NCBI GenBank assembly: GCA_029981855.1
Contig: JARRCS010000003.1
Location: 1-64,000, forward strand
DNA length: 64,000 nucleotides
Direction of reading: 5' to 3'
Source: Halanaerobiales bacterium
Lineage (GTDB): Bacteria; Bacillota; Halanaerobiia; Halanaerobiales; DTU029
Below, piece by piece: positions 1-64,000 of this stretch. The position numbers were made by a program, and so were the translations under genes. Below the pieces are notes generated by a model. The model was not told the origin of the DNA. It did no database searches and saw nothing but the letters and a program-made list of their open reading frames with translations. Within the stretch, counting starts at the first letter, position 1. Each line of letters opens with the position of its first letter.

Positions 1-103
1 AGAGCTGATAACCCCGATAGCGATGGAAGAGGGATTACGCTTTGCGATCCGGGAAGGTGGCCACACCGTTGGTGCCGGAGTAATTACCGAAATTATTGAG
101 TAA
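1..103 (+). CDS. tuf: Elongation factor Tu, C-terminal end (partial)
   Basis: The last 33 codons of a gene whose start lies outside the window; the reading frame enters at base 2 and ends at a TAA. The peptide contains the [13 protein letters not shown] stretch typical of the extreme C-terminus (domain III) of bacterial EF-Tu, the GTPase that delivers aminoacyl-tRNA to the ribosome. Its position directly before rpsJ is the classic str/S10 junction, which supports the call. Confidence 0.93.
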
Positions 104-107
104 GTAA

Positions 108-151
108 TCATAGAAAAAGCGAGGAGCTTTCTCTCCTCTCTTTTTCTATGT
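108..151 (+). terminator. Rho-independent terminator after tuf
   Basis: A long inverted repeat has outer arms CATAGAAAAAG and CTTTTTCTATG with an inner GAGGAG/CTCCTC stem around a short loop, and the 3' arm supplies the T-run. It separates the str operon from the S10 operon. It may be only partly efficient, because no obvious promoter is visible in the 40 bases before rpsJ. Confidence 0.7.
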
Positions 152-193
152 ATCTACCACATGATTTTTTAGCGCATATAAGGAGGGAAGATA

Positions 194-505
194 ATGGCTA
201 AACACGAGAAGATCCGAATTCGTCTAAAGGCTTATGAACATGAACTTTTGGATCAATCTGCTCAAAAGATTGTTGCTACAGCCAAAAGAACCGGGGCAGA
301 AGTAGCTGGTCCAATACCGCTTCCAACCGAGAAAGAGGTTTATACGGTTTTACGTTCACCCCATGTTCATAAAGATTCCAGAGAGCAATTTGAGATGAGA
401 ACCCATAAGAGATTGATTGATATAGTAAACCCTAATCCTAAAACTGTAGATGCTTTAATGAGATTAGATCTACCTGCAGGTGTAAATATAGAGATTAAGT
501 TATAA
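194..505 (+). CDS. rpsJ: 30S ribosomal protein S10
   Basis: A 103-residue protein, the usual S10 length, with the family signature [15 protein letters not shown] at about residues 55-69. S10 sits in the head of the 30S subunit and also serves as NusE in Nus-dependent antitermination. ATG start with an AAGGAGGGA site 5-6 bases upstream. It opens the S10 operon 90 bp after tuf, the canonical order. Confidence 0.97.
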
Positions 506-527
506 TTGTTAGGAGGTGTATCAAGTC

Positions 528-1157
528 GTGGCTAAAGGTATAATAGGGAAAAAAATAGGGATGACCCAGATCTTTAAGGATGATGGAACCGTAGTACCGG
601 TAACCGTTATCCAGGCTGGACCCTGTGTTGTTACCCAGAAAAAAACTGTTGAAATAGATGGCTATAATGCAGTCCAGATGGGTTTTGAGGATAAGGCCGA
701 ATTCAGGACTAATAAACCGGAACGCGGGCACTTTGCCAGGGCCGGGGTTAAACCCAAAAAGTATTTAAAGGAATTTAGAGACTTTCCTGCAGATGTTAGT
801 GAAGGTGATGAAGTTACAGTAGAGCAGTTTGCAGAGGGTGAACTGGTAGATGTAACCGGAATCTCTAAAGGTAAGGGTTTTGCCGGTACCATTAAGCGTT
901 ATAATTTTAATCGTGGTCCCAAAACCCACGGTTCACACTTTCATAGGGCACCCGGTTCCATCGGGTCAATCGATGCTGCCCGAGTTTTTAAAGGCCAGAA
1001 ACTTCCTGGTAGAATGGGTCATGAGCGGGTGACCATTCAAAATCTGGAGATTGTCAAGGTTGATCCGGAGAAGAATCTCTTACTGGTTAAGGGTTCTGTC
1101 CCCGGACCGAAGAATGGAATATTGACTATCAAAGAGGCTGTTAAGGCTAATAATTAG
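528..1157 (+). CDS. rplC: 50S ribosomal protein L3
   Basis: A 209-residue L3, which binds near the 3' end of 23S rRNA and helps nucleate large-subunit assembly. The core segment [20 protein letters not shown] lies at about residues 118-137. I chose GTG at 528 (protein begins [14 protein letters not shown], read as Met) and not the earlier GTG at 516, because the 516 codon is part of the AGGAGGTG ribosome binding site at 511-518. Follows rpsJ by 22 bp. Confidence 0.96.
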
Positions 1158-1178
1158 TTATAGAAAGGGGGATTTAGC

Positions 1179-1808
1179 ATGCCGCAGGTAGCTAAATATG
1201 ATACAACCGGAAATCAGGTTGGTGAAATAGATTTGGCCGATAGTGTATTTAATGAAAAGATTAATGAACATGTAGTTCATCAGGTAGTCAATGCCCAACT
1301 GGCAGCAATGCGCAGAGGAACTGCATCTACTAAAACAAGGGGTGAAGTAAGTGGTGGTGGCCGTAAACCATGGCGGCAGAAAGGTACCGGCCGGGCCAGA
1401 CATGGTAGTATCCGTTCACCTCTATGGGTTGGTGGTGGTACCGTCTTTGGGCCTAAACCACGTGATTATACTCAGAGGGTTCCTAAAAAGGTAAAAAGAC
1501 TTGCCCTGAGGTCCATTCTAACAGATAAGCTTAAAAATAATAATCTTATTATCCTTGATGAGTTAGATTTTGATCAACCCAAGACAAAACAGATGGTAGA
1601 GCTTTTAACCAACCTGAATCTTGCAGACAAGAAGGTTTTAATCATCATCCCTGAAAAAGATGCTAATATCTACCTCTCAGCGCGGAATATCCCTGGGGTA
1701 AAGACCCTTGTAGTGGATGCTTTAAATGCTTATGATTTGCTTAATAATGATTATATTATTATGGTAAAAGATGCTGTGCAGAAGGTTGAGGAGGTGTTAG
1801 CAAAGTGA
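1179..1808 (+). CDS. rplD: 50S ribosomal protein L4
   Basis: A 209-residue L4 homologue, an exit-tunnel protein that in many bacteria also represses its own operon. The basic extended loop with [17 protein letters not shown] is present near residues 65-81. ATG start with an AAAGGGGGA site. The stop codon overlaps the rplW start by 4 bp, so translation of the two is probably coupled. Confidence 0.96.
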
Positions 1809-2095
1809 AGGATGTAAGAGATGTAATTATTGCTCCACTTATCTCCGAAAAGAGTATGAAGATGATCGAAGAAAATAATACCTATACCTTCAGGGTTGAT
1901 AAAAGAGCTAATAAGATCGAGATTAAAGATGCCATCGAAGAGATCTTTCATGTCAAGGTCTTAAAGGTTAATACCATGAATGTAAAAGGAAAGAAAAGAA
2001 GGCTCGGTGTTCATGAGGGTAAAAGACCTGACTGGAAGAAGGCTATGGTCAAACTGGCCGAAGGCGATCGCATTGAGATTTTTGAAGGAATGTAG
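1805..2095 (+). CDS. rplW: 50S ribosomal protein L23
   Basis: A 96-residue L23, the exit-site protein that docks trigger factor and SRP. It begins at GTG 1805, inside the end of rplD, with GAGGAGG at 1788-1794 as its binding site. The family pattern [10 protein letters not shown] near the N-terminus and a central [16 protein letters not shown] segment are visible. Followed by 242 bp without a gene that contain a copy of the dispersed repeat described in the findings. Confidence 0.96.
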
Positions 2096-2103
2096 GAGAC
2101 TGT

Positions 2104-2318
2104 GCTAACCCTATCTTTGTGTAACAAAATTGGAGGGTTAGTGAGGTTCGGCCTAATTTTTAGCTCCATTCACTAAGGCTCAGCAGCAAAAATTTCTAAA
2201 CATCTCTCCAACATATAAACATATATTTATAGTTTATAGTTTGATCTTTTGCAGTTTGAAGTTTGATTTATGGGTAAAGTAAAGTTATAGAATGTCATGA
2301 GGTATTCACTAAATTTAA
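2104..2318 (+). repeat. Dispersed modular repeat, copy in rplW-rplB gap
   Basis: Starts with an 8-bp inverted repeat (CTAACCCT at 2105-2112, AGGGTTAG at 2134-2141). It continues with a GGCCTAATTTTTAGCTCC-type block, then AAAATTTCTAAACATCTCTCC, and a 3' part ending in GTAAAGTAAAG and GAGGTATTCACTAAATTTA just before the rplB binding site. The central and 3' blocks match the copy before guaA closely. The terminal repeat is degenerate here. Co-directional with transcription and inside an operon. Confidence 0.65.
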
Positions 2319-2337
2319 GTAAGAGGAGGGAAAGCAG

Positions 2338-3171
2338 ATGGCGATTAAGAAATTTAAACCAACTACTCCTTCCAGGCGATTTATGACGGTTTCTACCTTT
2401 GAAGAGATTACCAAAAAGGAACCGGAAAAGAGCCTGCTGGCTCCGCTGAAAAAGTCTGGTGGACGTAATGTTAATGGTAGAATCACCACCCGTCATAAAG
2501 GTGGTGGACATAAACGCCGTTATCGTATTATTGATTTTAAACGTGATAAAGATGGGGTACCGGCTAAGGTTGCGGCAATAGAATATGATCCCAACCGCTC
2601 CGCCCGGATCGCTCTATTGCACTATATGGATGGAGAGAAACGCTATATTCTTGCTCCCGATAAGTTAGCAGTAGGTGATACGGTAATTTCGGGTGATAAT
2701 GCTGATATTAAGCCGGGTAATACCCTAAAATTAAGAGATATTCCGGTGGGTACTATAGTTCATAATGTCGAATTACAACCCGGCAAGGGCGGTCAGCTGG
2801 CCAGATCTGCTGGTACAATGGCCCAGATAATGGCCAAGGAGGGTAAATACGCCCATCTCCGGCTCCCATCCGGTGAGGTTAGACTGGTCAGAATAGACTG
2901 TAAGGCTACCATCGGCCAGGTTGGAAATATAGATCATGAGAATATTTCTATCGGTAAAGCAGGCCGTCAGCGCTGGTTAGGAAAACGGCCTACCGTTCGT
3001 GGTGTGGTTATGAATCCGCATGACCATCCACATGGTGGTGGTGAAGGTAAATCGCCAGCTGGACGTCACCCGGTAACACCCTGGGGTAAGCCGACTATGG
3101 GTAAGAAAACCAGAAAGAAGAAGAAATCTGATCGTTATATTGTACGTTCACGCCATGCCAAGAAACGGTAA
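2338..3171 (+). CDS. rplB: 50S ribosomal protein L2
   Basis: A 277-residue L2, which is needed for subunit association and peptidyl transfer. The histidine-rich [14 protein letters not shown] segment near the C-terminus contains the conserved histidine beside the catalytic centre, and the tail is strongly basic. ATG at 2338 with AAGAGGAGGGAAAG upstream. Spacing to rpsS is 18 bp. Confidence 0.97.
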
Positions 3172-3189
3172 GAAAGGGGGGGATTTATC

Positions 3190-3474
3190 TTGGGTAGATC
3201 TTTAAAGAAGGGTCCTTTTGTTGATGAGAAGCTAATGGAAAAGATTAAGGAGATGAATAAGAGCGGCAAAAAGCAGGTTATTAAAACCTGGTCCAGGAGT
3301 TCGACAATCTTTCCGGAGATGGTTGGCCATACTATTGCCGTTCATGATGGACGGAAACATGTTCCTGTATATATAACTGAAGATATGGTCGGACACAAAT
3401 TAGGTGAGTTTGCCCCTACCCGTAAATTCCGGGGACATGGTCATCATACAGAACGTTCTACGGCTTTAAAGTAG
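3190..3474 (+). CDS. rpsS: 30S ribosomal protein S19
   Basis: A 94-residue S19, a head protein that pairs with S13. The N-terminal [11 protein letters not shown] and C-terminal [14 protein letters not shown] motifs are intact. Starts with TTG at 3190 behind AAAGGGGGGGA; no ATG would preserve the conserved N-terminus. Followed by rplV after 68 bp. Confidence 0.96.
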
Positions 3475-3542
3475 TTGCTGCTATGGATATTAGTTTTCTT
3501 GCTATATTTTTTAATAATTCAGCTTGAAAAGGGGGGTTATAT

Positions 3543-3887
3543 ATGGAAGCCAGAGCGCAAGCCAAATATGTTCGAATTTCCCCGCGCAAGGCAAGACAGG
3601 TTATTGATCTGATCAGAGGGAAGGATATCGGTGAAGCTATCGCCATTTTGAGAAATACGCCGAAAAAGGCTTCACGCTTAATTGAAAAGGTATTGAATTC
3701 GGCTGTTGCTAATGCAGAGAATAATTATGAGATGTCTGCAGATGAATTATATATAAAAGAGGCCTATGTAGATGAAGGACCGACAATGAAGAGATATAGA
3801 GCCCGGGCCCAGGGGCAGGCTAGTATGATCCGGAAACGAACTAGTCATATAACCATAAAAGTCAGTGATGAGAAGAAGGAGGGATAA
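3543..3887 (+). CDS. rplV: 50S ribosomal protein L22
   Basis: A 114-residue L22 with the N-terminal [20 protein letters not shown] block and the tunnel-lining beta-hairpin containing [15 protein letters not shown] near residues 80-95. Macrolide-resistance changes map to this hairpin in other bacteria; nothing unusual is seen here. AAGGGGGG binding site, and rpsC starts 3 bp after the stop. Confidence 0.96.
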
Positions 3888-3890
3888 ATT

Positions 3891-4535
3891 TTGGGTCAAA
3901 AGGTTCATCCGCATGGTCTTCGTGTAGGAGTTATTAAAGACTGGGATGCTAAATGGTATGCCGATAAAAAGCATTATGCCGAACTTTTACAGGAAGACCT
4001 GGAAATTAGAAATTATATCAAAGAGAAAATGTATGATGCTGGAATTTCCAGAGTGGTAATTGAAAGGGCTGCTAATCAGCTTAAACTTGATGTCTATACT
4101 GCCCGTCCTGGAATGGTTATCGGCCGGGGTGGCTCAGAGGTTGATGCCCTGAGAAAAGAGATCGAGAATAAGACCGGTAAGAGGGTACAGATTAATGTAG
4201 TGGAGATCGAGAATCCTGACCTGGATGCCCAGCTGGTGGCAGAGAATATTGCGGCTCAGTTAGAGCGGCGTGTTTCTTTCCGGAGAGCAATGAAACAGGC
4301 CATGAATCGTGCTATGCGCATGGGGGCGGAAGGCTTTAAAGTTCAGAGCAGCGGCCGCTTGGGCGGGGCAGAAATGGCTAGAACCGAGGGATATAGTGAG
4401 GGTAGAGTACCCCTCCATACCCTGAGAGCAGATATAGACTATGGCTTTGCCGAAGCAAATACCACCTATGGTAAGATAGGTGTTAAGGTCTGGATTAATA
4501 AAGGAGAAATATTACCGGAAGTAGATAATGACTAG
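3891..4535 (+). CDS. rpsC: 30S ribosomal protein S3
   Basis: A 214-residue S3, part of the mRNA entry channel and helicase activity. It has the type II KH-domain loop GMVIGRGG at residues 74-81 and the C-terminal [14 protein letters not shown] block. TTG start at 3891 with AAGAAGGAGGG within the end of rplV. Shorter than E. coli S3 (233 residues) but normal for Firmicutes. Confidence 0.96.
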
Positions 4536-4557
4536 AAAATAGAAAGGAGGCCTTGAG

Positions 4558-4992
4558 ATGTTAATACCAAAGAGAGTTAAACATCGTAAACAACATCGAG
4601 GTCGCATGAAAGGTAAGGCAATTCGGGGTACCGAGATTTCTTTCGGTGAATATGGATTACAGGCTTTAGAACCTGGCTGGATTACCAATCGACAGATAGA
4701 GGCTGCCCGTGTTGCCATCACTAGATCTATTAAAAGGGGAGGAAAGGTCTGGATCAAGATCTTCCCTGATAAGCCCGTAACTGCTAAACCTGCCGAGACA
4801 CGTATGGGTAGCGGTAAGGGTGCCCCTGAAAAATGGGTTGCTGTTGTTAAACCCGGTAGAATTATGTTTGAAGTGGCCGGTGTTAGTGAAGAACTGGCCA
4901 GAGAGGCTATGAGGCTTGCAGCTCATAAATTACCCATCAAGACTCATTTTGTCAAAAGGGAAGAATTGGATGGTGATGCTAATGAGAGCTGA
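4558..4992 (+). CDS. rplP: 50S ribosomal protein L16
   Basis: A 144-residue L16, which positions A-site tRNA. It shows the N-terminal [16 protein letters not shown] and the central [18 protein letters not shown] motif at about residues 82-99. ATG start behind GAAAGGAGG. Its 3' end overlaps the rpmC start by 11 bp. Confidence 0.97.
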
Positions 4993-5185
4993 TGAATTAA
5001 GAGATTTCACCAATGCTGAACTGGAACAGAAGTTAAGAGAGTTTAAAGAGGAATTATTTAACCTCAGGTTTCAACATGCTACCGCCCAGTTAGATAATCC
5101 GATGCGCATCAAAGAGGTTAAACGTGATATAGCCAGGGTAAAAACCATTCTACGTGAACGGGAGCTAGGAATTAAGAGGGCATAG
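4982..5185 (+). CDS. rpmC: 50S ribosomal protein L29
   Basis: A 67-residue helical hairpin protein at the exit tunnel. I chose ATG 4982 ([14 protein letters not shown]) because it matches the usual L29 N-terminus and length; longer in-frame extensions would run deep into rplP and have no family support. The start overlaps the rplP stop, which implies translational coupling. Confidence 0.95.
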
Positions 5186-5208
5186 TTCTTTAGGAAAGGA
5201 GGTTTAAT

Positions 5209-5469
5209 ATGGCCGGGGCAAGAAACAAGCGGAAAGAAATGGTAGGAGTAGTTGTTAGTGATAAGATGGATAAAACAGTTAGTGTTGCTGTCGAGAGAAA
5301 GACTCAGCATCCTCTTTATAAGAGAACAATTAAAAAAACCAAGACTTTTAAAGCCCATGATGAAGAAAACCAATGTCATGAAGGAGATAAAGTAAGAATT
5401 ATGGAAACCCGCCCCTTAAGTAAAACCAAAAGGTGGCGTGTTGTGGAAATAATTGAAAAGGCCAAATAA
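5209..5469 (+). CDS. rpsQ: 30S ribosomal protein S17
   Basis: An 86-residue OB-fold protein of the 30S body. The conserved [18 protein letters not shown] strand and [22 protein letters not shown] segment are present. GAAAGGAGG lies 8 bases upstream of the ATG. Third gene of the rplP-rpmC-rpsQ block. Confidence 0.96.
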
Positions 5470-5516
5470 TTTCTTAATGCTATAATTACTATGGCATTTA
5501 GAAAGGAGGATTCTAG

Positions 5517-5885
5517 ATGATTCAAGCTGAGACCCGTTTAAAAGTTGCAGATAACACCGGTGCACGTGAATTGCTTTGCATTAAAGTTCTCGGAGGATCG
5601 CACAAGCGCTATGCTGGAATTGGCGACATCATCGTGGCATCGGTCAAGGAAGCCATACCCGGCGGTATGGTTAAAAAAGGTGAAGTGGTTAAAGCAGTAG
5701 TTGTTCGGACTAAAAAAGAGCTAAAGCGTCCTGATGGTTCTTATATTAAATTTGATGAAAATGCTGCGGTTATTATTGATAAAGCAAATAACCCGCAGGG
5801 CACACGTATCTTTGGGCCTGTAGCCCGTGAATTAAGGGATAAAAATTATATGAAAATAATCTCCTTAGCACCTGAGGTCTTGTAA
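5517..5885 (+). CDS. rplN: 50S ribosomal protein L14
   Basis: A 122-residue L14, the standard length, beginning [19 protein letters not shown] and ending near [16 protein letters not shown]-like sequence. L14 lies at the subunit interface and contacts 16S rRNA. GAAAGGAGG site. In many bacteria this starts the spc operon; no separate promoter is evident in the 47-bp gap. Confidence 0.97.
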
Positions 5886-5899
5886 AGGGGGGAGTATAG

Positions 5900-6214
5900 A
5901 TGCGAATTAAAAAAGGTGATACAGTTGAGGTTATATCCGGTAAAGATCGCGGTAAAAGAGGTAAGGTTCTTAAAGTTGAACCTAAAACCAATAGGGTTAT
6001 CGTTGAAGATGTGAATATAATTCACCGCCACATGCGGCCAACTCAGGATATGCCTCAGGGTGGTATTATTAAAAATGAGGGACCGATTCATATCTCCAAT
6101 GTTCAACCGGTCTGTCCCAGCTGTGATGAGAAAACCAGAGTTGGTGTTGGCTATCTGGATGATGGTAAAAAGGTAAGAATCTGCAAAAAATGCGGTGAAG
6201 ATATAGATAAGTAG
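5900..6214 (+). CDS. rplX: 50S ribosomal protein L24 with C-terminal zinc-ribbon cysteines
   Basis: A 104-residue L24 with the N-terminal KOW motif ([20 protein letters not shown]), one of the first proteins to bind 23S rRNA. The C-terminal part has two CxxC pairs (CPSC near residue 73 and CKKC near residue 98). This suggests a zinc-binding tail, which is found in only some L24 proteins. ATG start behind AAAGGGGGGAG. Confidence 0.95.
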
Positions 6215-6234
6215 TTGTGAAAGGAGGTTGTCTA

Positions 6235-6774
6235 ATGCCTGTATTAGCTGATCAGTATAGGGAAGAGATTTTACCTAAGTTGATGGAGAAATTTGATTAT
6301 GAAAGTGTTATGGCCGTGCCGAAGATTGAAAAGGTAGTTATCAACGTGGGATTAGGAGAGGCCAAAGATGATCAGAAGCTTTTAGATACCGTTGTGGAAG
6401 AGATTGCAGCAATTACCGGTCAGAAACCTACCGTAACCCGGGCCAAGAAATCTGTGGCCAATTTTAAGATTCGTGAAGGAATGCCGGTAGGTGTAAAAGC
6501 AACACTACGCGGAAATATAATGTATGAATTCTTATATAAATTGATAAATATTGCCCTGCCCCGGATTCGAGATTTTAGAGGGGTTTCCCCCAAGGCTTTT
6601 GATGGTAGGGGTAATTACAGTATCGGGATCAGAGAACACACGATTTTTCCTGAGATTAACATCGACAAGGTGGATAAGGTTCACGGTTTAGAGGTTACCA
6701 TTGTTACTTCGGCAGAGACGGATGAAGAGGCCTATGAATTGTTGAGTCTAATGGGAATGCCCTTTAGAAAGTAG
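6235..6774 (+). CDS. rplE: 50S ribosomal protein L5
   Basis: A 179-residue 5S-rRNA-binding protein of the central protuberance. The motifs [37 protein letters not shown] and the C-terminal [14 protein letters not shown] are clear. ATG 6235 sits 7 bases after AAAGGAGG; an upstream in-frame start at 6217 would place that binding site inside the gene. Confidence 0.96.
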
Positions 6775-6808
6775 ATTAAACTTAAAATTTAAAGGAGGTT
6801 TTAATTTA

Positions 6809-6994
6809 GTGGCTCGCAAAGCTTTAATTGAAAAGGCCAATAAGGAAGCTAAATATTCAACAAGAAAAGTGAATAGATGCAGACGCTGCGGAAGGCCCCG
6901 GGGATATATTCGCAAATTTGACCTGTGCCGGATATGTTTCCGTGAACTGGCCCATAAGGGTGAGATACCCGGAGTAAAGAAAGCAAGCTGGTAA
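6809..6994 (+). CDS. rpsN: 30S ribosomal protein S14, zinc-binding (type Z)
   Basis: The 61-residue short form of S14, with [20 protein letters not shown] providing four zinc ligands at about residues 24-43. GTG start behind AAAGGAGG. The zinc form is the ancestral constitutive type; no zinc-independent paralogue appears in this window. Confidence 0.97.
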
Positions 6995-7014
6995 AATGGA
7001 AGGAGGTTTATAAG

Positions 7015-7413
7015 GTGAATATAACTGACCCTATTGCCGATATGATTACCCGGATTCGTAATGCTAATAATACGAATAAAGATGTGGTGAATATCCCTGC
7101 TTCAAACCTAAAGATTAGTATAGCCGAACTTTTAAAAGATGAAGGGTTTATTAATGATTATAAGATTATCGATACCTACCCCCAGAAAACTCTACGCCTA
7201 TATCTGAAGTATGGGGCTAACGGTGAAAAGGTAATTTCTGGTTTGAAGAGGATCAGTAAGCCAGGGTTGAGGGTATATGTAAAGAAAGACGAGATTCCTA
7301 AGGTTCTGGGTGGTCTCGGTATTGCCATTATTTCAACCTCTCGCGGGATTATGACCGATAAACAGGCCAGGAAAGATGGTATTGGCGGCGAAGTTCTTTG
7401 TTATGTCTGGTAG
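7015..7413 (+). CDS. rpsH: 30S ribosomal protein S8
   Basis: A 132-residue S8, a central-domain assembly protein and in E. coli the repressor of the spc operon. It has the N-terminal [14 protein letters not shown] and the C-terminal [29 protein letters not shown] start at 7015 behind GGAAGGAGG. The following 99 bp carry a structured repeat and no gene. Confidence 0.97.
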
Positions 7414-7418
7414 TTTGG

Positions 7419-7478
7419 TCTAAACCTTCTTTTGAATTACGCAAGGATGGTTTAGATACTAGCGCATCGAGCGCGTCG
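7419..7478 (+). repeat. Two-hairpin RNA-like module in rpsH-rplF gap
   Basis: TCTAAACC (7419-7426) pairs with GGTTTAGA (7449-7456) around a loop containing TTACGCAAGGAT. A second short hairpin follows with GCGC arms around ATCGA. The same loop and order recur before rpoA at 14465-14526, where the stems are TGCAGAAACC/GGTTTCTGCA and GGCC/GGCC. Stem bases changed on both sides while pairing was kept. This copy lacks the terminal inverted repeats found at the rpoA and guaA copies. Confidence 0.65.
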
Positions 7479-7512
7479 GAAATTCAACTTCTAAAATGTG
7501 GAGGTGAAGGAG

Positions 7513-8046
7513 ATGTCACGCATTGGTAAATTACCTATCGAAATTCCGGAAAAAGTTGATGTAAAAATAGATGGAAATAAGGTAACAGTCAAAGGACCTA
7601 AAGGGGAGTTGACTAAGGAATTTAATCCCCGGATATCTGTTACAGTTCAGGATGGTCAGGTTGTGGTTGAGCGTTCATCTGATGATCGAAATGATAGGTC
7701 CCTGCATGGTTTGACCCGGAGTTTGATCAATGGTATGATTGAAGGAGTAACTAAAGGATTTGAGAAGAAATTAGAAATGGTCGGTGTAGGCTACAGTGCT
7801 AAATTAAAGGGCAAGGATCTAGAGCTGGAAGCAGGTTACTCCCATCCGGTGACAATAAAAGCGGTTGATGGTATTGAATTTGAGGTTGAAAAAAATACCC
7901 AGATTACTGTAAAGGGTATCGATAAACAACAGGTTGGTGAGCTGGCTGCCAAGATTCGTTCTGTCCGGAAACCCGAACCCTACAAAGGTAAGGGTATTAA
8001 ATATGTAGATGAACACATCAGGCGTAAGGTCGGTAAAACTGGTTAA
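7513..8046 (+). CDS. rplF: 50S ribosomal protein L6
   Basis: A 177-residue L6 made of two homologous halves, located at the base of the L7/L12 stalk near the sarcin-ricin loop. It begins [15 protein letters not shown] and ends with the conserved [23 protein letters not shown] region. ATG at 7513 follows GGAGGTGAAGGAG; the upstream in-frame GTG at 7498 forms part of that binding site. Confidence 0.96.
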
Positions 8047-8064
8047 TGGAAGGGAGTGATTGGT

Positions 8065-8421
8065 ATGGATAAAAGAAGTGCAAGGAAAAGACGTCATCTT
8101 CGTGTTAGAAATAAGATTATCGGAACTCCGGAAAGGCCAAGAATGAGTGTTTATCGTAGTTTAAAGCATATTTATGTCCAGATAATTGATGATCTTAAAG
8201 GCCATACCCTGGTTTCTGCTTCTTCCCTTGATCCGGCTATTAGAGATTCAATTGAAAACGGTGGTAACAAATCTGCAGCCAGGCTGGTTGGTGAATTAGT
8301 TGCTGAACGGGCCCTGGAAAAAGATATAAAGACCGTTGTCTTTGATCGTGGTGGTTATAAATATCATGGTAGGGTAAAGGAAGTGGCCGAGGCCGCTAGA
8401 GAAAAAGGCTTAAAATTTTAA
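8065..8421 (+). CDS. rplR: 50S ribosomal protein L18
   Basis: A 118-residue 5S rRNA-binding protein with the RLRVYRS-type block ([19 protein letters not shown]) and the C-terminal [25 protein letters not shown] chose ATG 8065, 5-7 bases after GAAGGGAGTGAT, over an in-frame GTG at 8056 that lies within that site. Confidence 0.96.
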
Positions 8422-8439
8422 CCAGAAGGAGGCGAATCG

Positions 8440-8940
8440 ATGAAAAATATTGATCCAGATAAATTAGAGCTTGAAGAACGAGTTGTTAATATTAACCGGG
8501 TAGCTAAGGTTGTCAAAGGTGGCCGTAATTTCAGTTTCAGTGCCCTGGTAGTTGTTGGTGATGGAAAGGGGCATGTGGGGGCCGGCATCGGAAAAGCCAA
8601 TGAGGTTCCTGAGGCAATCCGCAAGGGTGTTGATGATGCTAAGAAAAATTTAATTGAAGTCCCCATTGTGGAGACCACTATCCCTCATGAGGTAATCGGT
8701 CAGTTCGGTGCAGGCTCTGTCTTGCTGAAACCGGCCACTCCTGGTACTGGTGTAATAGCCGGTGGACCCGTAAGGGCGGTTGTTGAGCTGGCAGGTATCA
8801 GTGATATTTTAACTAAATCCCTGGGCTCAACCAATCCCATCAATATGGTTAATGCTACCATTGCCGGCCTTAAAGAGCTAAAACGGGCTGAAGAGGTTGC
8901 TAAATTAAGAGGCAAGACGGTTGAAGAAATCCTTGGTTAA
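8440..8940 (+). CDS. rpsE: 30S ribosomal protein S5
   Basis: A 166-residue S5, involved in decoding accuracy. It contains the double-stranded-RNA-binding fold segment [19 protein letters not shown] and the C-terminal [20 protein letters not shown] with AGAAGGAGG. The next gene, rplO, begins only 19 bp later, leaving no room for rpmD (L30), which normally lies here. Confidence 0.97.
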
Positions 8941-8959
8941 TAATGAGGAGGTGGATAAG

Positions 8960-9403
8960 TTGAATTTACACGATTTGAAACCTGAGCATGGTGCAAAAAA
9001 GAAACGTAAACGTGTAGGCCGGGGAATGGGATCAGGTAGAGGTTATACCTCCGGTCGCGGTGCTAAAGGTCAGAAGGCCCGTTCGGGGGGAGGTGTCAGA
9101 CCGACCTTTGAAGGTGGCCAGACTCCCTTATTCAGAAGGATACCAAAACGTGGCTTTAATAATCGATTTAAAAAGGAATTTAATGAGGTCAACGTCTACC
9201 AGTTAAATAGATTTGCTGAGAATGAGGAGGTAACCCCGGAAAGACTGGTTGAAGTTGGGGTGATAGACTCCGTGGCCAAATCAGGGGTCAAGATTTTAGG
9301 AAATGGCGAGCTGGAGAAAGCATTAAAGGTTAAAGCTCATGCGTTTACTAAGTCAGCCCGGGGAAAGATAGAGGCTGCTGGCGGAAAGGCAGAGGTGATT
9401 TAA
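8960..9403 (+). CDS. rplO: 50S ribosomal protein L15
   Basis: A 147-residue L15, an early assembly protein. The glycine/arginine-rich N-terminal third ([18 protein letters not shown]) and the [15 protein letters not shown] motif are diagnostic. TTG at 8960 gives the normal MNLHDLKP start and lies 8 bases after AGGAGG at 8946-8951. secY follows after one base. Confidence 0.95.
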
Positions 9404-9404
9404 A

Positions 9405-10673
9405 TTGTTATCTGCTCTCGGTAACGCCTTTAAGGTTAAGGAATTAAGAAAAAAGATCCTCTTTGTTATTGCCATGATGGTTGTCTACCGGATTGGCGCC
9501 CATATTCCCGTTCCCAATGTTGATGTTGGCCTTTTACAGGAGAGATTATTCCGGGGAGGCCTGGGAGGGGTTTTTGACTTCCTGGATCTCTTTGCCGGTG
9601 GTGCCTTAAGGAATTTTACTATTTTTGCCATGAGTATTACACCCTATATTACCGCTTCAATTATCCTTCAGCTGTTGACAGGGGTTATCCCGGCCCTAGA
9701 GGAGCTATCAAGACAGGGTACTGAAGGAAGGAAGAAGATGACCCAGTATATCAGGTATGGTACTATAGTTCTGGCTGTAATTCAGGGTATCGGTATTACC
9801 CTGTATATTCAAAGGTTTGGTGCTGTTGTCAATCCTAATTTCTTTAATTTATTCCTGATTGTGATTAGTTTGACTGCCGGAACTGCTTTTTTAATGTGGC
9901 TGGGTGAGCAGATTACAGATAAAGGAATCGGTAATGGTATCTCTATTATTATCTTTACTTCTATTATAGCCAGATTTCCCGGTGATTTCTGGAATACCTG
10001 GAAGCTATTACGGGCAGGTACAATTTCGATTATCAATATTTTACTCTTTGTGGTACTGGCTGTTGTCATTATTGCAGGTATTGTCTTTATCCAACAGGGT
10101 GAGAGAAGGATTCCGGTACAGTACTCAAAAAGGATTGTTGGGAGAAGGGTTTATGGGGGTAGAAGCACCCATATTCCCATGAGGATTAATCAGGCCGGGG
10201 TTATTCCGGTTATCTTTGCCTCCTCGGTCCTCATGTTCCCCGCAGTTATTGCCCAGGTTCTCCCTTTTGACTGGAGCCAGACGGTTGCTGATATGTTAAG
10301 ACCTGGTTCGACACTATATCTGACCCTGTATGGATTGATGATTCTCTTCTTTACCTACTTCTGGACTGCTTTTACCTTTAATCCGGAAGAGGTAGCCGAT
10401 AATATGCGGAAATATGGAGGATTTATACCGGGGATTAGACCAGGCAAGGCTACAGTTAATTATCTGGAGAGGGTGCTTGTCAGGGTAACCCTGGCCGGGG
10501 CAATTTTCTTGACGGTTATAGCGCTCCTGCCTTTCTTTGTGGGAAGTTGGACCGGTGTAACCATCAGTTTCGGAGGAACATCTCTCTTGATTATGATCGG
10601 TGTGGCCTTGCAGACGATGCAGCAGATAGAATCCCATCTCTTGATGAGACATTATGAAGGATTTATGAAATAA
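9405..10673 (+). CDS. secY: Preprotein translocase subunit SecY
   Basis: A 422-residue integral membrane protein with about ten hydrophobic segments, the pore of the Sec channel. Family signatures include GIGNGISIIIF in the middle and the cytoplasmic loop ending RPGKATVNYLERVL before the last segments. TTG start at 9405 with AGAGGTGA upstream, one base after rplO, so it is co-translated with the ribosomal genes as usual. Confidence 0.97.
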   Translation: MLSALGNAFKVKELRKKILFVIAMMVVYRIGAHIPVPNVDVGLLQERLFRGGLGGVFDFLDLFAGGALRNFTIFAMSITPYITASIILQLLTGVIPALEELSRQGTEGRKKMTQYIRYGTIVLAVIQGIGITLYIQRFGAVVNPNFFNLFLIVISLTAGTAFLMWLGEQITDKGIGNGISIIIFTSIIARFPGDFWNTWKLLRAGTISIINILLFVVLAVVIIAGIVFIQQGERRIPVQYSKRIVGRRVYGGRSTHIPMRINQAGVIPVIFASSVLMFPAVIAQVLPFDWSQTVADMLRPGSTLYLTLYGLMILFFTYFWTAFTFNPEEVADNMRKYGGFIPGIRPGKATVNYLERVLVRVTLAGAIFLTVIALLPFFVGSWTGVTISFGGTSLLIMIGVALQTMQQIESHLLMRHYEGFMK

Positions 10674-10730
10674 AATTTCCAAACATCTCTTCAACATCTA
10701 TTTGCAGTTAATTGCCGAAATAAGAGTATA
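10673..10730 (+). repeat. Dispersed modular repeat, 3' half, after secY
   Basis: Contains AAAATTTCCAAACATCTCTT, then the right terminal repeat AACATCTATTTGCAG and an ATTGCCGAAATAAGAGT-like tail. The left terminal repeat is absent. It begins at the secY stop codon and lies upstream of the adk promoter candidate. Confidence 0.6.
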
Positions 10731-10751
10731 AGGATTACTTGAGGCAAATAA

Positions 10752-10782
10752 TTGACATGAAGAAAATGGCCGGAAGCATAAT
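10752..10782 (+). promoter_or_regulatory. Candidate sigma-A promoter for adk-map
   Basis: TTGACA at 10752-10757 followed after 19 bases by CATAAT (a 17-base spacing would give the poorer AGCATA). It lies 60 bp upstream of adk and after the secY repeat. Moderate confidence because of the imperfect spacing. Confidence 0.4.
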
Positions 10783-10841
10783 TATTAATAGGAAATTTTT
10801 GGTGCTGCTGGTATTAAGCTTTTACAAAGGGGAGGACATTT

Positions 10842-11492
10842 ATGAACCTGATAATACTTGGTTTACCTGCTGCCGGGAAGGGGACCCAAGCGAAGAAAAT
10901 AAGTCAGGAATATAATTTGACTCATATTTCAACTGGAGATATTCTAAGGAAGGCAGCTACGGAAAAGTCCCTTTTTGGTAAAGAGATTAAAAAGTATCTA
11001 GATGCGGGTGAGTTGGTGCCTGACGAAATGGCGATCGGTATCGTTAAGGAGAAACTGCTTAAGGAGGACCTGGACGCAGGGGTTGTCTTCGATGGATTTC
11101 CCCGCACACCGAAACAGGCCGAGGCCTTAACCGAGATACTTGCTGAATTAGGCAAGAAACTGGATTTAGCTATCTATATCAAGGCAGATGAGGCGGAGAT
11201 AATCAGGCGGATATCGGGGAGGAGGGTCTGTAGAGATTGTGGGGCTTCTTACCATCTCGATTATAATCCGCCAGAGAAAGAAAGGGTCTGTGACCGGTGT
11301 GGGGGTAAACTGATTCAACGTAGTGATGACCAGGAAGAGACTGTTAAAAAAAGGATTAGGCTCCATTCTAAACTACTTGCCCAGTTAATTTCTTATTATG
11401 AAGAGAAAGCTATTTTAAAAACCGTGCTTAGTAAGGGCGGAATTGAAGAAGTATTTGCCAGGATTAAAGAGATAATTGAGGTGAATCTTTAA
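10842..11492 (+). CDS. adk: Adenylate kinase, zinc-lid type
   Basis: A 216-residue enzyme interconverting ATP + AMP and 2 ADP in the cytoplasm. The P-loop GLPAAGKGT is at residues 7-15 and the FDGFPRTPKQAEAL motif near residue 85. The LID domain carries CRDCGASYH and CDRCGG, four cysteines typical of zinc-binding Gram-positive adenylate kinases. ATG behind AAAGGGGAGG. Sits between secY and map as in many Firmicutes. Confidence 0.97.
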   Translation: MNLIILGLPAAGKGTQAKKISQEYNLTHISTGDILRKAATEKSLFGKEIKKYLDAGELVPDEMAIGIVKEKLLKEDLDAGVVFDGFPRTPKQAEALTEILAELGKKLDLAIYIKADEAEIIRRISGRRVCRDCGASYHLDYNPPEKERVCDRCGGKLIQRSDDQEETVKKRIRLHSKLLAQLISYYEEKAILKTVLSKGGIEEVFARIKEIIEVNL

Positions 11493-12242
11493 ATGATTGT
11501 CCTGAAATCTCCTCGTGAGATAGAGATAATGCGTTATGCCAATCAGATAGTTGCTGAAACCCATGCCTATCTGGCTGAAGTGATAGAAGCGGGAATTACG
11601 ACTGCCGAGATCGATAGACTTGGTGAAGAATTTATTCGTAGTAAAGGGGCTATACCTTCCTTTAAGGGGTACAGGGGTTATCCTGCTTCAGTCTGTGTCT
11701 CTATCAATGAGGAGGTTGTGCACGGTATACCCAGTAAGAAGAGGACAATTAAAGAAGGGGATATAGTCAGCCTCGATATTGGCGTCTTTTATGATGGTTT
11801 TCATGGAGATGCCGCCCGCTCCTTTGGAGTTGGTAAGGTGAGTAAAGAAGCAGAAAAGCTATTAAAGGTTACTGAAGATTCTTTTTACAGAGGGATTGAA
11901 AGGGCCTTTATCGGCAACAGATTAGGTGATATATCCCATGCGATTCAGAACCATGCTGAAAAAAATGGTTTTTCAGTAGTCAGGGATTATGTTGGTCACG
12001 GAATTGGTCGGGAGATGCATGAACCCCCCCAGATACCGAACTTCGGGCTGCCTGGCAGGGGGCCTTTACTCAAAGCTGGAATGACCCTGGCTATTGAGCC
12101 AATGCTCAATGCCGGTAGTTTCGAGGTGAAGACTCTGGCCGATGGCTGGACTGTCGTAACTAAAGATGGCCGGTTATCCGCTCACTACGAAAATACTATT
12201 GCTATCACCGAAGATGGCCCTCTAATCTTGAGTGAAGTTTGA
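11493..12242 (+). CDS. map: Methionine aminopeptidase type I
   Basis: A 249-residue enzyme that removes N-terminal methionine from nascent proteins. The five metal ligands can be placed at D95 (SLDIG), D106 (HGDAARS), H169 (GHGIGREMHEPP), E202 (AIEPML) and E233 (YENTIAIT). It starts right after the adk stop with no gap; the site AATTGAGGTGAA lies in the end of adk. Confidence 0.97.
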   Translation: MIVLKSPREIEIMRYANQIVAETHAYLAEVIEAGITTAEIDRLGEEFIRSKGAIPSFKGYRGYPASVCVSINEEVVHGIPSKKRTIKEGDIVSLDIGVFYDGFHGDAARSFGVGKVSKEAEKLLKVTEDSFYRGIERAFIGNRLGDISHAIQNHAEKNGFSVVRDYVGHGIGREMHEPPQIPNFGLPGRGPLLKAGMTLAIEPMLNAGSFEVKTLADGWTVVTKDGRLSAHYENTIAITEDGPLILSEV

Positions 12243-12247
12243 AAGGA

Positions 12248-12276
12248 TTGCACTGCCCTTTTTAATTTGATATAAT
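12248..12276 (+). promoter_or_regulatory. Sigma-A promoter for KOW gene-infA-rpmJ-alpha operon
   Basis: TTGCAC (12248-12253), 17-base spacer, TATAAT (12271-12276), directly after the map stop. It can drive the downstream infA-rpmJ-rpsM-rpsK-rpsD block. Confidence 0.75.
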
Positions 12277-12308
12277 AACGAAGTAGTTTAAAAATGGAGT
12301 TGGTGGCA

Positions 12309-12593
12309 ATGGATTCTCAATTTCGCCTGGCTGAGGTGGTAGTCTCTACTGCCGGTCGGGATAGAGGAAAATACTATCTCGTCGTTGATATAGAAGATAG
12401 TCAATATGTTAAGGTAGCGGATGGTGATAAAAAAAAGCTTAAGAGGCCTAAACGTAAAAATATAAAACACCTTAGAGCAACGGGATATGTAATTGAAGAA
12501 TTAGCCATCTGGTTATCTGAAGGTAAACGGGTGCGTAACGAAGATATAAAAAAGGCAATTAAAGAATATGAAAAAAATGAGGAGGCTAATTAA
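12309..12593 (+). CDS. KOW-domain RNA-binding protein (L14e/L6e/L27e-like)
   Basis: About 94 residues with a KOW-type N-terminus: an [19 protein letters not shown] segment, then a basic [14 protein letters not shown] stretch, and an acidic C-terminus. Genes of this type regularly sit between map and infA in Firmicutes; the function is not settled and an RNA-binding or ribosome-associated role is inferred. I prefer ATG 12309 because GGAG at 12296-12299 gives it a binding site; ATG 12294 lacks one. Confidence 0.8.
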
Positions 12594-12597
12594 CCCT

Positions 12598-12822
12598 ATG
12601 GCAAAAGAGGAACCGATTGAAGTTCAAGGAACGGTTGTGGAACCCCTTCCCAATGCTATGTTTAGGGTAGAATTAGAGAACGGGTATAAGGTTTTAGCCC
12701 ATGTTTCTGGCAAGATGAGAATGAATTTTATAAGAATACTACCTGGTGACAAGGTTACAGTTGAACTATCTCCTTATGATCTTAGCCGGGGTCGTATCAC
12801 TTATCGTCATAAGTCCAAATAA
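12598..12822 (+). CDS. infA: Translation initiation factor IF-1
   Basis: A 74-residue S1-like OB-fold protein that blocks the A site during initiation. The pattern [39 protein letters not shown] and the final YRHKSK-type end are standard. ATG 12598 gives [11 protein letters not shown]; upstream in-frame ATG codons lie in the end of the KOW gene. GAGGAGG precedes it. Confidence 0.96.
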
Positions 12823-12831
12823 CCAGATTGA

Positions 12832-12957
<126 letters not shown>

Positions 12958-12979
12958 TAATTTATGGAGGTGAACTAAT

Positions 12980-13348
12980 TTGGCACGTATTGTAGGTATT
13001 GATCTGCCTAGAAACAAGAGAGTTGAAATCGGGTTAACATATATCTATGGGATTGGTCGTTCTACCTCTCAGAAGATCCTGGAGGCGACCGGTGTTAACC
13101 CGGATACAAGGGTAAAAGATTTGACTGAGGCTGAGATTTCTAAACTCAGGGAAGAGATTGATAAATATCAAGTAGAAGGTGACTTAAGGCGTGAGGTTAG
13201 GGCTAATATTAAGCGGTTAATGGATATTGGCTGTTACCGTGGTCTACGCCATAGAAGAGGCTTACCTGTGCGGGGGCAGAGAACCAGGACCAATGCCCGT
13301 ACCCGTAAGGGGCCGAAGAAGACCGTTGGTGTTAGAAGGAAAAAATAG
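12980..13348 (+). CDS. rpsM: 30S ribosomal protein S13
   Basis: A 122-residue S13 of the 30S head, contacting P-site tRNA and the L5/L31 bridge. It has [16 protein letters not shown] at the N-terminus, the [14 protein letters not shown] helix-hairpin-helix and the tail [18 protein letters not shown] start at 12980 behind TATGGAGGTG. Confidence 0.97.
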
Positions 13349-13363
13349 TAAGGAGGTAACTAA

Positions 13364-13762
13364 ATGGCAAGAGCAAAAAGGGATACCAGGAAAAGAAAAA
13401 AGAAAATTAAACGCAATATAGAAAAGGGTCAGGCCCATATCAGGTCAACCTTTAATAATACTATTATTACCATTACCGATACTGAGGGTAATGTAGTTGC
13501 CTGGTCAAGTTCCGGTAAAGTAGGTTATCAGGGTTCCCGTAAGAGCACACCCTTTGCCGCCCAGATGGCTGCTGAAGATGCAGCTCAACAGGCAATGGAT
13601 CAGGGCCTAAAAGAAGTCGAGATCTATGTCAAGGGACCAGGTTCCGGACGTGAATCTGCTATCAGGTCACTCCAGGCTGCCGGGTTAAATGTAAGTTTAA
13701 TCAAAGATATTACTCCCATTCCTCATAATGGATGCCGGCCACCTAAAAGACGTCGGGTTTAA
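13364..13762 (+). CDS. rpsK: 30S ribosomal protein S11
   Basis: A 132-residue platform protein lining the mRNA exit path. Diagnostic segments are [33 protein letters not shown] and the conserved C-terminal [16 protein letters not shown] behind AAGGAGG, 15 bp after rpsM. Confidence 0.97.
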
Positions 13763-13803
13763 AGAACTATAAAATTGTCAATAATGAATATGGAGGTGTA
13801 ATA

Positions 13804-14430
13804 ATGGCAAGATATAGAGGATCCGTCTGTAGAATTTGCCGCCGTGAAGGTGAAAAATTATATCTAAAAGGAGAACGCTGTTATACTGATAAATGTGCTA
13901 TTGAGCGCCGTCCTTATCCGCCGGGAGAACACGGTCAGGGCAGGAATAAGTTATCGGAGTACGGCTTACAGTTAAGAGAAAAACAGAAGATCAGAAGAAT
14001 CTATGGTATTATGGAAAAACAGTTCAGGCGTTACTTTAGAGCAGCTGAAAAGATGACTGGAGTAACCGGTGAGAACTTCCTACAGCTACTGGAGAGAAGA
14101 TTGGATAATGTTGTCTTTAGATTAGGTTTCGCCACCTCCCGTAATGAGGCAAGACAGTTTGTCCTGCACGGGCATATCCTGGTTAATGGTAGGAAGGTAA
14201 ATATACCTTCTTATCAGGTAGATGAGGGTGACATTATTAGTGTTAAAGACTCCAGCCGTAAGTCCAAGAGATTCAAAGAAATATTTGAGTTTAATTCCGA
14301 GGTAACCCCACCAAAATGGTTAAGTGTTGATTTTGATAAAGCCGAGGGTAAGGTTCTTTCTCTTCCTGATAGAGAGGATATTGACTACTCCGTTAAAGAG
14401 CATTTAATTGTAGAGTATTATTCAAGATAG
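13804..14430 (+). CDS. rpsD: 30S ribosomal protein S4, zinc-containing form
   Basis: A 208-residue S4, a primary 16S rRNA binder and an autoregulator in B. subtilis. Cysteines at about positions 9, 12, 26 and 31 (CRIC and CYTDKC) mark the zinc form. The S4 RNA-binding domain ([23 protein letters not shown]) is around residues 95-117. ATG behind TATGGAGG. A 179-bp gap with a full repeat element separates it from rpoA. Confidence 0.97.
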
Positions 14431-14443
14431 TTATGCCTTTGAA

Positions 14444-14585
14444 CTACAAATAGATGTTTTCGATTGCAGAAACCTTCTTTTTACTTACGCAAGGATGGTT
14501 TCTGCACTAGGCCATTGAGGCCGTCGTCAAACATCTCTTTAACATCTATTTGCAGTTTTCGCAGAACAATAGTGAGGCATTATTC
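14444..14585 (+). repeat. Dispersed modular repeat, full copy before rpoA
   Basis: The left terminal repeat CTACAAATAGATGTT (14444-14458) and right terminal repeat AACATCTATTTGCAG (14541-14555) form a 15-bp inverted pair with one T-for-C difference. Inside are a 10-bp stem hairpin (14465-14474 with 14497-14506, TTACGCAAGGAT in the loop), a GGCC/GGCC mini-hairpin, and CAAACATCTCTT. A 3' tail containing AGTGAGGCATTATT ends 6 bp before the rpoA binding site. Confidence 0.75.
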
Positions 14586-14609
14586 CTTCGAAGAGGAGGG
14601 TATAAGTGA

Positions 14610-15554
14610 ATGATAGAAATAGAAAAACCTCGTGTTGAGAGAATAGAATGTGATGAAAGAACTGGCAGGTTTGAGGTTGCTCCACTGGAAAGAGGATATG
14701 GGATTACCCTGGGAAATGCCCTGCGAAGAATCCTTTTATCCTCCCTACCCGGAGCAGCGATTACCTCTGTTAAGATTGAGGGGGTCAGACACGAATTTTC
14801 TACTATTCCGGGTGTAGTTGAAGATGTAACAGAGATTATTCTTAACCTTAAAGGTGTGGTCATCAAGTATACCGGTGATGAGATTGAGAAGATTACCCTA
14901 AATGCTGAGGGTGAAGGTGAGGTTACTGCCGGTGACTTTAAAACATCCGGAGATATCGAGATTGTTAATCCTGATCACCATATTGCTACCCTTGATAGTG
15001 ATGGAAAGATAGTGCTGGAGGCTACCGTTGAGAGGGGCCGCGGTTATGTTACTGCTGAAGAGAATCAGGAGCATTTCGATAAGGTTATAGGTTTAATTCC
15101 GGTAGACTCATCTTTCGGCCCCATTGAAAGGGCTAATTTCAAAGTTGAAAATACCAGGGTTGGCCAGGTAACCGATTTTGACCGGCTGGTACTGGAGGTT
15201 ACTACCAATGGTAGTATTTCACCTGATGATGCTGTTAGCCTTGCGGCCAAGATTATGGTAGAACACCTGGAGCTCTTTATTAATCTTACCGATGAGGTAA
15301 ATGATGTTGAGATCATGGTAGAAAAAGAGGAAGAGGAGAAGGATAAGATCCTGGATACAACCATAGAGGAACTGGAATTATCGGTTCGTTCGTCCAATTG
15401 TTTGAAACGGGCTGGTATCAATACTGTTGGTGAGCTTATTAGTAAGACAGAAGATGATCTGATGAAGGTCAGAAATCTCGGCAAGAAATCATTGCAGGAA
15501 ATAAAGGAAAAGCTAGCTGCCCTTGATTTAAAACTAAAGGAGACGGAAATTTAA
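14610..15554 (+). CDS. rpoA: DNA-directed RNA polymerase subunit alpha
   Basis: A 314-residue alpha subunit. The N-terminal dimerisation and assembly domain contains [24 protein letters not shown] near residues 28-51. An acidic linker with [10 protein letters not shown] near residue 245 leads to the C-terminal domain that contacts UP elements and activators ([22 protein letters not shown], then [13 protein letters not shown]). ATG 14610 follows AGAGGAGGG. Usual position between rpsD and rplQ. Confidence 0.97.
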
Positions 15555-15568
15555 AAGGAGGGATATAG

Positions 15569-15910
15569 ATGCCACAGCGCAAATTAGGTAAAACAACCTC
15601 ACACCGTAAAGCAATGCTTAGTAATATGGTTACTGATTTTTTCCGTCATGAGCGGATTGAAACCACCTTACCCAAGGCAAAAGAGTTAAGACCCTTTGCC
15701 GAAAAACTGATAACAACTGCTAAAACCAATGACCTTAATGCCCGTCGAAAGGTACTTAAGGTTATTAAGGATAAAACCGTAGTAAGCAAATTATTTGATG
15801 AGATTGCTCCCAGATTTAGTGAACGTCCCGGTGGTTACACCAGGATTTTGAAAGTATACCCTCGTAGAGGCGATGCCAGCGAAAAAGCAATTATCGAATT
15901 AGTTGAATAG
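15569..15910 (+). CDS. rplQ: 50S ribosomal protein L17
   Basis: A 113-residue L17 located by the exit tunnel. It has the N-terminal [17 protein letters not shown] and the C-terminal [23 protein letters not shown] behind AAAAGGAGGG, 14 bp after rpoA. Last gene of the alpha block before the transporter genes. Confidence 0.97.
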
Positions 15911-15928
15911 AGATTGTAGGTGTATGAG

Positions 15929-16744
15929 ATGAGCCTGGTTGAGTTGAGAGAGGTAGGATTTTCTTATAATGAAAATGATACACCGGCTTTAAAGAATATA
16001 AGTTTATCGATTGAATCCGGTGATTTTGTTGCTATCATTGGTGGCAATGGCTCCGGCAAGTCTACCCTGGCTAAACTACTTAATGTCCTATTAATACCCT
16101 CCTCCGGTGAAGTAATAATTGCCGGGATGAATACGGCTGAGGAAGAAAACAAATGGAAGATTAGACAGAAAGTAGGGATGGTCTTCCAAAACCCGGATAA
16201 TCAACTAGTCGCAACAATGGTAGAAGATGATGTCGCCTTCGGACCTGAAAATCTGGGTATTCCAAGCCCTGAAATCCGGCAGAGGGTTGATAGAGCATTA
16301 AAGATGGTCGGCATGGATGGTTTCCAGAAACATGCTCCCCATAAACTCTCTGGAGGGCAGAAACAGAGGGTGGCTATAGCCGGGATTATTGCTATGGAAC
16401 CGGAGTGTATTGTTCTTGATGAGCCAACGGCTATGCTCGACCCCCGCGGAAGAAAAGAGGTTATGGAGACTGTAGAGTATCTGAATAAGGAAAAAGGTAT
16501 TACGATAATCTATATTACTCATTTTATGGAGGAGGCAGTCCTGGCCGACAAAATAGTTGTTATGAACCAGGGTTTAATCTATAACCAGGGCAGCCCGGCC
16601 GAAATCTTTCAGGATATTGCAGGCCTAAAGAAGGTAAACCTGGATGTACCGGTTGTAGTGGAATTAGCATCCGGTTTGAGAAAAGCAGGTATTTCCCTGC
16701 CGGGGGTCCTGTCTATTGATGGGTTGGTGAATAATCTATGTTAA
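15929..16744 (+). CDS. ecfA1: ECF transporter ATPase EcfA1
   Basis: A 271-residue ABC ATPase of the shared energy-coupling module for vitamin and metal uptake. Walker A GGNGSGKST is at about residues 38-46, the Q-loop FQNPDNQ near 86, signature LSGGQ at 140-144, Walker B IVLDEP next, and the switch histidine in YITHFMEE. I chose ATG 15929 (MSLVELREVGFSY) over GTG 15920 on family alignment. It overlaps the second ATPase by 7 bp. Confidence 0.94.
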   Translation: MSLVELREVGFSYNENDTPALKNISLSIESGDFVAIIGGNGSGKSTLAKLLNVLLIPSSGEVIIAGMNTAEEENKWKIRQKVGMVFQNPDNQLVATMVEDDVAFGPENLGIPSPEIRQRVDRALKMVGMDGFQKHAPHKLSGGQKQRVAIAGIIAMEPECIVLDEPTAMLDPRGRKEVMETVEYLNKEKGITIIYITHFMEEAVLADKIVVMNQGLIYNQGSPAEIFQDIAGLKKVNLDVPVVVELASGLRKAGISLPGVLSIDGLVNNLC

Positions 16745-17595
16745 TCGAAGTAAAAAATGCTAGCCATATCTATAGGCAGGAGCAGGGATATAAGGCCCTT
16801 GATAATATAAATCTGACTATTAGTGATCATGAGTTTATCGGACTGGTGGGACATACTGGATCAGGAAAATCTACTCTTGTCCAGCTTTTTAACGGGTTAA
16901 TAAAGCCCACTGAAGGACAGGTTATAGTTGATGGGATTGATATAACTAAAGATAAGGTAAATCTAAAGGAGATCAGGCAGAAAATCGGTCTGGTCTTTCA
17001 ATATCCCGAACATCAATTATTTGAGGAAACTATCTTTAATGATGTGGCCTTTGGTCCGAGGAACCTGGCTCTTTCTGAAGAGGAGATTTACGAACGGGTC
17101 AAGGAGGCTCTTGACCTGGTAGGATTAGATTTTGAGTACTTTAAAAATCGCTCCCCCTTCAATCTAAGTGGCGGCCAGCAGCGTAAGGTGGCCATTGCAG
17201 GGGTACTGGCGATGAAACCTGAGGTTTTAATCCTTGATGAGCCATCCGCCGGTTTAGACCCCCGGGGGCGAGAGCAGTTGATCGAATTGCTTGATTACTT
17301 ACATCATCAGCAGGGGGTTACAATTATCCTGATCTCTCATAGAATGGAGGAGGTTGCCAGGTTGTCGACCAGGGTACTGGTTATGAATCAGGGTAGGCTT
17401 GTTTTAGATGGGCCCCCTGAGGAGGTATTCAGTCAGGTAGAGAGATTAAGGGAGATAGACCTGGACTTACCCGAAATTACCGAGATACTCTGGAGATTGA
17501 AAGAGAAAGGAATAAATGTCAGGACTAATATATTTACTATTCCTGAGGCGGTCAATGAGATTGCAACCGAGTTAAGGAGACTTAAGCCATGCTAA
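16738..17595 (+). CDS. ecfA2: ECF transporter ATPase EcfA2
   Basis: A 285-residue partner ATPase: Walker A GHTGSGKST at 38-46, a Q-loop in FQYPEHQLFEET typical of A2 subunits, LSGGQQRKVAIAG, and LILDEPSAGLDP. It pairs with EcfA1 and EcfT; substrate-binding S components are encoded elsewhere. Overlaps ecfA1 (7 bp) and ecfT (7 bp), which signals tight translational coupling. Confidence 0.95.
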   Translation: MLIEVKNASHIYRQEQGYKALDNINLTISDHEFIGLVGHTGSGKSTLVQLFNGLIKPTEGQVIVDGIDITKDKVNLKEIRQKIGLVFQYPEHQLFEETIFNDVAFGPRNLALSEEEIYERVKEALDLVGLDFEYFKNRSPFNLSGGQQRKVAIAGVLAMKPEVLILDEPSAGLDPRGREQLIELLDYLHHQQGVTIILISHRMEEVARLSTRVLVMNQGRLVLDGPPEEVFSQVERLREIDLDLPEITEILWRLKEKGINVRTNIFTIPEAVNEIATELRRLKPC

Positions 17596-18380
17596 CAGAT
17601 ATTACGATTGGACAGTATATACCCTGTGATTCGCCGATCCACCGGCTTGATCCCCGGATAAAGATTATCATAACTATCTTACTCATAACCGCCTTATTTT
17701 TTATCAGCCGTTTTACAGGTTTTGCTATCTACCTTGCCTTTATTATCCTGATTGTTATTATCTCCAGACTACCGGTTAAAAGGGTTTTAACAGGGCTAAA
17801 ACCGATCTTTTTTCTGGTAGTCCTGACCCTTGTCCTCCATGTCTTTTTAACCAGGGGAGGTCGGGTACTCTGGGAATGGCGGTTTTTAAGGATCGAGGAA
17901 GCCGGTCTCTTCACCGGGCTTTTTATGGTAAGCAGGATCTTTCTATTGATTATGTTTACTTCCTTATTAACCCTGACAACTTCACCACTGCAATTAACCG
18001 ATGGTATTGAATACCTGTTAACCCCCTTAAAGAGGTTTGGTGTTCCAGCCGGTGAGCTGGCCATGATGATGACCATTGCTCTGAGGTTTATACCGACCCT
18101 GCTTGAAGAGGCCGAAAAGATAATGAAGGCCCAGATGGCCAGGGGGGCCGACTTTGAAAGCGGTAATATTATTAAACGGGCTAAAAATTTAATTCCCTTA
18201 CTGGTGCCGCTCTTTATCAGTGCCTTTAGAAGAGCCGATGACCTGGCTCTGGCCATGGAATCCCGCTGTTATCGCGGCGGTGAGGGCCGGACCCGCCTAC
18301 ATGAACTTAAGATTAAGAGGTCAGATATCGTATCCCTGATCATCTCTATTATCCTGGGTGTAGGTATCAGCTTTTTCTGA
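17589..18380 (+). CDS. ecfT: ECF transporter transmembrane protein EcfT
   Basis: A 263-residue membrane protein with about five hydrophobic segments. The cytoplasmic coupling helices show the two ARG-type motifs (KAQMARGADF near residue 182 and ESRCYRGGEG near 225) that dock onto the two ATPases. ATG 17589 overlaps the end of ecfA2. The order A1-A2-T then truA, rplM, rpsI is the common Firmicute arrangement. Confidence 0.95.
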   Translation: MLTDITIGQYIPCDSPIHRLDPRIKIIITILLITALFFISRFTGFAIYLAFIILIVIISRLPVKRVLTGLKPIFFLVVLTLVLHVFLTRGGRVLWEWRFLRIEEAGLFTGLFMVSRIFLLIMFTSLLTLTTSPLQLTDGIEYLLTPLKRFGVPAGELAMMMTIALRFIPTLLEEAEKIMKAQMARGADFESGNIIKRAKNLIPLLVPLFISAFRRADDLALAMESRCYRGGEGRTRLHELKIKRSDIVSLIISIILGVGISFF

Positions 18381-18420
18381 AGGACAAATAGTATTCTTCC
18401 TTTACGGGGGTTAATTATCT

Positions 18421-19158
18421 GTGCGGAATATAAAAATAACCTTAGAATATGACGGTACTAATTACAGCGGCTGGCAGATACAGAAAAATACCGAGCAGAC
18501 CATTCAGCAGATCCTGCAAGATGCCTTGAGCGAGATCAATAAATCTCCGGTTAAAGTGACCGGTGCAAGCCGTACTGATGCAGGGGTACACGCTCTCGGG
18601 CAGGTGGCCAACTTTAAACTCGATGTACCAATACCTCTAGCTAGAATTCCCATGGCCTTAAACAGTCTTCTACCCGAAGATATTGTCTGTAAGGAGGCCC
18701 GGGAGGTTGATTTAGATTTTCATGCCCGTTATGATGCCAGGGGAAAGAAGTACCGGTATCGTATATTAAATCAGGCGAAACCCTCTGTATTTATTCGCAA
18801 TTATGTTTATCATTATAGCTATCCCCTGGATCTGAATCTGATGAGAGAAGCGGCTAGTTATCTGATAGGGACTCACGATTTTAATTCCTTTCAGGCCAGT
18901 GGTAGTTCTATCCGGAATACGGTCAGAACTATTGAAAAGCTGGAGGTTATTGACCGGGCCCCCGAGGTCTGGATTGAGGTTAAGGGAGATGGTTTTTTAT
19001 ATAATATGGTCAGGATTATCGCTGGTACCTTAATAGAGGTAGCTTCCGGCAAAATACTACCTGACAGGGTGAAGGATATACTTGCTGCCAGGGACCGGAC
19101 CCGGGCCGGTTTTACCGCCCCTGCCAGGGGATTGATTTTACTCAAGGTTTATTATTAG
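18421..19158 (+). CDS. truA: tRNA pseudouridine synthase A (positions 38-40)
   Basis: A 245-residue TruA, which isomerises uridines 38-40 in the tRNA anticodon arm. The catalytic aspartate is D53 in SRTDAGVHALGQV; other motifs are EYDGTNYSGWQ at the N-terminus and GDGFLYNMVRIIAGTL near residue 190. GTG start at 18421 with ACGGGGGTTAA upstream. A strong promoter for rplM begins just past its stop. Confidence 0.96.
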   Translation: MRNIKITLEYDGTNYSGWQIQKNTEQTIQQILQDALSEINKSPVKVTGASRTDAGVHALGQVANFKLDVPIPLARIPMALNSLLPEDIVCKEAREVDLDFHARYDARGKKYRYRILNQAKPSVFIRNYVYHYSYPLDLNLMREAASYLIGTHDFNSFQASGSSIRNTVRTIEKLEVIDRAPEVWIEVKGDGFLYNMVRIIAGTLIEVASGKILPDRVKDILAARDRTRAGFTAPARGLILLKVYY

Positions 19159-19163
19159 CCGGC

Positions 19164-19192
19164 TTGACAAAAATCCTTACTTATATTAAAAT
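19164..19192 (+). promoter_or_regulatory. Sigma-A promoter for rplM-rpsI
   Basis: TTGACA (19164-19169), 17-base spacer, TAAAAT (19187-19192), just downstream of the truA stop. The predicted start leaves a leader of about 170 nt before rplM. Confidence 0.8.
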
Positions 19193-19199
19193 TACTGTG

Positions 19200-19365
19200 G
19201 ATAAGTATTGTACAAATTGGCCTTCGGCCATAATACTGGTAAATCTGTTGATATATAAGGACTCAAGCAATTCACTATAGTATAGTTTCCTTATATTAAA
19301 TTTATTAAATTCGCCCCGTTACAACCTTAAATATATATTACAACACCAGGAAATAAGGAGGGATA
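19200..19365 (+). ncRNA. Structured rplM leader (candidate L13 leader)
   Basis: The leader folds at least two hairpins. AGTATT (from about 19204) pairs with AATACT around an inner TTGGCC/GGCCA stem closed by TTCG. ATATAAGGA (about 19252) pairs with TCCTTATAT some 25 nt later. L13 leaders with autoregulatory roles are known in Firmicutes; whether this one matches that Rfam family needs a covariance search. Nothing here resembles a gene. Confidence 0.55.
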
Positions 19366-19370
19366 GAGAG

Positions 19371-19799
19371 ATGTCAACATATATTGCCAAACCTAATGAA
19401 GTAGAGCGCAAATGGTATGTGGTAGATGCCGCAGGACAGACTTTAGGCCGTCTGGCTACCAGGATTGCCGAAGTTTTGAGGGGAAAGCATAAACCTACCT
19501 TTACTCCTCATGTAGATACCGGTGATTATGTTATTGTAGTTAATGCCGAAAAGGTTAAGCTTACAGGTAATAAATGGGAGCAGAAAAAGTATTACCGTCA
19601 CAGCGGTTACCCGGGTGGTTTAAAGGAGACTCCTTATAATAAGCTCGTGGAGAAAAAACCCGAACTAATTATTGAAAAGGCTGTTAGAGGGATGATACCC
19701 CATAACAAGCTGGGAAGAAAGATTATGAAAAAGTTAAAGGTTTATGCAGGACCGGAACACCCCCATCAGGCACAGCAACCGGAAGTAATGGAACTATAA
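19371..19799 (+). CDS. rplM: 50S ribosomal protein L13
   Basis: A 142-residue L13, one of the earliest 50S assembly proteins. It shows [25 protein letters not shown] near the N-terminus, [23 protein letters not shown] in the middle and [22 protein letters not shown] behind AAGGAGGGA. Forms the usual pair with rpsI 23 bp later. Confidence 0.97.
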
Positions 19800-19822
19800 A
19801 CTAAGAGAGGAGGAGAAAATAT

Positions 19823-20218
19823 ATGGCTACAGAAGTGCAATACTGGGGAACTGGTAGAAGAAAGACCTCAACTGCCAGGGTAAGGCTGGTTCCCGGTAAT
19901 GGGAAGATAGTTATCAATGATAAGGATATAGATGATTACTTTGGTCGTGATACCTTAATTAAAGATATTAAGGCTCCTTTAGAATTAACCAATACTGACA
20001 ATAACCTTGATGTGCTGGTTAATGTTAAAGGTGGCGGTCTCTCCGGGCAGGCCGGGGCAATCCGCCATGGCATTGCCAGGGCTTTACTGAAGGTTGACGA
20101 GGATTACCGCAAACCTTTAAAGAAGGCTGGGTATCTAACCAGAGACCCCAGAATGAAGGAGAGAAGGAAATACGGTCTTAAAAAGGCCCGTAAGGCTCCA
20201 CAGTTCTCCAAGAGGTAG
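19823..20218 (+). CDS. rpsI: 30S ribosomal protein S9
   Basis: A 131-residue S9 whose basic C-terminal tail reaches P-site tRNA. Motifs: [36 protein letters not shown], and the invariant ending [15 protein letters not shown] behind AGAGGAGGAG. Followed by a terminator, so it closes the first large gene block. Confidence 0.97.
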
Positions 20219-20234
20219 AATAGAATATCTAATA

Positions 20235-20264
20235 AGAGAGGTGCTGGTGGCACCTCTTTTTTGT
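20235..20264 (+). terminator. Rho-independent terminator after rpsI
   Basis: AGAGGTGC (20237-20244), loop TGGTG, GCACCTCT (20250-20257), then a T-run. Confidence 0.9.
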
Positions 20265-20531
20265 TTCTATAGCAAATTTTGTTTCAAAATAAATTTGAGG
20301 GATTCTTATGGACTTGTCCTACGCCAATTGTTCCCGGCAGAAAGGTATGGGCCGGTTTAGTTTTGCATAAAATAATTGAAATACATAATTTAATACTATA
20401 GGAATAACCTTTTTGAAACTTTCCGATTTAGTGGGAACATAAATGGGTATAAATTTGATGATTTTGGAAGGAGATTATTACCTTTTAAAGAAGTTATATA
20501 TGTAGTAGGGAAGAAAAAGGAGGGATAAAAA
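20265..20531. other. Intergenic stretch, no gene recognised
   Basis: AT-rich stretch between the rpsI terminator and the AmmeMemoRadiSam genes. It holds weak promoter-like matches (TTGCAT near 20363 and TTGAAA near 20376, neither with a good -10 at normal spacing) and an AGAAAAAGGAGGG binding site at its end. I see no ORF, RNA motif or repeat copy in it. Confidence 0.5.
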
Positions 20532-21359
20532 ATGGGAATCTTAATGGCAGGTCTTTCCCCTCATCCACCGATTATAATTCCGGAGATCGGAGGGAGAAGG
20601 AGAGAAGAAGTCAGATCAACAATAAGTAGTCTGGAGGAGCTGGCAAAAGAGATAAAGGCCCTGGAGCCTGATCTCCTAATTACTATTAGCCCCCATGGTC
20701 CGGTTTTTACCGATGCTATTAGTATCCTTGACCTGGAACATATAGAAGGGGATTTCAGTGACTTTGCTTGTCCCGGGATAAAGATGGAGGTTGAAACCAA
20801 TCCCGGTTTTATCAAAAGACTTAAGGAAAGGGCAGTTGAAGAAGGGATCGAAGTTATTACCCTCTCTTCGACCGAACTGGAGAATTATAATCTGGCAGCC
20901 CGTCTGGATCATGGAGTATTGGTTCCTTTATATTTCTTACAGAAAGCCGGTCTGAATTCACCTGTCATACCAATAACAATGGGGCTACTCGCCTATAAAA
21001 AGCTATATGACTTTGGGCTGGTGATCCAGCAAATACTGGAGGAAATGGATATAAATGCTGTTATCATCGCCAGTGGTGACCTCTCCCACCGCTTAAAACC
21101 CGGTGCACCTGCCGGGTTTAATCCCAGGGGAAAGGAATTTGATGAGAGATTAATTGCTTTAATTAAAAAGGAGGATTATGAAGCAATTCTTAAGCTTGAT
21201 ACCCAGTTAATCGAGAAGGCAGGGGAATGTGGCTTAAGACCATTAATTATTATGTTAGGTTCATTAAGGGGTTTGCCCTTTAAGCCAGAAGTGAAATCAT
21301 ATGAGGGACCCTTCGGGGTAGGCTATGCGGTTATAGGTTTTTATCCGGAGGAGGATTAA
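20532..21359 (+). CDS. amrB: AmmeMemoRadiSam protein B (MEMO/LigB-like)
   Basis: A 275-residue protein of the MEMO1/class III extradiol-dioxygenase-like fold. It begins GILMAGLSPHPPIIIPEIG, with conserved histidines in SPHPP (about residue 10) and SPHGP (about 52), and an IASGDLSHRL motif near residue 180 that corresponds to the metal-site region. Human MEMO1 belongs to this fold, but the bacterial role is not established. First of three closely spaced genes; ATG behind AAAAGGAGGGA. Confidence 0.88.
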   Translation: MGILMAGLSPHPPIIIPEIGGRRREEVRSTISSLEELAKEIKALEPDLLITISPHGPVFTDAISILDLEHIEGDFSDFACPGIKMEVETNPGFIKRLKERAVEEGIEVITLSSTELENYNLAARLDHGVLVPLYFLQKAGLNSPVIPITMGLLAYKKLYDFGLVIQQILEEMDINAVIIASGDLSHRLKPGAPAGFNPRGKEFDERLIALIKKEDYEAILKLDTQLIEKAGECGLRPLIIMLGSLRGLPFKPEVKSYEGPFGVGYAVIGFYPEED

Positions 21360-21362
21360 AAG

Positions 21363-21881
21363 ATGGCAGAGAAAGAACATGATTTTGTTAAGCTGGCCAG
21401 AGAAACTGTAGAGGAATATGCTCTAACCGGTAAGATTAAGGAAGTAAAGGAGCCAATACCCCCGGCCTTAAAGAAAAAAGCCGGTGTTTTTGTATCCATT
21501 AAAAAGGAAGGTAAACTAAGGGGATGCATCGGTACCATCCAGCCTACTGAAGAAAATATTGCCCGGGAGATTATCAGTAATGCTCTCAGTGCTGCCAACC
21601 GTGACCCCCGTTTTCCTCCCGTCAGGCCGGATGAATTGAGCAAACTGGAGTATTCCGTAGACATTCTGGGCGAGCCGGAGGAGATCGATAGTATTGAAGA
21701 ACTGGATCCCCAGAAATACGGGGTAATAGTAGAAAAGGGTTACCGGAGAGGGCTTTTACTGCCGGATCTGGAGGGGATTGCTACAGCCGAGGAGCAGGTA
21801 GTAATTGCTAAAAGGAAGGCGGGACTTTCCCCCGAGGAAGAGGTAAAATTATACCGTTTTCAGGTAAAAAGATATAAGTAG
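21363..21881 (+). CDS. amrA: AmmeMemoRadiSam protein A (AMMECR1 domain)
   Basis: A 172-residue protein with the AMMECR1 hallmark LRGCIGT at residues 52-58 and the following AANRDPRFPPV block near 78-88. The domain is conserved from archaea to humans without an agreed biochemical function. ATG 21363, 3 bp after the previous stop, with a GGAGGAGG site inside the end of gene B. Context predicts it works with the neighbouring radical SAM enzyme. Confidence 0.9.
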   Translation: MAEKEHDFVKLARETVEEYALTGKIKEVKEPIPPALKKKAGVFVSIKKEGKLRGCIGTIQPTEENIAREIISNALSAANRDPRFPPVRPDELSKLEYSVDILGEPEEIDSIEELDPQKYGVIVEKGYRRGLLLPDLEGIATAEEQVVIAKRKAGLSPEEEVKLYRFQVKRYK

Positions 21882-21889
21882 GTGGTTAA

Positions 21890-22879
21890 ATGCATAAAGC
21901 AGAGTATTACCGGCCGGAAGAGGATAATAAATTAAAATGCCTTCTCTGTCCTCATGAATGCCTGATCTCTCTAAACAAAAGGGGCATCTGTCAGGGAAGG
22001 CTGAATCAGGAGGGGGAATTAATTACGGAAAATTACGGGATGGTCAGCTCTCTGGGTATTGATCCCATTGAAAAAAAACCCCTCTATCACTTCTATCCCG
22101 GGAGGGAGGTGCTCTCGGTTGGTACCTTCGGTTGTAACTTTAGGTGTGAGTTCTGTCAAAACTGGCAAATTAGTCAGGAGAAACCGGAACTAAGGGAGAT
22201 TCTCCCCACTGATCTGGTTAAACTTGCTTTAGATAGGGAGACCCTGGGAATTGCCTATACCTATTCTGAGCCCTCGGTCTGGTATGAATATATCCTGGAT
22301 GCCAGCAGGTTAGCCCGAAAGCAGGGACTACAAAATATCCTGGTAACAAATGGGTATTTAAACCAGGAACCCCTGAAAGAGCTACTTCCCTATCTTGATG
22401 GGGTTAATATCGACCTTAAATCCTTCACTGAGGATTTTTATCACAGGGTTTGTGGAGGCCATCTAGAGCCTGTGCTGGAGAATATTAAGTTAATAGCCGC
22501 AAGCGAAGATACCCATTTGGAGTTAACCACCCTGATTATACCGGGTTTAAATGACTCAACGGAGGAACTGAAGGATTTATTCTCCTGGGTTAAAGGGGTA
22601 GGAGCGGATATTCCCCTCCATCTCAGCCGCTATTTTCCCAGGTATAGATTACAAAAACCCCCTACACCTGTTAAAAGGATGGAAGAGACCTATAATCTAG
22701 CTAAGGAGTATCTGGACTATGTCTATCTGGGCAATCTCAGAACAGACTATGGTAGTAATACCATCTGTCCCCAATGCCGGGAAATCGTTATCATCAGGGA
22801 GGGTTACTACGTAGATAATAAGCTGGATGGTGATAAATGCCCGGTATGCGGAAAAGAAATCAGCGGTGTTTTTCAATAG
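21890..22879 (+). CDS. amrS: AmmeMemoRadiSam radical SAM enzyme
   Basis: A 329-residue radical SAM protein related to pyruvate formate-lyase activating enzymes. The SAM-binding cluster motif CNFRCEFC is at residues 82-89. An N-terminal cysteine group (C17, C20, C24, C34) and a C-terminal CPQC...CPVC pair suggest auxiliary Fe-S or zinc sites. Substrate unknown. It starts 8 bp after the AMMECR1 gene with ATG behind TAGGTGG. Order B-A-S is the conserved trio. Confidence 0.92.
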   Translation: MHKAEYYRPEEDNKLKCLLCPHECLISLNKRGICQGRLNQEGELITENYGMVSSLGIDPIEKKPLYHFYPGREVLSVGTFGCNFRCEFCQNWQISQEKPELREILPTDLVKLALDRETLGIAYTYSEPSVWYEYILDASRLARKQGLQNILVTNGYLNQEPLKELLPYLDGVNIDLKSFTEDFYHRVCGGHLEPVLENIKLIAASEDTHLELTTLIIPGLNDSTEELKDLFSWVKGVGADIPLHLSRYFPRYRLQKPPTPVKRMEETYNLAKEYLDYVYLGNLRTDYGSNTICPQCREIVIIREGYYVDNKLDGDKCPVCGKEISGVFQ

Positions 22880-22916
22880 TTGGATAATTAATAAGATTAC
22901 TTCTTCTTGGAACAAA

Positions 22917-22945
22917 TTGACATATTTCAGATAGTCTGTTATAAT
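22917..22945 (+). promoter_or_regulatory. Consensus sigma-A promoter for zinc-ribbon miniprotein
   Basis: TTGACA (22917-22922), 17-base spacer, TATAAT (22940-22945): a full consensus match. Confidence 0.85.
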
Positions 22946-22950
22946 TAAAG

Positions 22951-22995
22951 CGTAACCTTTATAAGACTATAAGACAATAAGAAAGGGTGGTTACG
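22951..22995 (+). promoter_or_regulatory. Leader inverted repeat overlapping the miniprotein start region
   Basis: CGTAACC at 22951-22957 is complementary to GGTTACG at 22989-22995, which ends at the base before the ATG. The 3' arm directly follows the AAAGGGTGG ribosome binding site, so pairing in the mRNA could occlude initiation. This is inferred from pairing only. Confidence 0.45.
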
Positions 22996-23148
22996 ATGAG
23001 TTTAAAGAAGGTAAAGTGTCCCGCCTGTGGAACACGTAACTGGTCAGGTAGTATCTACTGTGAAAAGTGTAGTGGTCCTCTTTACAGAGAGAAAGAATCG
23101 CTAAATAACACACTACCGACCTTAAGTCTTTCCAGGATTTTTAGCTAG
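22996..23148 (+). CDS. 50-aa zinc-ribbon miniprotein
   Basis: A 50-residue protein with CPAC at residues 8-11 and CEKC at 22-25, spaced as a rubredoxin-like zinc ribbon, then a short charged tail. I do not recognise a specific family. It is a complete unit: consensus promoter, possible start-occluding hairpin, GAAAGGGTGG site, and its own terminator downstream. A nucleic-acid-binding or regulatory role is possible but not shown. Confidence 0.7.
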   Translation: MSLKKVKCPACGTRNWSGSIYCEKCSGPLYREKESLNNTLPTLSLSRIFS

Positions 23149-23150
23149 AA

Positions 23151-23212
23151 CTTTTGCAGTTTTCCTTAAAAGTCGCGAACGATAGTGAGCATTGTGAGCA
23201 TTAGTTAAATAT
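23151..23212 (+). repeat. Dispersed modular repeat, 3' module remnant
   Basis: TTTTGCAGTT followed by AAAAGTCGCGAACGATAGTGAGCATT and TTAGTTAAAT corresponds to the 3' module seen before the asparaginase gene and after the AdhE remnant. No terminal inverted repeat on the left. Confidence 0.5.
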
Positions 23213-23239
23213 AAAAGAATTCTTGATAGTAATTATTTC

Positions 23240-23267
23240 TGGCCGGGTCTACCCGGCCAATTTTTCT
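23240..23267 (+). terminator. Rho-independent terminator after miniprotein
   Basis: GGCCGGG, TCTA loop, CCCGGCC (within 23240-23259), followed by AATTTTTCTTT. A GC-rich stem with the U-run on the + strand. Confidence 0.85.
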
Positions 23268-23268
23268 T

Positions 23269-23997
23269 TCAGAATCTAATAAAACCCCAGCCGTAAATAT
23301 AAAATATATAGATAGAGTAATAACCGGCCATAAAAAAGGAGGAAATTATCAGGGAGTCGGTTTTAAGATAAAGAAAGAGACTTATCAGAGCAATAATAAA
23401 GTTAACCAGGATTCTGCTCGGGCTAAAATGTAATAATATAACCGAATAAAAGAGGCTTGCCAGTAACACGGAAATTAGGCGGTTGAATATAGTATAATTA
23501 AATAGCTCCAGAACAAAGTTGGTTAATAAAAATAGTTCACTGAACCCGGTGAGCAGGTTTGCCAGAAAGAGCAAGGCCAGCGGGATCAGACTGTTGATAA
23601 AAACCTCAGGATTATTTATCCTGTAAAGTGGGGTAAATCCGGTTTTATCTATAAAGCTTAAGGGAATATTTATTAGTAATATTACGCTGATAAGAAGGCA
23701 AAATACCAGGGAAAAAGAGAGAAGGATCTGTCTTTTAAAATTACTGAAATTTATACCGAGGTCTTTAAAAGAAATGGGATAGAGAGAGGTCAGATAGAAA
23801 ATTACCAGGGCCAGATAGATAAACCTACCCGTCAGGATAAAAAGAAAGTGAAAAATATTTGTTAGCAGGGTATAATCAAACTTAATCTCCTTTGCCAGGA
23901 TATTAAAGGCAGCCATAAAATACCAGAGGCCCAGGATGATCAAGATATCTTTATAATTTAGGTAGCTTATAACCGGGTTAAACTCTTTCTCATTCAT
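23269..23997 (-). CDS. CPBP/Abi-like membrane protein, catalytic motifs lost
   Basis: A 242-residue very hydrophobic protein with about six to seven membrane segments. The C-terminal half resembles the CPBP (type II CAAX prenyl endopeptidase-like) core, but where active members have EExxxR it has GFSELFLLTNF. FYSVILLHFSP retains an F-H pattern, and the later H/N metal site is not evident. It is therefore probably a non-proteolytic relative. Minus strand, ATG at 23997 behind AAGAGGTGATT. Divergent from glmM. Confidence 0.55.
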   Translation of the reverse strand: MNEKEFNPVISYLNYKDILIILGLWYFMAAFNILAKEIKFDYTLLTNIFHFLFILTGRFIYLALVIFYLTSLYPISFKDLGINFSNFKRQILLSFSLVFCLLISVILLINIPLSFIDKTGFTPLYRINNPEVFINSLIPLALLFLANLLTGFSELFLLTNFVLELFNYTIFNRLISVLLASLFYSVILLHFSPSRILVNFIIALISLFLYLKTDSLIISSFFMAGYYSIYIFYIYGWGFIRF

Positions 23998-24203
23998 AGA
24001 ATCACCTCTTATATTATTCGCTATTAAGTCTAGAAATCCTTTATATTCAAATAAATTGGTTTCTAATGCCGGAAACTATGTTGTTAACATAACATAAATT
24101 CCTGGAGACTCAATAAAATTGCAGGTTTTAGGGCAATCGTATCGAATATATATATGGGATGAATAAAAGATTTCTCTGGAATAATCAGGAAAGGATGAGT
24201 ATT

Positions 24204-25553
24204 TTGGGACGTTTATTTGGAACTGATGGGGTAAGGGGTATAGCCAATAAGGAATTAACCGGTGAGCTGGCCTATAAACTAGGTAGAGCGGGCGGTTATT
24301 ATTTAAGTAAGGATCATCAGGGGGAAGAAAAACCGCTTATGCTTATCGGAAAGGACACCCGTGTTTCCGGGGATATGCTGGAAGCGGCTTTAGTGGCCGG
24401 GATGACCTCGGCCGGTATCGATGTAATCAGGCTCGGGATTATACCTACTCCCGGGGTAGCCTATTTAACCAGTAAATTAGATGTAGCAGGGGGAGTTATG
24501 ATCTCTGCTTCTCATAACCCGATAGCTGATAACGGTATCAAGTTTTTCGATAGAGATGGATATAAATTAACTGATGAGATGGAGGATGAGATTGAAGACC
24601 TGATTTTTAACAGGTATGATGAAATCCCTGCACCAACCCACACCCTGATTGGGATAGTCGATAGTAATAAAAATTTAGTACGGGAGTATATTGATTATCT
24701 GGTGAAGACGGTTGAGCAGGATTTTTCCGGCATAAAGATAGTCCTTGACTGTGCTAACGGAGCGGCCTATCAGGTGGCCCCGGAGGTTTTAAAAATCCTG
24801 GGGTCTGAACTGATAGTTATCAACAATCACCCCGATGGCGAAAAGATTAATGTTGATTGTGGCTCTACCCATCCGGAGATCATCCGGGAAAGGGTGCTAA
24901 GAGAAAAAGCTGATCTGGGTATCGCTCATGACGGAGATGCAGACAGGGTGATAGTTGTTGATGATCAGGGAGAGATTATTGATGGTGATAAGATCATGGC
25001 TATCTGTGCCCTGGATCTGTTAAAAAGAGGGAAATTAAAGGGGAGAACTCTGGTAACTACCGCCTACAGCAACCTGGGCTTAAGGGAGGCTATAGAATCA
25101 GCGGGTGGCAAGATTGCTATCACCGCAAACGGTGACAGGTATGTGTTAAAGGAGATGCTGGCTAATAGTTATAATCTGGGTGGTGAGAAATCAGGCCATA
25201 TTATCTTCCTGGATTACAACAAGACCGGTGACGGTGTTTTAACAGCTATTCAGTTAGTGGAAATTGTCAAACGAACTGGTAAGTCTTTAAGCCAGCTGGC
25301 CAGTGTAATGAAACCATGGCCCCAGAGGCTGGCCAATGTCGAGGTTAAGTTTAAGGATAAGTTTAAAGAGAATGATAAGATAAAAGAGACGATTGTCAGG
25401 ACAGAAGAGAGACTGGGTGATGATGGACGTGTCTTTGTCAGGCCTTCGGGGACCGAGCCGGTTATTAGGGTAATGCTGGAAGGAAGACGGGAGGAATTGC
25501 TGGAAGAGCTGGAAAGGGAATTAGTCAACATTATTAAGGAGGAGCTAAATTGA
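24204..25553 (+). CDS. glmM: Phosphoglucosamine mutase
   Basis: A 449-residue enzyme converting glucosamine-6-P to glucosamine-1-P for UDP-GlcNAc and peptidoglycan synthesis. It begins [14 protein letters not shown], carries the phosphoserine loop ISASHNP near residue 103, the metal motif DGDADRV near 240, and the C-terminal [13 protein letters not shown] prefer TTG 24204: it gives the family N-terminus (about 448 residues in B. subtilis) and sits 8 bases from AAGGA. ATG 24195 is closer to the site than is normal. glmS follows, as expected. Confidence 0.93.
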
Positions 25554-25698
25554 CTTGTTAATGAATAAATTGGCTTTGCCATAATATTTTAAATCAAATT
25601 TCCATTTATGTTCTAAAAAGGTTAATTTGATAATATTCGCCAAGGCCTCATATCAATCTAAATTTATTGCTGCCGGAAATTAACATTTTTCCTGTGCA

Positions 25699-25727
25699 TT
25701 AACAAAAATCCTTTTTCGTGATATAAT
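25699..25727 (+). promoter_or_regulatory. Sigma-A promoter for glmS
   Basis: TTAACA (25699-25704), 17-base spacer, TATAAT (25722-25727), about 65 nt upstream of the ribozyme cleavage site. Confidence 0.8.
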
Positions 25728-25787
25728 ATAGTATGCCCGCATTTCCGGGCAAGGCTTTAAAGGGGGTGATAGACATCAAAAAAACAA

Positions 25788-25950
25788 GTTAAAGCGCCTG
25801 AACTTGGATGGGTACGGCAATAGACATCCAAGTCGACGAGGATGGGGGTTATCGAGTTGTTCGGCGGATGCCCTCAGGTCTACCTTGCCAGGCCTAAAGT
25901 TATTCCTCAAACCCGTTAAGTGATTAGCGGTTTAAAGGGAATTAACAGGC
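25788..25950 (+). ncRNA. glmS ribozyme (glucosamine-6-phosphate-activated)
   Basis: The core glmS ribozyme sequences are present: AGCGCC at the cleavage site (predicted cut between A25793 and G25794), the GACGAGGATGGGGGTTATCG core, TTCGGCGGATGCC, and a P4-like helix pairing AAACCCG/GCGGTTT at the 3' end. Glucosamine-6-phosphate binding triggers self-cleavage, exposing the downstream mRNA to degradation and lowering GlmS. It lies in the 435-bp gap before glmS, between promoter and start codon, as in other Firmicutes. The first part of the gap (25554-25698) holds nothing I recognise. Confidence 0.95.
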
Positions 25951-25988
25951 AGGGGAAAATTAAATATTGATACGGGGGGTAATCTATT

Positions 25989-27815
25989 TTGTGCGGAATT
26001 GTTGGATATTTAGGGGAAAAGGAAGCAACCCCAATTTTAATTGAAGGACTGGAACGTCTAGAGTATCGTGGTTATGATTCAGCAGGAATTGCCGTTAGTG
26101 TGGAAGATGAGATTGACGTTGTCAAGAAAGCAGGGAAGCTTAAGGTACTAAAAGAGGCTATTTCCGAAAACCCTCCAGCAGGGAAGGTGGGAATCGGTCA
26201 TACCAGATGGGCAACCCATGGTAGTCCTTCCGACCTGAATTCTCATCCACACTCTGACTGTACCGGTGATTTTGTAATTGTGCATAACGGGATTATTGAA
26301 AATTTCCAGCAGTTAAAGGATGAACTTGTGGATAAAGGGCATAGTTTCCGTTCTGAGACCGATACAGAGGTTATTGCCCATCTAATTGAGGAGAATTATC
26401 AGGGGAAGTTAAGGGAGGCTGTCTTAAAGGTAGCCCGGATGCTTGAAGGATCCTATGCCCTGGCTATTTTATCTAAAAGGGAGCCAGGTAAAATCATAGC
26501 TATTCGCCGGGATAGTCCTCTCATAGTCGGTATCGGTGAGGATGAGAACTATATCGCCTCTGATATTCCTGCCTTTTTGCAATATACTAACCAGTTTTAT
26601 ATTCTTGATGATGAAGAACTTGCCGAGGTTACCAGAGACAACATTAGTCTTTATGATGCCGCCGGAAATAGGATAGAAAAGGATGTCTTTGTTGTTAACT
26701 GGGATGCAGAGATGGCAGAAAAGGGCGGTTATGAGCATTTTATGCTTAAAGAGATCCATGAAGAGCCCGATGCGATAAGACGGGTACTGAGTAACCGTGT
26801 TACTCCTGGTAATGTTGACTTAAGTGAGATCAACCTGTCATCGGAGGAGATCAGGAACTATGATAAGATTCATATTGTTGCCTGTGGAACCGCTTCTTAT
26901 GCGGGTATAATGGGTAAATATGTGATTGAAGAGCTGGTCAGAATGCCGGTCGAGGTAGATATTGCCTCAGAGTTTAGGTACCGTCAGCCGCTGATTGATG
27001 AAAACTCCCTGGTGATTGTTGTCAGCCAGTCGGGAGAGACAGCTGATACCCTGGCGAGTTTAAGGCTAGCCCAAAAGAAGGGAGCTAAGGTGCTTGCCTT
27101 TACCAATGTTACCGGTAGCAGCATCGCCAGGGAGGCCGATGAGGTGCTGTACTTGCAAGCCGGACCGGAGATAGCAGTGGCTTCGACCAAGGCCTATATC
27201 AATATGGTAGTCGCCTTCTATATTCTGGCACTCTATCTGGCTAAAGTAAGATCAACAGTGACTGAGGACCGTTTGTATGAATTAATTGAGGAGGTACTAC
27301 GTTTACCCAAACTGGCTACCGAGACAATCGAAAAATCTTTGGAGCTGGTTAAGGAAAGGGCCAGGGTCTATAAACTGCAGGATAATGCCTTCTTTATCGG
27401 GAGAAATATCGATTTTGCCCTCTCTCTAGAAGGGGCGTTGAAACTAAAGGAGATCTCCTATATACATGCTGAAGCCTATCCGGCCGGGGAATTAAAACAT
27501 GGACCCCTTGCCCTGATTGAAGACGGGGTACCGGTTGTAGCTATTGCTACCAGACTGTCCCTTTATGATAAGATGCTGAGTAATATCAAGGAGGTTAAAG
27601 CCAGGGGGGCAGATGTATTAGCAATAACCTTTGAGGGTGAGACAGAGGTAGAAAAATCGGTTGACCATGTCATCTATATCCCCAGAATTAACGAACTTTT
27701 CAGCGGGGCGCTGGCTATTATTCCCATGCATCTTTTAGCCTATTATACCTCACTGGAAAGGGGTTATGATGTGGATCAACCCCGTAATCTGGCAAAGAGT
27801 GTGACGGTTGAGTAG
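25989..27815 (+). CDS. glmS: Glutamine-fructose-6-phosphate aminotransferase
   Basis: A 608-residue enzyme making glucosamine-6-P from fructose-6-P and glutamine. The nucleophile C2 follows the initiator (MCGIVGYLG); the glutaminase domain shows GHTRWATHG and HNGIIEN. Two SIS sugar-isomerase domains follow (SQSGETADTL near residue 350), and the C-terminus ends in PRNLAKSVTVE. TTG start at 25989 behind ACGGGGGGT; any other start would lose C2. Controlled by the upstream ribozyme. Confidence 0.97.
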   Translation: MCGIVGYLGEKEATPILIEGLERLEYRGYDSAGIAVSVEDEIDVVKKAGKLKVLKEAISENPPAGKVGIGHTRWATHGSPSDLNSHPHSDCTGDFVIVHNGIIENFQQLKDELVDKGHSFRSETDTEVIAHLIEENYQGKLREAVLKVARMLEGSYALAILSKREPGKIIAIRRDSPLIVGIGEDENYIASDIPAFLQYTNQFYILDDEELAEVTRDNISLYDAAGNRIEKDVFVVNWDAEMAEKGGYEHFMLKEIHEEPDAIRRVLSNRVTPGNVDLSEINLSSEEIRNYDKIHIVACGTASYAGIMGKYVIEELVRMPVEVDIASEFRYRQPLIDENSLVIVVSQSGETADTLASLRLAQKKGAKVLAFTNVTGSSIAREADEVLYLQAGPEIAVASTKAYINMVVAFYILALYLAKVRSTVTEDRLYELIEEVLRLPKLATETIEKSLELVKERARVYKLQDNAFFIGRNIDFALSLEGALKLKEISYIHAEAYPAGELKHGPLALIEDGVPVVAIATRLSLYDKMLSNIKEVKARGADVLAITFEGETEVEKSVDHVIYIPRINELFSGALAIIPMHLLAYYTSLERGYDVDQPRNLAKSVTVE

Positions 27816-27840
27816 CTAATTTACGGCTTTTACCATGTGT

Positions 27841-27890
27841 GCTCAAAGATAAAAAAGTTTGCTTAAGGATAAAAAATTTTGCCTAAAAAT
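27841..27890 (+). repeat. 20-bp tandem repeat, about 2.5 copies
   Basis: Units GCTCAAAGATAAAAAAGTTT, GCTTAAGGATAAAAAATTTT and the partial GCCTAAAAAT lie head to tail just before the glmS terminator. Probably slippage-derived. Confidence 0.55.
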
Positions 27891-27939
27891 CATGGGTGGA
27901 ATGCAGGAGAAATCCTGTAACCATTCATGATTTTTTTTA
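27885..27939 (+). terminator. Rho-independent terminator after glmS
   Basis: AAAAATCATG...CAGGA, loop GAAA, TCCTG...CATGATTTTTTTT: a long, partly bulged stem with a strong T-run. Confidence 0.8.
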
Positions 27940-27980
27940 TTTTCGGCTGTGTAATCAGCCTATGAGGTTAATCCATCCAG

Positions 27981-28015
27981 AAGGTGTAATTACGGTAGTG
28001 AGGTATTAATTTAAT
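27981..28015 (+). repeat. Dispersed modular repeat, 3' module before galT
   Basis: AAGGTGTAATTACGGTAGTGAGGTATTAATTTAA aligns with the 3' module AAGGTAAAGTAAATTGCCGAACGGAGTGAGGCATTAATTTAA seen before the asparaginase gene, with a short internal deletion. It lies 25 bp before the galT-like binding site. Confidence 0.5.
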
Positions 28016-28052
28016 TTCATGGATATGGCTATAATAATTAAAGGTGATAAAT

Positions 28053-29042
28053 ATGTCAGAGATAAGGCAGGATATAGTGACCGGAAAACATGTAATTATA
28101 GCTGTTGAGAGGGGGAAGAGACCCCATGATTTTTCCCGGAAGGAAGAGGTAAAGGAGAGGGAATTCTGTCCCTTCTGTGAAGGTAATGAGAAGGAAACCC
28201 CACCTGAAGTTGCCGCCCTGCGGGATAAGAGTAACCTTAAAGCAGATACCCCCGGCTGGCGGATCAGGGTTGTGCCTAATAAATTTGCCGCCGTTAATCC
28301 TGAGGAAAAACTAAAACTGCTGCAGACAGGAATATATACATATCTTACTGGTAAGGGAGCGGCAGAGGTTGTCATTGAGTCACCGGATCATCATTCAACC
28401 CTCGGTTCACATAACCTACAGCATGTCGAAGATCTGCTGCAGATAATTCAGGATAGGTTTTTGAACCTGTCCCGGGATAAAGAAATAAGGTATGTCCAGA
28501 TCTTTAAAAACTACGGCTCTGTGGCCGGGGCTTCTTTAGAACACCCCCACTGGCAGATTATTTCCACACCATTAATTCCTACGGTTCAGATAGAGGAATT
28601 AAAGGGTGCGGCCGCTTATTTTAATGAACACGGCCGGTGTGTATTCTGTACGATGATTGCAGCAGAAAAGGAGAGCAGGACCAGACTGGTAGCCGAGAAT
28701 GATTTTTTTATCGCCTTCTGTCCCTATGCCTCCCGTTACCCCTTTGAGACCTGGATCCTCCCTGAAGACCATCAGAGCACTTTCGGCAGCCTGACAGAGG
28801 GTGAGATAACCAGCCTGGCCCGGATATTGCAGGGGATTATTCATCAGCTTGAAGAGGGTTTTAACCCCCCCTATAACCTGATTATTCATAGCGCACCAGT
28901 CGGAGATGCTCAGGCGAATCACTTCCACTGGCATATAGAAATCCTGCCCCGGTTGACTATTACCGCAGGTTTTGAACTGGGAACCGGTATCTTTATTAAT
29001 CCGATAGCACCCGAGATAGCGGCTGAAACCTTAAAACTGTAG
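28053..29042 (+). CDS. galT: Galactose-1-phosphate uridylyltransferase family protein (GalT-like)
   Basis: A 329-residue HIT-superfamily nucleotidyltransferase. A zinc-type FCPFCEGNE motif is near residue 42, the catalytic EHPHWQI near 166, CVFC near 194, and HFHWHIEILPR near 290. GalT moves UMP between UDP-glucose and galactose-1-P; related enzymes act on other sugar phosphates, so the exact substrate is uncertain. I chose ATG 28053 behind AAAGGTGAT. The two downstream alpha-glucan genes suggest a role in sugar-phosphate interconversion. Confidence 0.82.
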   Translation: MSEIRQDIVTGKHVIIAVERGKRPHDFSRKEEVKEREFCPFCEGNEKETPPEVAALRDKSNLKADTPGWRIRVVPNKFAAVNPEEKLKLLQTGIYTYLTGKGAAEVVIESPDHHSTLGSHNLQHVEDLLQIIQDRFLNLSRDKEIRYVQIFKNYGSVAGASLEHPHWQIISTPLIPTVQIEELKGAAAYFNEHGRCVFCTMIAAEKESRTRLVAENDFFIAFCPYASRYPFETWILPEDHQSTFGSLTEGEITSLARILQGIIHQLEEGFNPPYNLIIHSAPVGDAQANHFHWHIEILPRLTITAGFELGTGIFINPIAPEIAAETLKL

Positions 29043-29102
29043 TTTGGGTTGCTCTAGTTTAATAAGGGATAAATAAAAATATCTTTATTAGAAGGTGGAG
29101 TT

Positions 29103-30674
29103 ATGGTATTTAAGACATATGTCTTATTTAATGACCTGGCAGATGTAATTGATGAGATTATTGCTGAAATTGATGCCTGCAGGTTTAAGGAAACCCGCTG
29201 GTTTAGAAAAAAGGCTGATCGAATTAAGGGCCTGAAGATCCTGGATTATACCGTACTTGCTTCTTTAGCAGGAGAAGAATTAATTATCCCCCTGATTGTT
29301 TCCTTTCAGCTGGTAAATTCCGTTAACGGGCATGAATATAAGGAAATTTATTACCTCCCGCTGATAATCAGTAAGGAGCTTAACGAAAAAGGAACCCTTC
29401 TGCTAAAGATAGAACATCCCGATTACTGTGCTTTTGTTTCTGACGGTGTTCATTCCCTGAGCTATAATCAGGCTCTGGATAGATTTATCAGAACTGGTCA
29501 GTCTATTGAAATGAAAAAGGGAGGATTTCTGAAAGCCCGATTACTGGCCGGGGATAAGATTACCCGGGCCGGTTCCCTAACAGATCTATCCAGTAATAGT
29601 TTAACCCTGGTTCGAAAGGAACAGATAGTTAAGACCTACCGCAAACTGGTAGAGGGTATCAATCCGGATATTGAGATAGGTAGATTATTATATGAGGAAA
29701 CAACCTTCAGGAATTTCCCCCGGATCATGGGATATATCTCCTATCATGATAACGATGGAAGGGAATACTGCCTCTGTTTGCAGGAGGAGTTTGTGGTTAA
29801 TCAGGGTGATCTCTGGGCCTATACCCAGAAATTCCTGGCCGGGTATCTGGATTATGCCAGAATTAATAGTGATAGGGAATTATTACTGAATTACATAGAG
29901 GATTTCTCCTCAGAGATGGTCAGACTTGGAACCCTGATTGCCGAATTACACCTGGCTCTTGCCAGTATCAACCGGGAGGGTTTTAAGCCTGCTGGCATTG
30001 ATGAAACAGAGCTGAAGGAATGGTACCGGACCATGAAAGAGAATGTGCAGGAATTACTTGGCTATTTGAGAAAGAATGAAGGTGTAAAAGGGCCTGGCGG
30101 AGAGGTTTTAAAGCTTAAAGAGGCTATCTATACCAGTATTAAAAAGGTCTTTTCCTTAAAGGGCCATCTGGGCAAAAAAATCAGGATTCACGGTGACCTT
30201 CATCTGGAACAGATTTTAAAGACAGGGGATACTTTTTTAGTTCTTGATTTTGAGGGGGAACCATTAAAGGAACCGGTAGCTCGTCGGCGGAAACACCCCT
30301 CTTTAAAGGATGTGGCGGGGATGCTGCGTTCCTTTAATTATGCAGCTCACTCGGCCCTATTTAACTATCTCGATAATAATTATCTAGAAGGTATGCCGTC
30401 ATTGAAAGAGGCAGTATTGATCTGGGAGAGAGAGGTAGTTAAAAACTTTGTTACTGGGTATATTAATAGAGTCAGGGATAGGAGGGCTGATCTGTTACCG
30501 CCGGTTGCCAAATTTAATCAGGCCCTGGCCCTGTTTAAACTGGATAAGGCTCTATATGAGGCTCTTTATGAAATCAATAACAGACCGGACTGGTTACCCA
30601 TCCCTTTGCAGGGGATTTTAGGCTGTATCAGAGAGCTGGAAACAAAGGAGGATACTGTTAATGAGCGATACTAA
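29103..30674 (+). CDS. mak: Maltokinase-like protein (maltose-1-phosphate forming)
   Basis: A 523-residue protein resembling maltokinase (Mak/Pep2), which phosphorylates maltose to maltose-1-phosphate. The N-terminal cap domain is followed by an aminoglycoside-phosphotransferase-like kinase core: VRKEQIVKTYRKL near residue 174, catalytic RIHGDLHLEQIL near 360, and LDFEGEP near 381 for metal binding. Long for a free-standing Mak (about 450 residues). ATG 29103 behind AGAAGGTGGAG. It overlaps the next gene by 14 bp, so the two products are probably coupled. Confidence 0.78.
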   Translation: MVFKTYVLFNDLADVIDEIIAEIDACRFKETRWFRKKADRIKGLKILDYTVLASLAGEELIIPLIVSFQLVNSVNGHEYKEIYYLPLIISKELNEKGTLLLKIEHPDYCAFVSDGVHSLSYNQALDRFIRTGQSIEMKKGGFLKARLLAGDKITRAGSLTDLSSNSLTLVRKEQIVKTYRKLVEGINPDIEIGRLLYEETTFRNFPRIMGYISYHDNDGREYCLCLQEEFVVNQGDLWAYTQKFLAGYLDYARINSDRELLLNYIEDFSSEMVRLGTLIAELHLALASINREGFKPAGIDETELKEWYRTMKENVQELLGYLRKNEGVKGPGGEVLKLKEAIYTSIKKVFSLKGHLGKKIRIHGDLHLEQILKTGDTFLVLDFEGEPLKEPVARRRKHPSLKDVAGMLRSFNYAAHSALFNYLDNNYLEGMPSLKEAVLIWEREVVKNFVTGYINRVRDRRADLLPPVAKFNQALALFKLDKALYEALYEINNRPDWLPIPLQGILGCIRELETKEDTVNERY

Positions 30675-31875
30675 GGTAACGATCCTGACAAAGGAATATC
30701 CCCCCTATATTTATGGAGGGGCAGGTGTGCACGTAGATTATCTGACAAAATCACTGCAGAAAATAATGAATGTTGAGGTGCGCTGTTTTGGTGACCAGGA
30801 GGGGGAAAGGGATGGAATTAGGGTTAAGGGTTACCAGCCCTGGGAGTTGCTTTCCAGGGGGAGTAATGAGCATTACCAGAAGGTTTTGAATCCCCTTTCC
30901 GTTGATCTGGCCATGGTGAAAGATCCTTTTGATGCTGATGTCATTCACGCCCATACCTGGTACACCTTTATGGCAGGGTTTTTAGCCCGAAGGCTTTATG
31001 ATCTTCCCCTGGTTACAACTATCCACAGTATGGAACCGCTACGCCCCTGGAAGGAGGAACAGTTAGGCAACGGTTATCATCTGAGTTCCTGGATGGAAAA
31101 GACGGGGCTTGAGGCCTCAGATAAGGTGATTGCGGTTTCCAGCGAGATGAAACAGGATATCCTAAAGTACTTTGATATCGATGAAGAAAGGGTTGAGGTT
31201 ATTTATAATGGGATCGACCTGGAAGAGTATCAGTATACCGATAGTACCTCCTATCTTGAGCAATACGGAATTACCCTGGAAAAAGCCTATATCCTTTTTG
31301 TGGGCAGGATTACCCGCCAGAAGGGGATTATCCATCTGGTAAATGCTATTAAGGATATCCGGGGAGATGCCCAGGTGGTTCTCTGTGCCGGCGCCCCTGA
31401 CACGGTAGAGATTGCCAGGGAGATGGAAGAGAGGGTTAATACCATTCAGGCGGAAAGGGAGGGAGTAATCTGGATTAATGAGATGGTCCCCAGGGAAGCG
31501 GTGATAGAGTTTTACTCTCACGCCAGTGTCTTTGTCTGCCCCTCAGTCTATGAGCCCTTCGGGATTATTAATCTTGAGGCTATGGCCTGTCAGACACCTG
31601 TTGTAGCTTCAGCCGTAGGTGGGATTAAAGAGGTAGTTGTCGACGGAGAGACCGGTTTTCTGGTGGAGTTTGCCCGGAAAGATGAGACTACCGGTGAGCC
31701 AGAGGATCCTTCTGCCTTCTCTAAAGCACTGGCTGATAAGATAAACCGGCTACTTGAAGATGAGAAATTACAGCAGGAGTTTGGTCAAAAAGGCCGCCAG
31801 AGGGTCGAGAAGTACTTCAGCTGGGATAGCATAGCCCAGCAGACCATGGAGTTATATGAGAGTTTACTGGTATAA
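30661..31875 (+). CDS. glgM: GT4 glycogen synthase / GlgM-type glucosyltransferase
   Basis: A 404-residue GT-B retaining glycosyltransferase of the actinobacterial GlgA type (GlgM). In mycobacteria this enzyme makes maltose-1-phosphate from ADP-glucose and glucose-1-P. N-terminal KEYPPYIYGGAGVHVDYL, HAHTW near residue 96, VIYNGIDLEEY near 180, and the nucleotide-sugar motif PSVYEPFGIINLEAM near 291-305. ATG lies inside the end of mak with AAAGGAGG upstream. Ordinary glycogen synthase activity is the alternative. Confidence 0.82.
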   Translation: MSDTKVTILTKEYPPYIYGGAGVHVDYLTKSLQKIMNVEVRCFGDQEGERDGIRVKGYQPWELLSRGSNEHYQKVLNPLSVDLAMVKDPFDADVIHAHTWYTFMAGFLARRLYDLPLVTTIHSMEPLRPWKEEQLGNGYHLSSWMEKTGLEASDKVIAVSSEMKQDILKYFDIDEERVEVIYNGIDLEEYQYTDSTSYLEQYGITLEKAYILFVGRITRQKGIIHLVNAIKDIRGDAQVVLCAGAPDTVEIAREMEERVNTIQAEREGVIWINEMVPREAVIEFYSHASVFVCPSVYEPFGIINLEAMACQTPVVASAVGGIKEVVVDGETGFLVEFARKDETTGEPEDPSAFSKALADKINRLLEDEKLQQEFGQKGRQRVEKYFSWDSIAQQTMELYESLLV

Positions 31876-31909
31876 TTAAACACTATGGAATTTTTATTAT
31901 CTTTCCCTT

Positions 31910-31938
31910 TTGCATTTATAACTTTCTTGCAGTATAAT
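31910..31938 (+). promoter_or_regulatory. Sigma-A promoter for acpS-nnr-alr operon
   Basis: TTGCAT (31910-31915), 17-base spacer, TATAAT (31933-31938). It leaves a leader of about 120 nt before acpS in which I see no clear structure. Confidence 0.75.
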
Positions 31939-32063
31939 TAATAAAAGAGGATGATTGTGAACCTCTATAAGAGTTCGTATGACAAAATAATCACCAATTC
32001 ATCTCCACCTAAAATTAAGATGGAGTATTCTTTAGATAAATGGGAAAGGACAGAATAAGAACT

Positions 32064-32438
32064 ATGATTATAGGCCTGGGGGTAGACCTGGTAAAGGTAG
32101 ATAGAATTAAAGAGATAGTAGATAGATGGAATAACAGGTTTTTAGAGAGGGTTTTTACCGCAGTTGAGCTAGAGTACTGCTGGTCTAAATCTCTGGCCCC
32201 CCAGCACCTGGCAGCCCGCTTTGCCGCCAAGGAGGCCGCCCTGAAGATGCTGGGCACAGGTTTAAAGGGGCTAAACTGGCACCAGTTTGAGGTTGAAAAC
32301 GACCCCGGCGGTAAACCGGTACTTAAGCTCTATGGAAGGGCCAGGGAGTTAGCCAGAAAGAAGGGAATCAAAGCTATCCATCTCAGTATTTCTCATGAAA
32401 GGGAATATGCATTTGCCCAGGTAATCGGGGAGGGGTAA
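32064..32438 (+). CDS. acpS: Holo-[acyl-carrier-protein] synthase
   Basis: A 124-residue enzyme that attaches the 4'-phosphopantetheine arm to acyl carrier protein. It has the family start MIIGLGVDLVKVDRI and the metal/CoA motif RFAAKEAALKMLG near residue 52. I chose ATG 32064 over ATG 32040 because bacterial AcpS normally begins at this motif; the AAAGGA site is somewhat distant, so the start is not certain. Clusters with nnr and alr, as in B. subtilis. Confidence 0.92.
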   Translation: MIIGLGVDLVKVDRIKEIVDRWNNRFLERVFTAVELEYCWSKSLAPQHLAARFAAKEAALKMLGTGLKGLNWHQFEVENDPGGKPVLKLYGRARELARKKGIKAIHLSISHEREYAFAQVIGEG

Positions 32439-32444
32439 TTAAAG

Positions 32445-33995
32445 ATGATTGTCTTGAAGCCTGAAGAGATGAAAAAAGTGGATAGGGCTGCAATCGAGGC
32501 CGGATTTCCGGATATCTTATTAATGGAGACTGCCGGCCGGGGTGTAGCCGGGCTGGCTGACAGGATTCTTAAAAATGCCGGAAAGAGGGTTCTGGTCTTT
32601 GCAGGTAAGGGTAATAATGGTGGTGATGGCCTGGTTGCAGCCCGTTTTCTGGATATGTGGGGCTATCAGGTTGAGATTGTTCTGCTGGCCGGGGAGAAGG
32701 GGCTTAAGGGAAGCCCGTTGGTTAATTATAGACTCTGCCAGCTACGGGAGATAGATATATTAGAATTTAGCGAAGACGGAGATAATAATCTTAAGCTGGT
32801 TAAAAATGCTATCATGCAGGCAGACCTGATTATTGATGCCATGCTGGGGACCGGTCTCAAGGGGGATGTTCGCCAGCCTGTAGCCACCATGATTGATCTG
32901 ATCAACCAGAGCCAGAAGAAGGTACTGGCTGTTGATATTCCCTCAGGGATAGATGGTGAGAAGGGTCGGGTTCTCGGTAAGGCTATCAGAGCCGATTTTA
33001 CTGCTACCATGGCCTATCCCAAACTCGGTTTGGTTGTCTATCCCGGGAAGGAGTATACCGGGCAGCTGGAGGTAGTTGACCTGGGCGTCCCGGAAGAATA
33101 TACGGCTAGAACCGGATGTAATCACTTTCTGCTTACTGGAGAGGAAGCAGGCCAGCTGCTGCCTGAAAGGCCAGTCACGGGCCATAAGGGAACCTTCGGC
33201 AAGGTGGGAATCCTGGGGGGTTCCAGGGGGATGGCAGGGGCCCCTGCCCTGACAGGCCTGGCGGCTTTAAAGACGGGGGCTGGTCTGGTCAGGGTAGCGG
33301 TCCCCAGGGATATCCAGGCTACTGTGGCAGCCCGCAGTCCGGAATTGATCACCATCGGGCTTGCCGGGATAGATGATCTGGCGGAAATAGATGAGTTGCA
33401 GAAACAATCTGATATAATGGCCGCCGGTCCCGGTCTGGGCCGGTCAGAGGCCGTGAGAACGCTAGTCGACTGGCTTTTAAGGGAATGTGAACTACCTCTG
33501 GTTTTAGATGCAGATGGGTTAAATGCTATTCAGGATCTGCAGGTACTTAAAGAGCGGCAGAGTCCCTTGATCTTGACACCCCATCCGGGGGAGATGGCCC
33601 GCTTACTGCAGGAAGATATCGCTACGATCCAGAGAGAAAGAATTAGCTTTGCCCGGGACTTTGCCACTACCTATCAGCTTTATCTGGTCTTAAAGGGGGC
33701 GGCGACCCTCATTGCCCTGCCTGATGGCCGGGTTTATATTAACCCTACAGGTAATGAGGGGATGGCTACTGCCGGTAGTGGTGATGTCCTGACAGGAGTA
33801 ATCAGCGGTCTGCTTGCTCAGGGATCAGGGGTAGAAGAGGCTGCTATTCTGGGTCCCTACCTGCACGGGTTAGCAGGAGACCTGGCCAAAGAGGAACTCG
33901 GTTCTAACAGTATGATAGCCGGAGATATTATCAATTATCTTCCTCCGGCAATCAGACGAATCACAAATACCAGGACCGATCCGGGCAGAATATGA
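32445..33995 (+). CDS. nnr: Bifunctional NAD(P)H-hydrate repair enzyme
   Basis: A 516-residue fusion that repairs damaged NAD(P)H hydrates. The N-terminal epimerase (YjeF_N) has VFAGKGNNGGDGLVAAR near residue 50 and VDIPSGIDGEKG near 165. The C-terminal ADP-dependent dehydratase (YjeF_C) has GHKGTFGKVGILGGSRG near 245, LDADGLNAI, LTPHPGEMARL and NEGMATAGSGDVLTGVI near 437. ATG 32445, 6 bp after acpS. Both halves look intact. Confidence 0.95.
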   Translation: MIVLKPEEMKKVDRAAIEAGFPDILLMETAGRGVAGLADRILKNAGKRVLVFAGKGNNGGDGLVAARFLDMWGYQVEIVLLAGEKGLKGSPLVNYRLCQLREIDILEFSEDGDNNLKLVKNAIMQADLIIDAMLGTGLKGDVRQPVATMIDLINQSQKKVLAVDIPSGIDGEKGRVLGKAIRADFTATMAYPKLGLVVYPGKEYTGQLEVVDLGVPEEYTARTGCNHFLLTGEEAGQLLPERPVTGHKGTFGKVGILGGSRGMAGAPALTGLAALKTGAGLVRVAVPRDIQATVAARSPELITIGLAGIDDLAEIDELQKQSDIMAAGPGLGRSEAVRTLVDWLLRECELPLVLDADGLNAIQDLQVLKERQSPLILTPHPGEMARLLQEDIATIQRERISFARDFATTYQLYLVLKGAATLIALPDGRVYINPTGNEGMATAGSGDVLTGVISGLLAQGSGVEEAAILGPYLHGLAGDLAKEELGSNSMIAGDIINYLPPAIRRITNTRTDPGRI

Positions 33996-34017
33996 CCTGG
34001 TAAAGGATGATCTGATT

Positions 34018-35142
34018 ATGGTTGTTGAGATTACCCGTCCTGTCTGGGCGGAGGTCAATCTGGATAATATTGTATATAACCTGGAACAGGTGAGAAAAAG
34101 GGTTTCAGCCGAGACATTTATTATGGCTGTGGTTAAGGCAGATGCCTACGGTCACGGGGTTATCCCTGTAGCCAGAAGGGTGGTTGAAGCAGGTGCTGAC
34201 CGGCTGGCTGTGGCTCTACCTGAAGAAGGGGTTGAATTAAGGGAGGCGGGTTTTACCCTGCCCGTCCAGGTCCTGGGAGAGATTCTTCCACCTCAGTATC
34301 CGCTTATCCTCGATTATGATCTAATTCCCACCATTGGTAAGATTGAGACGGCCAGAGGGTTGAATCAGCTGGCCGTTAGGAAGGGAGTTTTGCAGAAGGT
34401 CCATCTTAAGGTCGATACGGGAATGGGCAGGATCGGTACCCTGCCCGATTCGGCTGTAGAATTCGTCCTGAAGATTGCCCAACTATCCAATTTAGAACTC
34501 GAGGGATTGATGACCCATTTTGCCACGGCAGATGAGGAAAATAAGGAATATACCTATTACCAGTGGGAGAGGTTTAATTATGTGATCAGAAAGCTCGAGG
34601 CAGAGGGAGTTAGTATCCCGATTAAACATGCCGCTAATAGTGCGACTATTATTGATCTACCTCAATTTGAGCTGGATATGGTCAGACCTGGTATCATGTT
34701 ATACGGGCTGAGGCCCTCCCCTGAGGTTGATAACAGCCTTTCTCTAAAGCCCGCCCTCAGCTGGAAGGCCCGGATTATTTATCTAAAAGAGGTGCCTGCA
34801 GGGACTGCTATCAGTTACGGATCTACCTATATTACCCCCCGTAGGAGTAGGATTGCCACCATTCCCCTTGGCTATGCTGATGGTTACTCCCGGTTATTAT
34901 CCAATAAAGGCCAGGTCCTGATACATGGCCGGAGGGTTCCTGTCAGGGGGAGGGTATGTATGGACCAGTTTATGGTTGATGTAACAGAGATTCCGGATGT
35001 ATCTGTAGGTGATGAGGTGGTTTTAATTGGCAAACAGGGGAAGGAAGAGATTACTGCAACTGAAATAGCTGATTTAACCGGGACGATCAATTATGAAATT
35101 ACCTGCAGTATTTCTAAAAGGGTGCCCAGGATATATTTATAA
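34018..35142 (+). CDS. alr: Alanine racemase
   Basis: A 374-residue PLP enzyme supplying D-alanine for peptidoglycan. The PLP lysine is K40 in MAVVKADAYGHG; the catalytic tyrosine lies in AISYGSTY near residue 264; YGLRPS and MDQFMVDVT are further family motifs. ATG 34018 behind AAAGGATGA. The acpS-nnr-alr-...-ndoAI-ndoA order parallels B. subtilis. Confidence 0.96.
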   Translation: MVVEITRPVWAEVNLDNIVYNLEQVRKRVSAETFIMAVVKADAYGHGVIPVARRVVEAGADRLAVALPEEGVELREAGFTLPVQVLGEILPPQYPLILDYDLIPTIGKIETARGLNQLAVRKGVLQKVHLKVDTGMGRIGTLPDSAVEFVLKIAQLSNLELEGLMTHFATADEENKEYTYYQWERFNYVIRKLEAEGVSIPIKHAANSATIIDLPQFELDMVRPGIMLYGLRPSPEVDNSLSLKPALSWKARIIYLKEVPAGTAISYGSTYITPRRSRIATIPLGYADGYSRLLSNKGQVLIHGRRVPVRGRVCMDQFMVDVTEIPDVSVGDEVVLIGKQGKEEITATEIADLTGTINYEITCSISKRVPRIYL

Positions 35143-35158
35143 ATAGAGAGGGATCAGT

Positions 35159-35455
35159 ATGATAAAGAAGCAAATGATTATCAAGAACAAGACCGGTTTA
35201 CATGCAAGACCAGCTGCTGTTTTTGTCGAGATAGCTGACAGGTTTGAGTCTGAAATAGACCTTACCTTTGAAGGTGTCACGGTAAATGCCAAGAGTATCA
35301 TCGGGGTTCTATCCCTGGGGATAGGTAGGGGAGATATGATTACCCTGACAATAGATGGACCTGATGAAAAAGAGGCTATGGCAGCCATGGAGGAGATTGT
35401 GGAAAATAAATTTGGTGAAAATGGAGGATTTGATGAAAATGATCCTATCAGATAA
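35159..35455 (+). CDS. ptsH: Phosphocarrier protein HPr family
   Basis: A 98-residue HPr-like protein. The PTS phosphorylation histidine falls at H15 in [10 protein letters not shown] and the regulatory serine at S46 in [11 protein letters not shown], so both classic sites are kept. It has a longer C-terminal tail than typical HPr (about 88 residues). No PTS enzymes or HPr kinase are nearby, so it may be a regulatory variant. ATG behind GAGAGGGAT; its end overlaps dcd. Confidence 0.88.
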
Positions 35456-35975
35456 ATCGATCCAGGAATTAATTGATAGTAATAGGTTGGTTATTAAACC
35501 GCTGGAGGAACACCAGATTCAGCCCGCCTCCATCGACCTGAGACTGGGTAACAGTTTTTTAAAGATCGATGAGAACATGATGGAGGTTATGACTTTAAAT
35601 GAAGAGATTAAATATGTAAGTTTGACCAGGGAGGAAATCGTTATTCCGCCAAATTCCTTTCTTCTAGCCACAACTATGGAATATATCGAATTACCAGAGG
35701 ATATAACGGCCTTTGTGGAGGGGAGGAGCTCCATCGGGAGAATGGGTTTATTTATCCAGAATGCGGGCTGGGTAGACCCCGGTTTTGCAGGTCAGATTAC
35801 CCTGGAGCTTTTTAATGCCAACCGCTTACCGATAAAATTAACTTCCGGCCGGAGAATCTGTCAGCTGGTCCTGGCCCGGATGGACCAGAAGGCTGCTAAC
35901 CCCTACAACGGCAAGTATCTCTATCAGAGGAATGCCGTAGGCAGTAAGGTTTACCAGGATATAGAGAACTGCTAA
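35433..35975 (+). CDS. dcd: dCTP deaminase
   Basis: A 181-residue trimeric enzyme of the dUTPase superfamily, turning dCTP into dUTP (or dUMP if bifunctional; not distinguishable here). Conserved [11 protein letters not shown] near residue 30, [14 protein letters not shown] near 100-113, and [12 protein letters not shown] near 125. ATG 35433 lies 5 bases after GGAGG and overlaps ptsH by 23 bp; an ATG two codons later is the alternative. Confidence 0.92.
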
Positions 35976-35990
35976 TAGATGTTTTCGATT
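35972..35990 (+). repeat. Dispersed repeat, left-end fragment after dcd
   Basis: CTAATAGATGTTTTCGATT matches the left end of the rpoA copy (CTACAAATAGATGTTTTCGATT) apart from three missing bases. No right half follows. Confidence 0.45.
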
Positions 35991-36029
35991 ATCTGGTTTA
36001 AGTTGGCATTTAATATTTTCCTTAATTCA

Positions 36030-36058
36030 TTGACAGTCCCTTGGCTTTATTATATACT
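36030..36058 (+). promoter_or_regulatory. Sigma-A promoter for the 51-aa protein
   Basis: TTGACA (36030-36035), 17-base spacer, TATACT (36053-36058). Confidence 0.8.
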
Positions 36059-36104
36059 TATAGGGAAAGCTATGATATCAGTCATATTTTAAGAGGTGAA
36101 GAAT

Positions 36105-36260
36105 ATGGCAGAAAATAATTCGCAAAGGGCCAGGGCACTAACCGATGAAGAAAAAAAGAAAATAGCCGCAGAATTAATTGAAGGATATAAAAAAATGGCT
36201 ACCTTAAATCTAGAGCTAGCTGAAGAAGGTTTGAGATCAGATGATGAGACTGATAAATAA
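36105..36260 (+). CDS. 51-aa protein resembling the MazF-binding tail of EndoAI
   Basis: A 51-residue, highly charged helical protein beginning MAENNSQRARALTDEEKK. Its centre, GYKKMATLNLELAEEG, matches the C-terminal tail of the antitoxin encoded 160 bp downstream ([16 protein letters not shown]), the part that binds the MazF-type toxin in characterised homologues. It lacks the ribbon-helix-helix DNA-binding domain. It has its own promoter, an AAGAGGTGAAG site and a terminator overlapping its end. A role as free-standing toxin neutraliser or decoy is inference. Confidence 0.72.
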   Translation: MAENNSQRARALTDEEKKKIAAELIEGYKKMATLNLELAEEGLRSDDETDK

Positions 36261-36280
36261 GGTCTCATCTTATTTTTTTC
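36243..36280 (+). terminator. Rho-independent terminator after 51-aa gene
   Basis: GATGAGAC (36243-36250) pairs with GTCTCATC (36262-36269), followed by TTATTTTTTT. The 5' arm lies within the last codons of the gene. Confidence 0.85.
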
Positions 36281-36358
36281 GCTTATTATGTATAATTGTC
36301 CTATTTTTAGAAAATATTAATATAGAATCCAATATAACCGAAAATTACTATAAAATTA

Positions 36359-36388
36359 TTGACATTATTCAATACATTTCTATATAAT
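36359..36388 (+). promoter_or_regulatory. Sigma-A promoter for ndoAI-ndoA
   Basis: TTGACA (36359-36364), 18-base spacer, TATAAT (36383-36388). It leaves a short leader before the antitoxin gene, as expected for autoregulation by the antitoxin. Confidence 0.75.
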
Positions 36389-36422
36389 AGTAATATAAGA
36401 GTAAAGCTTGGGGGTGTTCTTT

Positions 36423-36698
36423 TTGGGCAATTTGAAGCGGGTAATGATCAGTTTACCTAATAATCTTCTCCAGGAGGTAGATGTTTTTGTTCAAAAGGGT
36501 AGCGGCAATCGCAGTGAATTTATCAGGGAAGCTATGAAGCTCTATTTAAAGGAAAAAAAGAGGCAGGAGCTCAGGGAACAGATGCGGATAGGATATTTAG
36601 AGATGAGTGAGATTAATCTTGAGCTGGCAGATGAAGGCATCAGTTGTGATGCCAGAACAATTGATTACTATGAAGAAAGATTAGCGGAGTGTGAATAA
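36423..36698 (+). CDS. ndoAI: Antitoxin EndoAI (MazE-type, ribbon-helix-helix)
   Basis: A 91-residue RHH antitoxin. The DNA-binding strand [15 protein letters not shown] is at about residues 5-19, followed by [14 protein letters not shown]. The C-terminal toxin-binding tail contains [19 protein letters not shown] 36423 lies 8 bases after GGGGG, giving MGNLKRVM. It neutralises the downstream mRNA interferase and probably represses the pair. Confidence 0.92.
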
Positions 36699-36699
36699 G

Positions 36700-37050
36700 G
36701 TGAATGTTACAAGAGGCGATGTCTTTTATGCAGACCTGAACCCTGTTGTTGGCTCAGAACAGGGTGGGGTTAGACCTGTCCTTGTGATACAAAATGATAT
36801 CGGCAATAAATATAGTCCAACAGTAATAGTAGCTGCCATTACTTCCAAGATAGATAAGGCAAAGTTACCGACCCATATTGAGATTTCTGCCAAAAACACT
36901 AATCTGGAGAAGGATTCAGTTATTTTACTGGAGCAGATTAGAACCATCGATAAAAAGAGATTGCAGAGACACGTTACTCACCTCGATAAAGAGATTATCG
37001 AGAAGGTAAATGAGGCTATTGAAATTAGTCTAGGCTTAATAGAACTTTAA
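36700..37050 (+). CDS. ndoA: mRNA interferase EndoA (MazF/PemK family)
   Basis: A 116-residue toxin, the same length as B. subtilis NdoA, which cleaves mRNA at specific short sequences. Signatures are [37 protein letters not shown], and [13 protein letters not shown] near residue 85. GTG 36700 gives the canonical N-terminus; an in-frame GTG at 36691 would overlap the antitoxin stop. Separated by one base from ndoAI. Confidence 0.95.
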
Positions 37051-37080
37051 GGCCCTTTTTTTATTAGGGTTCTTTTTTTT
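37042..37080 (+). terminator. Terminator after ndoA
   Basis: AGAAC...CCCT pairs with AGGG...TTCT across a T-rich loop, ending in TTTTTTTT. The stem is short, so efficiency is uncertain. Confidence 0.6.
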
Positions 37081-37110
37081 GCTCATAATAGTTTTAGAAG
37101 GAATTTTTTT

Positions 37111-37193
37111 AATTTCCAAACATCTCTCTAACATCTGTTTGCAGTTGTTTGAAGGTAAAGTAAGTTGCCGAACGGAGTGAGGCATTAATTTAA
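37111..37193 (+). repeat. Dispersed modular repeat, 3' half before asparaginase gene
   Basis: AATTTCCAAACATCTCTC, then the right terminal repeat AACATCTGTTTGCAG. The best-preserved 3' module follows: TTGTTTGAAGGTAAAGTAAG, TTGCCGAACGGAGTGAGGC and ATTAATTTAA, ending 10 bp before the start codon of the next gene. Confidence 0.7.
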
Positions 37194-37203
37194 GAGGAAA
37201 GGA

Positions 37204-38217
37204 ATGAGGTCGGTGGTAGACCTGTTAGCAAATGTTTACCGCGGTGAGCTGGTAGAGAGCATTCATTACGGCCAGATTGCGGTTGTTGATAAGAATGGGA
37301 AGAAGATTGCAGAAGCCGGTAATAGCCGGCAGATAACCTACTGGCGTTCAGCTGCCAAGCCCTTTCAGACACTACCTGTTATCTTCTCTGGTGCTGCGGA
37401 AAAATATGGTATAACAGATGAAGAGCTGGCTGTTATGGCTGCCTCTCATAACGGGGAAGAGGAACATGTCCGGACAGTTCAGGGAATACTGGATAAGATA
37501 GGGCTGGATGAGGCTGCCCTTTTGTGCGGGATTCATCCCCCCTATCATGAACCGACAGCCAGGTTAATCTATCAGCAGGGGAAGGAGCCCCTTAGACTCC
37601 ATAATAATTGTTCCGGTAAACATGCTGGCTTATTAACCATCAGCAAGTATTATGGCTGGAGTCTTGATGATTATGATCAGCCCGGCCATCCAGTGCAGCG
37701 GTTAATTCTGAAGACTATAGCCGAGATTACCGGTTATCCTGAAGAGAAGATCCTGCTGGGAGTAGATGGTTGTGGTGTGGTAGTCTTCGGGCTGCCGCTG
37801 GAGAAGATGGCCTATGCCTATGCCCGTTTAGCCAATCCTGATAGCCTGCCTCAGGCTTATCAGGAGGCTGCCCGGAGGATTACCAGCAGTATGGAGAAAT
37901 ATCCACAAATGGTTAGCGGGACCGATACTTTTAATACTGACTTGATGAAGGTAACCGGAGATAAACTGGTTGCCAAATCAGGGGCAGAGGGTATCTTCTG
38001 TGTCGGGGTACATGGTCAGATGGGTGTTGCCCTGAAGATAGCTGATGGCAATAGCAGGGCTGTTCCTCCCGTCACTATGGAAACTTTATCTCAGTTAGGT
38101 CTTTTAGATGATAAGGAGCTTAAGCAGCTAGAAAAATACCATCACCCGGAGGTTATCAATAACCATCAAGCTAAGGTGGGAACGATTGAACCTACTTTTA
38201 AACTCAAGATGTTATAA
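37204..38217 (+). CDS. Asparaginase, thermolabile ReAV type
   Basis: A 337-residue protein of the Rhizobium-type asparaginase family, unrelated to the classical L-asparaginases, hydrolysing asparagine to aspartate and ammonia. Motifs are YWRSAAKPFQTLPV near residue 46 (catalytic Ser-x-x-Lys type), MAASHNGEEEHV near 79, and LHNNCSGKHAG near 133. ATG 37204 behind AGAGGAAAGGA. The family is clear; the substrate has not been tested for this protein. Confidence 0.85.
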   Translation: MRSVVDLLANVYRGELVESIHYGQIAVVDKNGKKIAEAGNSRQITYWRSAAKPFQTLPVIFSGAAEKYGITDEELAVMAASHNGEEEHVRTVQGILDKIGLDEAALLCGIHPPYHEPTARLIYQQGKEPLRLHNNCSGKHAGLLTISKYYGWSLDDYDQPGHPVQRLILKTIAEITGYPEEKILLGVDGCGVVVFGLPLEKMAYAYARLANPDSLPQAYQEAARRITSSMEKYPQMVSGTDTFNTDLMKVTGDKLVAKSGAEGIFCVGVHGQMGVALKIADGNSRAVPPVTMETLSQLGLLDDKELKQLEKYHHPEVINNHQAKVGTIEPTFKLKML

Positions 38218-38260
38218 ATGCAGTACGTAATCAATCATAATGAAGAGGGGGAGAAGACTG

Positions 38261-38386
38261 TTGCTAGCAATTATTAACGGGAAGGTCCTGACAATGATTA
38301 GAGTAATATTGGCCCCAAAAAATAATTTCACTATGACATTATCACAAGTTAATCACAATTTGCAAATTTGCTTATTGACAAAGTGA
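38261..38386 (+). pseudogene. Amidohydrolase N-terminal stub
   Basis: TTG 38261, behind GAGGGGGAGAAG, opens a frame starting LAIINGKVLTMI. This is the usual first strand of imidazolonepropionase/dihydroorotase-like amidohydrolases (I-I-NG-V-T), but the match ends after about 13 codons and the frame stops at 38386. The proline promoter TTGACA overlaps its end. Likely the leftover start of a gene whose remainder was lost; a chance match cannot be excluded. Confidence 0.4.
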
Positions 38387-38403
38387 AAGATTTTATGTAT
38401 AAT
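38375..38403 (+). promoter_or_regulatory. Consensus sigma-A promoter for proBA
   Basis: TTGACA (38375-38380), 17-base spacer, TATAAT (38398-38403), directly upstream of the T-box leader. Confidence 0.85.
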
Positions 38404-38409
38404 TATTAA

Positions 38410-38702
38410 TCAAATATAAGTATATATCGAAATTAAAGACTGAGAACAGGATAAGTAACTAAAATGGTATTTTTAGCGAGCCGGAGATGGTGTGAGCCCG
38501 GTAATTAACCATTTTAGTGAAACCCGCCTGGGAGTCGTAGGCTGAAAAAAGAGTAAGCCTTACCGGCAGTCAGCCGTTACCCTGATAGGTTATTGTAGGG
38601 CGGAGACTCTTCTCTACAGTAACTGAAAAGAGTGAACCTTTCGGTTAATTAGGATGGTACCGCGGGATAACCCTCGTTCCTTATCTGGAACGGGGGTTTT
38701 TT
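38410..38702 (+). ncRNA. T-box leader, proline specifier
   Basis: A complete T-box: Stem I with the AGCGAGCCGGAGATGGTGTGAGCC region, a specifier region GTGAAACCCGCCTGGGAGT, the T-box sequence ATTAGGATGGTACCGCGG near 38648-38665 (which binds the tRNA acceptor end), and a terminator CGTTCC/GGAACG plus T-run at about 38669-38702. The specifier reads CCC or CCG depending on alignment; both are proline. Uncharged tRNA-Pro would favour antitermination and expression of proB-proA. Confidence 0.95.
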
Positions 38703-38767
38703 AATGAAGAGGAATTTGCTGAGGGGGCAACTTGAATATTTTTTCTCAGTAGTTAGGATGATATGCC

Positions 38768-39901
38768 ATGAAGAAAAATTTTTTCAGGAGAATTGTTGTT
38801 AAAATAGGCAGTAGTTCCCTTACCCACAAAGGGGGAAAGCTTAATCTAACAAAGATTGATCATTTTTTAAGACAGCTGGTCGATCTGAAAAACCAGGACA
38901 GGGAGGTTTTATTCGTAACCTCGGGTGCTATCGGGGCAGGAATGGGAGAGATGGGCATAAAGGAGAGGCCCAGGTCAATTCCCGAGCAGCAGGGAATGGC
39001 AGCTATCGGGCAGGGGCTTTTAATGACGGTCTATAATAAGATCCTGAGGGAATATGGCGAGATAGGTGCCCAGATACTGCTGACTTCCAGCGACCTGGAG
39101 GATAGGGGCAGGTTTTTAAATGCCTTTAATACCCTGGAGACCTTATTAAAATACGGGGTTATTCCGATAATAAACGAAAATGATACCGTAGCTACCCAGG
39201 AGATCAAGTTTGGTGATAATGATACCCTCTCTGCCAGGGTTGCCGGTCTGATTGAGGCAGATTTGTTAATCATTCTTTCCGATGTTGAGGGATTATATAA
39301 CGGTAATCCCAGGGATGGAAGGGAAGGGCTGCAGGTAATCAGAAAAGTGGATAAAATAACTCCCGAACTGGAGAAAATGGCTGGTGGCCGCGGCAGCAGT
39401 CTCGGCACCGGTGGGATGCTTACCAAACTGGAAGCGGCGAGGATTGCCGTTAATTCAGGTATTACTATGGTTATTGGTCCCGGTTACAAAGAGAATATTA
39501 TCCTGAAGATTATTTCCATGCTGGAAAAGGGAGAAGGGTACTATCTTGGTACTACTTTTCTCCCGAATGAGAATAATTTAAGTAAAAGAAAACAGTGGCT
39601 ATGTTTTAACCTTTCCGTCAGTGGTAGTTTGAAAATTGACCCCGGGGCAGAAGAGGCTTTACTCCATCAGGGGAAAAGTCTTTTACCGGGAGGAATTATT
39701 GAGGTTAATGGTAATTTTCAACAGGGAGAGCTTGTAGCAATAATGAATCATAAGGGTAGAGAAATAGGAAAGGGGTTGGTCAATTACTCTTCGAGGGAGA
39801 TTGAGTTAATTAAAGGGCATCATTCCGATGATATTGTCTTTTTGCTGGGATACGTGAATAAGGATGAGGTAATCCACAGAGATAATCTGGTTATAAAATA
39901 G
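38768..39901 (+). CDS. proB: Glutamate 5-kinase
   Basis: A 377-residue enzyme phosphorylating glutamate, the first committed step to proline. The amino-acid-kinase domain has VVKIGSSSLTHKGG near residue 11, TSGAIGAGMGEMG, INENDTVAT near 138 and GRGSSLGTGGMLTKLEAA near 205. A C-terminal PUA domain follows (residues 285-370). ATG 38768. Controlled by the T-box; proA follows 26 bp later. Confidence 0.96.
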   Translation: MKKNFFRRIVVKIGSSSLTHKGGKLNLTKIDHFLRQLVDLKNQDREVLFVTSGAIGAGMGEMGIKERPRSIPEQQGMAAIGQGLLMTVYNKILREYGEIGAQILLTSSDLEDRGRFLNAFNTLETLLKYGVIPIINENDTVATQEIKFGDNDTLSARVAGLIEADLLIILSDVEGLYNGNPRDGREGLQVIRKVDKITPELEKMAGGRGSSLGTGGMLTKLEAARIAVNSGITMVIGPGYKENIILKIISMLEKGEGYYLGTTFLPNENNLSKRKQWLCFNLSVSGSLKIDPGAEEALLHQGKSLLPGGIIEVNGNFQQGELVAIMNHKGREIGKGLVNYSSREIELIKGHHSDDIVFLLGYVNKDEVIHRDNLVIK

Positions 39902-39927
39902 TTCAATTATAAAAGGGGGAATAAGCA

Positions 39928-41184
39928 GTGAGTATTAGAGAAGAGGTAATAAGTCAGGCTAAACAGGCGAAGAAGGCAGCCCGTAAACTGGCGGGTATTC
40001 CGACAGATGTAAAGAACAGGGCATTACTAAAAATTGCAGCAAGACTGGAAGACTCTATGGATGAGATTATAGCGGTCAATAATAAGGATATGGAGGCCGG
40101 GGAGAAGGCTGGTCTATCAAGGGCTCTGCTGGACAGGTTGAAGTTGAATGAAAAAAGGATTAAGGATATGGCTGATGGGCTCAGGGAACTGGTTAACCTG
40201 GATGACCCGGTCGGAGAGGTTATCAGGATGTGGAAACGGCCGAATGGATTGCAGATCGGTCAGATGAGGGTTCCCCTCGGGGTTGTGGGTATTATCTATG
40301 AAGCCAGGCCCAATGTAACCGTTGATGCTGCTGGACTCTGTCTGAAGGCGGGTAATGCTGTTATTCTCAGGGGGGGTTCAGAGGCAATAAACTCCAATAA
40401 AATACTTACCCGGGTTACCGCTGAAACAGCTGTTGAGGCTGGACTGCCTGAAGGCGCGGTTCAGTTGATCCAGACTACCGACCGGGAGGCGGTCAGGGTG
40501 CTCTTTGAGTTAAATGAATATCTTGATGTTCTTATTCCCCGGGGCGGGGCTGGGTTAATTAAGACGGTGGTAAACGGGTCTAAGGTTCCGGTAATTGAGA
40601 CCGGTGTGGGTAACTGCCACGTTTATGTGGATTCGGCTGCCGATCTTGACATGGCCCTTGATATTGTTTTTAATGCCAAGACGAGCCGGCCGGCAGTATG
40701 TAATGCAGCCGAAAGTTTATTGGTTCACCGGGATATTGCTGAAGAATTTTTGCCCCGCCTCTATAAGTTATTTGAGGAGAAGGGTGTAGAGTTAAGGGGC
40801 TGTGACCAATCGCTCAGGATTATACCTGCTATCAAGAAAGCGGAAGAAGAGGACTGGAGCAGGGAATATCTTGATTATATTATGGCAGTTAAAGTTGTTG
40901 AGAGCTTTGAGGAAGCTGTTGATCATATTAATAATTATGGTACCAAACACTCTGAGGCAATTGTTACTAACGACTATAGCAAAAGCCAGCGTTTCCTTCA
41001 GGAAATAGATGCGGCAGCTGTTTATGTCAATGCCTCTACCCGTTTTACCGATGGTAACCAGTTCGGCCTCGGTGCCGAGATCGGGATCAGCACCCAGAAG
41101 TTACACGCCAGGGGTCCGATGGGTTTAAAGGAATTGACTACTACTAAATATATCGTTCTCGGACAGGGACAGATCAGGGAATAA
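39928..41184 (+). CDS. proA: Glutamate-5-semialdehyde dehydrogenase
   Basis: A 418-residue aldehyde-dehydrogenase-fold enzyme reducing glutamyl-5-phosphate to the semialdehyde. Motifs: GVVGIIYEARPNVTVDAA near residue 118, LIPRGGAGLIK, and the catalytic cysteine in ETGVGNCHVYVD near residue 230; ends with GLKELTTTKYIVLG. GTG start at 39928 behind AAAAGGGGG. Confidence 0.96.
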   Translation: MSIREEVISQAKQAKKAARKLAGIPTDVKNRALLKIAARLEDSMDEIIAVNNKDMEAGEKAGLSRALLDRLKLNEKRIKDMADGLRELVNLDDPVGEVIRMWKRPNGLQIGQMRVPLGVVGIIYEARPNVTVDAAGLCLKAGNAVILRGGSEAINSNKILTRVTAETAVEAGLPEGAVQLIQTTDREAVRVLFELNEYLDVLIPRGGAGLIKTVVNGSKVPVIETGVGNCHVYVDSAADLDMALDIVFNAKTSRPAVCNAAESLLVHRDIAEEFLPRLYKLFEEKGVELRGCDQSLRIIPAIKKAEEEDWSREYLDYIMAVKVVESFEEAVDHINNYGTKHSEAIVTNDYSKSQRFLQEIDAAAVYVNASTRFTDGNQFGLGAEIGISTQKLHARGPMGLKELTTTKYIVLGQGQIRE

Positions 41185-41342
41185 AGTTAGAAAGGAAGTA
41201 GAGGGATAGATCAGGGTAATTAGGTTGAAATAATATGGGATTAAAAATAGAAGCTCATAATAGGAGAAGAATAAAAACATCACTTAGAGTATGAAGAGAG
41301 TTTAAGGTTTAGTGATATATTAATCCAATTCAGGAGGTGAAG

Positions 41343-41380
41343 ATGTTACTACCCTTCCTCTGATAGGAATCAGAGGTTTT
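41343..41380 (+). promoter_or_regulatory. Six-codon leader ORF overlapping a terminator-like hairpin before proC
   Basis: AGGAGGTGA at 41332-41340 precedes an ATG-initiated frame of six codons (MLLPFL, stop TGA 41361-41363). Its last codons form the 5' arm of a hairpin: CCTCTGA (41357-41363), loop TAGGAA, TCAGAGG (41370-41376), then TTTT. Ribosome position on the mini-ORF would decide whether the hairpin forms, so attenuation or coupling of proC is plausible. Inference from sequence only. Confidence 0.5.
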
Positions 41381-41394
41381 AAGTAACGAAATCT

Positions 41395-42195
41395 ATGAAA
41401 CTATGTGTAATAGGTCTTGGTAAGATCGGTTCAGCCCTGGTTCAAGGAATGCTCCAGGCGGGCATTTACCAGGCGGAGGAGATAATCGGCTGTGATATTA
41501 ATGTTACGGTAAAGGAAAGAAATGAAGCCTACGGTGGAATCCAGACAACCACTGATAATTGCCAGGGTGCTGAGCAGTCTGAGGTTGTTTTACTGGCCGT
41601 GAAGCCTCAGGTAATTAACAAGGTTCTAGTGGAGATAAAGGATGTTGTTAAGGATAAGTTGGTTGTTTCTGTCGCGGCCGGGATTAGTATTGACCACCTT
41701 GAAAGTTTTTTGCCGTCATCCTGCCGGATTGTCAGGGTGATGCCGAATACACCTATTTTAGTCAAGGAAGGGATTTCCGCAATAGCCTCCAATAAAACGG
41801 CCACTAAGGAAGATGTAGAAATGGTAAAGGAGATGTTCAGCGGAGTGGGAGAAGTTGTCGAAATTGAGGAGGAATTGATGGATGCTGTTACCGGTTTGAG
41901 CGGTAGCGGGCCGGCTTATGTATATATGATCATTGAAGCCCTGGCCGATGGTGGGGTCCTGAGCGGTATCTCCCGGGAGTTAGCACTTAAACTGGCGGCT
42001 CAGACCGTCCTTGGCTCAGCAAAGATGGTTCTTGAGAGCGGTAAACACCCCGGGGAGTTAAAGGATATGGTAACTTCACCTGGTGGCACCTCCATCAGGG
42101 GGGTTGAGGTGCTGGAAAGCCATGGGCTGAGGGGAGTTATAATAGACGCTGTAAAGAAAGCTACCGAGCGTTCCAAGGAACTGAATAATATGTAG
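41395..42195 (+). CDS. proC: Pyrroline-5-carboxylate reductase
   Basis: A 266-residue NAD(P)H enzyme for the last step of proline synthesis. Rossmann motif VIGLGKIGSALVQG at residues 4-17, VKPQVINKVL, RVMPNTPILVKEG near 117, and the signature GLSGSGPAYVYMIIEALADGG near 161. ATG 41395; the only strong upstream site belongs to the six-codon leader ORF, so translation may depend on it. Completes the proBAC set. Confidence 0.96.
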   Translation: MKLCVIGLGKIGSALVQGMLQAGIYQAEEIIGCDINVTVKERNEAYGGIQTTTDNCQGAEQSEVVLLAVKPQVINKVLVEIKDVVKDKLVVSVAAGISIDHLESFLPSSCRIVRVMPNTPILVKEGISAIASNKTATKEDVEMVKEMFSGVGEVVEIEEELMDAVTGLSGSGPAYVYMIIEALADGGVLSGISRELALKLAAQTVLGSAKMVLESGKHPGELKDMVTSPGGTSIRGVEVLESHGLRGVIIDAVKKATERSKELNNM

Positions 42196-42361
42196 GTGGA
42201 AAATAACTAAGTGAAATAAATAATTTAAAATATCTAAATGAAATATATAAGTGAAAAAATAAAAAATATGTTAGTGAACAAATGAACCTCTACTAATTAG
42301 ATTTTAAGCTAGAATTGATGTCAGAGGTAGGGAGAAATTACCTGGGAATTGGCAAGATAAT

Positions 42362-42399
42362 AAAAATCCTCATTCCGGAGTTGGAGTGAGGATTTTTTT
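42362..42399 (+). terminator. Bidirectional terminator between proC and cupin gene
   Basis: AAAATCCTCATTC pairs with GAGTGAGGATTTT around a short loop. A T-run follows on the + strand and A's precede it on the other side, so it can stop both convergent units. Confidence 0.85.
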
Positions 42400-42420
42400 G
42401 ATCTTATAGTTATTTCTTAG

Positions 42421-42768
42421 TTATTTTTTCGGTACTGGAATTAAACACAGAAATTCAAATGGTTCATCATAAGGATTTTTAAACTGATGTAATTCACCCG
42501 GGGCTACATAAGAAAACATTTCCGGACCGACTTCTATTTCTTTATCTTCCGTTACCAAAATACCCCTTCCCTTAACAAAATAGTTTTCATGTTCCCAATC
42601 ATGCTTATGCCATGGAGTATGCCCTCCGGGTTGTACAGTAAAATAGCGTAAGCGGAAATTAGGGGCTCCATCTTTTTCACTTATTAAAACCCGTATACCG
42701 GTCTTTTTGATATCCTGACCATTATCCAGATTCTTTTCTTCAATATTCTTCACTTTATCTACTAACAT
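42421..42768 (-). CDS. Cupin-domain protein
   Basis: A 115-residue single-domain cupin. Motif 1 (PGGHTPWHKHDWEHENYFVKGRG) provides three histidines and a glutamate for metal binding near residues 48-60; motif 2 (PGELHQFKN) provides the last histidine near 93. Substrate unknown; such small cupins may be isomerases, dioxygenases or binding proteins. Minus strand, ATG 42768 behind AGGAGGG, with its own promoter. Confidence 0.88.
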   Translation of the reverse strand: MLVDKVKNIEEKNLDNGQDIKKTGIRVLISEKDGAPNFRLRYFTVQPGGHTPWHKHDWEHENYFVKGRGILVTEDKEIEVGPEMFSYVAPGELHQFKNPYDEPFEFLCLIPVPKK

Positions 42769-42800
42769 ACCATCCCTCCTGTTGTGATTACTCTGGTTTA

Positions 42801-42829
42801 ATTATATAAGTTTCTGTTATCAGTATCAA
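42801..42829 (-). promoter_or_regulatory. Sigma-A promoter for cupin gene
   Basis: On the minus strand TTGATA, 17-base spacer, TATAAT; the leader is about 30 nt. Confidence 0.75.
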
Positions 42830-42999
42830 GAGGATTTTACAAGGTGATAAAAAGCGTGCTTTTCTACGTTATTTTCCTATAAATTGTAATTTTTAGATAA
42901 ATAAAAAGGAAAAGTTATAACAGTTCTCGAATAGATTAAGTAGAGGTTGTTTTTTAGATATCGGTTTAGAAGATATAATACTAGCAGATAGTTTCTATG

Positions 43000-43140
43000 G
43001 GGAAACCGCTTTTTAGAGTCTGGTATAAAAGAACTTAATGACCTATCAAGTTCAGGTGCTCCGAAAAAATTCACAGTTGAACAACGCTGTGAAATATATG
43101 TGGAGACGGTTACCTCAGGTATGAACTGGAAGGGTTTGTA
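43000..43140 (+). pseudogene. IS630-like transposase remnant
   Basis: One frame reads NRFLESGIKELNDLSSSG and then APKKFTVEQRCEIYV before a stop at about 43140. The RFLE-G-L-DL-RSG-P-KFT-EQ pattern is the linker between the helix-turn-helix and catalytic domains of IS630/Tc1-type transposases. No catalytic DDE residues, start codon or terminal repeats were found. It is a decayed trace of a past insertion. Confidence 0.5.
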
Positions 43141-43195
43141 ATTGGACAGGGTATGAAATTAAATATTGAGTTCAAAGGTTTTTTAAAATAGGGAA

Positions 43196-43288
43196 GAATT
43201 ATTAATAGAATATCAAAAAGCTGATATTGCTATATTCCCCAGCCTTTATGAACCATTTACCCCAATTCCCATGATGTTCAAGATATGA
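43196..43288 (+). pseudogene. GT4 glycosyltransferase fragment
   Basis: A frame reading ELLIEYQKADIAIFPSLYEPF then diverging and ending at TGA 43286-43288. The piece matches the nucleotide-sugar-binding region of GT4 enzymes, close to VIEFYSHASVFVCPSVYEPF of the GlgM-type gene at 30661-31875. Only about 25 codons remain, broken on both sides. Confidence 0.55.
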
Positions 43289-43647
43289 AGACAGTCAAAA
43301 GAGGCGACTCAGGGATGGATGTCTTAAGGGTACAATTACAATTAAAAAAAGCAGGGTATAAAGGAAAAGATGGGAAAGAACTGGTTCTGGATGGTAAGTT
43401 TGGACCTAATACCGAATATGCTCTCAAGCAATATCAAAAGGATAATGGCCTTGTTGCTGATGGGATTGCCGGGCCAAAGACATATGGGAAGATGTATGGG
43501 GTGGAAGAGGGTAATAAGATACGCCAAAGAGAAACTCCAGTGCAAAAAAAGAATATTCAAGTTAGAGCAAAAGTTAGGGCTGGATATAAAAGAGCATATG
43601 ATTGGGGGCCAATTAAGATTACCGAAAGTATGTGGCTGCCATTTTAA
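43285..43647 (+). CDS. Peptidoglycan-binding domain protein, possibly truncated
   Basis: A 120-residue protein whose first about 72 residues form a PG_binding_1 domain (VKRGDSGMDVLRVQLQLKKAGY, then LDGKFGPNTEYALKQYQKDNGLVADGIAGPKTY). The rest is basic and unassigned, and its last codons run antisense to the Doc remnant. No good ribosome binding site precedes ATG 43285, which lies in the glycosyltransferase fragment. It may be a fragment of a larger cell-wall hydrolase. Confidence 0.5.
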   Translation: MKTVKRGDSGMDVLRVQLQLKKAGYKGKDGKELVLDGKFGPNTEYALKQYQKDNGLVADGIAGPKTYGKMYGVEEGNKIRQRETPVQKKNIQVRAKVRAGYKRAYDWGPIKITESMWLPF

Positions 43648-43813
43648 TAATAGTATCGTGTAAATATTTGCCTTCATAAGTTGCCTTAGGTTGTTCTAAA
43701 GCTGAATCAAGCAAATTCTCATCTCTTAATCCCGGACTCCCACCATAAATTTGTATTAATTGTTCATGGAAGTATAGGATTACGTTTTTTGGCAAAAAAA
43801 TGATGTCTTTCAT
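43619..43813 (-). pseudogene. doc: Doc/Fic-type toxin, truncated
   Basis: A 64-codon frame matching the N-terminal half of Doc (death-on-curing) toxins: IFLPKNVILYFHEQLIQIYGG, GLRDENLLDSALEQPKATY, then IIKMAATYF. It stops exactly where the catalytic HPFxxGNKR-type loop should follow, so the active site is missing. It overlaps by one base with the preceding antitoxin gene. Broken toxin beside an intact antitoxin. Confidence 0.78.
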
Positions 43814-44034
43814 TATGATAATTTCTTTAGTGTATTTTTATATTTTATATTTGTTCTTTCAAAACCTTTAGCCCATTTTTCGAATTTAGGATCATATGGA
43901 GTTAAAGTAAAGCCATCATTTTTTTCAATCACATGTAATTCTTCACCTTCTTTAAGATTATATTTTTCAATAAGTTCTTTTGGAACAGTAAACCCGAAAC
44001 TATTCCCTACTTTACGAAGTTTAATAGTTTTCAT
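43813..44034 (-). CDS. AbrB/SpoVT-type antitoxin
   Basis: A 73-residue swapped-hairpin AbrB protein: IKLRKVGNSFGFTVPKELIEKYNLKEGEELHVI, then a short tail with FEKWAKGFE that would bind the Doc toxin. ATG 44034 on the minus strand behind AGGTGAT, with a promoter just upstream. Probably retained although the toxin partner is truncated. Confidence 0.85.
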   Translation of the reverse strand: MKTIKLRKVGNSFGFTVPKELIEKYNLKEGEELHVIEKNDGFTLTPYDPKFEKWAKGFERTNIKYKNTLKKLS

Positions 44035-44051
44035 AAGATCACCTCAATAAT

Positions 44052-44081
44052 ATTATAACATTTGTATTACATTATATGCAA
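44052..44081 (-). promoter_or_regulatory. Promoter for AbrB-Doc pair
   Basis: On the minus strand TTGCAT, 18-base spacer, TATAAT, about 20 nt before the ribosome binding site. Confidence 0.65.
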
Positions 44082-44132
44082 GAAGGGGAAAAGCAGTTTG
44101 CAGATGATTTTGCTGAAAATTATTCCAGGCAG

Positions 44133-44855
44133 CTAGATGCATAACAGATAGTCAATTTTGTCTGCTAGGGTTAAACTTTCAGGGTTCCAGTTTCTTTCAG
44201 GACATTTGAATATTCTGATGGGCAGATTGACCATCCGGATGAACCTGGAAAAATCACCGTCAAGCCAGGGGGGTGTCCAGACACCGGATCTACAGATATG
44301 GATAGCAGCTACCATTACCTCCACCGGCAACTCTTTGAGTCTACGGTAATCGTTTAGCGTGCCGTAATCGATATCAAAGGCATTATTTATCTCCTGAAAC
44401 TGCTCCTTTTTTTCATAAGTGTACGGGCTATAGATAATAGTTGCCCTGCTGATATGTCCCTCTTTCAAGAGTTTTCCCAGCCAGTTGGCATAGTTAAGCT
44501 CAAACTCGAGGGAAGGCAGTCCACCATACCCCAGGTCAGAATGGGCATCAAAAAGATATACATTGCTGCAGGAGTTAATTTTGGCAAGAAAATATGAGTA
44601 CTTATGGGAGTCAGATACATATACCTTTGTTGCGTCAGTTATCTTGAACAGGTCGTTTATTATCTTCCAAAATTCCTGCAACTTCGGTCCGGTATAGATG
44701 GTTTGTAGCAAATCTTCTCCATTTATTATTGCTTTTAGGTATCTTTGATACCAAATACCAATTAGATTTCTCCTATTTTCAAGGTAAGATCCGAACCACT
44801 CTCTTTTTGTTGGAATAAAATAATCCCAATCGATACTTAAAAGAGTTTTTCCCAT
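44133..44855 (-). CDS. UPF0489/arginase-like hypothetical protein
   Basis: A 240-residue protein beginning MGKTLLSIDWDYF with a central YLFDAHSDLGYGG. The D-H-D grouping is reminiscent of metal-binding motifs in the arginase/deacetylase fold and in UPF0489 proteins. I cannot assign a reaction. A later AAIHICRSGVWTPPWLDGDF segment has a conserved look. Start taken at ATG 44855 behind GAGGTGG; the upstream in-frame GTG is part of that site. Confidence 0.55.
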   Translation of the reverse strand: MGKTLLSIDWDYFIPTKREWFGSYLENRRNLIGIWYQRYLKAIINGEDLLQTIYTGPKLQEFWKIINDLFKITDATKVYVSDSHKYSYFLAKINSCSNVYLFDAHSDLGYGGLPSLEFELNYANWLGKLLKEGHISRATIIYSPYTYEKKEQFQEINNAFDIDYGTLNDYRRLKELPVEVMVAAIHICRSGVWTPPWLDGDFSRFIRMVNLPIRIFKCPERNWNPESLTLADKIDYLLCI

Positions 44856-45030
44856 AAAAACCACCTCAGAGCGAGACGCTTTTTAAGGAAATCCGGAGGT
44901 GTAATTTGAAACAGTTTTATTACTTATCATTTTAAATCAATCCCGGACCAATTTCAACTAATTACCATTTGTTATTTGAAGAGCCTGCAAAAGGAAACTA
45001 ATTAAAAACTAATACTATGAGGTGTCATAA

Positions 45031-45195
45031 ATGGAAAACGAAATAATTAGGAGATTATCACATGTGTTGAGCAGAATAAGTGCGTTGATTGCAGGTCAGA
45101 AGAAAGGGTCTGTAATTACCTCTTTGTTATTGAAGGACCAGGCAGCTGTCATTACATCTTGGTTTTATATGAAAGAAAAACATACTTCATATTAA
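45031..45195 (+). CDS. Hypothetical 54-aa protein
   Basis: A 54-residue frame, ATG 45031 behind TATGAGGTG, beginning MENEIIRRLSHVLSRI with an amphipathic helix and ending KEKHTSY. I do not recognise it. It stands alone in a gene-poor, scarred stretch and may be a remnant. Confidence 0.35.
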   Translation: MENEIIRRLSHVLSRISALIAGQKKGSVITSLLLKDQAAVITSWFYMKEKHTSY

Positions 45196-45483
45196 TGAAA
45201 GGAGTTTTTTTATGTCAGAATATCGATTTACTCAATATGAGTTATATTGGTCCAGACTTTTGGAAAGGGTATGAGCAGAAATAAAGACCGAGAGATGAAC
45301 AGTTATTAACTGTTAAAGAAATAAAATTAAAGGGATGAGTAGATATGTGCCCGGGCAAAAAGAAGGATTTTTTAATTAGTTTAAAGAAAATATATTCTGG
45401 AGGGATAAAGAAACATCTTTAAAAAATAAGCAGATAGTTTAGCTATAGCATACAGAGTAGACATACCACCGGGAGGGAAAAGA
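45196..45483. other. Gene-poor stretch with two tiny ORFs
   Basis: Contains a 20-codon frame at 45212-45274 (MSEYRFTQYELYWSRLLERV) behind AAAGGAG and a 25-codon frame at 45345-45422 (MCPGKKKDFLISLKKIYSGG...). Both have plausible ribosome sites but look like truncated gene starts. Nothing else is identifiable. Confidence 0.35.
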
Positions 45484-46245
45484 TTGAAGAAGCAAATTGA
45501 GGATTTGATTAAAGAATATGTAAGGAAATATCCAGAGGAAAAAAGTGTAAAGACCAGATGGAAAGAACCAATAGTCGCATTTGCCGATGCAGGGGATGAG
45601 ATGTTTAAAAAGCTCAAAGAAGTTATAAGTCCATCCCATGCACTGCCTGAAGATTTTTTGCCGGATGCCAGAACGATTATTACTTATTTTCTACCCTTTG
45701 CCGATTTTGTGGTTAAAAGTAATATAGAGGGTAGGGTTAGTTCAAGAATATGGGCAATTGCCTATATAGAGACCAATCAGTTAATTGCTGATTTAAATAA
45801 ATATATACAGAAGCAATTAAGGCAATCCAGGTATAATTCAACTATTATTCCGGCTACTCATAATTTTGATGAGCAAAAATTAATTAGTGACTGGTCGCAC
45901 AGGCATGTAGCCTATATTGCCGGTCTTGGGAAGTTTGGCCTGAATAATATGCTGATTACAGATAAAGGCTGCTGCGGCAGGATCGGGAGTATAGTTACAA
46001 ACTTAAAGCTAGAGCCTACAATAAGAGATGATAAGGAATACTGTCTTTATAAAGCCAGAGGAACCTGTAATAGGTGTGTGGAGAGATGTGTTAATGATGC
46101 ACTGAAGATTAGTTCCTTTAACCGGCAGAAGTGTTATGAAATGTGTCTATCTAATGCTGAGATTTACTCAGATCTGGGCCTGGCTGATGTCTGTGGCAAG
46201 TGTCTGGTAAATGTTCCCTGTTCCGTGACGAATCCTGTAAAATAA
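45484..46245 (+). CDS. Epoxyqueuosine-reductase-like Fe-S protein
   Basis: A 253-residue protein with a QueG-like architecture. The middle segment HRHVAYIAGLGKFGLNNMLIT is the characteristic cobalamin/Fe-S enzyme region. A cysteine-rich C-terminal part (CLYKARGTCNRCVERC, CYEMC, CGKCLVNVPC) can carry 4Fe-4S clusters. It is shorter than true QueG and lacks its HEAT-like tail, so a different reductase is likely. TTG 45484 behind GGAGGGAAAAG. Confidence 0.65.
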   Translation: MKKQIEDLIKEYVRKYPEEKSVKTRWKEPIVAFADAGDEMFKKLKEVISPSHALPEDFLPDARTIITYFLPFADFVVKSNIEGRVSSRIWAIAYIETNQLIADLNKYIQKQLRQSRYNSTIIPATHNFDEQKLISDWSHRHVAYIAGLGKFGLNNMLITDKGCCGRIGSIVTNLKLEPTIRDDKEYCLYKARGTCNRCVERCVNDALKISSFNRQKCYEMCLSNAEIYSDLGLADVCGKCLVNVPCSVTNPVK

Positions 46246-46461
46246 CGTGTTTCTACTTGCAGCAACTATATCCTTATGGAGAAAGAGTTAAAGGTACCGA
46301 AAGGCATACAGAAAGGAGTCAAATGAAGACAGAGGCTGCTCTCAATATTTTCCCGGCCATGGAAAAGAGTTTACTAATAGTAAGTTTGAGAAGTCTTTAG
46401 AAAATTTATTAAAAGGAATTAAAGCTTAAACAATATAGCAGCAAATAGAGAGGAGAAATAA
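46246..46461. other. Intergenic region with decayed coding traces
   Basis: A 26-codon frame (46323-46400, MKTEAALNIFPAMEKS...) behind AAAGGAG ends early. A different frame continues with KFEKSLENLLKGIKA to a stop near 46430, which suggests an old frameshifted gene. No family recognised. Confidence 0.35.
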
Positions 46462-47073
46462 ATGAGTAAGAAGAAAATATTATTCGGAACCAGTAATATA
46501 GCAAAACTGGAAAGAATCAGGGCAATTGTAAAGGATTTACCTCTAGAAATTATGGGATCAAATGACTTAAATATTAATATTGAGGTTACAGAAAATGGCT
46601 GTGACGTACATGAAAATGCATTGCTTAAAGCCCGGACCTATTATGATCTAAGTAAGATTCCTACCTTTGCAATCGATTCAGGACTATATATTGAGAAGTT
46701 CCCGGAAGAAAAGCAGCCCGGTTTATTTGTAAGAAGGATTAATGGGAAGAGTGCTACAGATGAGGAGATGCTGGAATATTATACAGCTGAACTCAAAAAG
46801 GTGGGAGGGGAAAGTAGGGGTTATTGGATTTCCTCTATTACCTTTATATTTAATAAAGAGAAGGCAATAAGTTATGAATTAATTGAGGAACGGTTTTTTA
46901 CTGCCAAAAGAAGTCCTGTAATGAAGAAAGGCTGGCCTCTTAGCAGTCTGGCAATTGAACCCACTTTTAATAAATATGTTTCTGAAATTACAAAGGAAGA
47001 AAGGGCAAAATTGCAGGAGAAGACCGATAGAGAGATATATAATATATTTGCGGAAATAATTGATGTAGTATAA
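46462..47073 (+). CDS. RdgB/HAM1-like non-canonical purine NTP pyrophosphatase
   Basis: A 203-residue protein with the HAM1 pattern: ILFGTSNIAKLERIRAIVKD at the N-terminus (S-N-x-x-K substrate motif), ENGCDVHENALLKARTYYD near 48, FAIDSGLYIEKF near 68-79, and PGLFVRR. This family cleaves ITP/XTP/dITP. It is divergent from the main RdgB line, notably in the C-terminal third, so substrate range may differ. ATG behind GAGGAG. Confidence 0.72.
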   Translation: MSKKKILFGTSNIAKLERIRAIVKDLPLEIMGSNDLNINIEVTENGCDVHENALLKARTYYDLSKIPTFAIDSGLYIEKFPEEKQPGLFVRRINGKSATDEEMLEYYTAELKKVGGESRGYWISSITFIFNKEKAISYELIEERFFTAKRSPVMKKGWPLSSLAIEPTFNKYVSEITKEERAKLQEKTDREIYNIFAEIIDVV

Positions 47074-47174
47074 TTATATCGGTTGGAGACGGCAGGCGAA
47101 GAAATTTGGTGTTCAAAAACAACTTCGTGCTCGTCCATTTCAAATAATAATTTTTGAAGATGAGGTGAAAGAAT

Positions 47175-47475
47175 ATGAGCGACATGAAATATGAAGTTAT
47201 CCTTTTTGATGCAGATGGTACCCTGTTTGATTTTGAGAAAGCAGAAGATTACGCCCTGGAAAAAACAGTATCTTTTTTCGAACTAAAGTATAACCGGGAT
47301 TATCATTTAAAACACTTCAGGGATATAAATTTAGCTATCTGGGAGGAATTCGAAAGGGGGCTTATTTCGGCTGCAGAATTAAAAACGGAGAGATTTAAAA
47401 GATTGTTTGAAAGACTTAAGATATCTATAAAGTTAAGACATATTTATAAAGTTAAGAAACATCTATAAGGCTAAG
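47175..47475 (+). pseudogene. HAD hydrolase (YjjG-like), truncated
   Basis: The frame 47175-47468 encodes the first part of a YjjG-type 5'-nucleotidase: VILFDADGTLFDFEKAEDYAL with catalytic DxD near residue 11, then the cap helices up to FKRLFERLKI. It then runs into a 19-bp tandem repeat and stops at 97 residues, less than half the family length (about 230). Motifs II-IV are missing. Confidence 0.75.
47419..47475 (+). repeat. Three-copy 19-bp tandem repeat
   Basis: Units at 47419-47437, 47438-47456 and 47457-47475 share the core (C/T)TATAAAGTTAAG, the last with GGCTAAG. It replaces the downstream part of the HAD gene. Confidence 0.75.
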
Positions 47476-47497
47476 TAATATTGGAAGGAGAAGTTTA

Positions 47498-48154
47498 ATG
47501 CACTATCAAGGTATTATCTTTGATTTAGACGGAACACTGGTTAACTCACTTGAAGGTCTAGCCAGGGCCATGAATAATGTTCTCACCCGTTTCGGTTACC
47601 CCCGCCATGAAACTGAAGCTTACAGGCATTTCATCGGTAGAGGCATAAAGAAGCTGGTTCTAAGAGCACTTCCGGAGGAGCACAGGGATGAAGGGACTGT
47701 CGCAGAGTGTTTAGCCTTTATGCGGGAGGAGTACCAAAAACACTGGGCAGATAATATGTACCTCTATGAGGGAATTCCTGGGTTGCTTGATGAATTAACA
47801 AGACTGGGGGTAAAACTGGCTATATTGACAAATAAACCTGATAATTATACAGAATTAATCGTTCAGCGCTTTCTATCTGACTGGAATTTTGCGGAGGTTA
47901 TTGGTGCCCGGGAGGATTTGCCGAAAAAGCCTGATCCAACCGGGGCTAATTTAATTGCCAGGAAGCTAAATATTCCACCGAAAAATCTGCTTTATCTGGG
48001 TGATACCGCTGTTGATATGGAAACGGCGAATAAGGCAGGTATGTTTGCTGTAGGGGCACTCTGGGGATTTCGCAGTGCCGGAGAACTTAAATCTGCCGGA
48101 GCAAAGGCGCTGATCAAACACCCGCTGGATATACTTGATCTTCTTGATCGGTGA
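47498..48154 (+). CDS. gph: HAD-family phosphoglycolate phosphatase-like hydrolase
   Basis: A 218-residue HAD hydrolase. Motif I IIFDLDGTLVNS has D9 and D11, motif II is LAILTNK near residue 108, the motif III lysine lies in PKKPDP near 146, and motif IV is YLGDTAVDMETA near 166. Phosphoglycolate phosphatase or a related small-metabolite phosphatase (PpaX-like) are both possible. ATG behind GAAGGAGAAG. Confidence 0.82.
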   Translation: MHYQGIIFDLDGTLVNSLEGLARAMNNVLTRFGYPRHETEAYRHFIGRGIKKLVLRALPEEHRDEGTVAECLAFMREEYQKHWADNMYLYEGIPGLLDELTRLGVKLAILTNKPDNYTELIVQRFLSDWNFAEVIGAREDLPKKPDPTGANLIARKLNIPPKNLLYLGDTAVDMETANKAGMFAVGALWGFRSAGELKSAGAKALIKHPLDILDLLDR

Positions 48155-48197
48155 TGGCTGACCACGGTAATGAAAGCTAGATTAGGGGGTATTTAAT

Positions 48198-49127
48198 ATG
48201 CTAAAGCAGAGCTTCCGTTTCCGGGCTGGGGATGGAACCGCTATCTTTGTTTTTAAATGGTCACCTGAAAAGCTCGATAAAGCCAGGGGAGTAGTTCAGA
48301 TTGCCCACGGAATGGCCGAACATGCCAGAAGATATGGGGATTTTGCTGAAGCCCTTGTCAGGGCGGGCTATATAGTCTATGCCAATGACCACCGCGGTCA
48401 TGGGAAAACCGCCGGATCACCGGAAAATATAGGTTTTTTTGCTGATAAAGATGGCTGGGAACTGGTGGTTGAAGATATGCATCATTTGACCGGAATTATT
48501 CATGAGGAAAACCCGGGCCGGCCGGTTTTTCTCTTTGGACATAGTATGGGTTCCCTCCTGGCCAGAAACTATAGCTTTTTATATGGTAAGGAGATTGAGG
48601 GCGTTATTCTCTCAGGTACAGCAGGGGATCCCGGATTTATGGGGACTTTAGGTTTGGTTCTGGCAAAATGGGAGATGAAACGGATGGGTAAGAGGGCAAA
48701 AAGCCCGCTATTAAACAGATTAACCTTTGCCGGCTATAATAAACCCTTTAAACCCACCAGGACGGAGTTTGACTGGTTGAGCAGGGATCAGGCTGAGGTT
48801 GATAAGTATATCGCGGATCCTTACTGTGGAGGGATCTTTACAGCTAACTTTTTTTATGATCTGCTGAGGGGGATGAAGGAGATAAACCGGTGGGATAATA
48901 TTATAAAAACTCCGAAGGAGCTGCCCATCTGCCTGCTTTCCGGGGATAAGGATCCGGTTGGAGGTAATACTAAAGGGGTTATGCAGGTATACCGGGCCTA
49001 TCAAAAGGCCGGTATCAGGGATCTTAGTTATAGGTTTTATCAGGATGGAAGACATGAGATATTAAAGGAGCTAAACAGAGAAGAGGTAATTTCAGATATT
49101 ATCGACTGGTTGAATGCTCACTGCTAG
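48198..49127 (+). CDS. Alpha/beta hydrolase, monoacylglycerol-lipase-like
   Basis: A 309-residue alpha/beta hydrolase: QIAHGMAEHARRYG near residue 35 (oxyanion region), nucleophile S116 in FGHSMGSLLAR, aspartate in LSGDKDPVG near 255, and the catalytic histidine in GRHEIL near 285. The pattern is that of lysophospholipase/monoacylglycerol lipases (serine-aminopeptidase S33-like). ATG behind AGGGGGTAT. No signal peptide, so cytoplasmic. Confidence 0.85.
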   Translation: MLKQSFRFRAGDGTAIFVFKWSPEKLDKARGVVQIAHGMAEHARRYGDFAEALVRAGYIVYANDHRGHGKTAGSPENIGFFADKDGWELVVEDMHHLTGIIHEENPGRPVFLFGHSMGSLLARNYSFLYGKEIEGVILSGTAGDPGFMGTLGLVLAKWEMKRMGKRAKSPLLNRLTFAGYNKPFKPTRTEFDWLSRDQAEVDKYIADPYCGGIFTANFFYDLLRGMKEINRWDNIIKTPKELPICLLSGDKDPVGGNTKGVMQVYRAYQKAGIRDLSYRFYQDGRHEILKELNREEVISDIIDWLNAHC

Positions 49128-49201
49128 TTTAATGCATAAGAAATCATAATTTTTTAGATAAGCTTTATTTAATTTATTAAAGTAAAGTTGATGAATTCAT
49201 T

Positions 49202-49231
49202 TTGTCCTTTCTGCTTTGATTATGTTATAAT
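49202..49231 (+). promoter_or_regulatory. Promoter for tsaE operon
   Basis: TTGTCC (49202-49207), 18-base spacer, TATAAT (49226-49231). Confidence 0.6.
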
Positions 49232-49273
49232 GTTAATATCTAAATGGTAATAATAATTAGGAGGTGAGAAACT

Positions 49274-49759
49274 ATGGATGAGGATATCTTTAAGTATCTC
49301 AGCAGGAGTGAAGAAGATACCATCCGTCTGGGGGAAAGGATCGGAGAGTTAGTAGAACCGGGTCAGCTAATTCTCCTGGCCGGAGAACTGGGAGCCGGTA
49401 AGACCGTACTTACCCAGGGAATCGCCGGAGGGCTGGGGGTAGAGGATGAAGTTACCAGTCCGACCTATAAATTAATCAATGAGTATGAAGGTGAATTACC
49501 GTTATTTCATATGGATTTATATAGATTAGAGGAAGAAGAGGAGTTATATGAACTTGGTTTTGAAGATTATCTGGAAAGAGATGGCATCATCGTTATTGAA
49601 TGGCCTGATCTGGCCTATGACTTACTCCCACCGGATTTTATATATATTAAAATAAATATCCTGGGCGATGAGTCGAGAGAGATTCTGATCGAATCAGAAG
49701 GAGATCAAGGAATAAGGTTGTTAGAGAGGTTAGAGGATTATGTTAGTGATGGGGATTGA
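49274..49759 (+). CDS. tsaE: tRNA t6A biosynthesis ATPase TsaE
   Basis: A 161-residue P-loop ATPase (GELGAGKT at residues 38-45), with TSPTYKLINEYEG near 62 and HMDLYRL near 78. It activates the TsaB-TsaD complex that makes N6-threonylcarbamoyladenosine at tRNA position 37. ATG behind TAGGAGGTGAG. Overlaps tsaB by 20 bp. Confidence 0.95.
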   Translation: MDEDIFKYLSRSEEDTIRLGERIGELVEPGQLILLAGELGAGKTVLTQGIAGGLGVEDEVTSPTYKLINEYEGELPLFHMDLYRLEEEEELYELGFEDYLERDGIIVIEWPDLAYDLLPPDFIYIKINILGDESREILIESEGDQGIRLLERLEDYVSDGD

Positions 49760-50459
49760 TACCAGCAGTGAGGTTGGAGCTGTTGGATTAGCAGATGAGA
49801 CCGGACTGCTCGGCGAGGTAAATATACGTTTATTGCACCGGCATAGTGAGAGGTTACTACCTAATATAGATTTTCTCCTCAAGGAAGCCGGTTTTTCAAT
49901 CAGTGAACTGGATGGGCTCAGTGTAACGGTAGGCCCTGGTTCTTTTACCGGTTTAAGAATAGGATTAAGTACCGTTAAGACCTTTGTCCAGGTACTAAAT
50001 ATTCCTGTAATCGGCTTATCAACCCTGGACGTTTTGGCCTATAATCTCTCTCAGGTAAAGGGGTGGTTAGTTCCAGTTATTAATGCCAGAAGAGAGAGGG
50101 TCTATACCTCTCTTTATAAAGGCTGGCAGCAGGATATCAGGGGTGTAAAGAAGTGGTCCGATCAGGCTGTACCCGTTAGTGAGTTGCTGGAGCGGTTGGC
50201 TGAAGTGGACAGAAAGGGAACCTTCTTTCTGGTCGGTGACGGTGTTTTCGCTTATAGGAATCTTTTTCTGGAGTCAGATTTAGATTTAATCCTATCACCT
50301 GCAGTGAGTAATCTCTCCAGGGGGGGAGCGGTGGCCGAACTGGGCCGCTTTTATCTTAAAGAGGGAGTTAAGGATGATTACCTGGAACTGCTCCCTAATT
50401 ATCTTAAAAAACCGCAGGCTGAGATTAACTGGCTGCGAAAATATCATCCAGGTGAGTAA
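49740..50459 (+). CDS. tsaB: tRNA t6A biosynthesis protein TsaB
   Basis: A 239-residue ASKHA-fold pseudo-enzyme that scaffolds TsaD. It shows GIDTSSEVGAVGLAD near residue 5, SERLLPNIDFLL, and the hallmark VTVGPGSFTGLRIGLSTVK near 62-80. ATG 49740 inside the tsaE end; ATG 49749 is an alternative. One base before rimI. Confidence 0.94.
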   Translation: MLVMGIDTSSEVGAVGLADETGLLGEVNIRLLHRHSERLLPNIDFLLKEAGFSISELDGLSVTVGPGSFTGLRIGLSTVKTFVQVLNIPVIGLSTLDVLAYNLSQVKGWLVPVINARRERVYTSLYKGWQQDIRGVKKWSDQAVPVSELLERLAEVDRKGTFFLVGDGVFAYRNLFLESDLDLILSPAVSNLSRGGAVAELGRFYLKEGVKDDYLELLPNYLKKPQAEINWLRKYHPGE

Positions 50460-50460
50460 A

Positions 50461-50913
50461 GTGAATATTGTTATTAACCGGATGCTGGAAAGTGATCTCC
50501 CCCGGGTTATGAAGATAGAAAGAAAATCTTTTGCCGACCCCTGGTCATTAAATTCCTTCAGGCGCGAACTTAATGATAACCCCTATGCCCTTTACCTTTC
50601 AGCCTATTTAGATGAGAAATTAATTGCCTATATCGGTGGCTGGCTGGTCACCGATGAACTGCATATTACTAATCTGGCTGTTGACCCGGCTTACCGCAGG
50701 CAGGGAGTGGCCGGAAAATTACTGGCTGAGCTGATCGACTTAGCTAAGAAGCAGGGAATTGTCCGGGCGACCCTTGAGGTCCGGGCATCTAATACTTCGG
50801 CAATTAAGCTCTATGAGAAGAACGGTTTTGTTTCAGTAGGCTGCCGGCCCCGTTATTATCGAAACAATAATGAAGATGCCCTGATTATGTGGAAGGAGTT
50901 AAGTAATGAATGA
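50461..50913 (+). CDS. rimI: Ribosomal protein S18 alanine N-acetyltransferase
   Basis: A 150-residue GNAT acetyltransferase: core [15 protein letters not shown] (acetyl-CoA loop) near residue 76-90 and [15 protein letters not shown] near 108. GTG 50461 behind CAGGTGAG gives the normal RimI length; a longer frame starts inside tsaB and is not supported. It lies between tsaB and tsaD as is common, overlapping tsaD by 8 bp. Confidence 0.92.
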
Positions 50914-51928
50914 GGATAAGGACATTTTGATTCTGGCAATTGAGACCTCCTGTGATGAGACAGCTGCCTCGGTTGTCAAAAATGGCTTTGAGCCTTTATC
51001 AAATATAGTTGCCTCTCAAATCGACTGGCACTGTAAGTATGGTGGGGTGGTCCCTGAGATTGCTTCCCGCAAACACCTGGAATTTATTAATCCGGTAATT
51101 GAAGAGGCACTTAAAAAAGCAGGCACTAGCTTTCAGGATCTGGATGCAGTTGCCGCTACCTATGGCCCCGGTCTGGTCGGCGGGCTTCTGGTAGGACTAT
51201 CTGCAGCCAAAGCCCTGGCTTATGTTCTGGACAAACCCTTTATCGGTGTTAATCATATCGCAGGCCATATCTATGCCAATTTTATCTCCAACCGGGAGAT
51301 AGAACCCCCGGTAGTCTGTCTTACTATTTCAGGTGGTCATACAGACCTGCTGTATTTTGAAGAGCTGGGGGGTTATGAAATTCTTGGCAGAACCAGGGAT
51401 GACGCTGCCGGGGAGGCCTTTGACAAGACTGCCAGGGTTTTGGGACTCGGCTATCCCGGAGGCCCGGCTATTGAAAAGAAAAGTAAGCAGGGGAACCCCC
51501 GGGCAATTGATTTTCCCCGCCCCTTTATCAATGAAGATGGTTATGATTTCAGTTTCAGTGGGTTAAAGACAGCGGTGATCAATTACCTTCACAATAAGAA
51601 ACAGAAGGGCGAAAAAGTTAATACTGCTGATGTGGCCGCCAGTTTTCAGCAAGCGGTAATAGATATTCTGGTGGCCAGGATTTTAAAGGCGGTAGCGGAT
51701 TATCCGACCAGAAGTGTTATCTTATCTGGGGGGGTTGCAGCCAATAAAACATTGAGACAGCAGCTGGCAGAGAGGTTAAAGGAGGAAGGCCTACCGCTTT
51801 ACACTCCCGAACTCTCCCTTTGTACTGATAATGCAGCTATGATCGGTTCTGTTGCCTACTTTAAGTATTTAAAGGGTGATTTTTCTCCCTTAAGTTTGAA
51901 TGCCAGGGCAAATCTGAGATTGGAGTAG
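50906..51928 (+). CDS. tsaD: tRNA N6-adenosine threonylcarbamoyltransferase TsaD
   Basis: A 340-residue catalytic subunit of the t6A complex. [14 protein letters not shown] near residue 11, metal-binding H117 and H121 in [21 protein letters not shown] near 141, and a late [14 protein letters not shown]. The family was once called glycoprotease (Gcp). ATG 50906 in the end of rimI behind AAGGAG. The downstream radical SAM gene starts 4 bp later. Confidence 0.96.
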
Positions 51929-51932
51929 TAAG

Positions 51933-53279
51933 ATGGATGATAAAATAAAGTTTATGCTCTTAAGGACCGTTCAGGATGATAATATCCTACCCGTAACCTC
52001 CATCTGCAATATGGCTTGCCGCTTCTGCAGCCATTTTAATAATCCCGCCGGTCTGGAGGTATACAGCTTTGGTCATCTAAAATTAGAACTGATTGAGGAG
52101 TTAATTGATTTTCTTCCCCCCGGGGGTCCGGTAATAATCGGTGAATCAGCCACCAGAATCATTGAGGGAGATCCCTTTACCCACCCTGATTTCGCTCATA
52201 TTCTTTACTTAATACGCCAGAAATTTCCTGAAAAACCGATTCAGCTGACCACTAATGGCAGCTATTTTTCAGCTGAGATACTTGATTTGCTGAACAGAAT
52301 GAGACCGGTGGAGTTAAATATCTCCCTTAATTGTTCTAACCCTGAGGAAAGGGTTTTTTTAATGAGGGATAAAAATCCGGAAAAGGTTTTTCAGGGACTT
52401 AAGTTTCTAAAAGAGAAAAATATTAATTTTAATGGGAGCATTGTAGCCATGCCCCATCTACTTGGCTGGGATAGTCTCAGAAGAACCATTGAGCTTTTCA
52501 GCAGATATAATCCAAAAACTATCAGGGTTTATCTGCCCGGTTTTACTAAATTTTCCTCTGAAGAGATTAAATTTAATCCTGCTGAGTTATATCCTAAACT
52601 GGTTGATTTAATCGACCGGCTTGCTCCGGAATATAATTTTCCACTGTTACTGGAGCCGCCCCTTTTAAAGGACTTTGACTGCCGGGTCAGGGGGATAATC
52701 CCTGATTCCCCTGCAGCCAGATTACCCTTAAAGAGAAATGATGTTATTACCCGGATAGACGGCAGGGAGGTTTTGACCAGGGTTGATGCCTTTAACCGTC
52801 TGGTAAAAGCCGGTAATACTCAACTGGAGGTTACCCGGAATGGTCAGCCCCTTAAGTTTACCCTGCAGAAAAAGAAGGGAGAAAAACCAGGAGTAGTGCT
52901 TGACTACGATTTGGATCCTGCAGTAATCGAAAGTCTAAAATTCCTTTTAACCCGTACTCAGGCCGGTAGAATTGCGGTAATTACTTCTGTTCTGGCCAGA
53001 AGAATGATGAAAATAGTAGTCGATGAACTGAAGCGATATTTTCCTGAAAAGAGAATTGATTTAGTTCCGGTAAAAAATGAATTCTTTGGTGGCTCAATCA
53101 TATCCGCCGGTTTACTGGTAAATCAAGATATAAGAAGGGCCTTCCGGAAGAAAAATGGTAACCATTATGATTTGATCATTCTGCCGGGAATAATTTATGA
53201 CATATTTGGAAATGATTTAATTGGAGAGAGTTATAAATTACTTGCCAAAAAATTGAAAACCGAGATAGAGATCGTCTAG
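51933..53279 (+). CDS. Radical SAM-PDZ fusion protein
   Basis: A 448-residue protein, function unknown. N-terminal radical SAM domain: CNMACRFC with C25, C29, C32, IIGESATR near 69, and QLTTNGSYF near 103. A PDZ domain at about residues 250-310 (VRGIIPDSPAARLPLKRND, IDGREVLTRVDAF) is followed by a C-terminal alpha/beta domain with GGSIISAGLLV. This recalls the DUF512-type radical SAM/PDZ proteins, but with the PDZ after the SAM core. ATG 51933, 4 bp after tsaD, so co-transcribed with t6A genes. Confidence 0.8.
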   Translation: MDDKIKFMLLRTVQDDNILPVTSICNMACRFCSHFNNPAGLEVYSFGHLKLELIEELIDFLPPGGPVIIGESATRIIEGDPFTHPDFAHILYLIRQKFPEKPIQLTTNGSYFSAEILDLLNRMRPVELNISLNCSNPEERVFLMRDKNPEKVFQGLKFLKEKNINFNGSIVAMPHLLGWDSLRRTIELFSRYNPKTIRVYLPGFTKFSSEEIKFNPAELYPKLVDLIDRLAPEYNFPLLLEPPLLKDFDCRVRGIIPDSPAARLPLKRNDVITRIDGREVLTRVDAFNRLVKAGNTQLEVTRNGQPLKFTLQKKKGEKPGVVLDYDLDPAVIESLKFLLTRTQAGRIAVITSVLARRMMKIVVDELKRYFPEKRIDLVPVKNEFFGGSIISAGLLVNQDIRRAFRKKNGNHYDLIILPGIIYDIFGNDLIGESYKLLAKKLKTEIEIV

Positions 53280-53369
53280 AAACAAAATAATAATAGAAGA
53301 AAAATAGATTGAGAGCAGTGTAAATTAAGATAATCAGGAATAAATCCGGAAAAATGATGAATTATAAAC

Positions 53370-53398
53370 TTGATTTTAAAAAGATACTTAGATATTAT
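53370..53398 (+). promoter_or_regulatory. Promoter for groESL
   Basis: TTGATT (53370-53375), 17-base spacer, TATTAT (53393-53398), immediately upstream of the CIRCE element. Confidence 0.7.
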
Positions 53399-53412
53399 AT
53401 TTACTGTAGTTA

Positions 53413-53439
53413 TTAGCACTCGTTAAGATTGAGTGCTAA
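53413..53439 (+). promoter_or_regulatory. CIRCE operator (HrcA binding site)
   Basis: TTAGCACTC (53413-53421), 9-base spacer, GAGTGCTAA (53431-53439): a perfect consensus match. HrcA repression of groESL and relief on heat shock is the known mechanism. It falls at about the predicted transcription start. Confidence 0.98.
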
Positions 53440-53476
53440 TAAAATACATAAAAACATAAAAGGGGGTAAAAGAAGT

Positions 53477-53761
53477 ATGAATATCAAACCTTTAGATGAC
53501 AGAGTAGTTATTAAATTTGTCGAAGAGGAAGAGAAGACTAAAGGCGGTATTGTTCTTCCTGATACTGCTAAAGAAGAAAAACCTCAGCAGGGAGAGATTA
53601 TAGCTATTGGTAAGGGTTGCTGCCCTGAAGAAGGAGAACCCGAAATAAAAGTTGGGGATATGGTTGTTTTTGACAAGTACGCCGGAACTAAAATTACCCT
53701 GGATGATCAGGAATATGTAATAGTAAAGCTTGAAGATATTTTAGCGGTAATTGAAAAATAA
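53477..53761 (+). CDS. groES: Co-chaperonin GroES
   Basis: A 94-residue lid of the chaperonin. N-terminal MNIKPLDDRVVIKF, mobile loop near residues 17-34 with TKGGIVLPDTAKEEKPQ, and GDMVVFDKYAGTKI. ATG 53477 behind AAAGGGGG; the longer frame from 53429 would start inside the CIRCE element. Confidence 0.97.
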   Translation: MNIKPLDDRVVIKFVEEEEKTKGGIVLPDTAKEEKPQQGEIIAIGKGCCPEEGEPEIKVGDMVVFDKYAGTKITLDDQEYVIVKLEDILAVIEK

Positions 53762-53774
53762 ATAAAAACTTTAA

Positions 53775-55421
<1,647 letters not shown>

Positions 55422-55443
55422 AAAGCCCTAAAATAGAAAAATT

Positions 55444-55484
55444 AAATGGTGTGCCTGTTAATTCAGGCATACCATTTTTTTTTG
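55444..55484 (+). terminator. Rho-independent terminator after groEL
   Basis: AATGGTGTGCCTG pairs with CAGGCATACCATT around TTAATT, followed by TTTTTTTT. Confidence 0.92.
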
Positions 55485-55533
55485 GCTGGAGGCCAGTTTT
55501 TTCAGGTCTAGGAAACTGTTTTTTCATGTTTAA

Positions 55534-55562
55534 TTGCATTTTTAATCAATCTAAGGTATACT
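55534..55562 (+). promoter_or_regulatory. Promoter for guaA, upstream of the repeat element
   Basis: TTGCAT (55534-55539), 17-base spacer, TATACT (55557-55562). The predicted RNA start falls about 18 bp before the repeat element, so the element would form most of the guaA leader RNA. Confidence 0.65.
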
Positions 55563-55586
55563 TTAATTAGTTGAAGTGTTAAAGAC

Positions 55587-55755
55587 CTACAAATAGATGT
55601 TTCCGAAGCTCACCACCTCCTGTGGTTTGGCCTAATTTTTAGCTCCGATTTACTAAGGCTCATTCACAAAAATTTCTAAAATCTCTTCAACATCTATTTG
55701 TAGTTGTTTGAAGTAAAGCAATTTGCCGCACAGAAGAGGTATTAAATTAAATATA
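55587..55755 (+). repeat. Dispersed modular repeat, full copy in guaA leader
   Basis: Perfect 15-bp terminal inverted repeats: CTACAAATAGATGTT (55587-55601) and AACATCTATTTGTAG (55689-55703), 117 bp end to end. Inside are an ACCAC/GTGGT hairpin, the GGCCTAATTTTTAGCTCC block shared with the rplB copy, and AAAATTTCTAAAATCTCTTC. The 3' module TTGTTTGAAGTAAAGCAATTTGCCGC...GAGGTATTAAATTAA then leads to the guaA binding site. Confidence 0.8.
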
Positions 55756-55777
55756 AAAACTGAGGAAGGAGAGGTAA

Positions 55778-57310
55778 ATGCAGCAAGAGAAGATTTTAAT
55801 CCTGGACTTTGGTGGACAGTATAGTCAATTAATAGCCAGAAGGGTAAGAGAGAGTAAGGTATTTTCAATTATTCGCCCCTATAATACCGGGATTGAGGAG
55901 ATAAAAAAGATTGCCCCAGCAGGGATTATCTTCTCCGGTGGTCCTAAAAGCGTAACCGTGCCGGAGGCTCCCAGGGTTGATCCGGAGATCTTCCATCTGG
56001 GAATACCGGTTTTGGGCATCTGTTATGGTATGCAGCTGATGGCATTCCTATTACCGGGAGGTATTGTAGAGAAGGCCAAACACGGCGAATATGGGAAGGC
56101 CAGGCTCAATATACTTGATAAGGAGGGCCTGTTCAATCAGATAGAAGATAGTCAGGTCTGGATGAGCCATGGTGACCATGTCAGGAAAGTACCTGATGGA
56201 TTTAGAGTCTCTGCCAGAACGGAAATCACCCCTGTAGCAGCTATGAGTAATCCCGACAAGGGTCTCTATGGGGTACAGTTTCATCCTGAAGTAGTACATA
56301 CAATTCAGGGTAGAAATATTATCAGAAACTTCCTCTTCAGGGTCTGCGGTGTAAAGGGAAACTGGAATATGGCCGATTTTATCAATGAGAAATTAACCGA
56401 GATTAGGGAAGAGGTTGGCAGTGGTAAGGTTATTTCAGGCTTATCGGGTGGAGTTGATTCGGCGGTGGCCTCGGCCCTGGTTCATAAAGCCATCGGGGAT
56501 CAGTTAACCTGTATCTTTGTAGACCACGGTCTATTACGAAAGGGAGAGGCTGAACAGGTAAGAAGGACCTTTGCCGAGGAGTTTAACATCCCCTTAGTCT
56601 ATGTTGATGCCCGAGAGAGATTTTTAAATAAACTGGTTGATATCAGAGAACCGGAAGAGAAGAGAAGGATTATCGGTAATGAATTTATCCGGGTTTTTGA
56701 AGAGGAGGCAGCAAAGCTGGGTGATGCTGGATATCTGGTCCAGGGGACCCTTTATTCCGATGTGGTTGAAAGCGGTAACGAGACTACTGCAACGATTAAG
56801 AGCCATCATAATGTAGGTGGTCTGCCTGAGGATATGGATCTTCAGTTGATTGAACCTCTAAGGACCCTCTTTAAAGATGAAGTACGTAAGATCGGAGAGG
56901 TTCTCGGTCTTCCCGATGATATTGTCTGGAGACAGCCCTTTCCCGGCCCGGGTCTGGCTATCAGGATTATCGGGGCTGTAGATCAGGAAAAACTGGATAT
57001 TTTAAGGGAGGCCGATGCCATTATCCAGGAAGAGATTAAGGAGGCGGGATTATATAAGGAGATCTGGCAATCTTTTGCAGTATTACCCGACTTAAAGAGT
57101 GTCGGGGTTATGGGGGATGAGCGAACCTACGGTTACCCGATAGTTTTTAGGGCTGTAACAAGTGATGATGCCATGACGGCAGACTGGGCCCGGTTTCCCT
57201 ATGAACTGCTAGAACGAATTTCTAACCGGATTGTCAACGAGGTGAAGATGGTTAACAGGGTGGTCTATGATATTACATCAAAGCCCCCCGGAACAATTGA
57301 ATGGGAGTAA
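55778..57310 (+). CDS. guaA: GMP synthase (glutamine-hydrolysing)
   Basis: A 510-residue enzyme converting XMP to GMP. The class I glutaminase domain has the catalytic cysteine C82 in GICYGMQL and the histidine in FHPEVVHT near 168. The ATP pyrophosphatase P-loop SGGVDSAVA is near residue 221, and the C-terminal dimerisation domain ends in [12 protein letters not shown] behind AAGGAGAGG. Its leader contains the repeat element and no purine riboswitch that I can see. Confidence 0.97.
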
Positions 57311-57340
57311 AGGAGAGAGGAGAATTGGAGGAGGATAAAC

Positions 57341-57655
57341 ATGAGCAGGAGTATTAAAGATGAGTTTACTGATCAGTTATTTGACGCCATCCTAATGTTG
57401 AGGAACAGGGAAGAGTGCTATAATTTTTTTGAGGATATCGCTACTATTAGTGAGATCAAGGCCCTCGGTCAGAGACTGGAAGTGGCTAAAATGCTAAGAA
57501 CCGGGGCTACCTATGAGGAAATTGTGGAAAAGACCGGTGTCAGTACAGCGACTATCAGCAGGGTAAAGAGGTCACTTTACTATGGGGCTGATGGGTATAA
57601 TCTAATTTTAGACAGAATGGGTATCAGGGAAGAAGAAGGTAAAAATAAGTCCTGA
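57341..57655 (+). CDS. TrpR-like transcriptional regulator (YerC/YecD family)
   Basis: A 104-residue protein of the YerC/YecD family, which has the Trp-repressor helix-turn-helix fold: EIKALGQRLEVAKMLRTGATYEEIVEKTGVSTATISRVKR, the last part being the recognition helix near residues 65-75. Ligand and targets unknown. ATG behind TTGGAGGAG, 30 bp after guaA and probably in its operon. Confidence 0.85.
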   Translation: MSRSIKDEFTDQLFDAILMLRNREECYNFFEDIATISEIKALGQRLEVAKMLRTGATYEEIVEKTGVSTATISRVKRSLYYGADGYNLILDRMGIREEEGKNKS

Positions 57656-57729
57656 TATATTTCTGGAGTAATAATACCCTCTTTGTCACAAAATAATATC
57701 ATAATTGTCTTGACAGGGGGGGTTAAAAC

Positions 57730-58950
57730 TTGCAGATTGTTCTTGCTACTTTCCATCCTAACGAGGGAGAGGAAGCGGTAAAACTTCTCTCTACCCTTGG
57801 TGTAGATATAGAAGACTATAAATTAATTAAATCCGAATCGGGCGACCTCCTGATTATCAATCTGCTTTACGGGGATACAGATGTTCTGATCGATAATCTA
57901 ACCGGCAGGTTTGATTTTGAGAATGATAAAGAGAGAAGTTTAATCATTTTCACCCCTGATACGGTGATTCCGCGGGATAAAAAGAAGCTGGAACGGGCCT
58001 CCTTTCATGCCACCAGAGAATCCCTGGTTACCTTTGCCCAGGATAAATCCCGGTTAAGTTTTGAGTACCTCTTACTCGTTATTTTCTCTTCTGTTATAAC
58101 CAGCCTGGGGTTAATCCTGGATAATGTAGCTGTGATTGTTGGCGGGATGGTAATTGCTCCGGTTCTCGGTCCGATACTGGCTATAACTATCGGAATAGTT
58201 CTGGGGGATACCTCTCTAATAAGAAGAGGGATAGCGGCTGAGTTTGCCGCAATAGTTTTTGCTATTCTGGTCGGGGTTATCTTCGGTTCCTTTATTCCTA
58301 ATGTCGAGATTACCAATTCGCTGCGCATCAGGATGTTTCCTACCCTGGCCGATCTCCTTATTGCTATGGCAGCGGGGGCTGCCGGTGCCTATACCCTGAT
58401 TAAGGGGCAGTTAGAATCAGGACTGGTCGGAGTTATGGTTGCTGCTTCCTTATTACCGGTTATGAGTACCATCGGTATCGGCATCTCCATGGGTAACCAG
58501 ACCATGATTATAGGGCCTTTTTTACTACTGGCAGGAAACTATCTTTCTCTGCTTTTAGCTAATATACTTGTTTTTTATTTTAAAGGTCTTAAACCACAGA
58601 TCTGGTATAAACATAAGGCAGATAAGATCATCAGAAAAAGCCTGCTATTGATTATCATTGCTGTTATCTTATTAAGTATTCCCCTGGGTTTTTTAACGAT
58701 CTATCAATTTTTTATTGAAAAGCCCGCTGATATTATTAAATCAACTATCAGGCAGCACCTACTTAAGAAATGGGATTACCGGATAGAGAAGATAGAGATT
58801 AATGGGAGTTTAGTTAATGTTTATATCTACGCTGAAAAGGAGATAGAGGAAGATTTATTAACAGGTATTAAACAGGAGATAGAGACAAGACTGGCTAAAG
58901 AATACAATATTAATTTTAAGATTATACCTGTTGAAGAGATAAAATTATAA
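57730..58950 (+). CDS. DUF389 membrane protein
   Basis: A 406-residue protein of the DUF389 (TIGR00341-type) family. A soluble N-terminal ferredoxin-like region of about 110 residues is followed by about six membrane helices with conserved small-residue segments: DNVAVIVGGMVIAPVLGPILA near 133 and MAAGAAGAYTLIKGQ near 214. A soluble C-terminal domain follows. Transport or sensing is suspected but unproven. TTG 57730 behind AGGGGGGGTTAA. Confidence 0.85.
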   Translation: MQIVLATFHPNEGEEAVKLLSTLGVDIEDYKLIKSESGDLLIINLLYGDTDVLIDNLTGRFDFENDKERSLIIFTPDTVIPRDKKKLERASFHATRESLVTFAQDKSRLSFEYLLLVIFSSVITSLGLILDNVAVIVGGMVIAPVLGPILAITIGIVLGDTSLIRRGIAAEFAAIVFAILVGVIFGSFIPNVEITNSLRIRMFPTLADLLIAMAAGAAGAYTLIKGQLESGLVGVMVAASLLPVMSTIGIGISMGNQTMIIGPFLLLAGNYLSLLLANILVFYFKGLKPQIWYKHKADKIIRKSLLLIIIAVILLSIPLGFLTIYQFFIEKPADIIKSTIRQHLLKKWDYRIEKIEINGSLVNVYIYAEKEIEEDLLTGIKQEIETRLAKEYNINFKIIPVEEIKL

Positions 58951-59106
58951 TTTGCAGTTATTGAACAAATTGCCCATTGGCCTTAGGGATTTATTCTAAT
59001 ATTAATACAAAGGGCATAATATTTTAAGTTAAATATCCCGATGGGGGGTTAAAATGAAGGAAACAGAGAATACCCAACATCTATTTGCAATTTTCTTTAA
59101 AATTAC
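58951..59106. other. Intergenic region with an 18-codon ORF and repeat scrap
   Basis: ATG 59054, behind GGGGGGTTAA, opens an 18-codon frame (MKETENTQHLFAIFFKIT). Its middle is the right terminal repeat of the dispersed element (AACATCTATTTGCAA at 59076-59090). It looks like a gene start cut off by a repeat insertion. Nothing else is recognised. Confidence 0.4.
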
Positions 59107-59135
59107 TTGACAGGCTTTAATGAGCTTGGTATAAT
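59107..59135 (+). promoter_or_regulatory. Consensus sigma-A promoter for the hydrogenase-like operon
   Basis: TTGACA (59107-59112), 17-base spacer, TATAAT (59130-59135). The predicted start is around 59142, directly next to the Rex operators. Confidence 0.88.
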
Positions 59136-59146
59136 ATACATAGATA

Positions 59147-59164
59147 TTGTTATTTTTTTAACAA
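59147..59164 (+). promoter_or_regulatory. rex operator: Rex operator 1
   Basis: TTGTTA, six T's, TAACAA: an 18-bp palindrome (arms extend to ATATTGTTA/TAACAATAT) matching the Rex consensus TTGT(T/G)A-N6-T(A/C)ACAA. It sits just downstream of the -10 box, a roadblock or occlusion position. rex itself is encoded 3.4 kb downstream. Confidence 0.82.
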
Positions 59165-59167
59165 TAT

Positions 59168-59185
59168 ATGTGAAAAAAATAACAT
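59168..59185 (+). promoter_or_regulatory. rex operator: Rex operator 2 (weaker)
   Basis: ATGTGA, six A's, TAACAT: the same 6-6-6 layout, differing from the Rex consensus only at the outermost bases. Its centre is 21 bp from operator 1, two helical turns, so both sites face the same side of the DNA. Confidence 0.6.
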
Positions 59186-59233
59186 ATACTAATGAAAAAT
59201 AAATTTGTTACTGGGTCATCACAGGGGGTGGGA

Positions 59234-59476
59234 ATGATTACTATAACGGTCTGTATTGGAAGCGGTTGTCATGTTAAGGGTTCACGTACTATTATCAGTA
59301 TTTTAAAGGATTATAGAGAAAAACATGATCTGGAGATGGAGATAGCTCTAAAGGCCTGTTTTTGCCAGAACCGGTGTACTGAAGGTGTAGTCGTCAAATT
59401 TGATGAGGAGATTGTTACGGGTGTCAGCAAGGATAATGTAATTGAGATTCTGGAAGAGAGATTAGATATAGATTAA
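59234..59476 (+). CDS. Thioredoxin-like [2Fe-2S] ferredoxin
   Basis: An 80-residue NuoE/HydC-like protein: cluster ligands C7 and C12 (CIGSGC) and C44 and C48 (CFCQNRC), the C-x4-C / C-x3-C spacing of thioredoxin-like 2Fe-2S proteins. Likely passes electrons to or from the following hydrogenase homologue. I chose ATG 59234, which has AGGGGGTGGG upstream; the frame from 59192 lacks a binding site. Confidence 0.85.
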   Translation: MITITVCIGSGCHVKGSRTIISILKDYREKHDLEMEIALKACFCQNRCTEGVVVKFDEEIVTGVSKDNVIEILEERLDID

Positions 59477-59532
59477 ACATCAGATTAAAGCAAAATAGAG
59501 CAAAGGAATAAGTAAACGGAGGCTAAAAAAAA

Positions 59533-61281
59533 ATGGGTACGATTGTAACCAGTGAGGCCAAATGTAGAGATTGTTATAAATGTATACGGTATTGCCCGGT
59601 CAAGGCGATTGGTATCAATGAAGAACAGGCCTGGGTTGTAGAGGAGAAGTGTATCCTCTGCGGGAAGTGTGTTGAGGTCTGTCCACAAAATGCCAAGAGT
59701 ACGGTGTCATACCTCTCTGAGTTTACAGACTATCTAGCAGAAGAAAGTCAGGTAGTTGTCAGCCTGGCCCCTTCTTATCTCGCAGCTACTCCCTACTCTA
59801 CTCCCTGGAAGCTCGTTGCAGGGCTAAAGGAACTGGGGGTCGATCTGGTGGAAGAAACTGCCCTGGGAGCGGAGATTATTAGCCGTGAATATCAGCGGTT
59901 CTTTAAGAATAAATCTCATGAGCCCCTTATTTCCAGCTGCTGTCCGACGATTGTCAGGCTAGTTGAAAGGTATTATCCTGAACTGGTAGATTCGGTAGCA
60001 CCCCTGATCTCTCCCATGATTGCTCATGCCCGAAAGATTAAACAGGAGAAGGGTAAAGATACCAGAGTGGTATTTATCGGCCCCTGTTTTAGTAAAAAGG
60101 ATGAGCCTGACTGGCAGGATAAGGATAACCCCGTTGATCTCGTCCTGGATTTTCAAGAAATTATCAATTACTTTGAGAAATCAGGTATTAACCCCGAAAT
60201 GTTAGAGGACAGGTATCCTGATCTGCCCTCTAAAATGGCCAGGCTTTATCCTCTGGAGGGGGGAATTTTAGAGGTTTCCGGTATCGATAACAGGGTCGGG
60301 GAAGTGATCTCTGTCTCCGGGGTAGATGAAGCTATGGAGGTCTTTGAGGATATGGTTAAAGGTCTGATTAACCCCCGGTTTGTAGAGGCACTGGCCTGTA
60401 AGGGTGGTTGTATTGGAGGACCGGCTATGGCCAATGATCTCGGTATTGCTACCAGAAGACAGAGAATAAGTGAATTCATGAACAAACTCCCCGATTTTTT
60501 CCAGGAGACAGAGGAAGTCCCTTCCGGGAGGGTGGAAGATAGTGAAATAAAATTCCCTTTAACGAAGGAACATTCTCCAGATAGATTTAAAAGCGAAACC
60601 CCCTCTGAAGCTGAGATCAGGGAGATCCTGGCCCTGACCGGCAAGGTGACCCCTGAAGATGAAACCAACTGCGGAGGGTGTGGCTACCCCAGTTGCCGGG
60701 AGAAGGCAATAGCCGTCTACCAGGGTCTGGCCAAACCCGAGATGTGTGTACCTTATATGAGGGAGAAGGCTGAATCTTTATCTCATGCAGTTGTAGATAG
60801 TTCATTAAATGGGATTATCATAGTTGATGAGGATATGATCATTCAGGAATTTAACCCCGCTGCCAACCGGATGTTTAACCGGAAGGGGATTAAAAGTAAG
60901 GGGAAACCCCTTAAAACCTTTATTGATCCGGCCGATTATGAGTATGTCAGGGATAATCAGGAGATGATTGTTAATAAATTTAAGGAATATGAACAGTACG
61001 GGTTGATAACCAGAGAAAATATCTATCCCCTGGAAAAATACGGAGTGGTGATAGCCATTATTACAGATGTTACCGAGGAGGAGAAGAGGAAGGCCGAGGT
61101 AGATAAGATGAAGGAAGAGGCCTTGAACAGGGCATCAAGGGTTATTCGCGAACAGATGAAGGTAGCCCAGGAGATTGCCGGTTTACTTGGGGAGAGTACG
61201 GCAGAGACTAAAGCAACCCTTTTAGAATTAATTGAGATTATGAATACGAAAGAGGCGAGGGTAATTGGAGATCAAAGTTGA
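59533..61281 (+). CDS. hydS: [FeFe]-hydrogenase-like protein with PAS domain (sensory type)
   Basis: A 582-residue protein. Two 4Fe-4S ferredoxin clusters (C11/14/17/21 and C40/43/46/50) lead into an H-cluster domain with SSCCPTI (C136, C137), GPCFSKK (C185) and ACKGGCIGG (C289, C293), so the H-cluster ligands are retained. A further cysteine motif (C380, C383, C388, C405) and a PAS domain (about 415-520) end it. This is the layout of putative H2- or redox-sensing hydrogenases, not of the main H2 producer. ATG behind AAACGGAGG. Confidence 0.87.
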   Translation: MGTIVTSEAKCRDCYKCIRYCPVKAIGINEEQAWVVEEKCILCGKCVEVCPQNAKSTVSYLSEFTDYLAEESQVVVSLAPSYLAATPYSTPWKLVAGLKELGVDLVEETALGAEIISREYQRFFKNKSHEPLISSCCPTIVRLVERYYPELVDSVAPLISPMIAHARKIKQEKGKDTRVVFIGPCFSKKDEPDWQDKDNPVDLVLDFQEIINYFEKSGINPEMLEDRYPDLPSKMARLYPLEGGILEVSGIDNRVGEVISVSGVDEAMEVFEDMVKGLINPRFVEALACKGGCIGGPAMANDLGIATRRQRISEFMNKLPDFFQETEEVPSGRVEDSEIKFPLTKEHSPDRFKSETPSEAEIREILALTGKVTPEDETNCGGCGYPSCREKAIAVYQGLAKPEMCVPYMREKAESLSHAVVDSSLNGIIIVDEDMIIQEFNPAANRMFNRKGIKSKGKPLKTFIDPADYEYVRDNQEMIVNKFKEYEQYGLITRENIYPLEKYGVVIAIITDVTEEEKRKAEVDKMKEEALNRASRVIREQMKVAQEIAGLLGESTAETKATLLELIEIMNTKEARVIGDQS

Positions 61282-62419
61282 CGTAGGTATTGCCAGCATC
61301 TCTAAGCAGGGTGAAGAGGTTTGTGGGGATACTACCCGGGTAATCGAAACTGGGGAGTCGACCACGGTTATTCTCTCCGACGGACTGGGCAGCGGAATTA
61401 AGGCTAGTATCCTCTCTATCCTCTCTACCCAGATTGCAGCTAGACTTTTAAAGACTAATCTCGGTCTGGAACAGGTCTTTGCCACTATTGCCGATACCCT
61501 ACCTATTTGTAGGGTTAGGGACATAGCCTATTCCACCCTATCGATATTAAAAATATCAAAGGATGGGAAGGCCCATCTAATTGAGTATGATAACCCTTCA
61601 CTTATTCTGATTAGAAATAATGAGCTGGTTCCTGTTAAAAAAAGAAAGCGGACTATTGCCGGTAAGGATATTGATGAAGCCTTTTTTGAAGTGGAAGTAG
61701 GAGATATCTTACTGCTTGTCAGTGATGGAGTCATAAATGCCGGCGTTGGTGGCCTTTTCGACCTGGGTCTGGGTAGGGACCGGTTACTGGAAAATATCTT
61801 TAAGAGGGATCTCTACAGGGAAGAAGCAGAGGAACTGGCTAAAAAGATAATCGGCCTGACCGAGGCTTGTTATCTCGGTAAACCCGGAGATGACTCTACC
61901 AGTATTGTGGTCAAACCGAGAAAGCTAAGATCTGTTACGGTCCTTACTGGACCACCGGAGGATAGAAAACTTGACAGGGAGGTTGTAAAAAGGTTTCTTG
62001 ATTTTAAGGATAGTGAAAAGATTATCTGTGGAGGAGCTACCGGAAACATGGTTGCCCGGGAGATGGATTCTGAGATTGAAACAAGTCTGGAGTATATTGA
62101 TTCAAGTGTGCCTCCAGTCGCTTCTATTGAAGGAATTGACCTGGTTACTGAAGGAATTTTGACCCTTAATAAATCCTTTGAGATGTTAAATCATGTTGCC
62201 GAAGGGGGTAAACTGGAGGATTCAGCTGATGGAGCAACGGCTTTAAGTAGAAGGCTTTTAAAGGCAGATATGATTAGATTTATTATGGGAAGGGCAGTTA
62301 ATCCCGCCCATGAAGAGTTAATGCAATCTTTACAGCTTAAACCGAGACCTGAAATTGTGGGAAAAATGGTTAAACAATTAAGGAAAATGGGAAAGAATGT
62401 AGATATTGAAGTTTATTAA
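61265..62419 (+). CDS. SpoIIE-type serine phosphatase
   Basis: A 384-residue protein whose first about 220 residues form a SpoIIE/PP2C domain: VCGDTTRV near 19, VILSDGLGSGIKAS near 35 and LLVSDGVINAG near 155, with GDDSTSIVV near 206 supplying the metal-binding aspartates. The remaining about 160 residues are unassigned. TTG 61265 overlaps the hydrogenase-like gene, so the phosphatase is translationally coupled and is the probable signalling output of that sensor. Confidence 0.82.
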   Translation: MEIKVDVGIASISKQGEEVCGDTTRVIETGESTTVILSDGLGSGIKASILSILSTQIAARLLKTNLGLEQVFATIADTLPICRVRDIAYSTLSILKISKDGKAHLIEYDNPSLILIRNNELVPVKKRKRTIAGKDIDEAFFEVEVGDILLLVSDGVINAGVGGLFDLGLGRDRLLENIFKRDLYREEAEELAKKIIGLTEACYLGKPGDDSTSIVVKPRKLRSVTVLTGPPEDRKLDREVVKRFLDFKDSEKIICGGATGNMVAREMDSEIETSLEYIDSSVPPVASIEGIDLVTEGILTLNKSFEMLNHVAEGGKLEDSADGATALSRRLLKADMIRFIMGRAVNPAHEELMQSLQLKPRPEIVGKMVKQLRKMGKNVDIEVY

Positions 62420-62420
62420 C

Positions 62421-62452
62421 AAAAATTTCCAAACATCTCTCCAACATCTATT
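62421..62452 (+). repeat. Dispersed modular repeat, right-end fragment
   Basis: AAAAATTTCCAAACATCTCTCC and AACATCTATT: the right part of the repeat, ending at exactly the point where hydrogenase-type coding sequence begins. Confidence 0.7.
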
Positions 62453-62617
62453 AGTGATTGTATCACTTTATTAAGAAAGATTGCAGCCGGTAAGGTTGAA
62501 GCTGATTTTATAGAAGGAATGGGCTGTCAGGAGGGATGTATAGGCGGTCCGGGTACCCTGGTAAATCCCAGGGTGGCCAGGAGAGTTTTAGAAGGAGGGA
62601 TAAGTGATGTTAGGTGA
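62453..62617 (+). pseudogene. [FeFe]-hydrogenase C-terminal remnant
   Basis: An open frame directly after the repeat reads SDCITLLRKIAAGKVEADF, then IEGMGCQEGCIGGPGTL and NPRVARRVLEGGISDVR. EGMGCxxGCIGGPG is the last H-cluster motif of catalytic [FeFe] hydrogenases. Only about 54 codons remain, with no start and none of the earlier motifs. The frame ends inside the rex start, so rex was once translationally coupled to this hydrogenase. Confidence 0.82.
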
Positions 62618-63260
62618 GCAGAAAAAGAAGGAGAGGGCAATACCTGTGAGTGTCATTAAAAGACTACCGATATACTACCGTTATCTAACTATATTATTAT
62701 CGAGGGAGGTTGAGAGGATATCCTCCCGCGAACTGGCTGCTAAGTTAGGGTTAACAGCTTCTCAGATCAGACAGGACCTCAGTTATTTCGGTAATTTCGG
62801 CCAGCGGGGATATGGGTACAGGGTGAAAGAGTTACAGAAGACTATCGGCGAGATTCTGGGATTAAACAATAACATGCAGCTGGTTCTGGTTGGAGCAGGT
62901 AATCTGGGCAGAGCAATAGTCAACTACCCCAATTTTAGCAAAAGAGGGTTTTATTTCAAGGCTATTTTTGATAATAATGAGGAAGTTATCGGTGAGTTTA
63001 TCGGTGGAATTAAGGTTCTTCACCTGGATGATTTAGCCGGTTATCTGGAGGAGAATGAGATCGATATCGGGGTGATTGCTACTCCCCCTGAGGCGGCGGC
63101 TGAGATTGCCCACCAGCTTGTCAGGGGAGGGGTCAAGGGTATCTGGAACTTTGCCCCGGTAAGTCTAAATCTGGATAAGGAGGTGATAGTAGAGAATGTC
63201 CATATTAGCGAGAGTTTACTGACCCTTTCTTTTAGAATTAAAGAGAAGTATGGTGATTAA
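62607..63260 (+). CDS. rex: Redox-sensing transcriptional repressor Rex
   Basis: A 217-residue repressor that senses the NADH/NAD+ ratio. N-terminal winged helix with RLPIYYRYLTILL and SSRELAAKLGLTASQIRQDLSYFG (residues about 39-62), the Rossmann motif LVGAGNLGRAI near 92, and IGVIATPPEAA near 152. ATG 62607 behind GAAGGAGGG. It probably acts on the two operators at 59147-59185, making an autoregulated redox operon. Confidence 0.96.
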   Translation: MLGEQKKKERAIPVSVIKRLPIYYRYLTILLSREVERISSRELAAKLGLTASQIRQDLSYFGNFGQRGYGYRVKELQKTIGEILGLNNNMQLVLVGAGNLGRAIVNYPNFSKRGFYFKAIFDNNEEVIGEFIGGIKVLHLDDLAGYLEENEIDIGVIATPPEAAAEIAHQLVRGGVKGIWNFAPVSLNLDKEVIVENVHISESLLTLSFRIKEKYGD

Positions 63261-63290
63261 CTGATAAGATTGATAAGATTATAAACCACT

Positions 63291-63518
63291 ACGGAGGGTG
63301 TCAGTAATCTGATCAAGGCTATTCAGGATTTAATGCAGGAGTTAAATATTCCTTCCACCCTGGCAGAGTGTGGTGTTGATAAAGAGAGCTTTAAAAAGGA
63401 ACTTGATGAGATGGCAGATATTGCCTTTAACGACCAGTGTACAGGAACCAATCCGCGGATGCCTCTGGTTTCCGAGATCAAGGAGATTTACCTGGAGGCC
63501 TTCGGAGAAAAAATATAG
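63291..63518 (+). pseudogene. Iron alcohol dehydrogenase (AdhE-type) C-terminal remnant
   Basis: About 75 codons reading LIKAIQDLMQELNIPSTLAE through MADIAFNDQCTGTNPRMP to IYLEAFGEKI. CTGTNPR-P near the end is the signature of the C-terminal iron-dependent alcohol dehydrogenase domain of AdhE and related enzymes. No catalytic part or start remains. It follows rex by 30 bp; adhE genes are frequent Rex targets. Confidence 0.8.
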
Positions 63519-63524
63519 TAAATT

Positions 63525-63583
63525 GTATTTGTAGTTGTTTGAAGGTAAAGTAAATTGCCAAACAAAGTGAGACATTAATTTAA
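63525..63583 (+). repeat. Dispersed modular repeat, 3' module after AdhE remnant
   Basis: TATTTGTAG followed by TTGTTTGAAGGTAAAGTAAA, TTGCCAAACAAAGTGAGAC and ATTAATTTAA, nearly identical to the copy before the asparaginase gene. Confidence 0.7.
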
Positions 63584-63604
63584 TAATTTGATTAAATAGC
63601 CCAA

Positions 63605-63638
63605 GAGGTGCAGCTTAAAACTTAAGCTGCCCTTTTTT
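63605..63638 (+). terminator. Rho-independent terminator after the rex region
   Basis: GCAGCTTAA (63610-63618), loop AAC, TTAAGCTGC (63622-63630), then CCTTTTTTATT. Confidence 0.92.
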
Positions 63639-63755
63639 ATTGACGGGGTTATTTTAGGAGTAAGGAATATAACTAATACAGATAAACATTCACAAATAAT
63701 TTAATATTAACATAGTATATAGAGTGATTAAATTGCTGGGGGGTATATATGTGGT

Positions 63756-64000
63756 ATGGAGAATATCGTAATTAAGGTATTAAAAACCGATCTTTTAATT
63801 ATTGGTGGGGGAACCGCCGGCTGTCTGGCAGCAGTGGAAGCCAAAGAGAGAGCACCTGAGATTGATGTGCTAATTTTAGAAAAAGCCCATATTGAACGGA
63901 GTGGTTGTTTAGCAGCAGGGATGAATGCGATCAATGCTTACATAAATCCCGGGGAAACCCCTGAAAGTTTTGTGAGATATGTCCGGGCTGATGCTATGGG
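63756..64000 (+). CDS. AprA/fumarate-reductase-like flavoprotein subunit (partial)
   Basis: The first 81 codons of a gene running out of the window. The FAD-binding GGGTAGCLAAVEA dinucleotide fold starts near residue 17. SGCLAAGMNAINAY and ETPESFVRYVRADAMG resemble the adenylylsulfate-reductase alpha/fumarate reductase flavoprotein family. Which oxidoreductase it is cannot be decided from this part. ATG 63756 with GGGGGG 12 bases upstream. Confidence 0.78.
   Translation, partial: MENIVIKVLKTDLLIIGGGTAGCLAAVEAKERAPEIDVLILEKAHIERSGCLAAGMNAINAYINPGETPESFVRYVRADAM

Follow-up and report, generated by a model that had tools for sequence, protein, structure and literature searches.

Towards the 3′ end of the window (the whole 64,000 nt stretch analysed, positions 1 to 64,000 of contig JARRCS010000003.1 from Halanaerobiales bacterium assembly GCA_029981855.1) lies a cluster of plus-strand genes that keeps the operator, TRX1, hydS, spoIIE and rex of an ancestral operon. 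The operator, which precedes the operon at 59147..59164, is a perfect inverted repeat (TTGTTA-N6-TAACAA). TRX1, the intact first gene (59192..59476), encodes a thioredoxin-like [2Fe-2S] protein (PF01257, E 3e-7; 69% to its ortholog in G001, a genome of the same family). It is followed by two further intact genes: one for a HydS-type sensory hydrogenase-PAS protein (59533..61281; PF02906 with FeS and PAS regions; 61-65% to G001 and to G012, a Halothermothrix orenii-like genome), and one for a SpoIIE-type phosphatase (61265..62419; PF07228; 64-69% to the same two genomes), which has a conserved C-terminus and runs to its native stop codon, TAA at 62417-62419. Further downstream, and intact between two gene remnants as the earlier note on this DNA had described it, rex (62604..63260) encodes a full-length redox-sensing repressor of 218 aa, with winged-helix (PF06971) and NAD-binding (PF02629) domains above the curated cut-off and an NF003990 score of 300.6 bits (cut-off 233). 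Its identity is 67% to the G001 ortholog and 64% to that of G012. The window closes on the start of an adenylylsulfate-reductase-alpha-like (AprA-like) gene (63756..64000; NF005331 841 bits, cut-off 557, over L085:1757-3469). Elsewhere in the window, an Rfam search located a T-box leader and a glmS riboswitch-ribozyme, at 38433-38684 and 25782-25956.

Gene-order comparison revealed an ancestral-type arrangement, TRX1-hydS-spoIIE-TRX2-hydA-rex-adhE, as one intact operon in G001, G012 and a third relative, G044, and in each case the exact Rex operator precedes it. In these genomes hydA (490-503 aa) is placed between spoIIE/TRX2 and rex, and adhE (866-887 aa) lies 3′ of rex. HydA scores 514 bits in G001 and 561 bits in G012 with TIGR04105 (cut-off 450), and G001 AdhE scores 1396 bits with NF010378 (cut-off 951). 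TRX2-hydA is intact behind the hydS-spoIIE pair in 19 fetched genomes of the class. The G012 locus shares the gene order, operator and neighbours of the window, including the AprA-like gene, which is the next gene after adhE in G012 and 79% identical to that of the window; unlike the window, G012 has TRX2, hydA and adhE intact and is free of the window's repeat family, described below. The authors of the Halothermothrix orenii genome report fermentation genes to ethanol and acetate (PMC2626281), and group B1 monomeric [FeFe] hydrogenases of other bacteria are active H2-producing enzymes (PMC12578642). In three genomes of family f3 (G026, G030 and G033; L254, L256 and L259), adhE lies upstream of TRX1-hydS-spoIIE-TRX2-hydA and not downstream of rex, so that the link between adhE and the hydrogenase cassette exists in two arrangements. 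A scan of genome contigs returned no second genome of the species and no named close relative with an intact rex-adhE part, and the case made here rests on one genome and one assembly of the genus and species.

At the position of TRX2 and hydA, the window carries a 3′ remnant of a group B1 monomeric [FeFe] hydrogenase gene (62450..62617), comprising approximately its last 55 codons. This 55-aa piece matches the C-terminus of PF02906 (positions 213-245 of 245, E 2e-8, above cut-off) and shares 65% identity with residues 431-477 of G012 HydA. The interval between the spoIIE stop codon and hydA is filled exactly by 32 bp of repeat sequence, starting directly after the stop codon (62421..62452, plus strand; CAAAAATTTCCAAACATCTCTCCAACATCTATT). 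Homology to hydA begins at codon 62450 or 62453 and continues in frame to the stop codon at 62615-62617; the three bases of overlap (62450-62452, ATT) could belong to either repeat or hydA, and the earlier note's description of a repeat ending at 62452 and leading straight into an in-frame hydrogenase C-terminus is accurate to within a few bases. In the alignment to G012, the loss begins after the spoIIE stop and reaches hydA codon ~430, a total of ~1.57-1.6 kb that includes TRX2 and ~430 hydA codons. The missing part was found nowhere else in the genome (39 contigs, 100%-complete): a HydA query returned other hydrogenases at ≤37% identity over long stretches, and its sole close match (59%) was the tail itself. 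Together with the intact TRX2-hydA of G001, G012 and G044, this bears out the earlier proposal that the 5′ and central parts of the hydrogenase gene have been deleted. The start of rex overlaps the 3′ end of the hydA remnant.

On the other side of rex, a 24 bp spacer (63261..63284) is joined directly to the 3′ region of adhE, a junction defined by alignment to G001 and G012. The remnant of adhE (PRK13805; 63285..63518, plus strand; PF25137 positions 127-193 of 194, E 7e-13) comprises approximately the last 77 codons and shares 65-70% identity with intact AdhE C-termini. Its frame stays open from ~63285 until the TAG stop codon at 63516-63518. At the junction itself (~63283) the spacer meets adhE codon ~785-790 and no repeat sequence is present. 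Approximately 2.4 kb, or ~785 codons, has been lost from near the adhE start. An AdhE query against the same 39 contigs found paralogs and the tail itself, and the missing part was absent elsewhere in the genome. With adhE intact after rex in G001, G012 and G044, the suggestion that this gene too had lost its 5′ and central parts is upheld. As had also been noted, a repeat fragment follows the AdhE-type tail, 7 bp after its stop codon, from 63526.

Could these truncations instead be a false join at repeats during assembly, with the missing gene parts still present in the cell? Copies of the repeat are numerous, and the ends of several contigs fall in or close to one, which indicates that the repeat does break the assembly. 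However, the junctions fall in mid-repeat or at no repeat, and not across a whole shared repeat, and no contig of the 100%-complete assembly carries the missing hydA or adhE parts. We regard an assembly artefact as extremely improbable.

The two tails are stop-free in frame and their changes lie mostly at third codon positions; the adhE tail differs from G001 at 19, 11 and 43 first, second and third positions, and at the amino-acid level it is 65-68% identical, a value similar to those of rex and spoIIE. These features, and an ATG at 63333 that could start a 61-aa ORF in the adhE tail, might be taken to mean that selection maintains the tails as small functional genes or as regulatory segments, such as a small ferredoxin-like or AdhE-tail peptide. 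The full genes are conserved to the same degree, as would be expected had the loss been recent, and the open frames and third-position bias indicate a loss that is recent relative to the divergence from the relatives. Moreover, the hydA tail represents only part of the H-cluster domain, and the nucleotide- and metal-binding parts of AdhE are absent from the adhE tail. In none of the relatives compared was either tail seen as a separate, independently conserved small gene, the finding that the earlier note had named as counting against deletion; the intact hydA between phosphatase and rex and the intact adhE after rex, the comparison it had recommended, confirm deletion. A selected function for the tails is very improbable. 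They are more simply passive leftovers; the one portion that would still matter is the end of the hydA tail, as the leader of rex.

The fragments flanking the remnants belong to a repeat family with a full element of ~278 bp and a palindromic build, in which the inverted motifs AACTGCAAATAGATGTT and AACATCTATTTGCAGTT are accompanied by an outer left and an outer right part. The end motif of the repeat occurs in 186 exact copies genome-wide, and in 256 copies at ≤1 mismatch (0 in the reversed control). The same motif has zero copies in 37 relatives, and its confinement to the window genome among these marks the family as lineage-specific. A short palindromic form of the repeat folds at z -5.0, and an Rfam search of the repeat matched no RNA family. 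Truncated copies are numerous; frequently it is 5′ sequence that is missing, and the 3′ end is shared. Copies elsewhere in the window include those at 2142-2217, 10672-10714, 14443-14556, 37111-37193 and 55607-55750. The family is MITE-like, on the basis of its inverted terminal motifs and the high copy number of short non-coding elements. Prokaryotic MITEs and small mobile repeats, as reviewed in PMC10969869, are likewise short, non-coding and high-copy, with inverted terminal motifs and many truncated copies; unlike the MITEs of that review, the window repeat was not matched to a named family.

The left piece at the hydA junction corresponds to consensus positions 193-220 and matches ~39 other places in the genome, several of them at 97-100% over 32 bp. 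The right piece (63526..63583, plus strand; 89.7% to the consensus, E 2e-13) covers consensus 221-278. This right-hand piece lies outside adhE, beyond its intact stop codon, and therefore did not make the adhE deletion; the loss of adhE is an ordinary deletion without a repeat. At hydA, the repeat piece forms the junction, and is accordingly either a deletion endpoint or templated filler there. The earlier note had attributed both losses to recombination or insertion involving repeat copies; this mechanism is supported for hydA, where the repeat forms the joint, on evidence that remains circumstantial, and it is not supported for adhE, where the joint is free of repeat.

We consider that the locus is very probably what remains of a Rex-controlled fermentation operon after two deletions. 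One of these begins directly behind the stop codon of spoIIE and reaches hydA codon ~430; the other took most of adhE, beginning close to its start and ending at codon ~785-790. The comparisons show the ancestral gene order, the two losses with their junctions, the repeat family and the absence of replacements, and from these we infer the order of events, the mechanism at the hydA junction, the reason for keeping rex and the physiology. At the hydA joint, a repeat copy may have been inserted and then cut by the deletion, or filler may have been copied in during repair. Selection would have kept spoIIE to its last codon, and rex with its translation start inside the hydA 3′ end.

One observation counts against the two-deletion explanation. 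The two repeat pieces in the window are exactly complementary, in that consensus 193-220 and 221-278 together make up one standard copy, and under a uniform model such ends would arise by coincidence from two unrelated copies, matching within 2 bp, at a rate of ~7%. A single complex event is an alternative, in which one copy (consensus 193-278) was split and now contains the segment of hydA tail, rex and adhE tail; for example, recombination between repeats after spoIIE and after adhE could have taken out the region, with the 1.07-kb rex piece captured at the joint by templated insertion or template switching. In its favour, besides the exact fit of the pieces, other copies in the genome run precisely from consensus 193 to 278 (L004, L104). 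The two pieces have TATT in common where they meet, which does not prove a target-site duplication. We find this reading possible but doubtful. The rex gene has kept its ancestral position, with spoIIE on one side and the AprA-like gene on the other, which renders its separate re-insertion unparsimonious. The right piece can be placed last in a graded series of 5′-truncated copies with one 3′ end in common (L118 from consensus 210, L119 from 215); it looks like an ordinary 5′-truncated copy, the shortest of that series. In addition, a relative (G058) displays the same kind of hydA loss without any sequence between the spoIIE stop and hydA. A version in which a single rearrangement deleted the two genes yet re-captured rex, with a repeat that spreads by copying, for example from RNA, and also leaves filler at joints, appears improbable. 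Simple homologous recombination between two whole repeats was rejected because it would remove rex and leave one complete repeat. A tandem duplication with a later deletion was also rejected, since the copy on the right would then still have its left half.

The G058 locus (family f11; L080 ~9400-10150, minus strand) parallels the window under the two-deletion explanation. Its hydA begins at codon ~255 directly after the spoIIE stop, TRX2 is gone, and the hydA 3′ part is kept up to an intact rex, with no adhE after it. The G058 hydA pseudogene differs from the window remnant in being longer, in carrying a frameshift near codon 445, and in lacking repeat sequence at the junction. In the window and in G058 alike, the hydA deletion has its left edge immediately 3′ of the spoIIE stop codon and leaves rex untouched; the G058 loss is independent of that in the window. 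In the G058 relatives G053, G056 and G057, hydA is intact but rex is not followed by adhE; G017 has hydS-spoIIE without hydA. The losses in G058 and these related cases show that pruning of the operon is recurrent.

Why rex should stay is suggested by its operator. The site upstream of the operon is one of two exact genome matches to the inverted repeat, and the consensus published for Thermoanaerobacterium saccharolyticum Rex is NTTGTTANNNNNNTAACNNN (PMC5886521). The second perfect site (G000:C14:8083) lies ~370 bp upstream of nfnA/nfnB-like genes (L203:1500-2738), where its function is putative. A one-mismatch search gave 22 matches against 21 in the reversed control, and we therefore used only the two exact sites. 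Rex has probably survived because its targets remain, namely its own operon promoter and the nfnA/nfnB-like operon; furthermore, since rex starts inside the hydA 3′ end, a deletion that took hydA in its entirety would impair the expression of rex. Rex-regulated adhE/hydrogenase operons of Firmicutes, such as that of T. saccharolyticum (PMC5886521), combine the same regulator and TTGTTA-N6-TAACAA operator with neighbouring ethanol and hydrogen genes, whereas the window keeps rex and the operator but has lost its own hydrogenase and AdhE.

The earlier note had expected the deletions to change how the cell disposes of reducing power, and had advised a genome search for functional replacements. 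Three complete group A6 NADH-dependent [FeFe] hydrogenases remain in the genome, as does a further hydrogenase related to group B (below the TIGR04105 cut-off). With three complete A6 enzymes, the cell need not have lost its H2 output and probably still produces H2; a loss of all H2 production was rejected on the same ground. For AdhE the search returned no replacement: a genome search with PF00171 found only proA, which lies in the window, and no acylating aldehyde dehydrogenase is left. The expected change would consequently hold for the AdhE route to ethanol, which appears to be gone, and need not extend to H2. Near a group A6 hydrogenase cluster, outside the window (G000:C10:132001-134671; L081:4002-6671), an 889-aa protein combines a HydS-like [FeFe]-hydrogenase sensor region with the AAA and C-terminal regions of a sigma-54-type activator, and is possibly an H2- or redox-sensing activator.

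The locus is a case of real but ordinary gene loss in a halophilic fermenter. It offers a clean example of the pruning of a redox-regulated fermentation operon, in which regulator and operator stay, the enzymes go, and the exact joints are visible. The organism keeps other, bifurcating-type hydrogenases, and its predicted product profile is one without ethanol via AdhE and with H2 kept. Taken with the loss in G058, these deletions suggest that halophilic anaerobes can repeatedly dispense with this group B1 hydrogenase and with AdhE.
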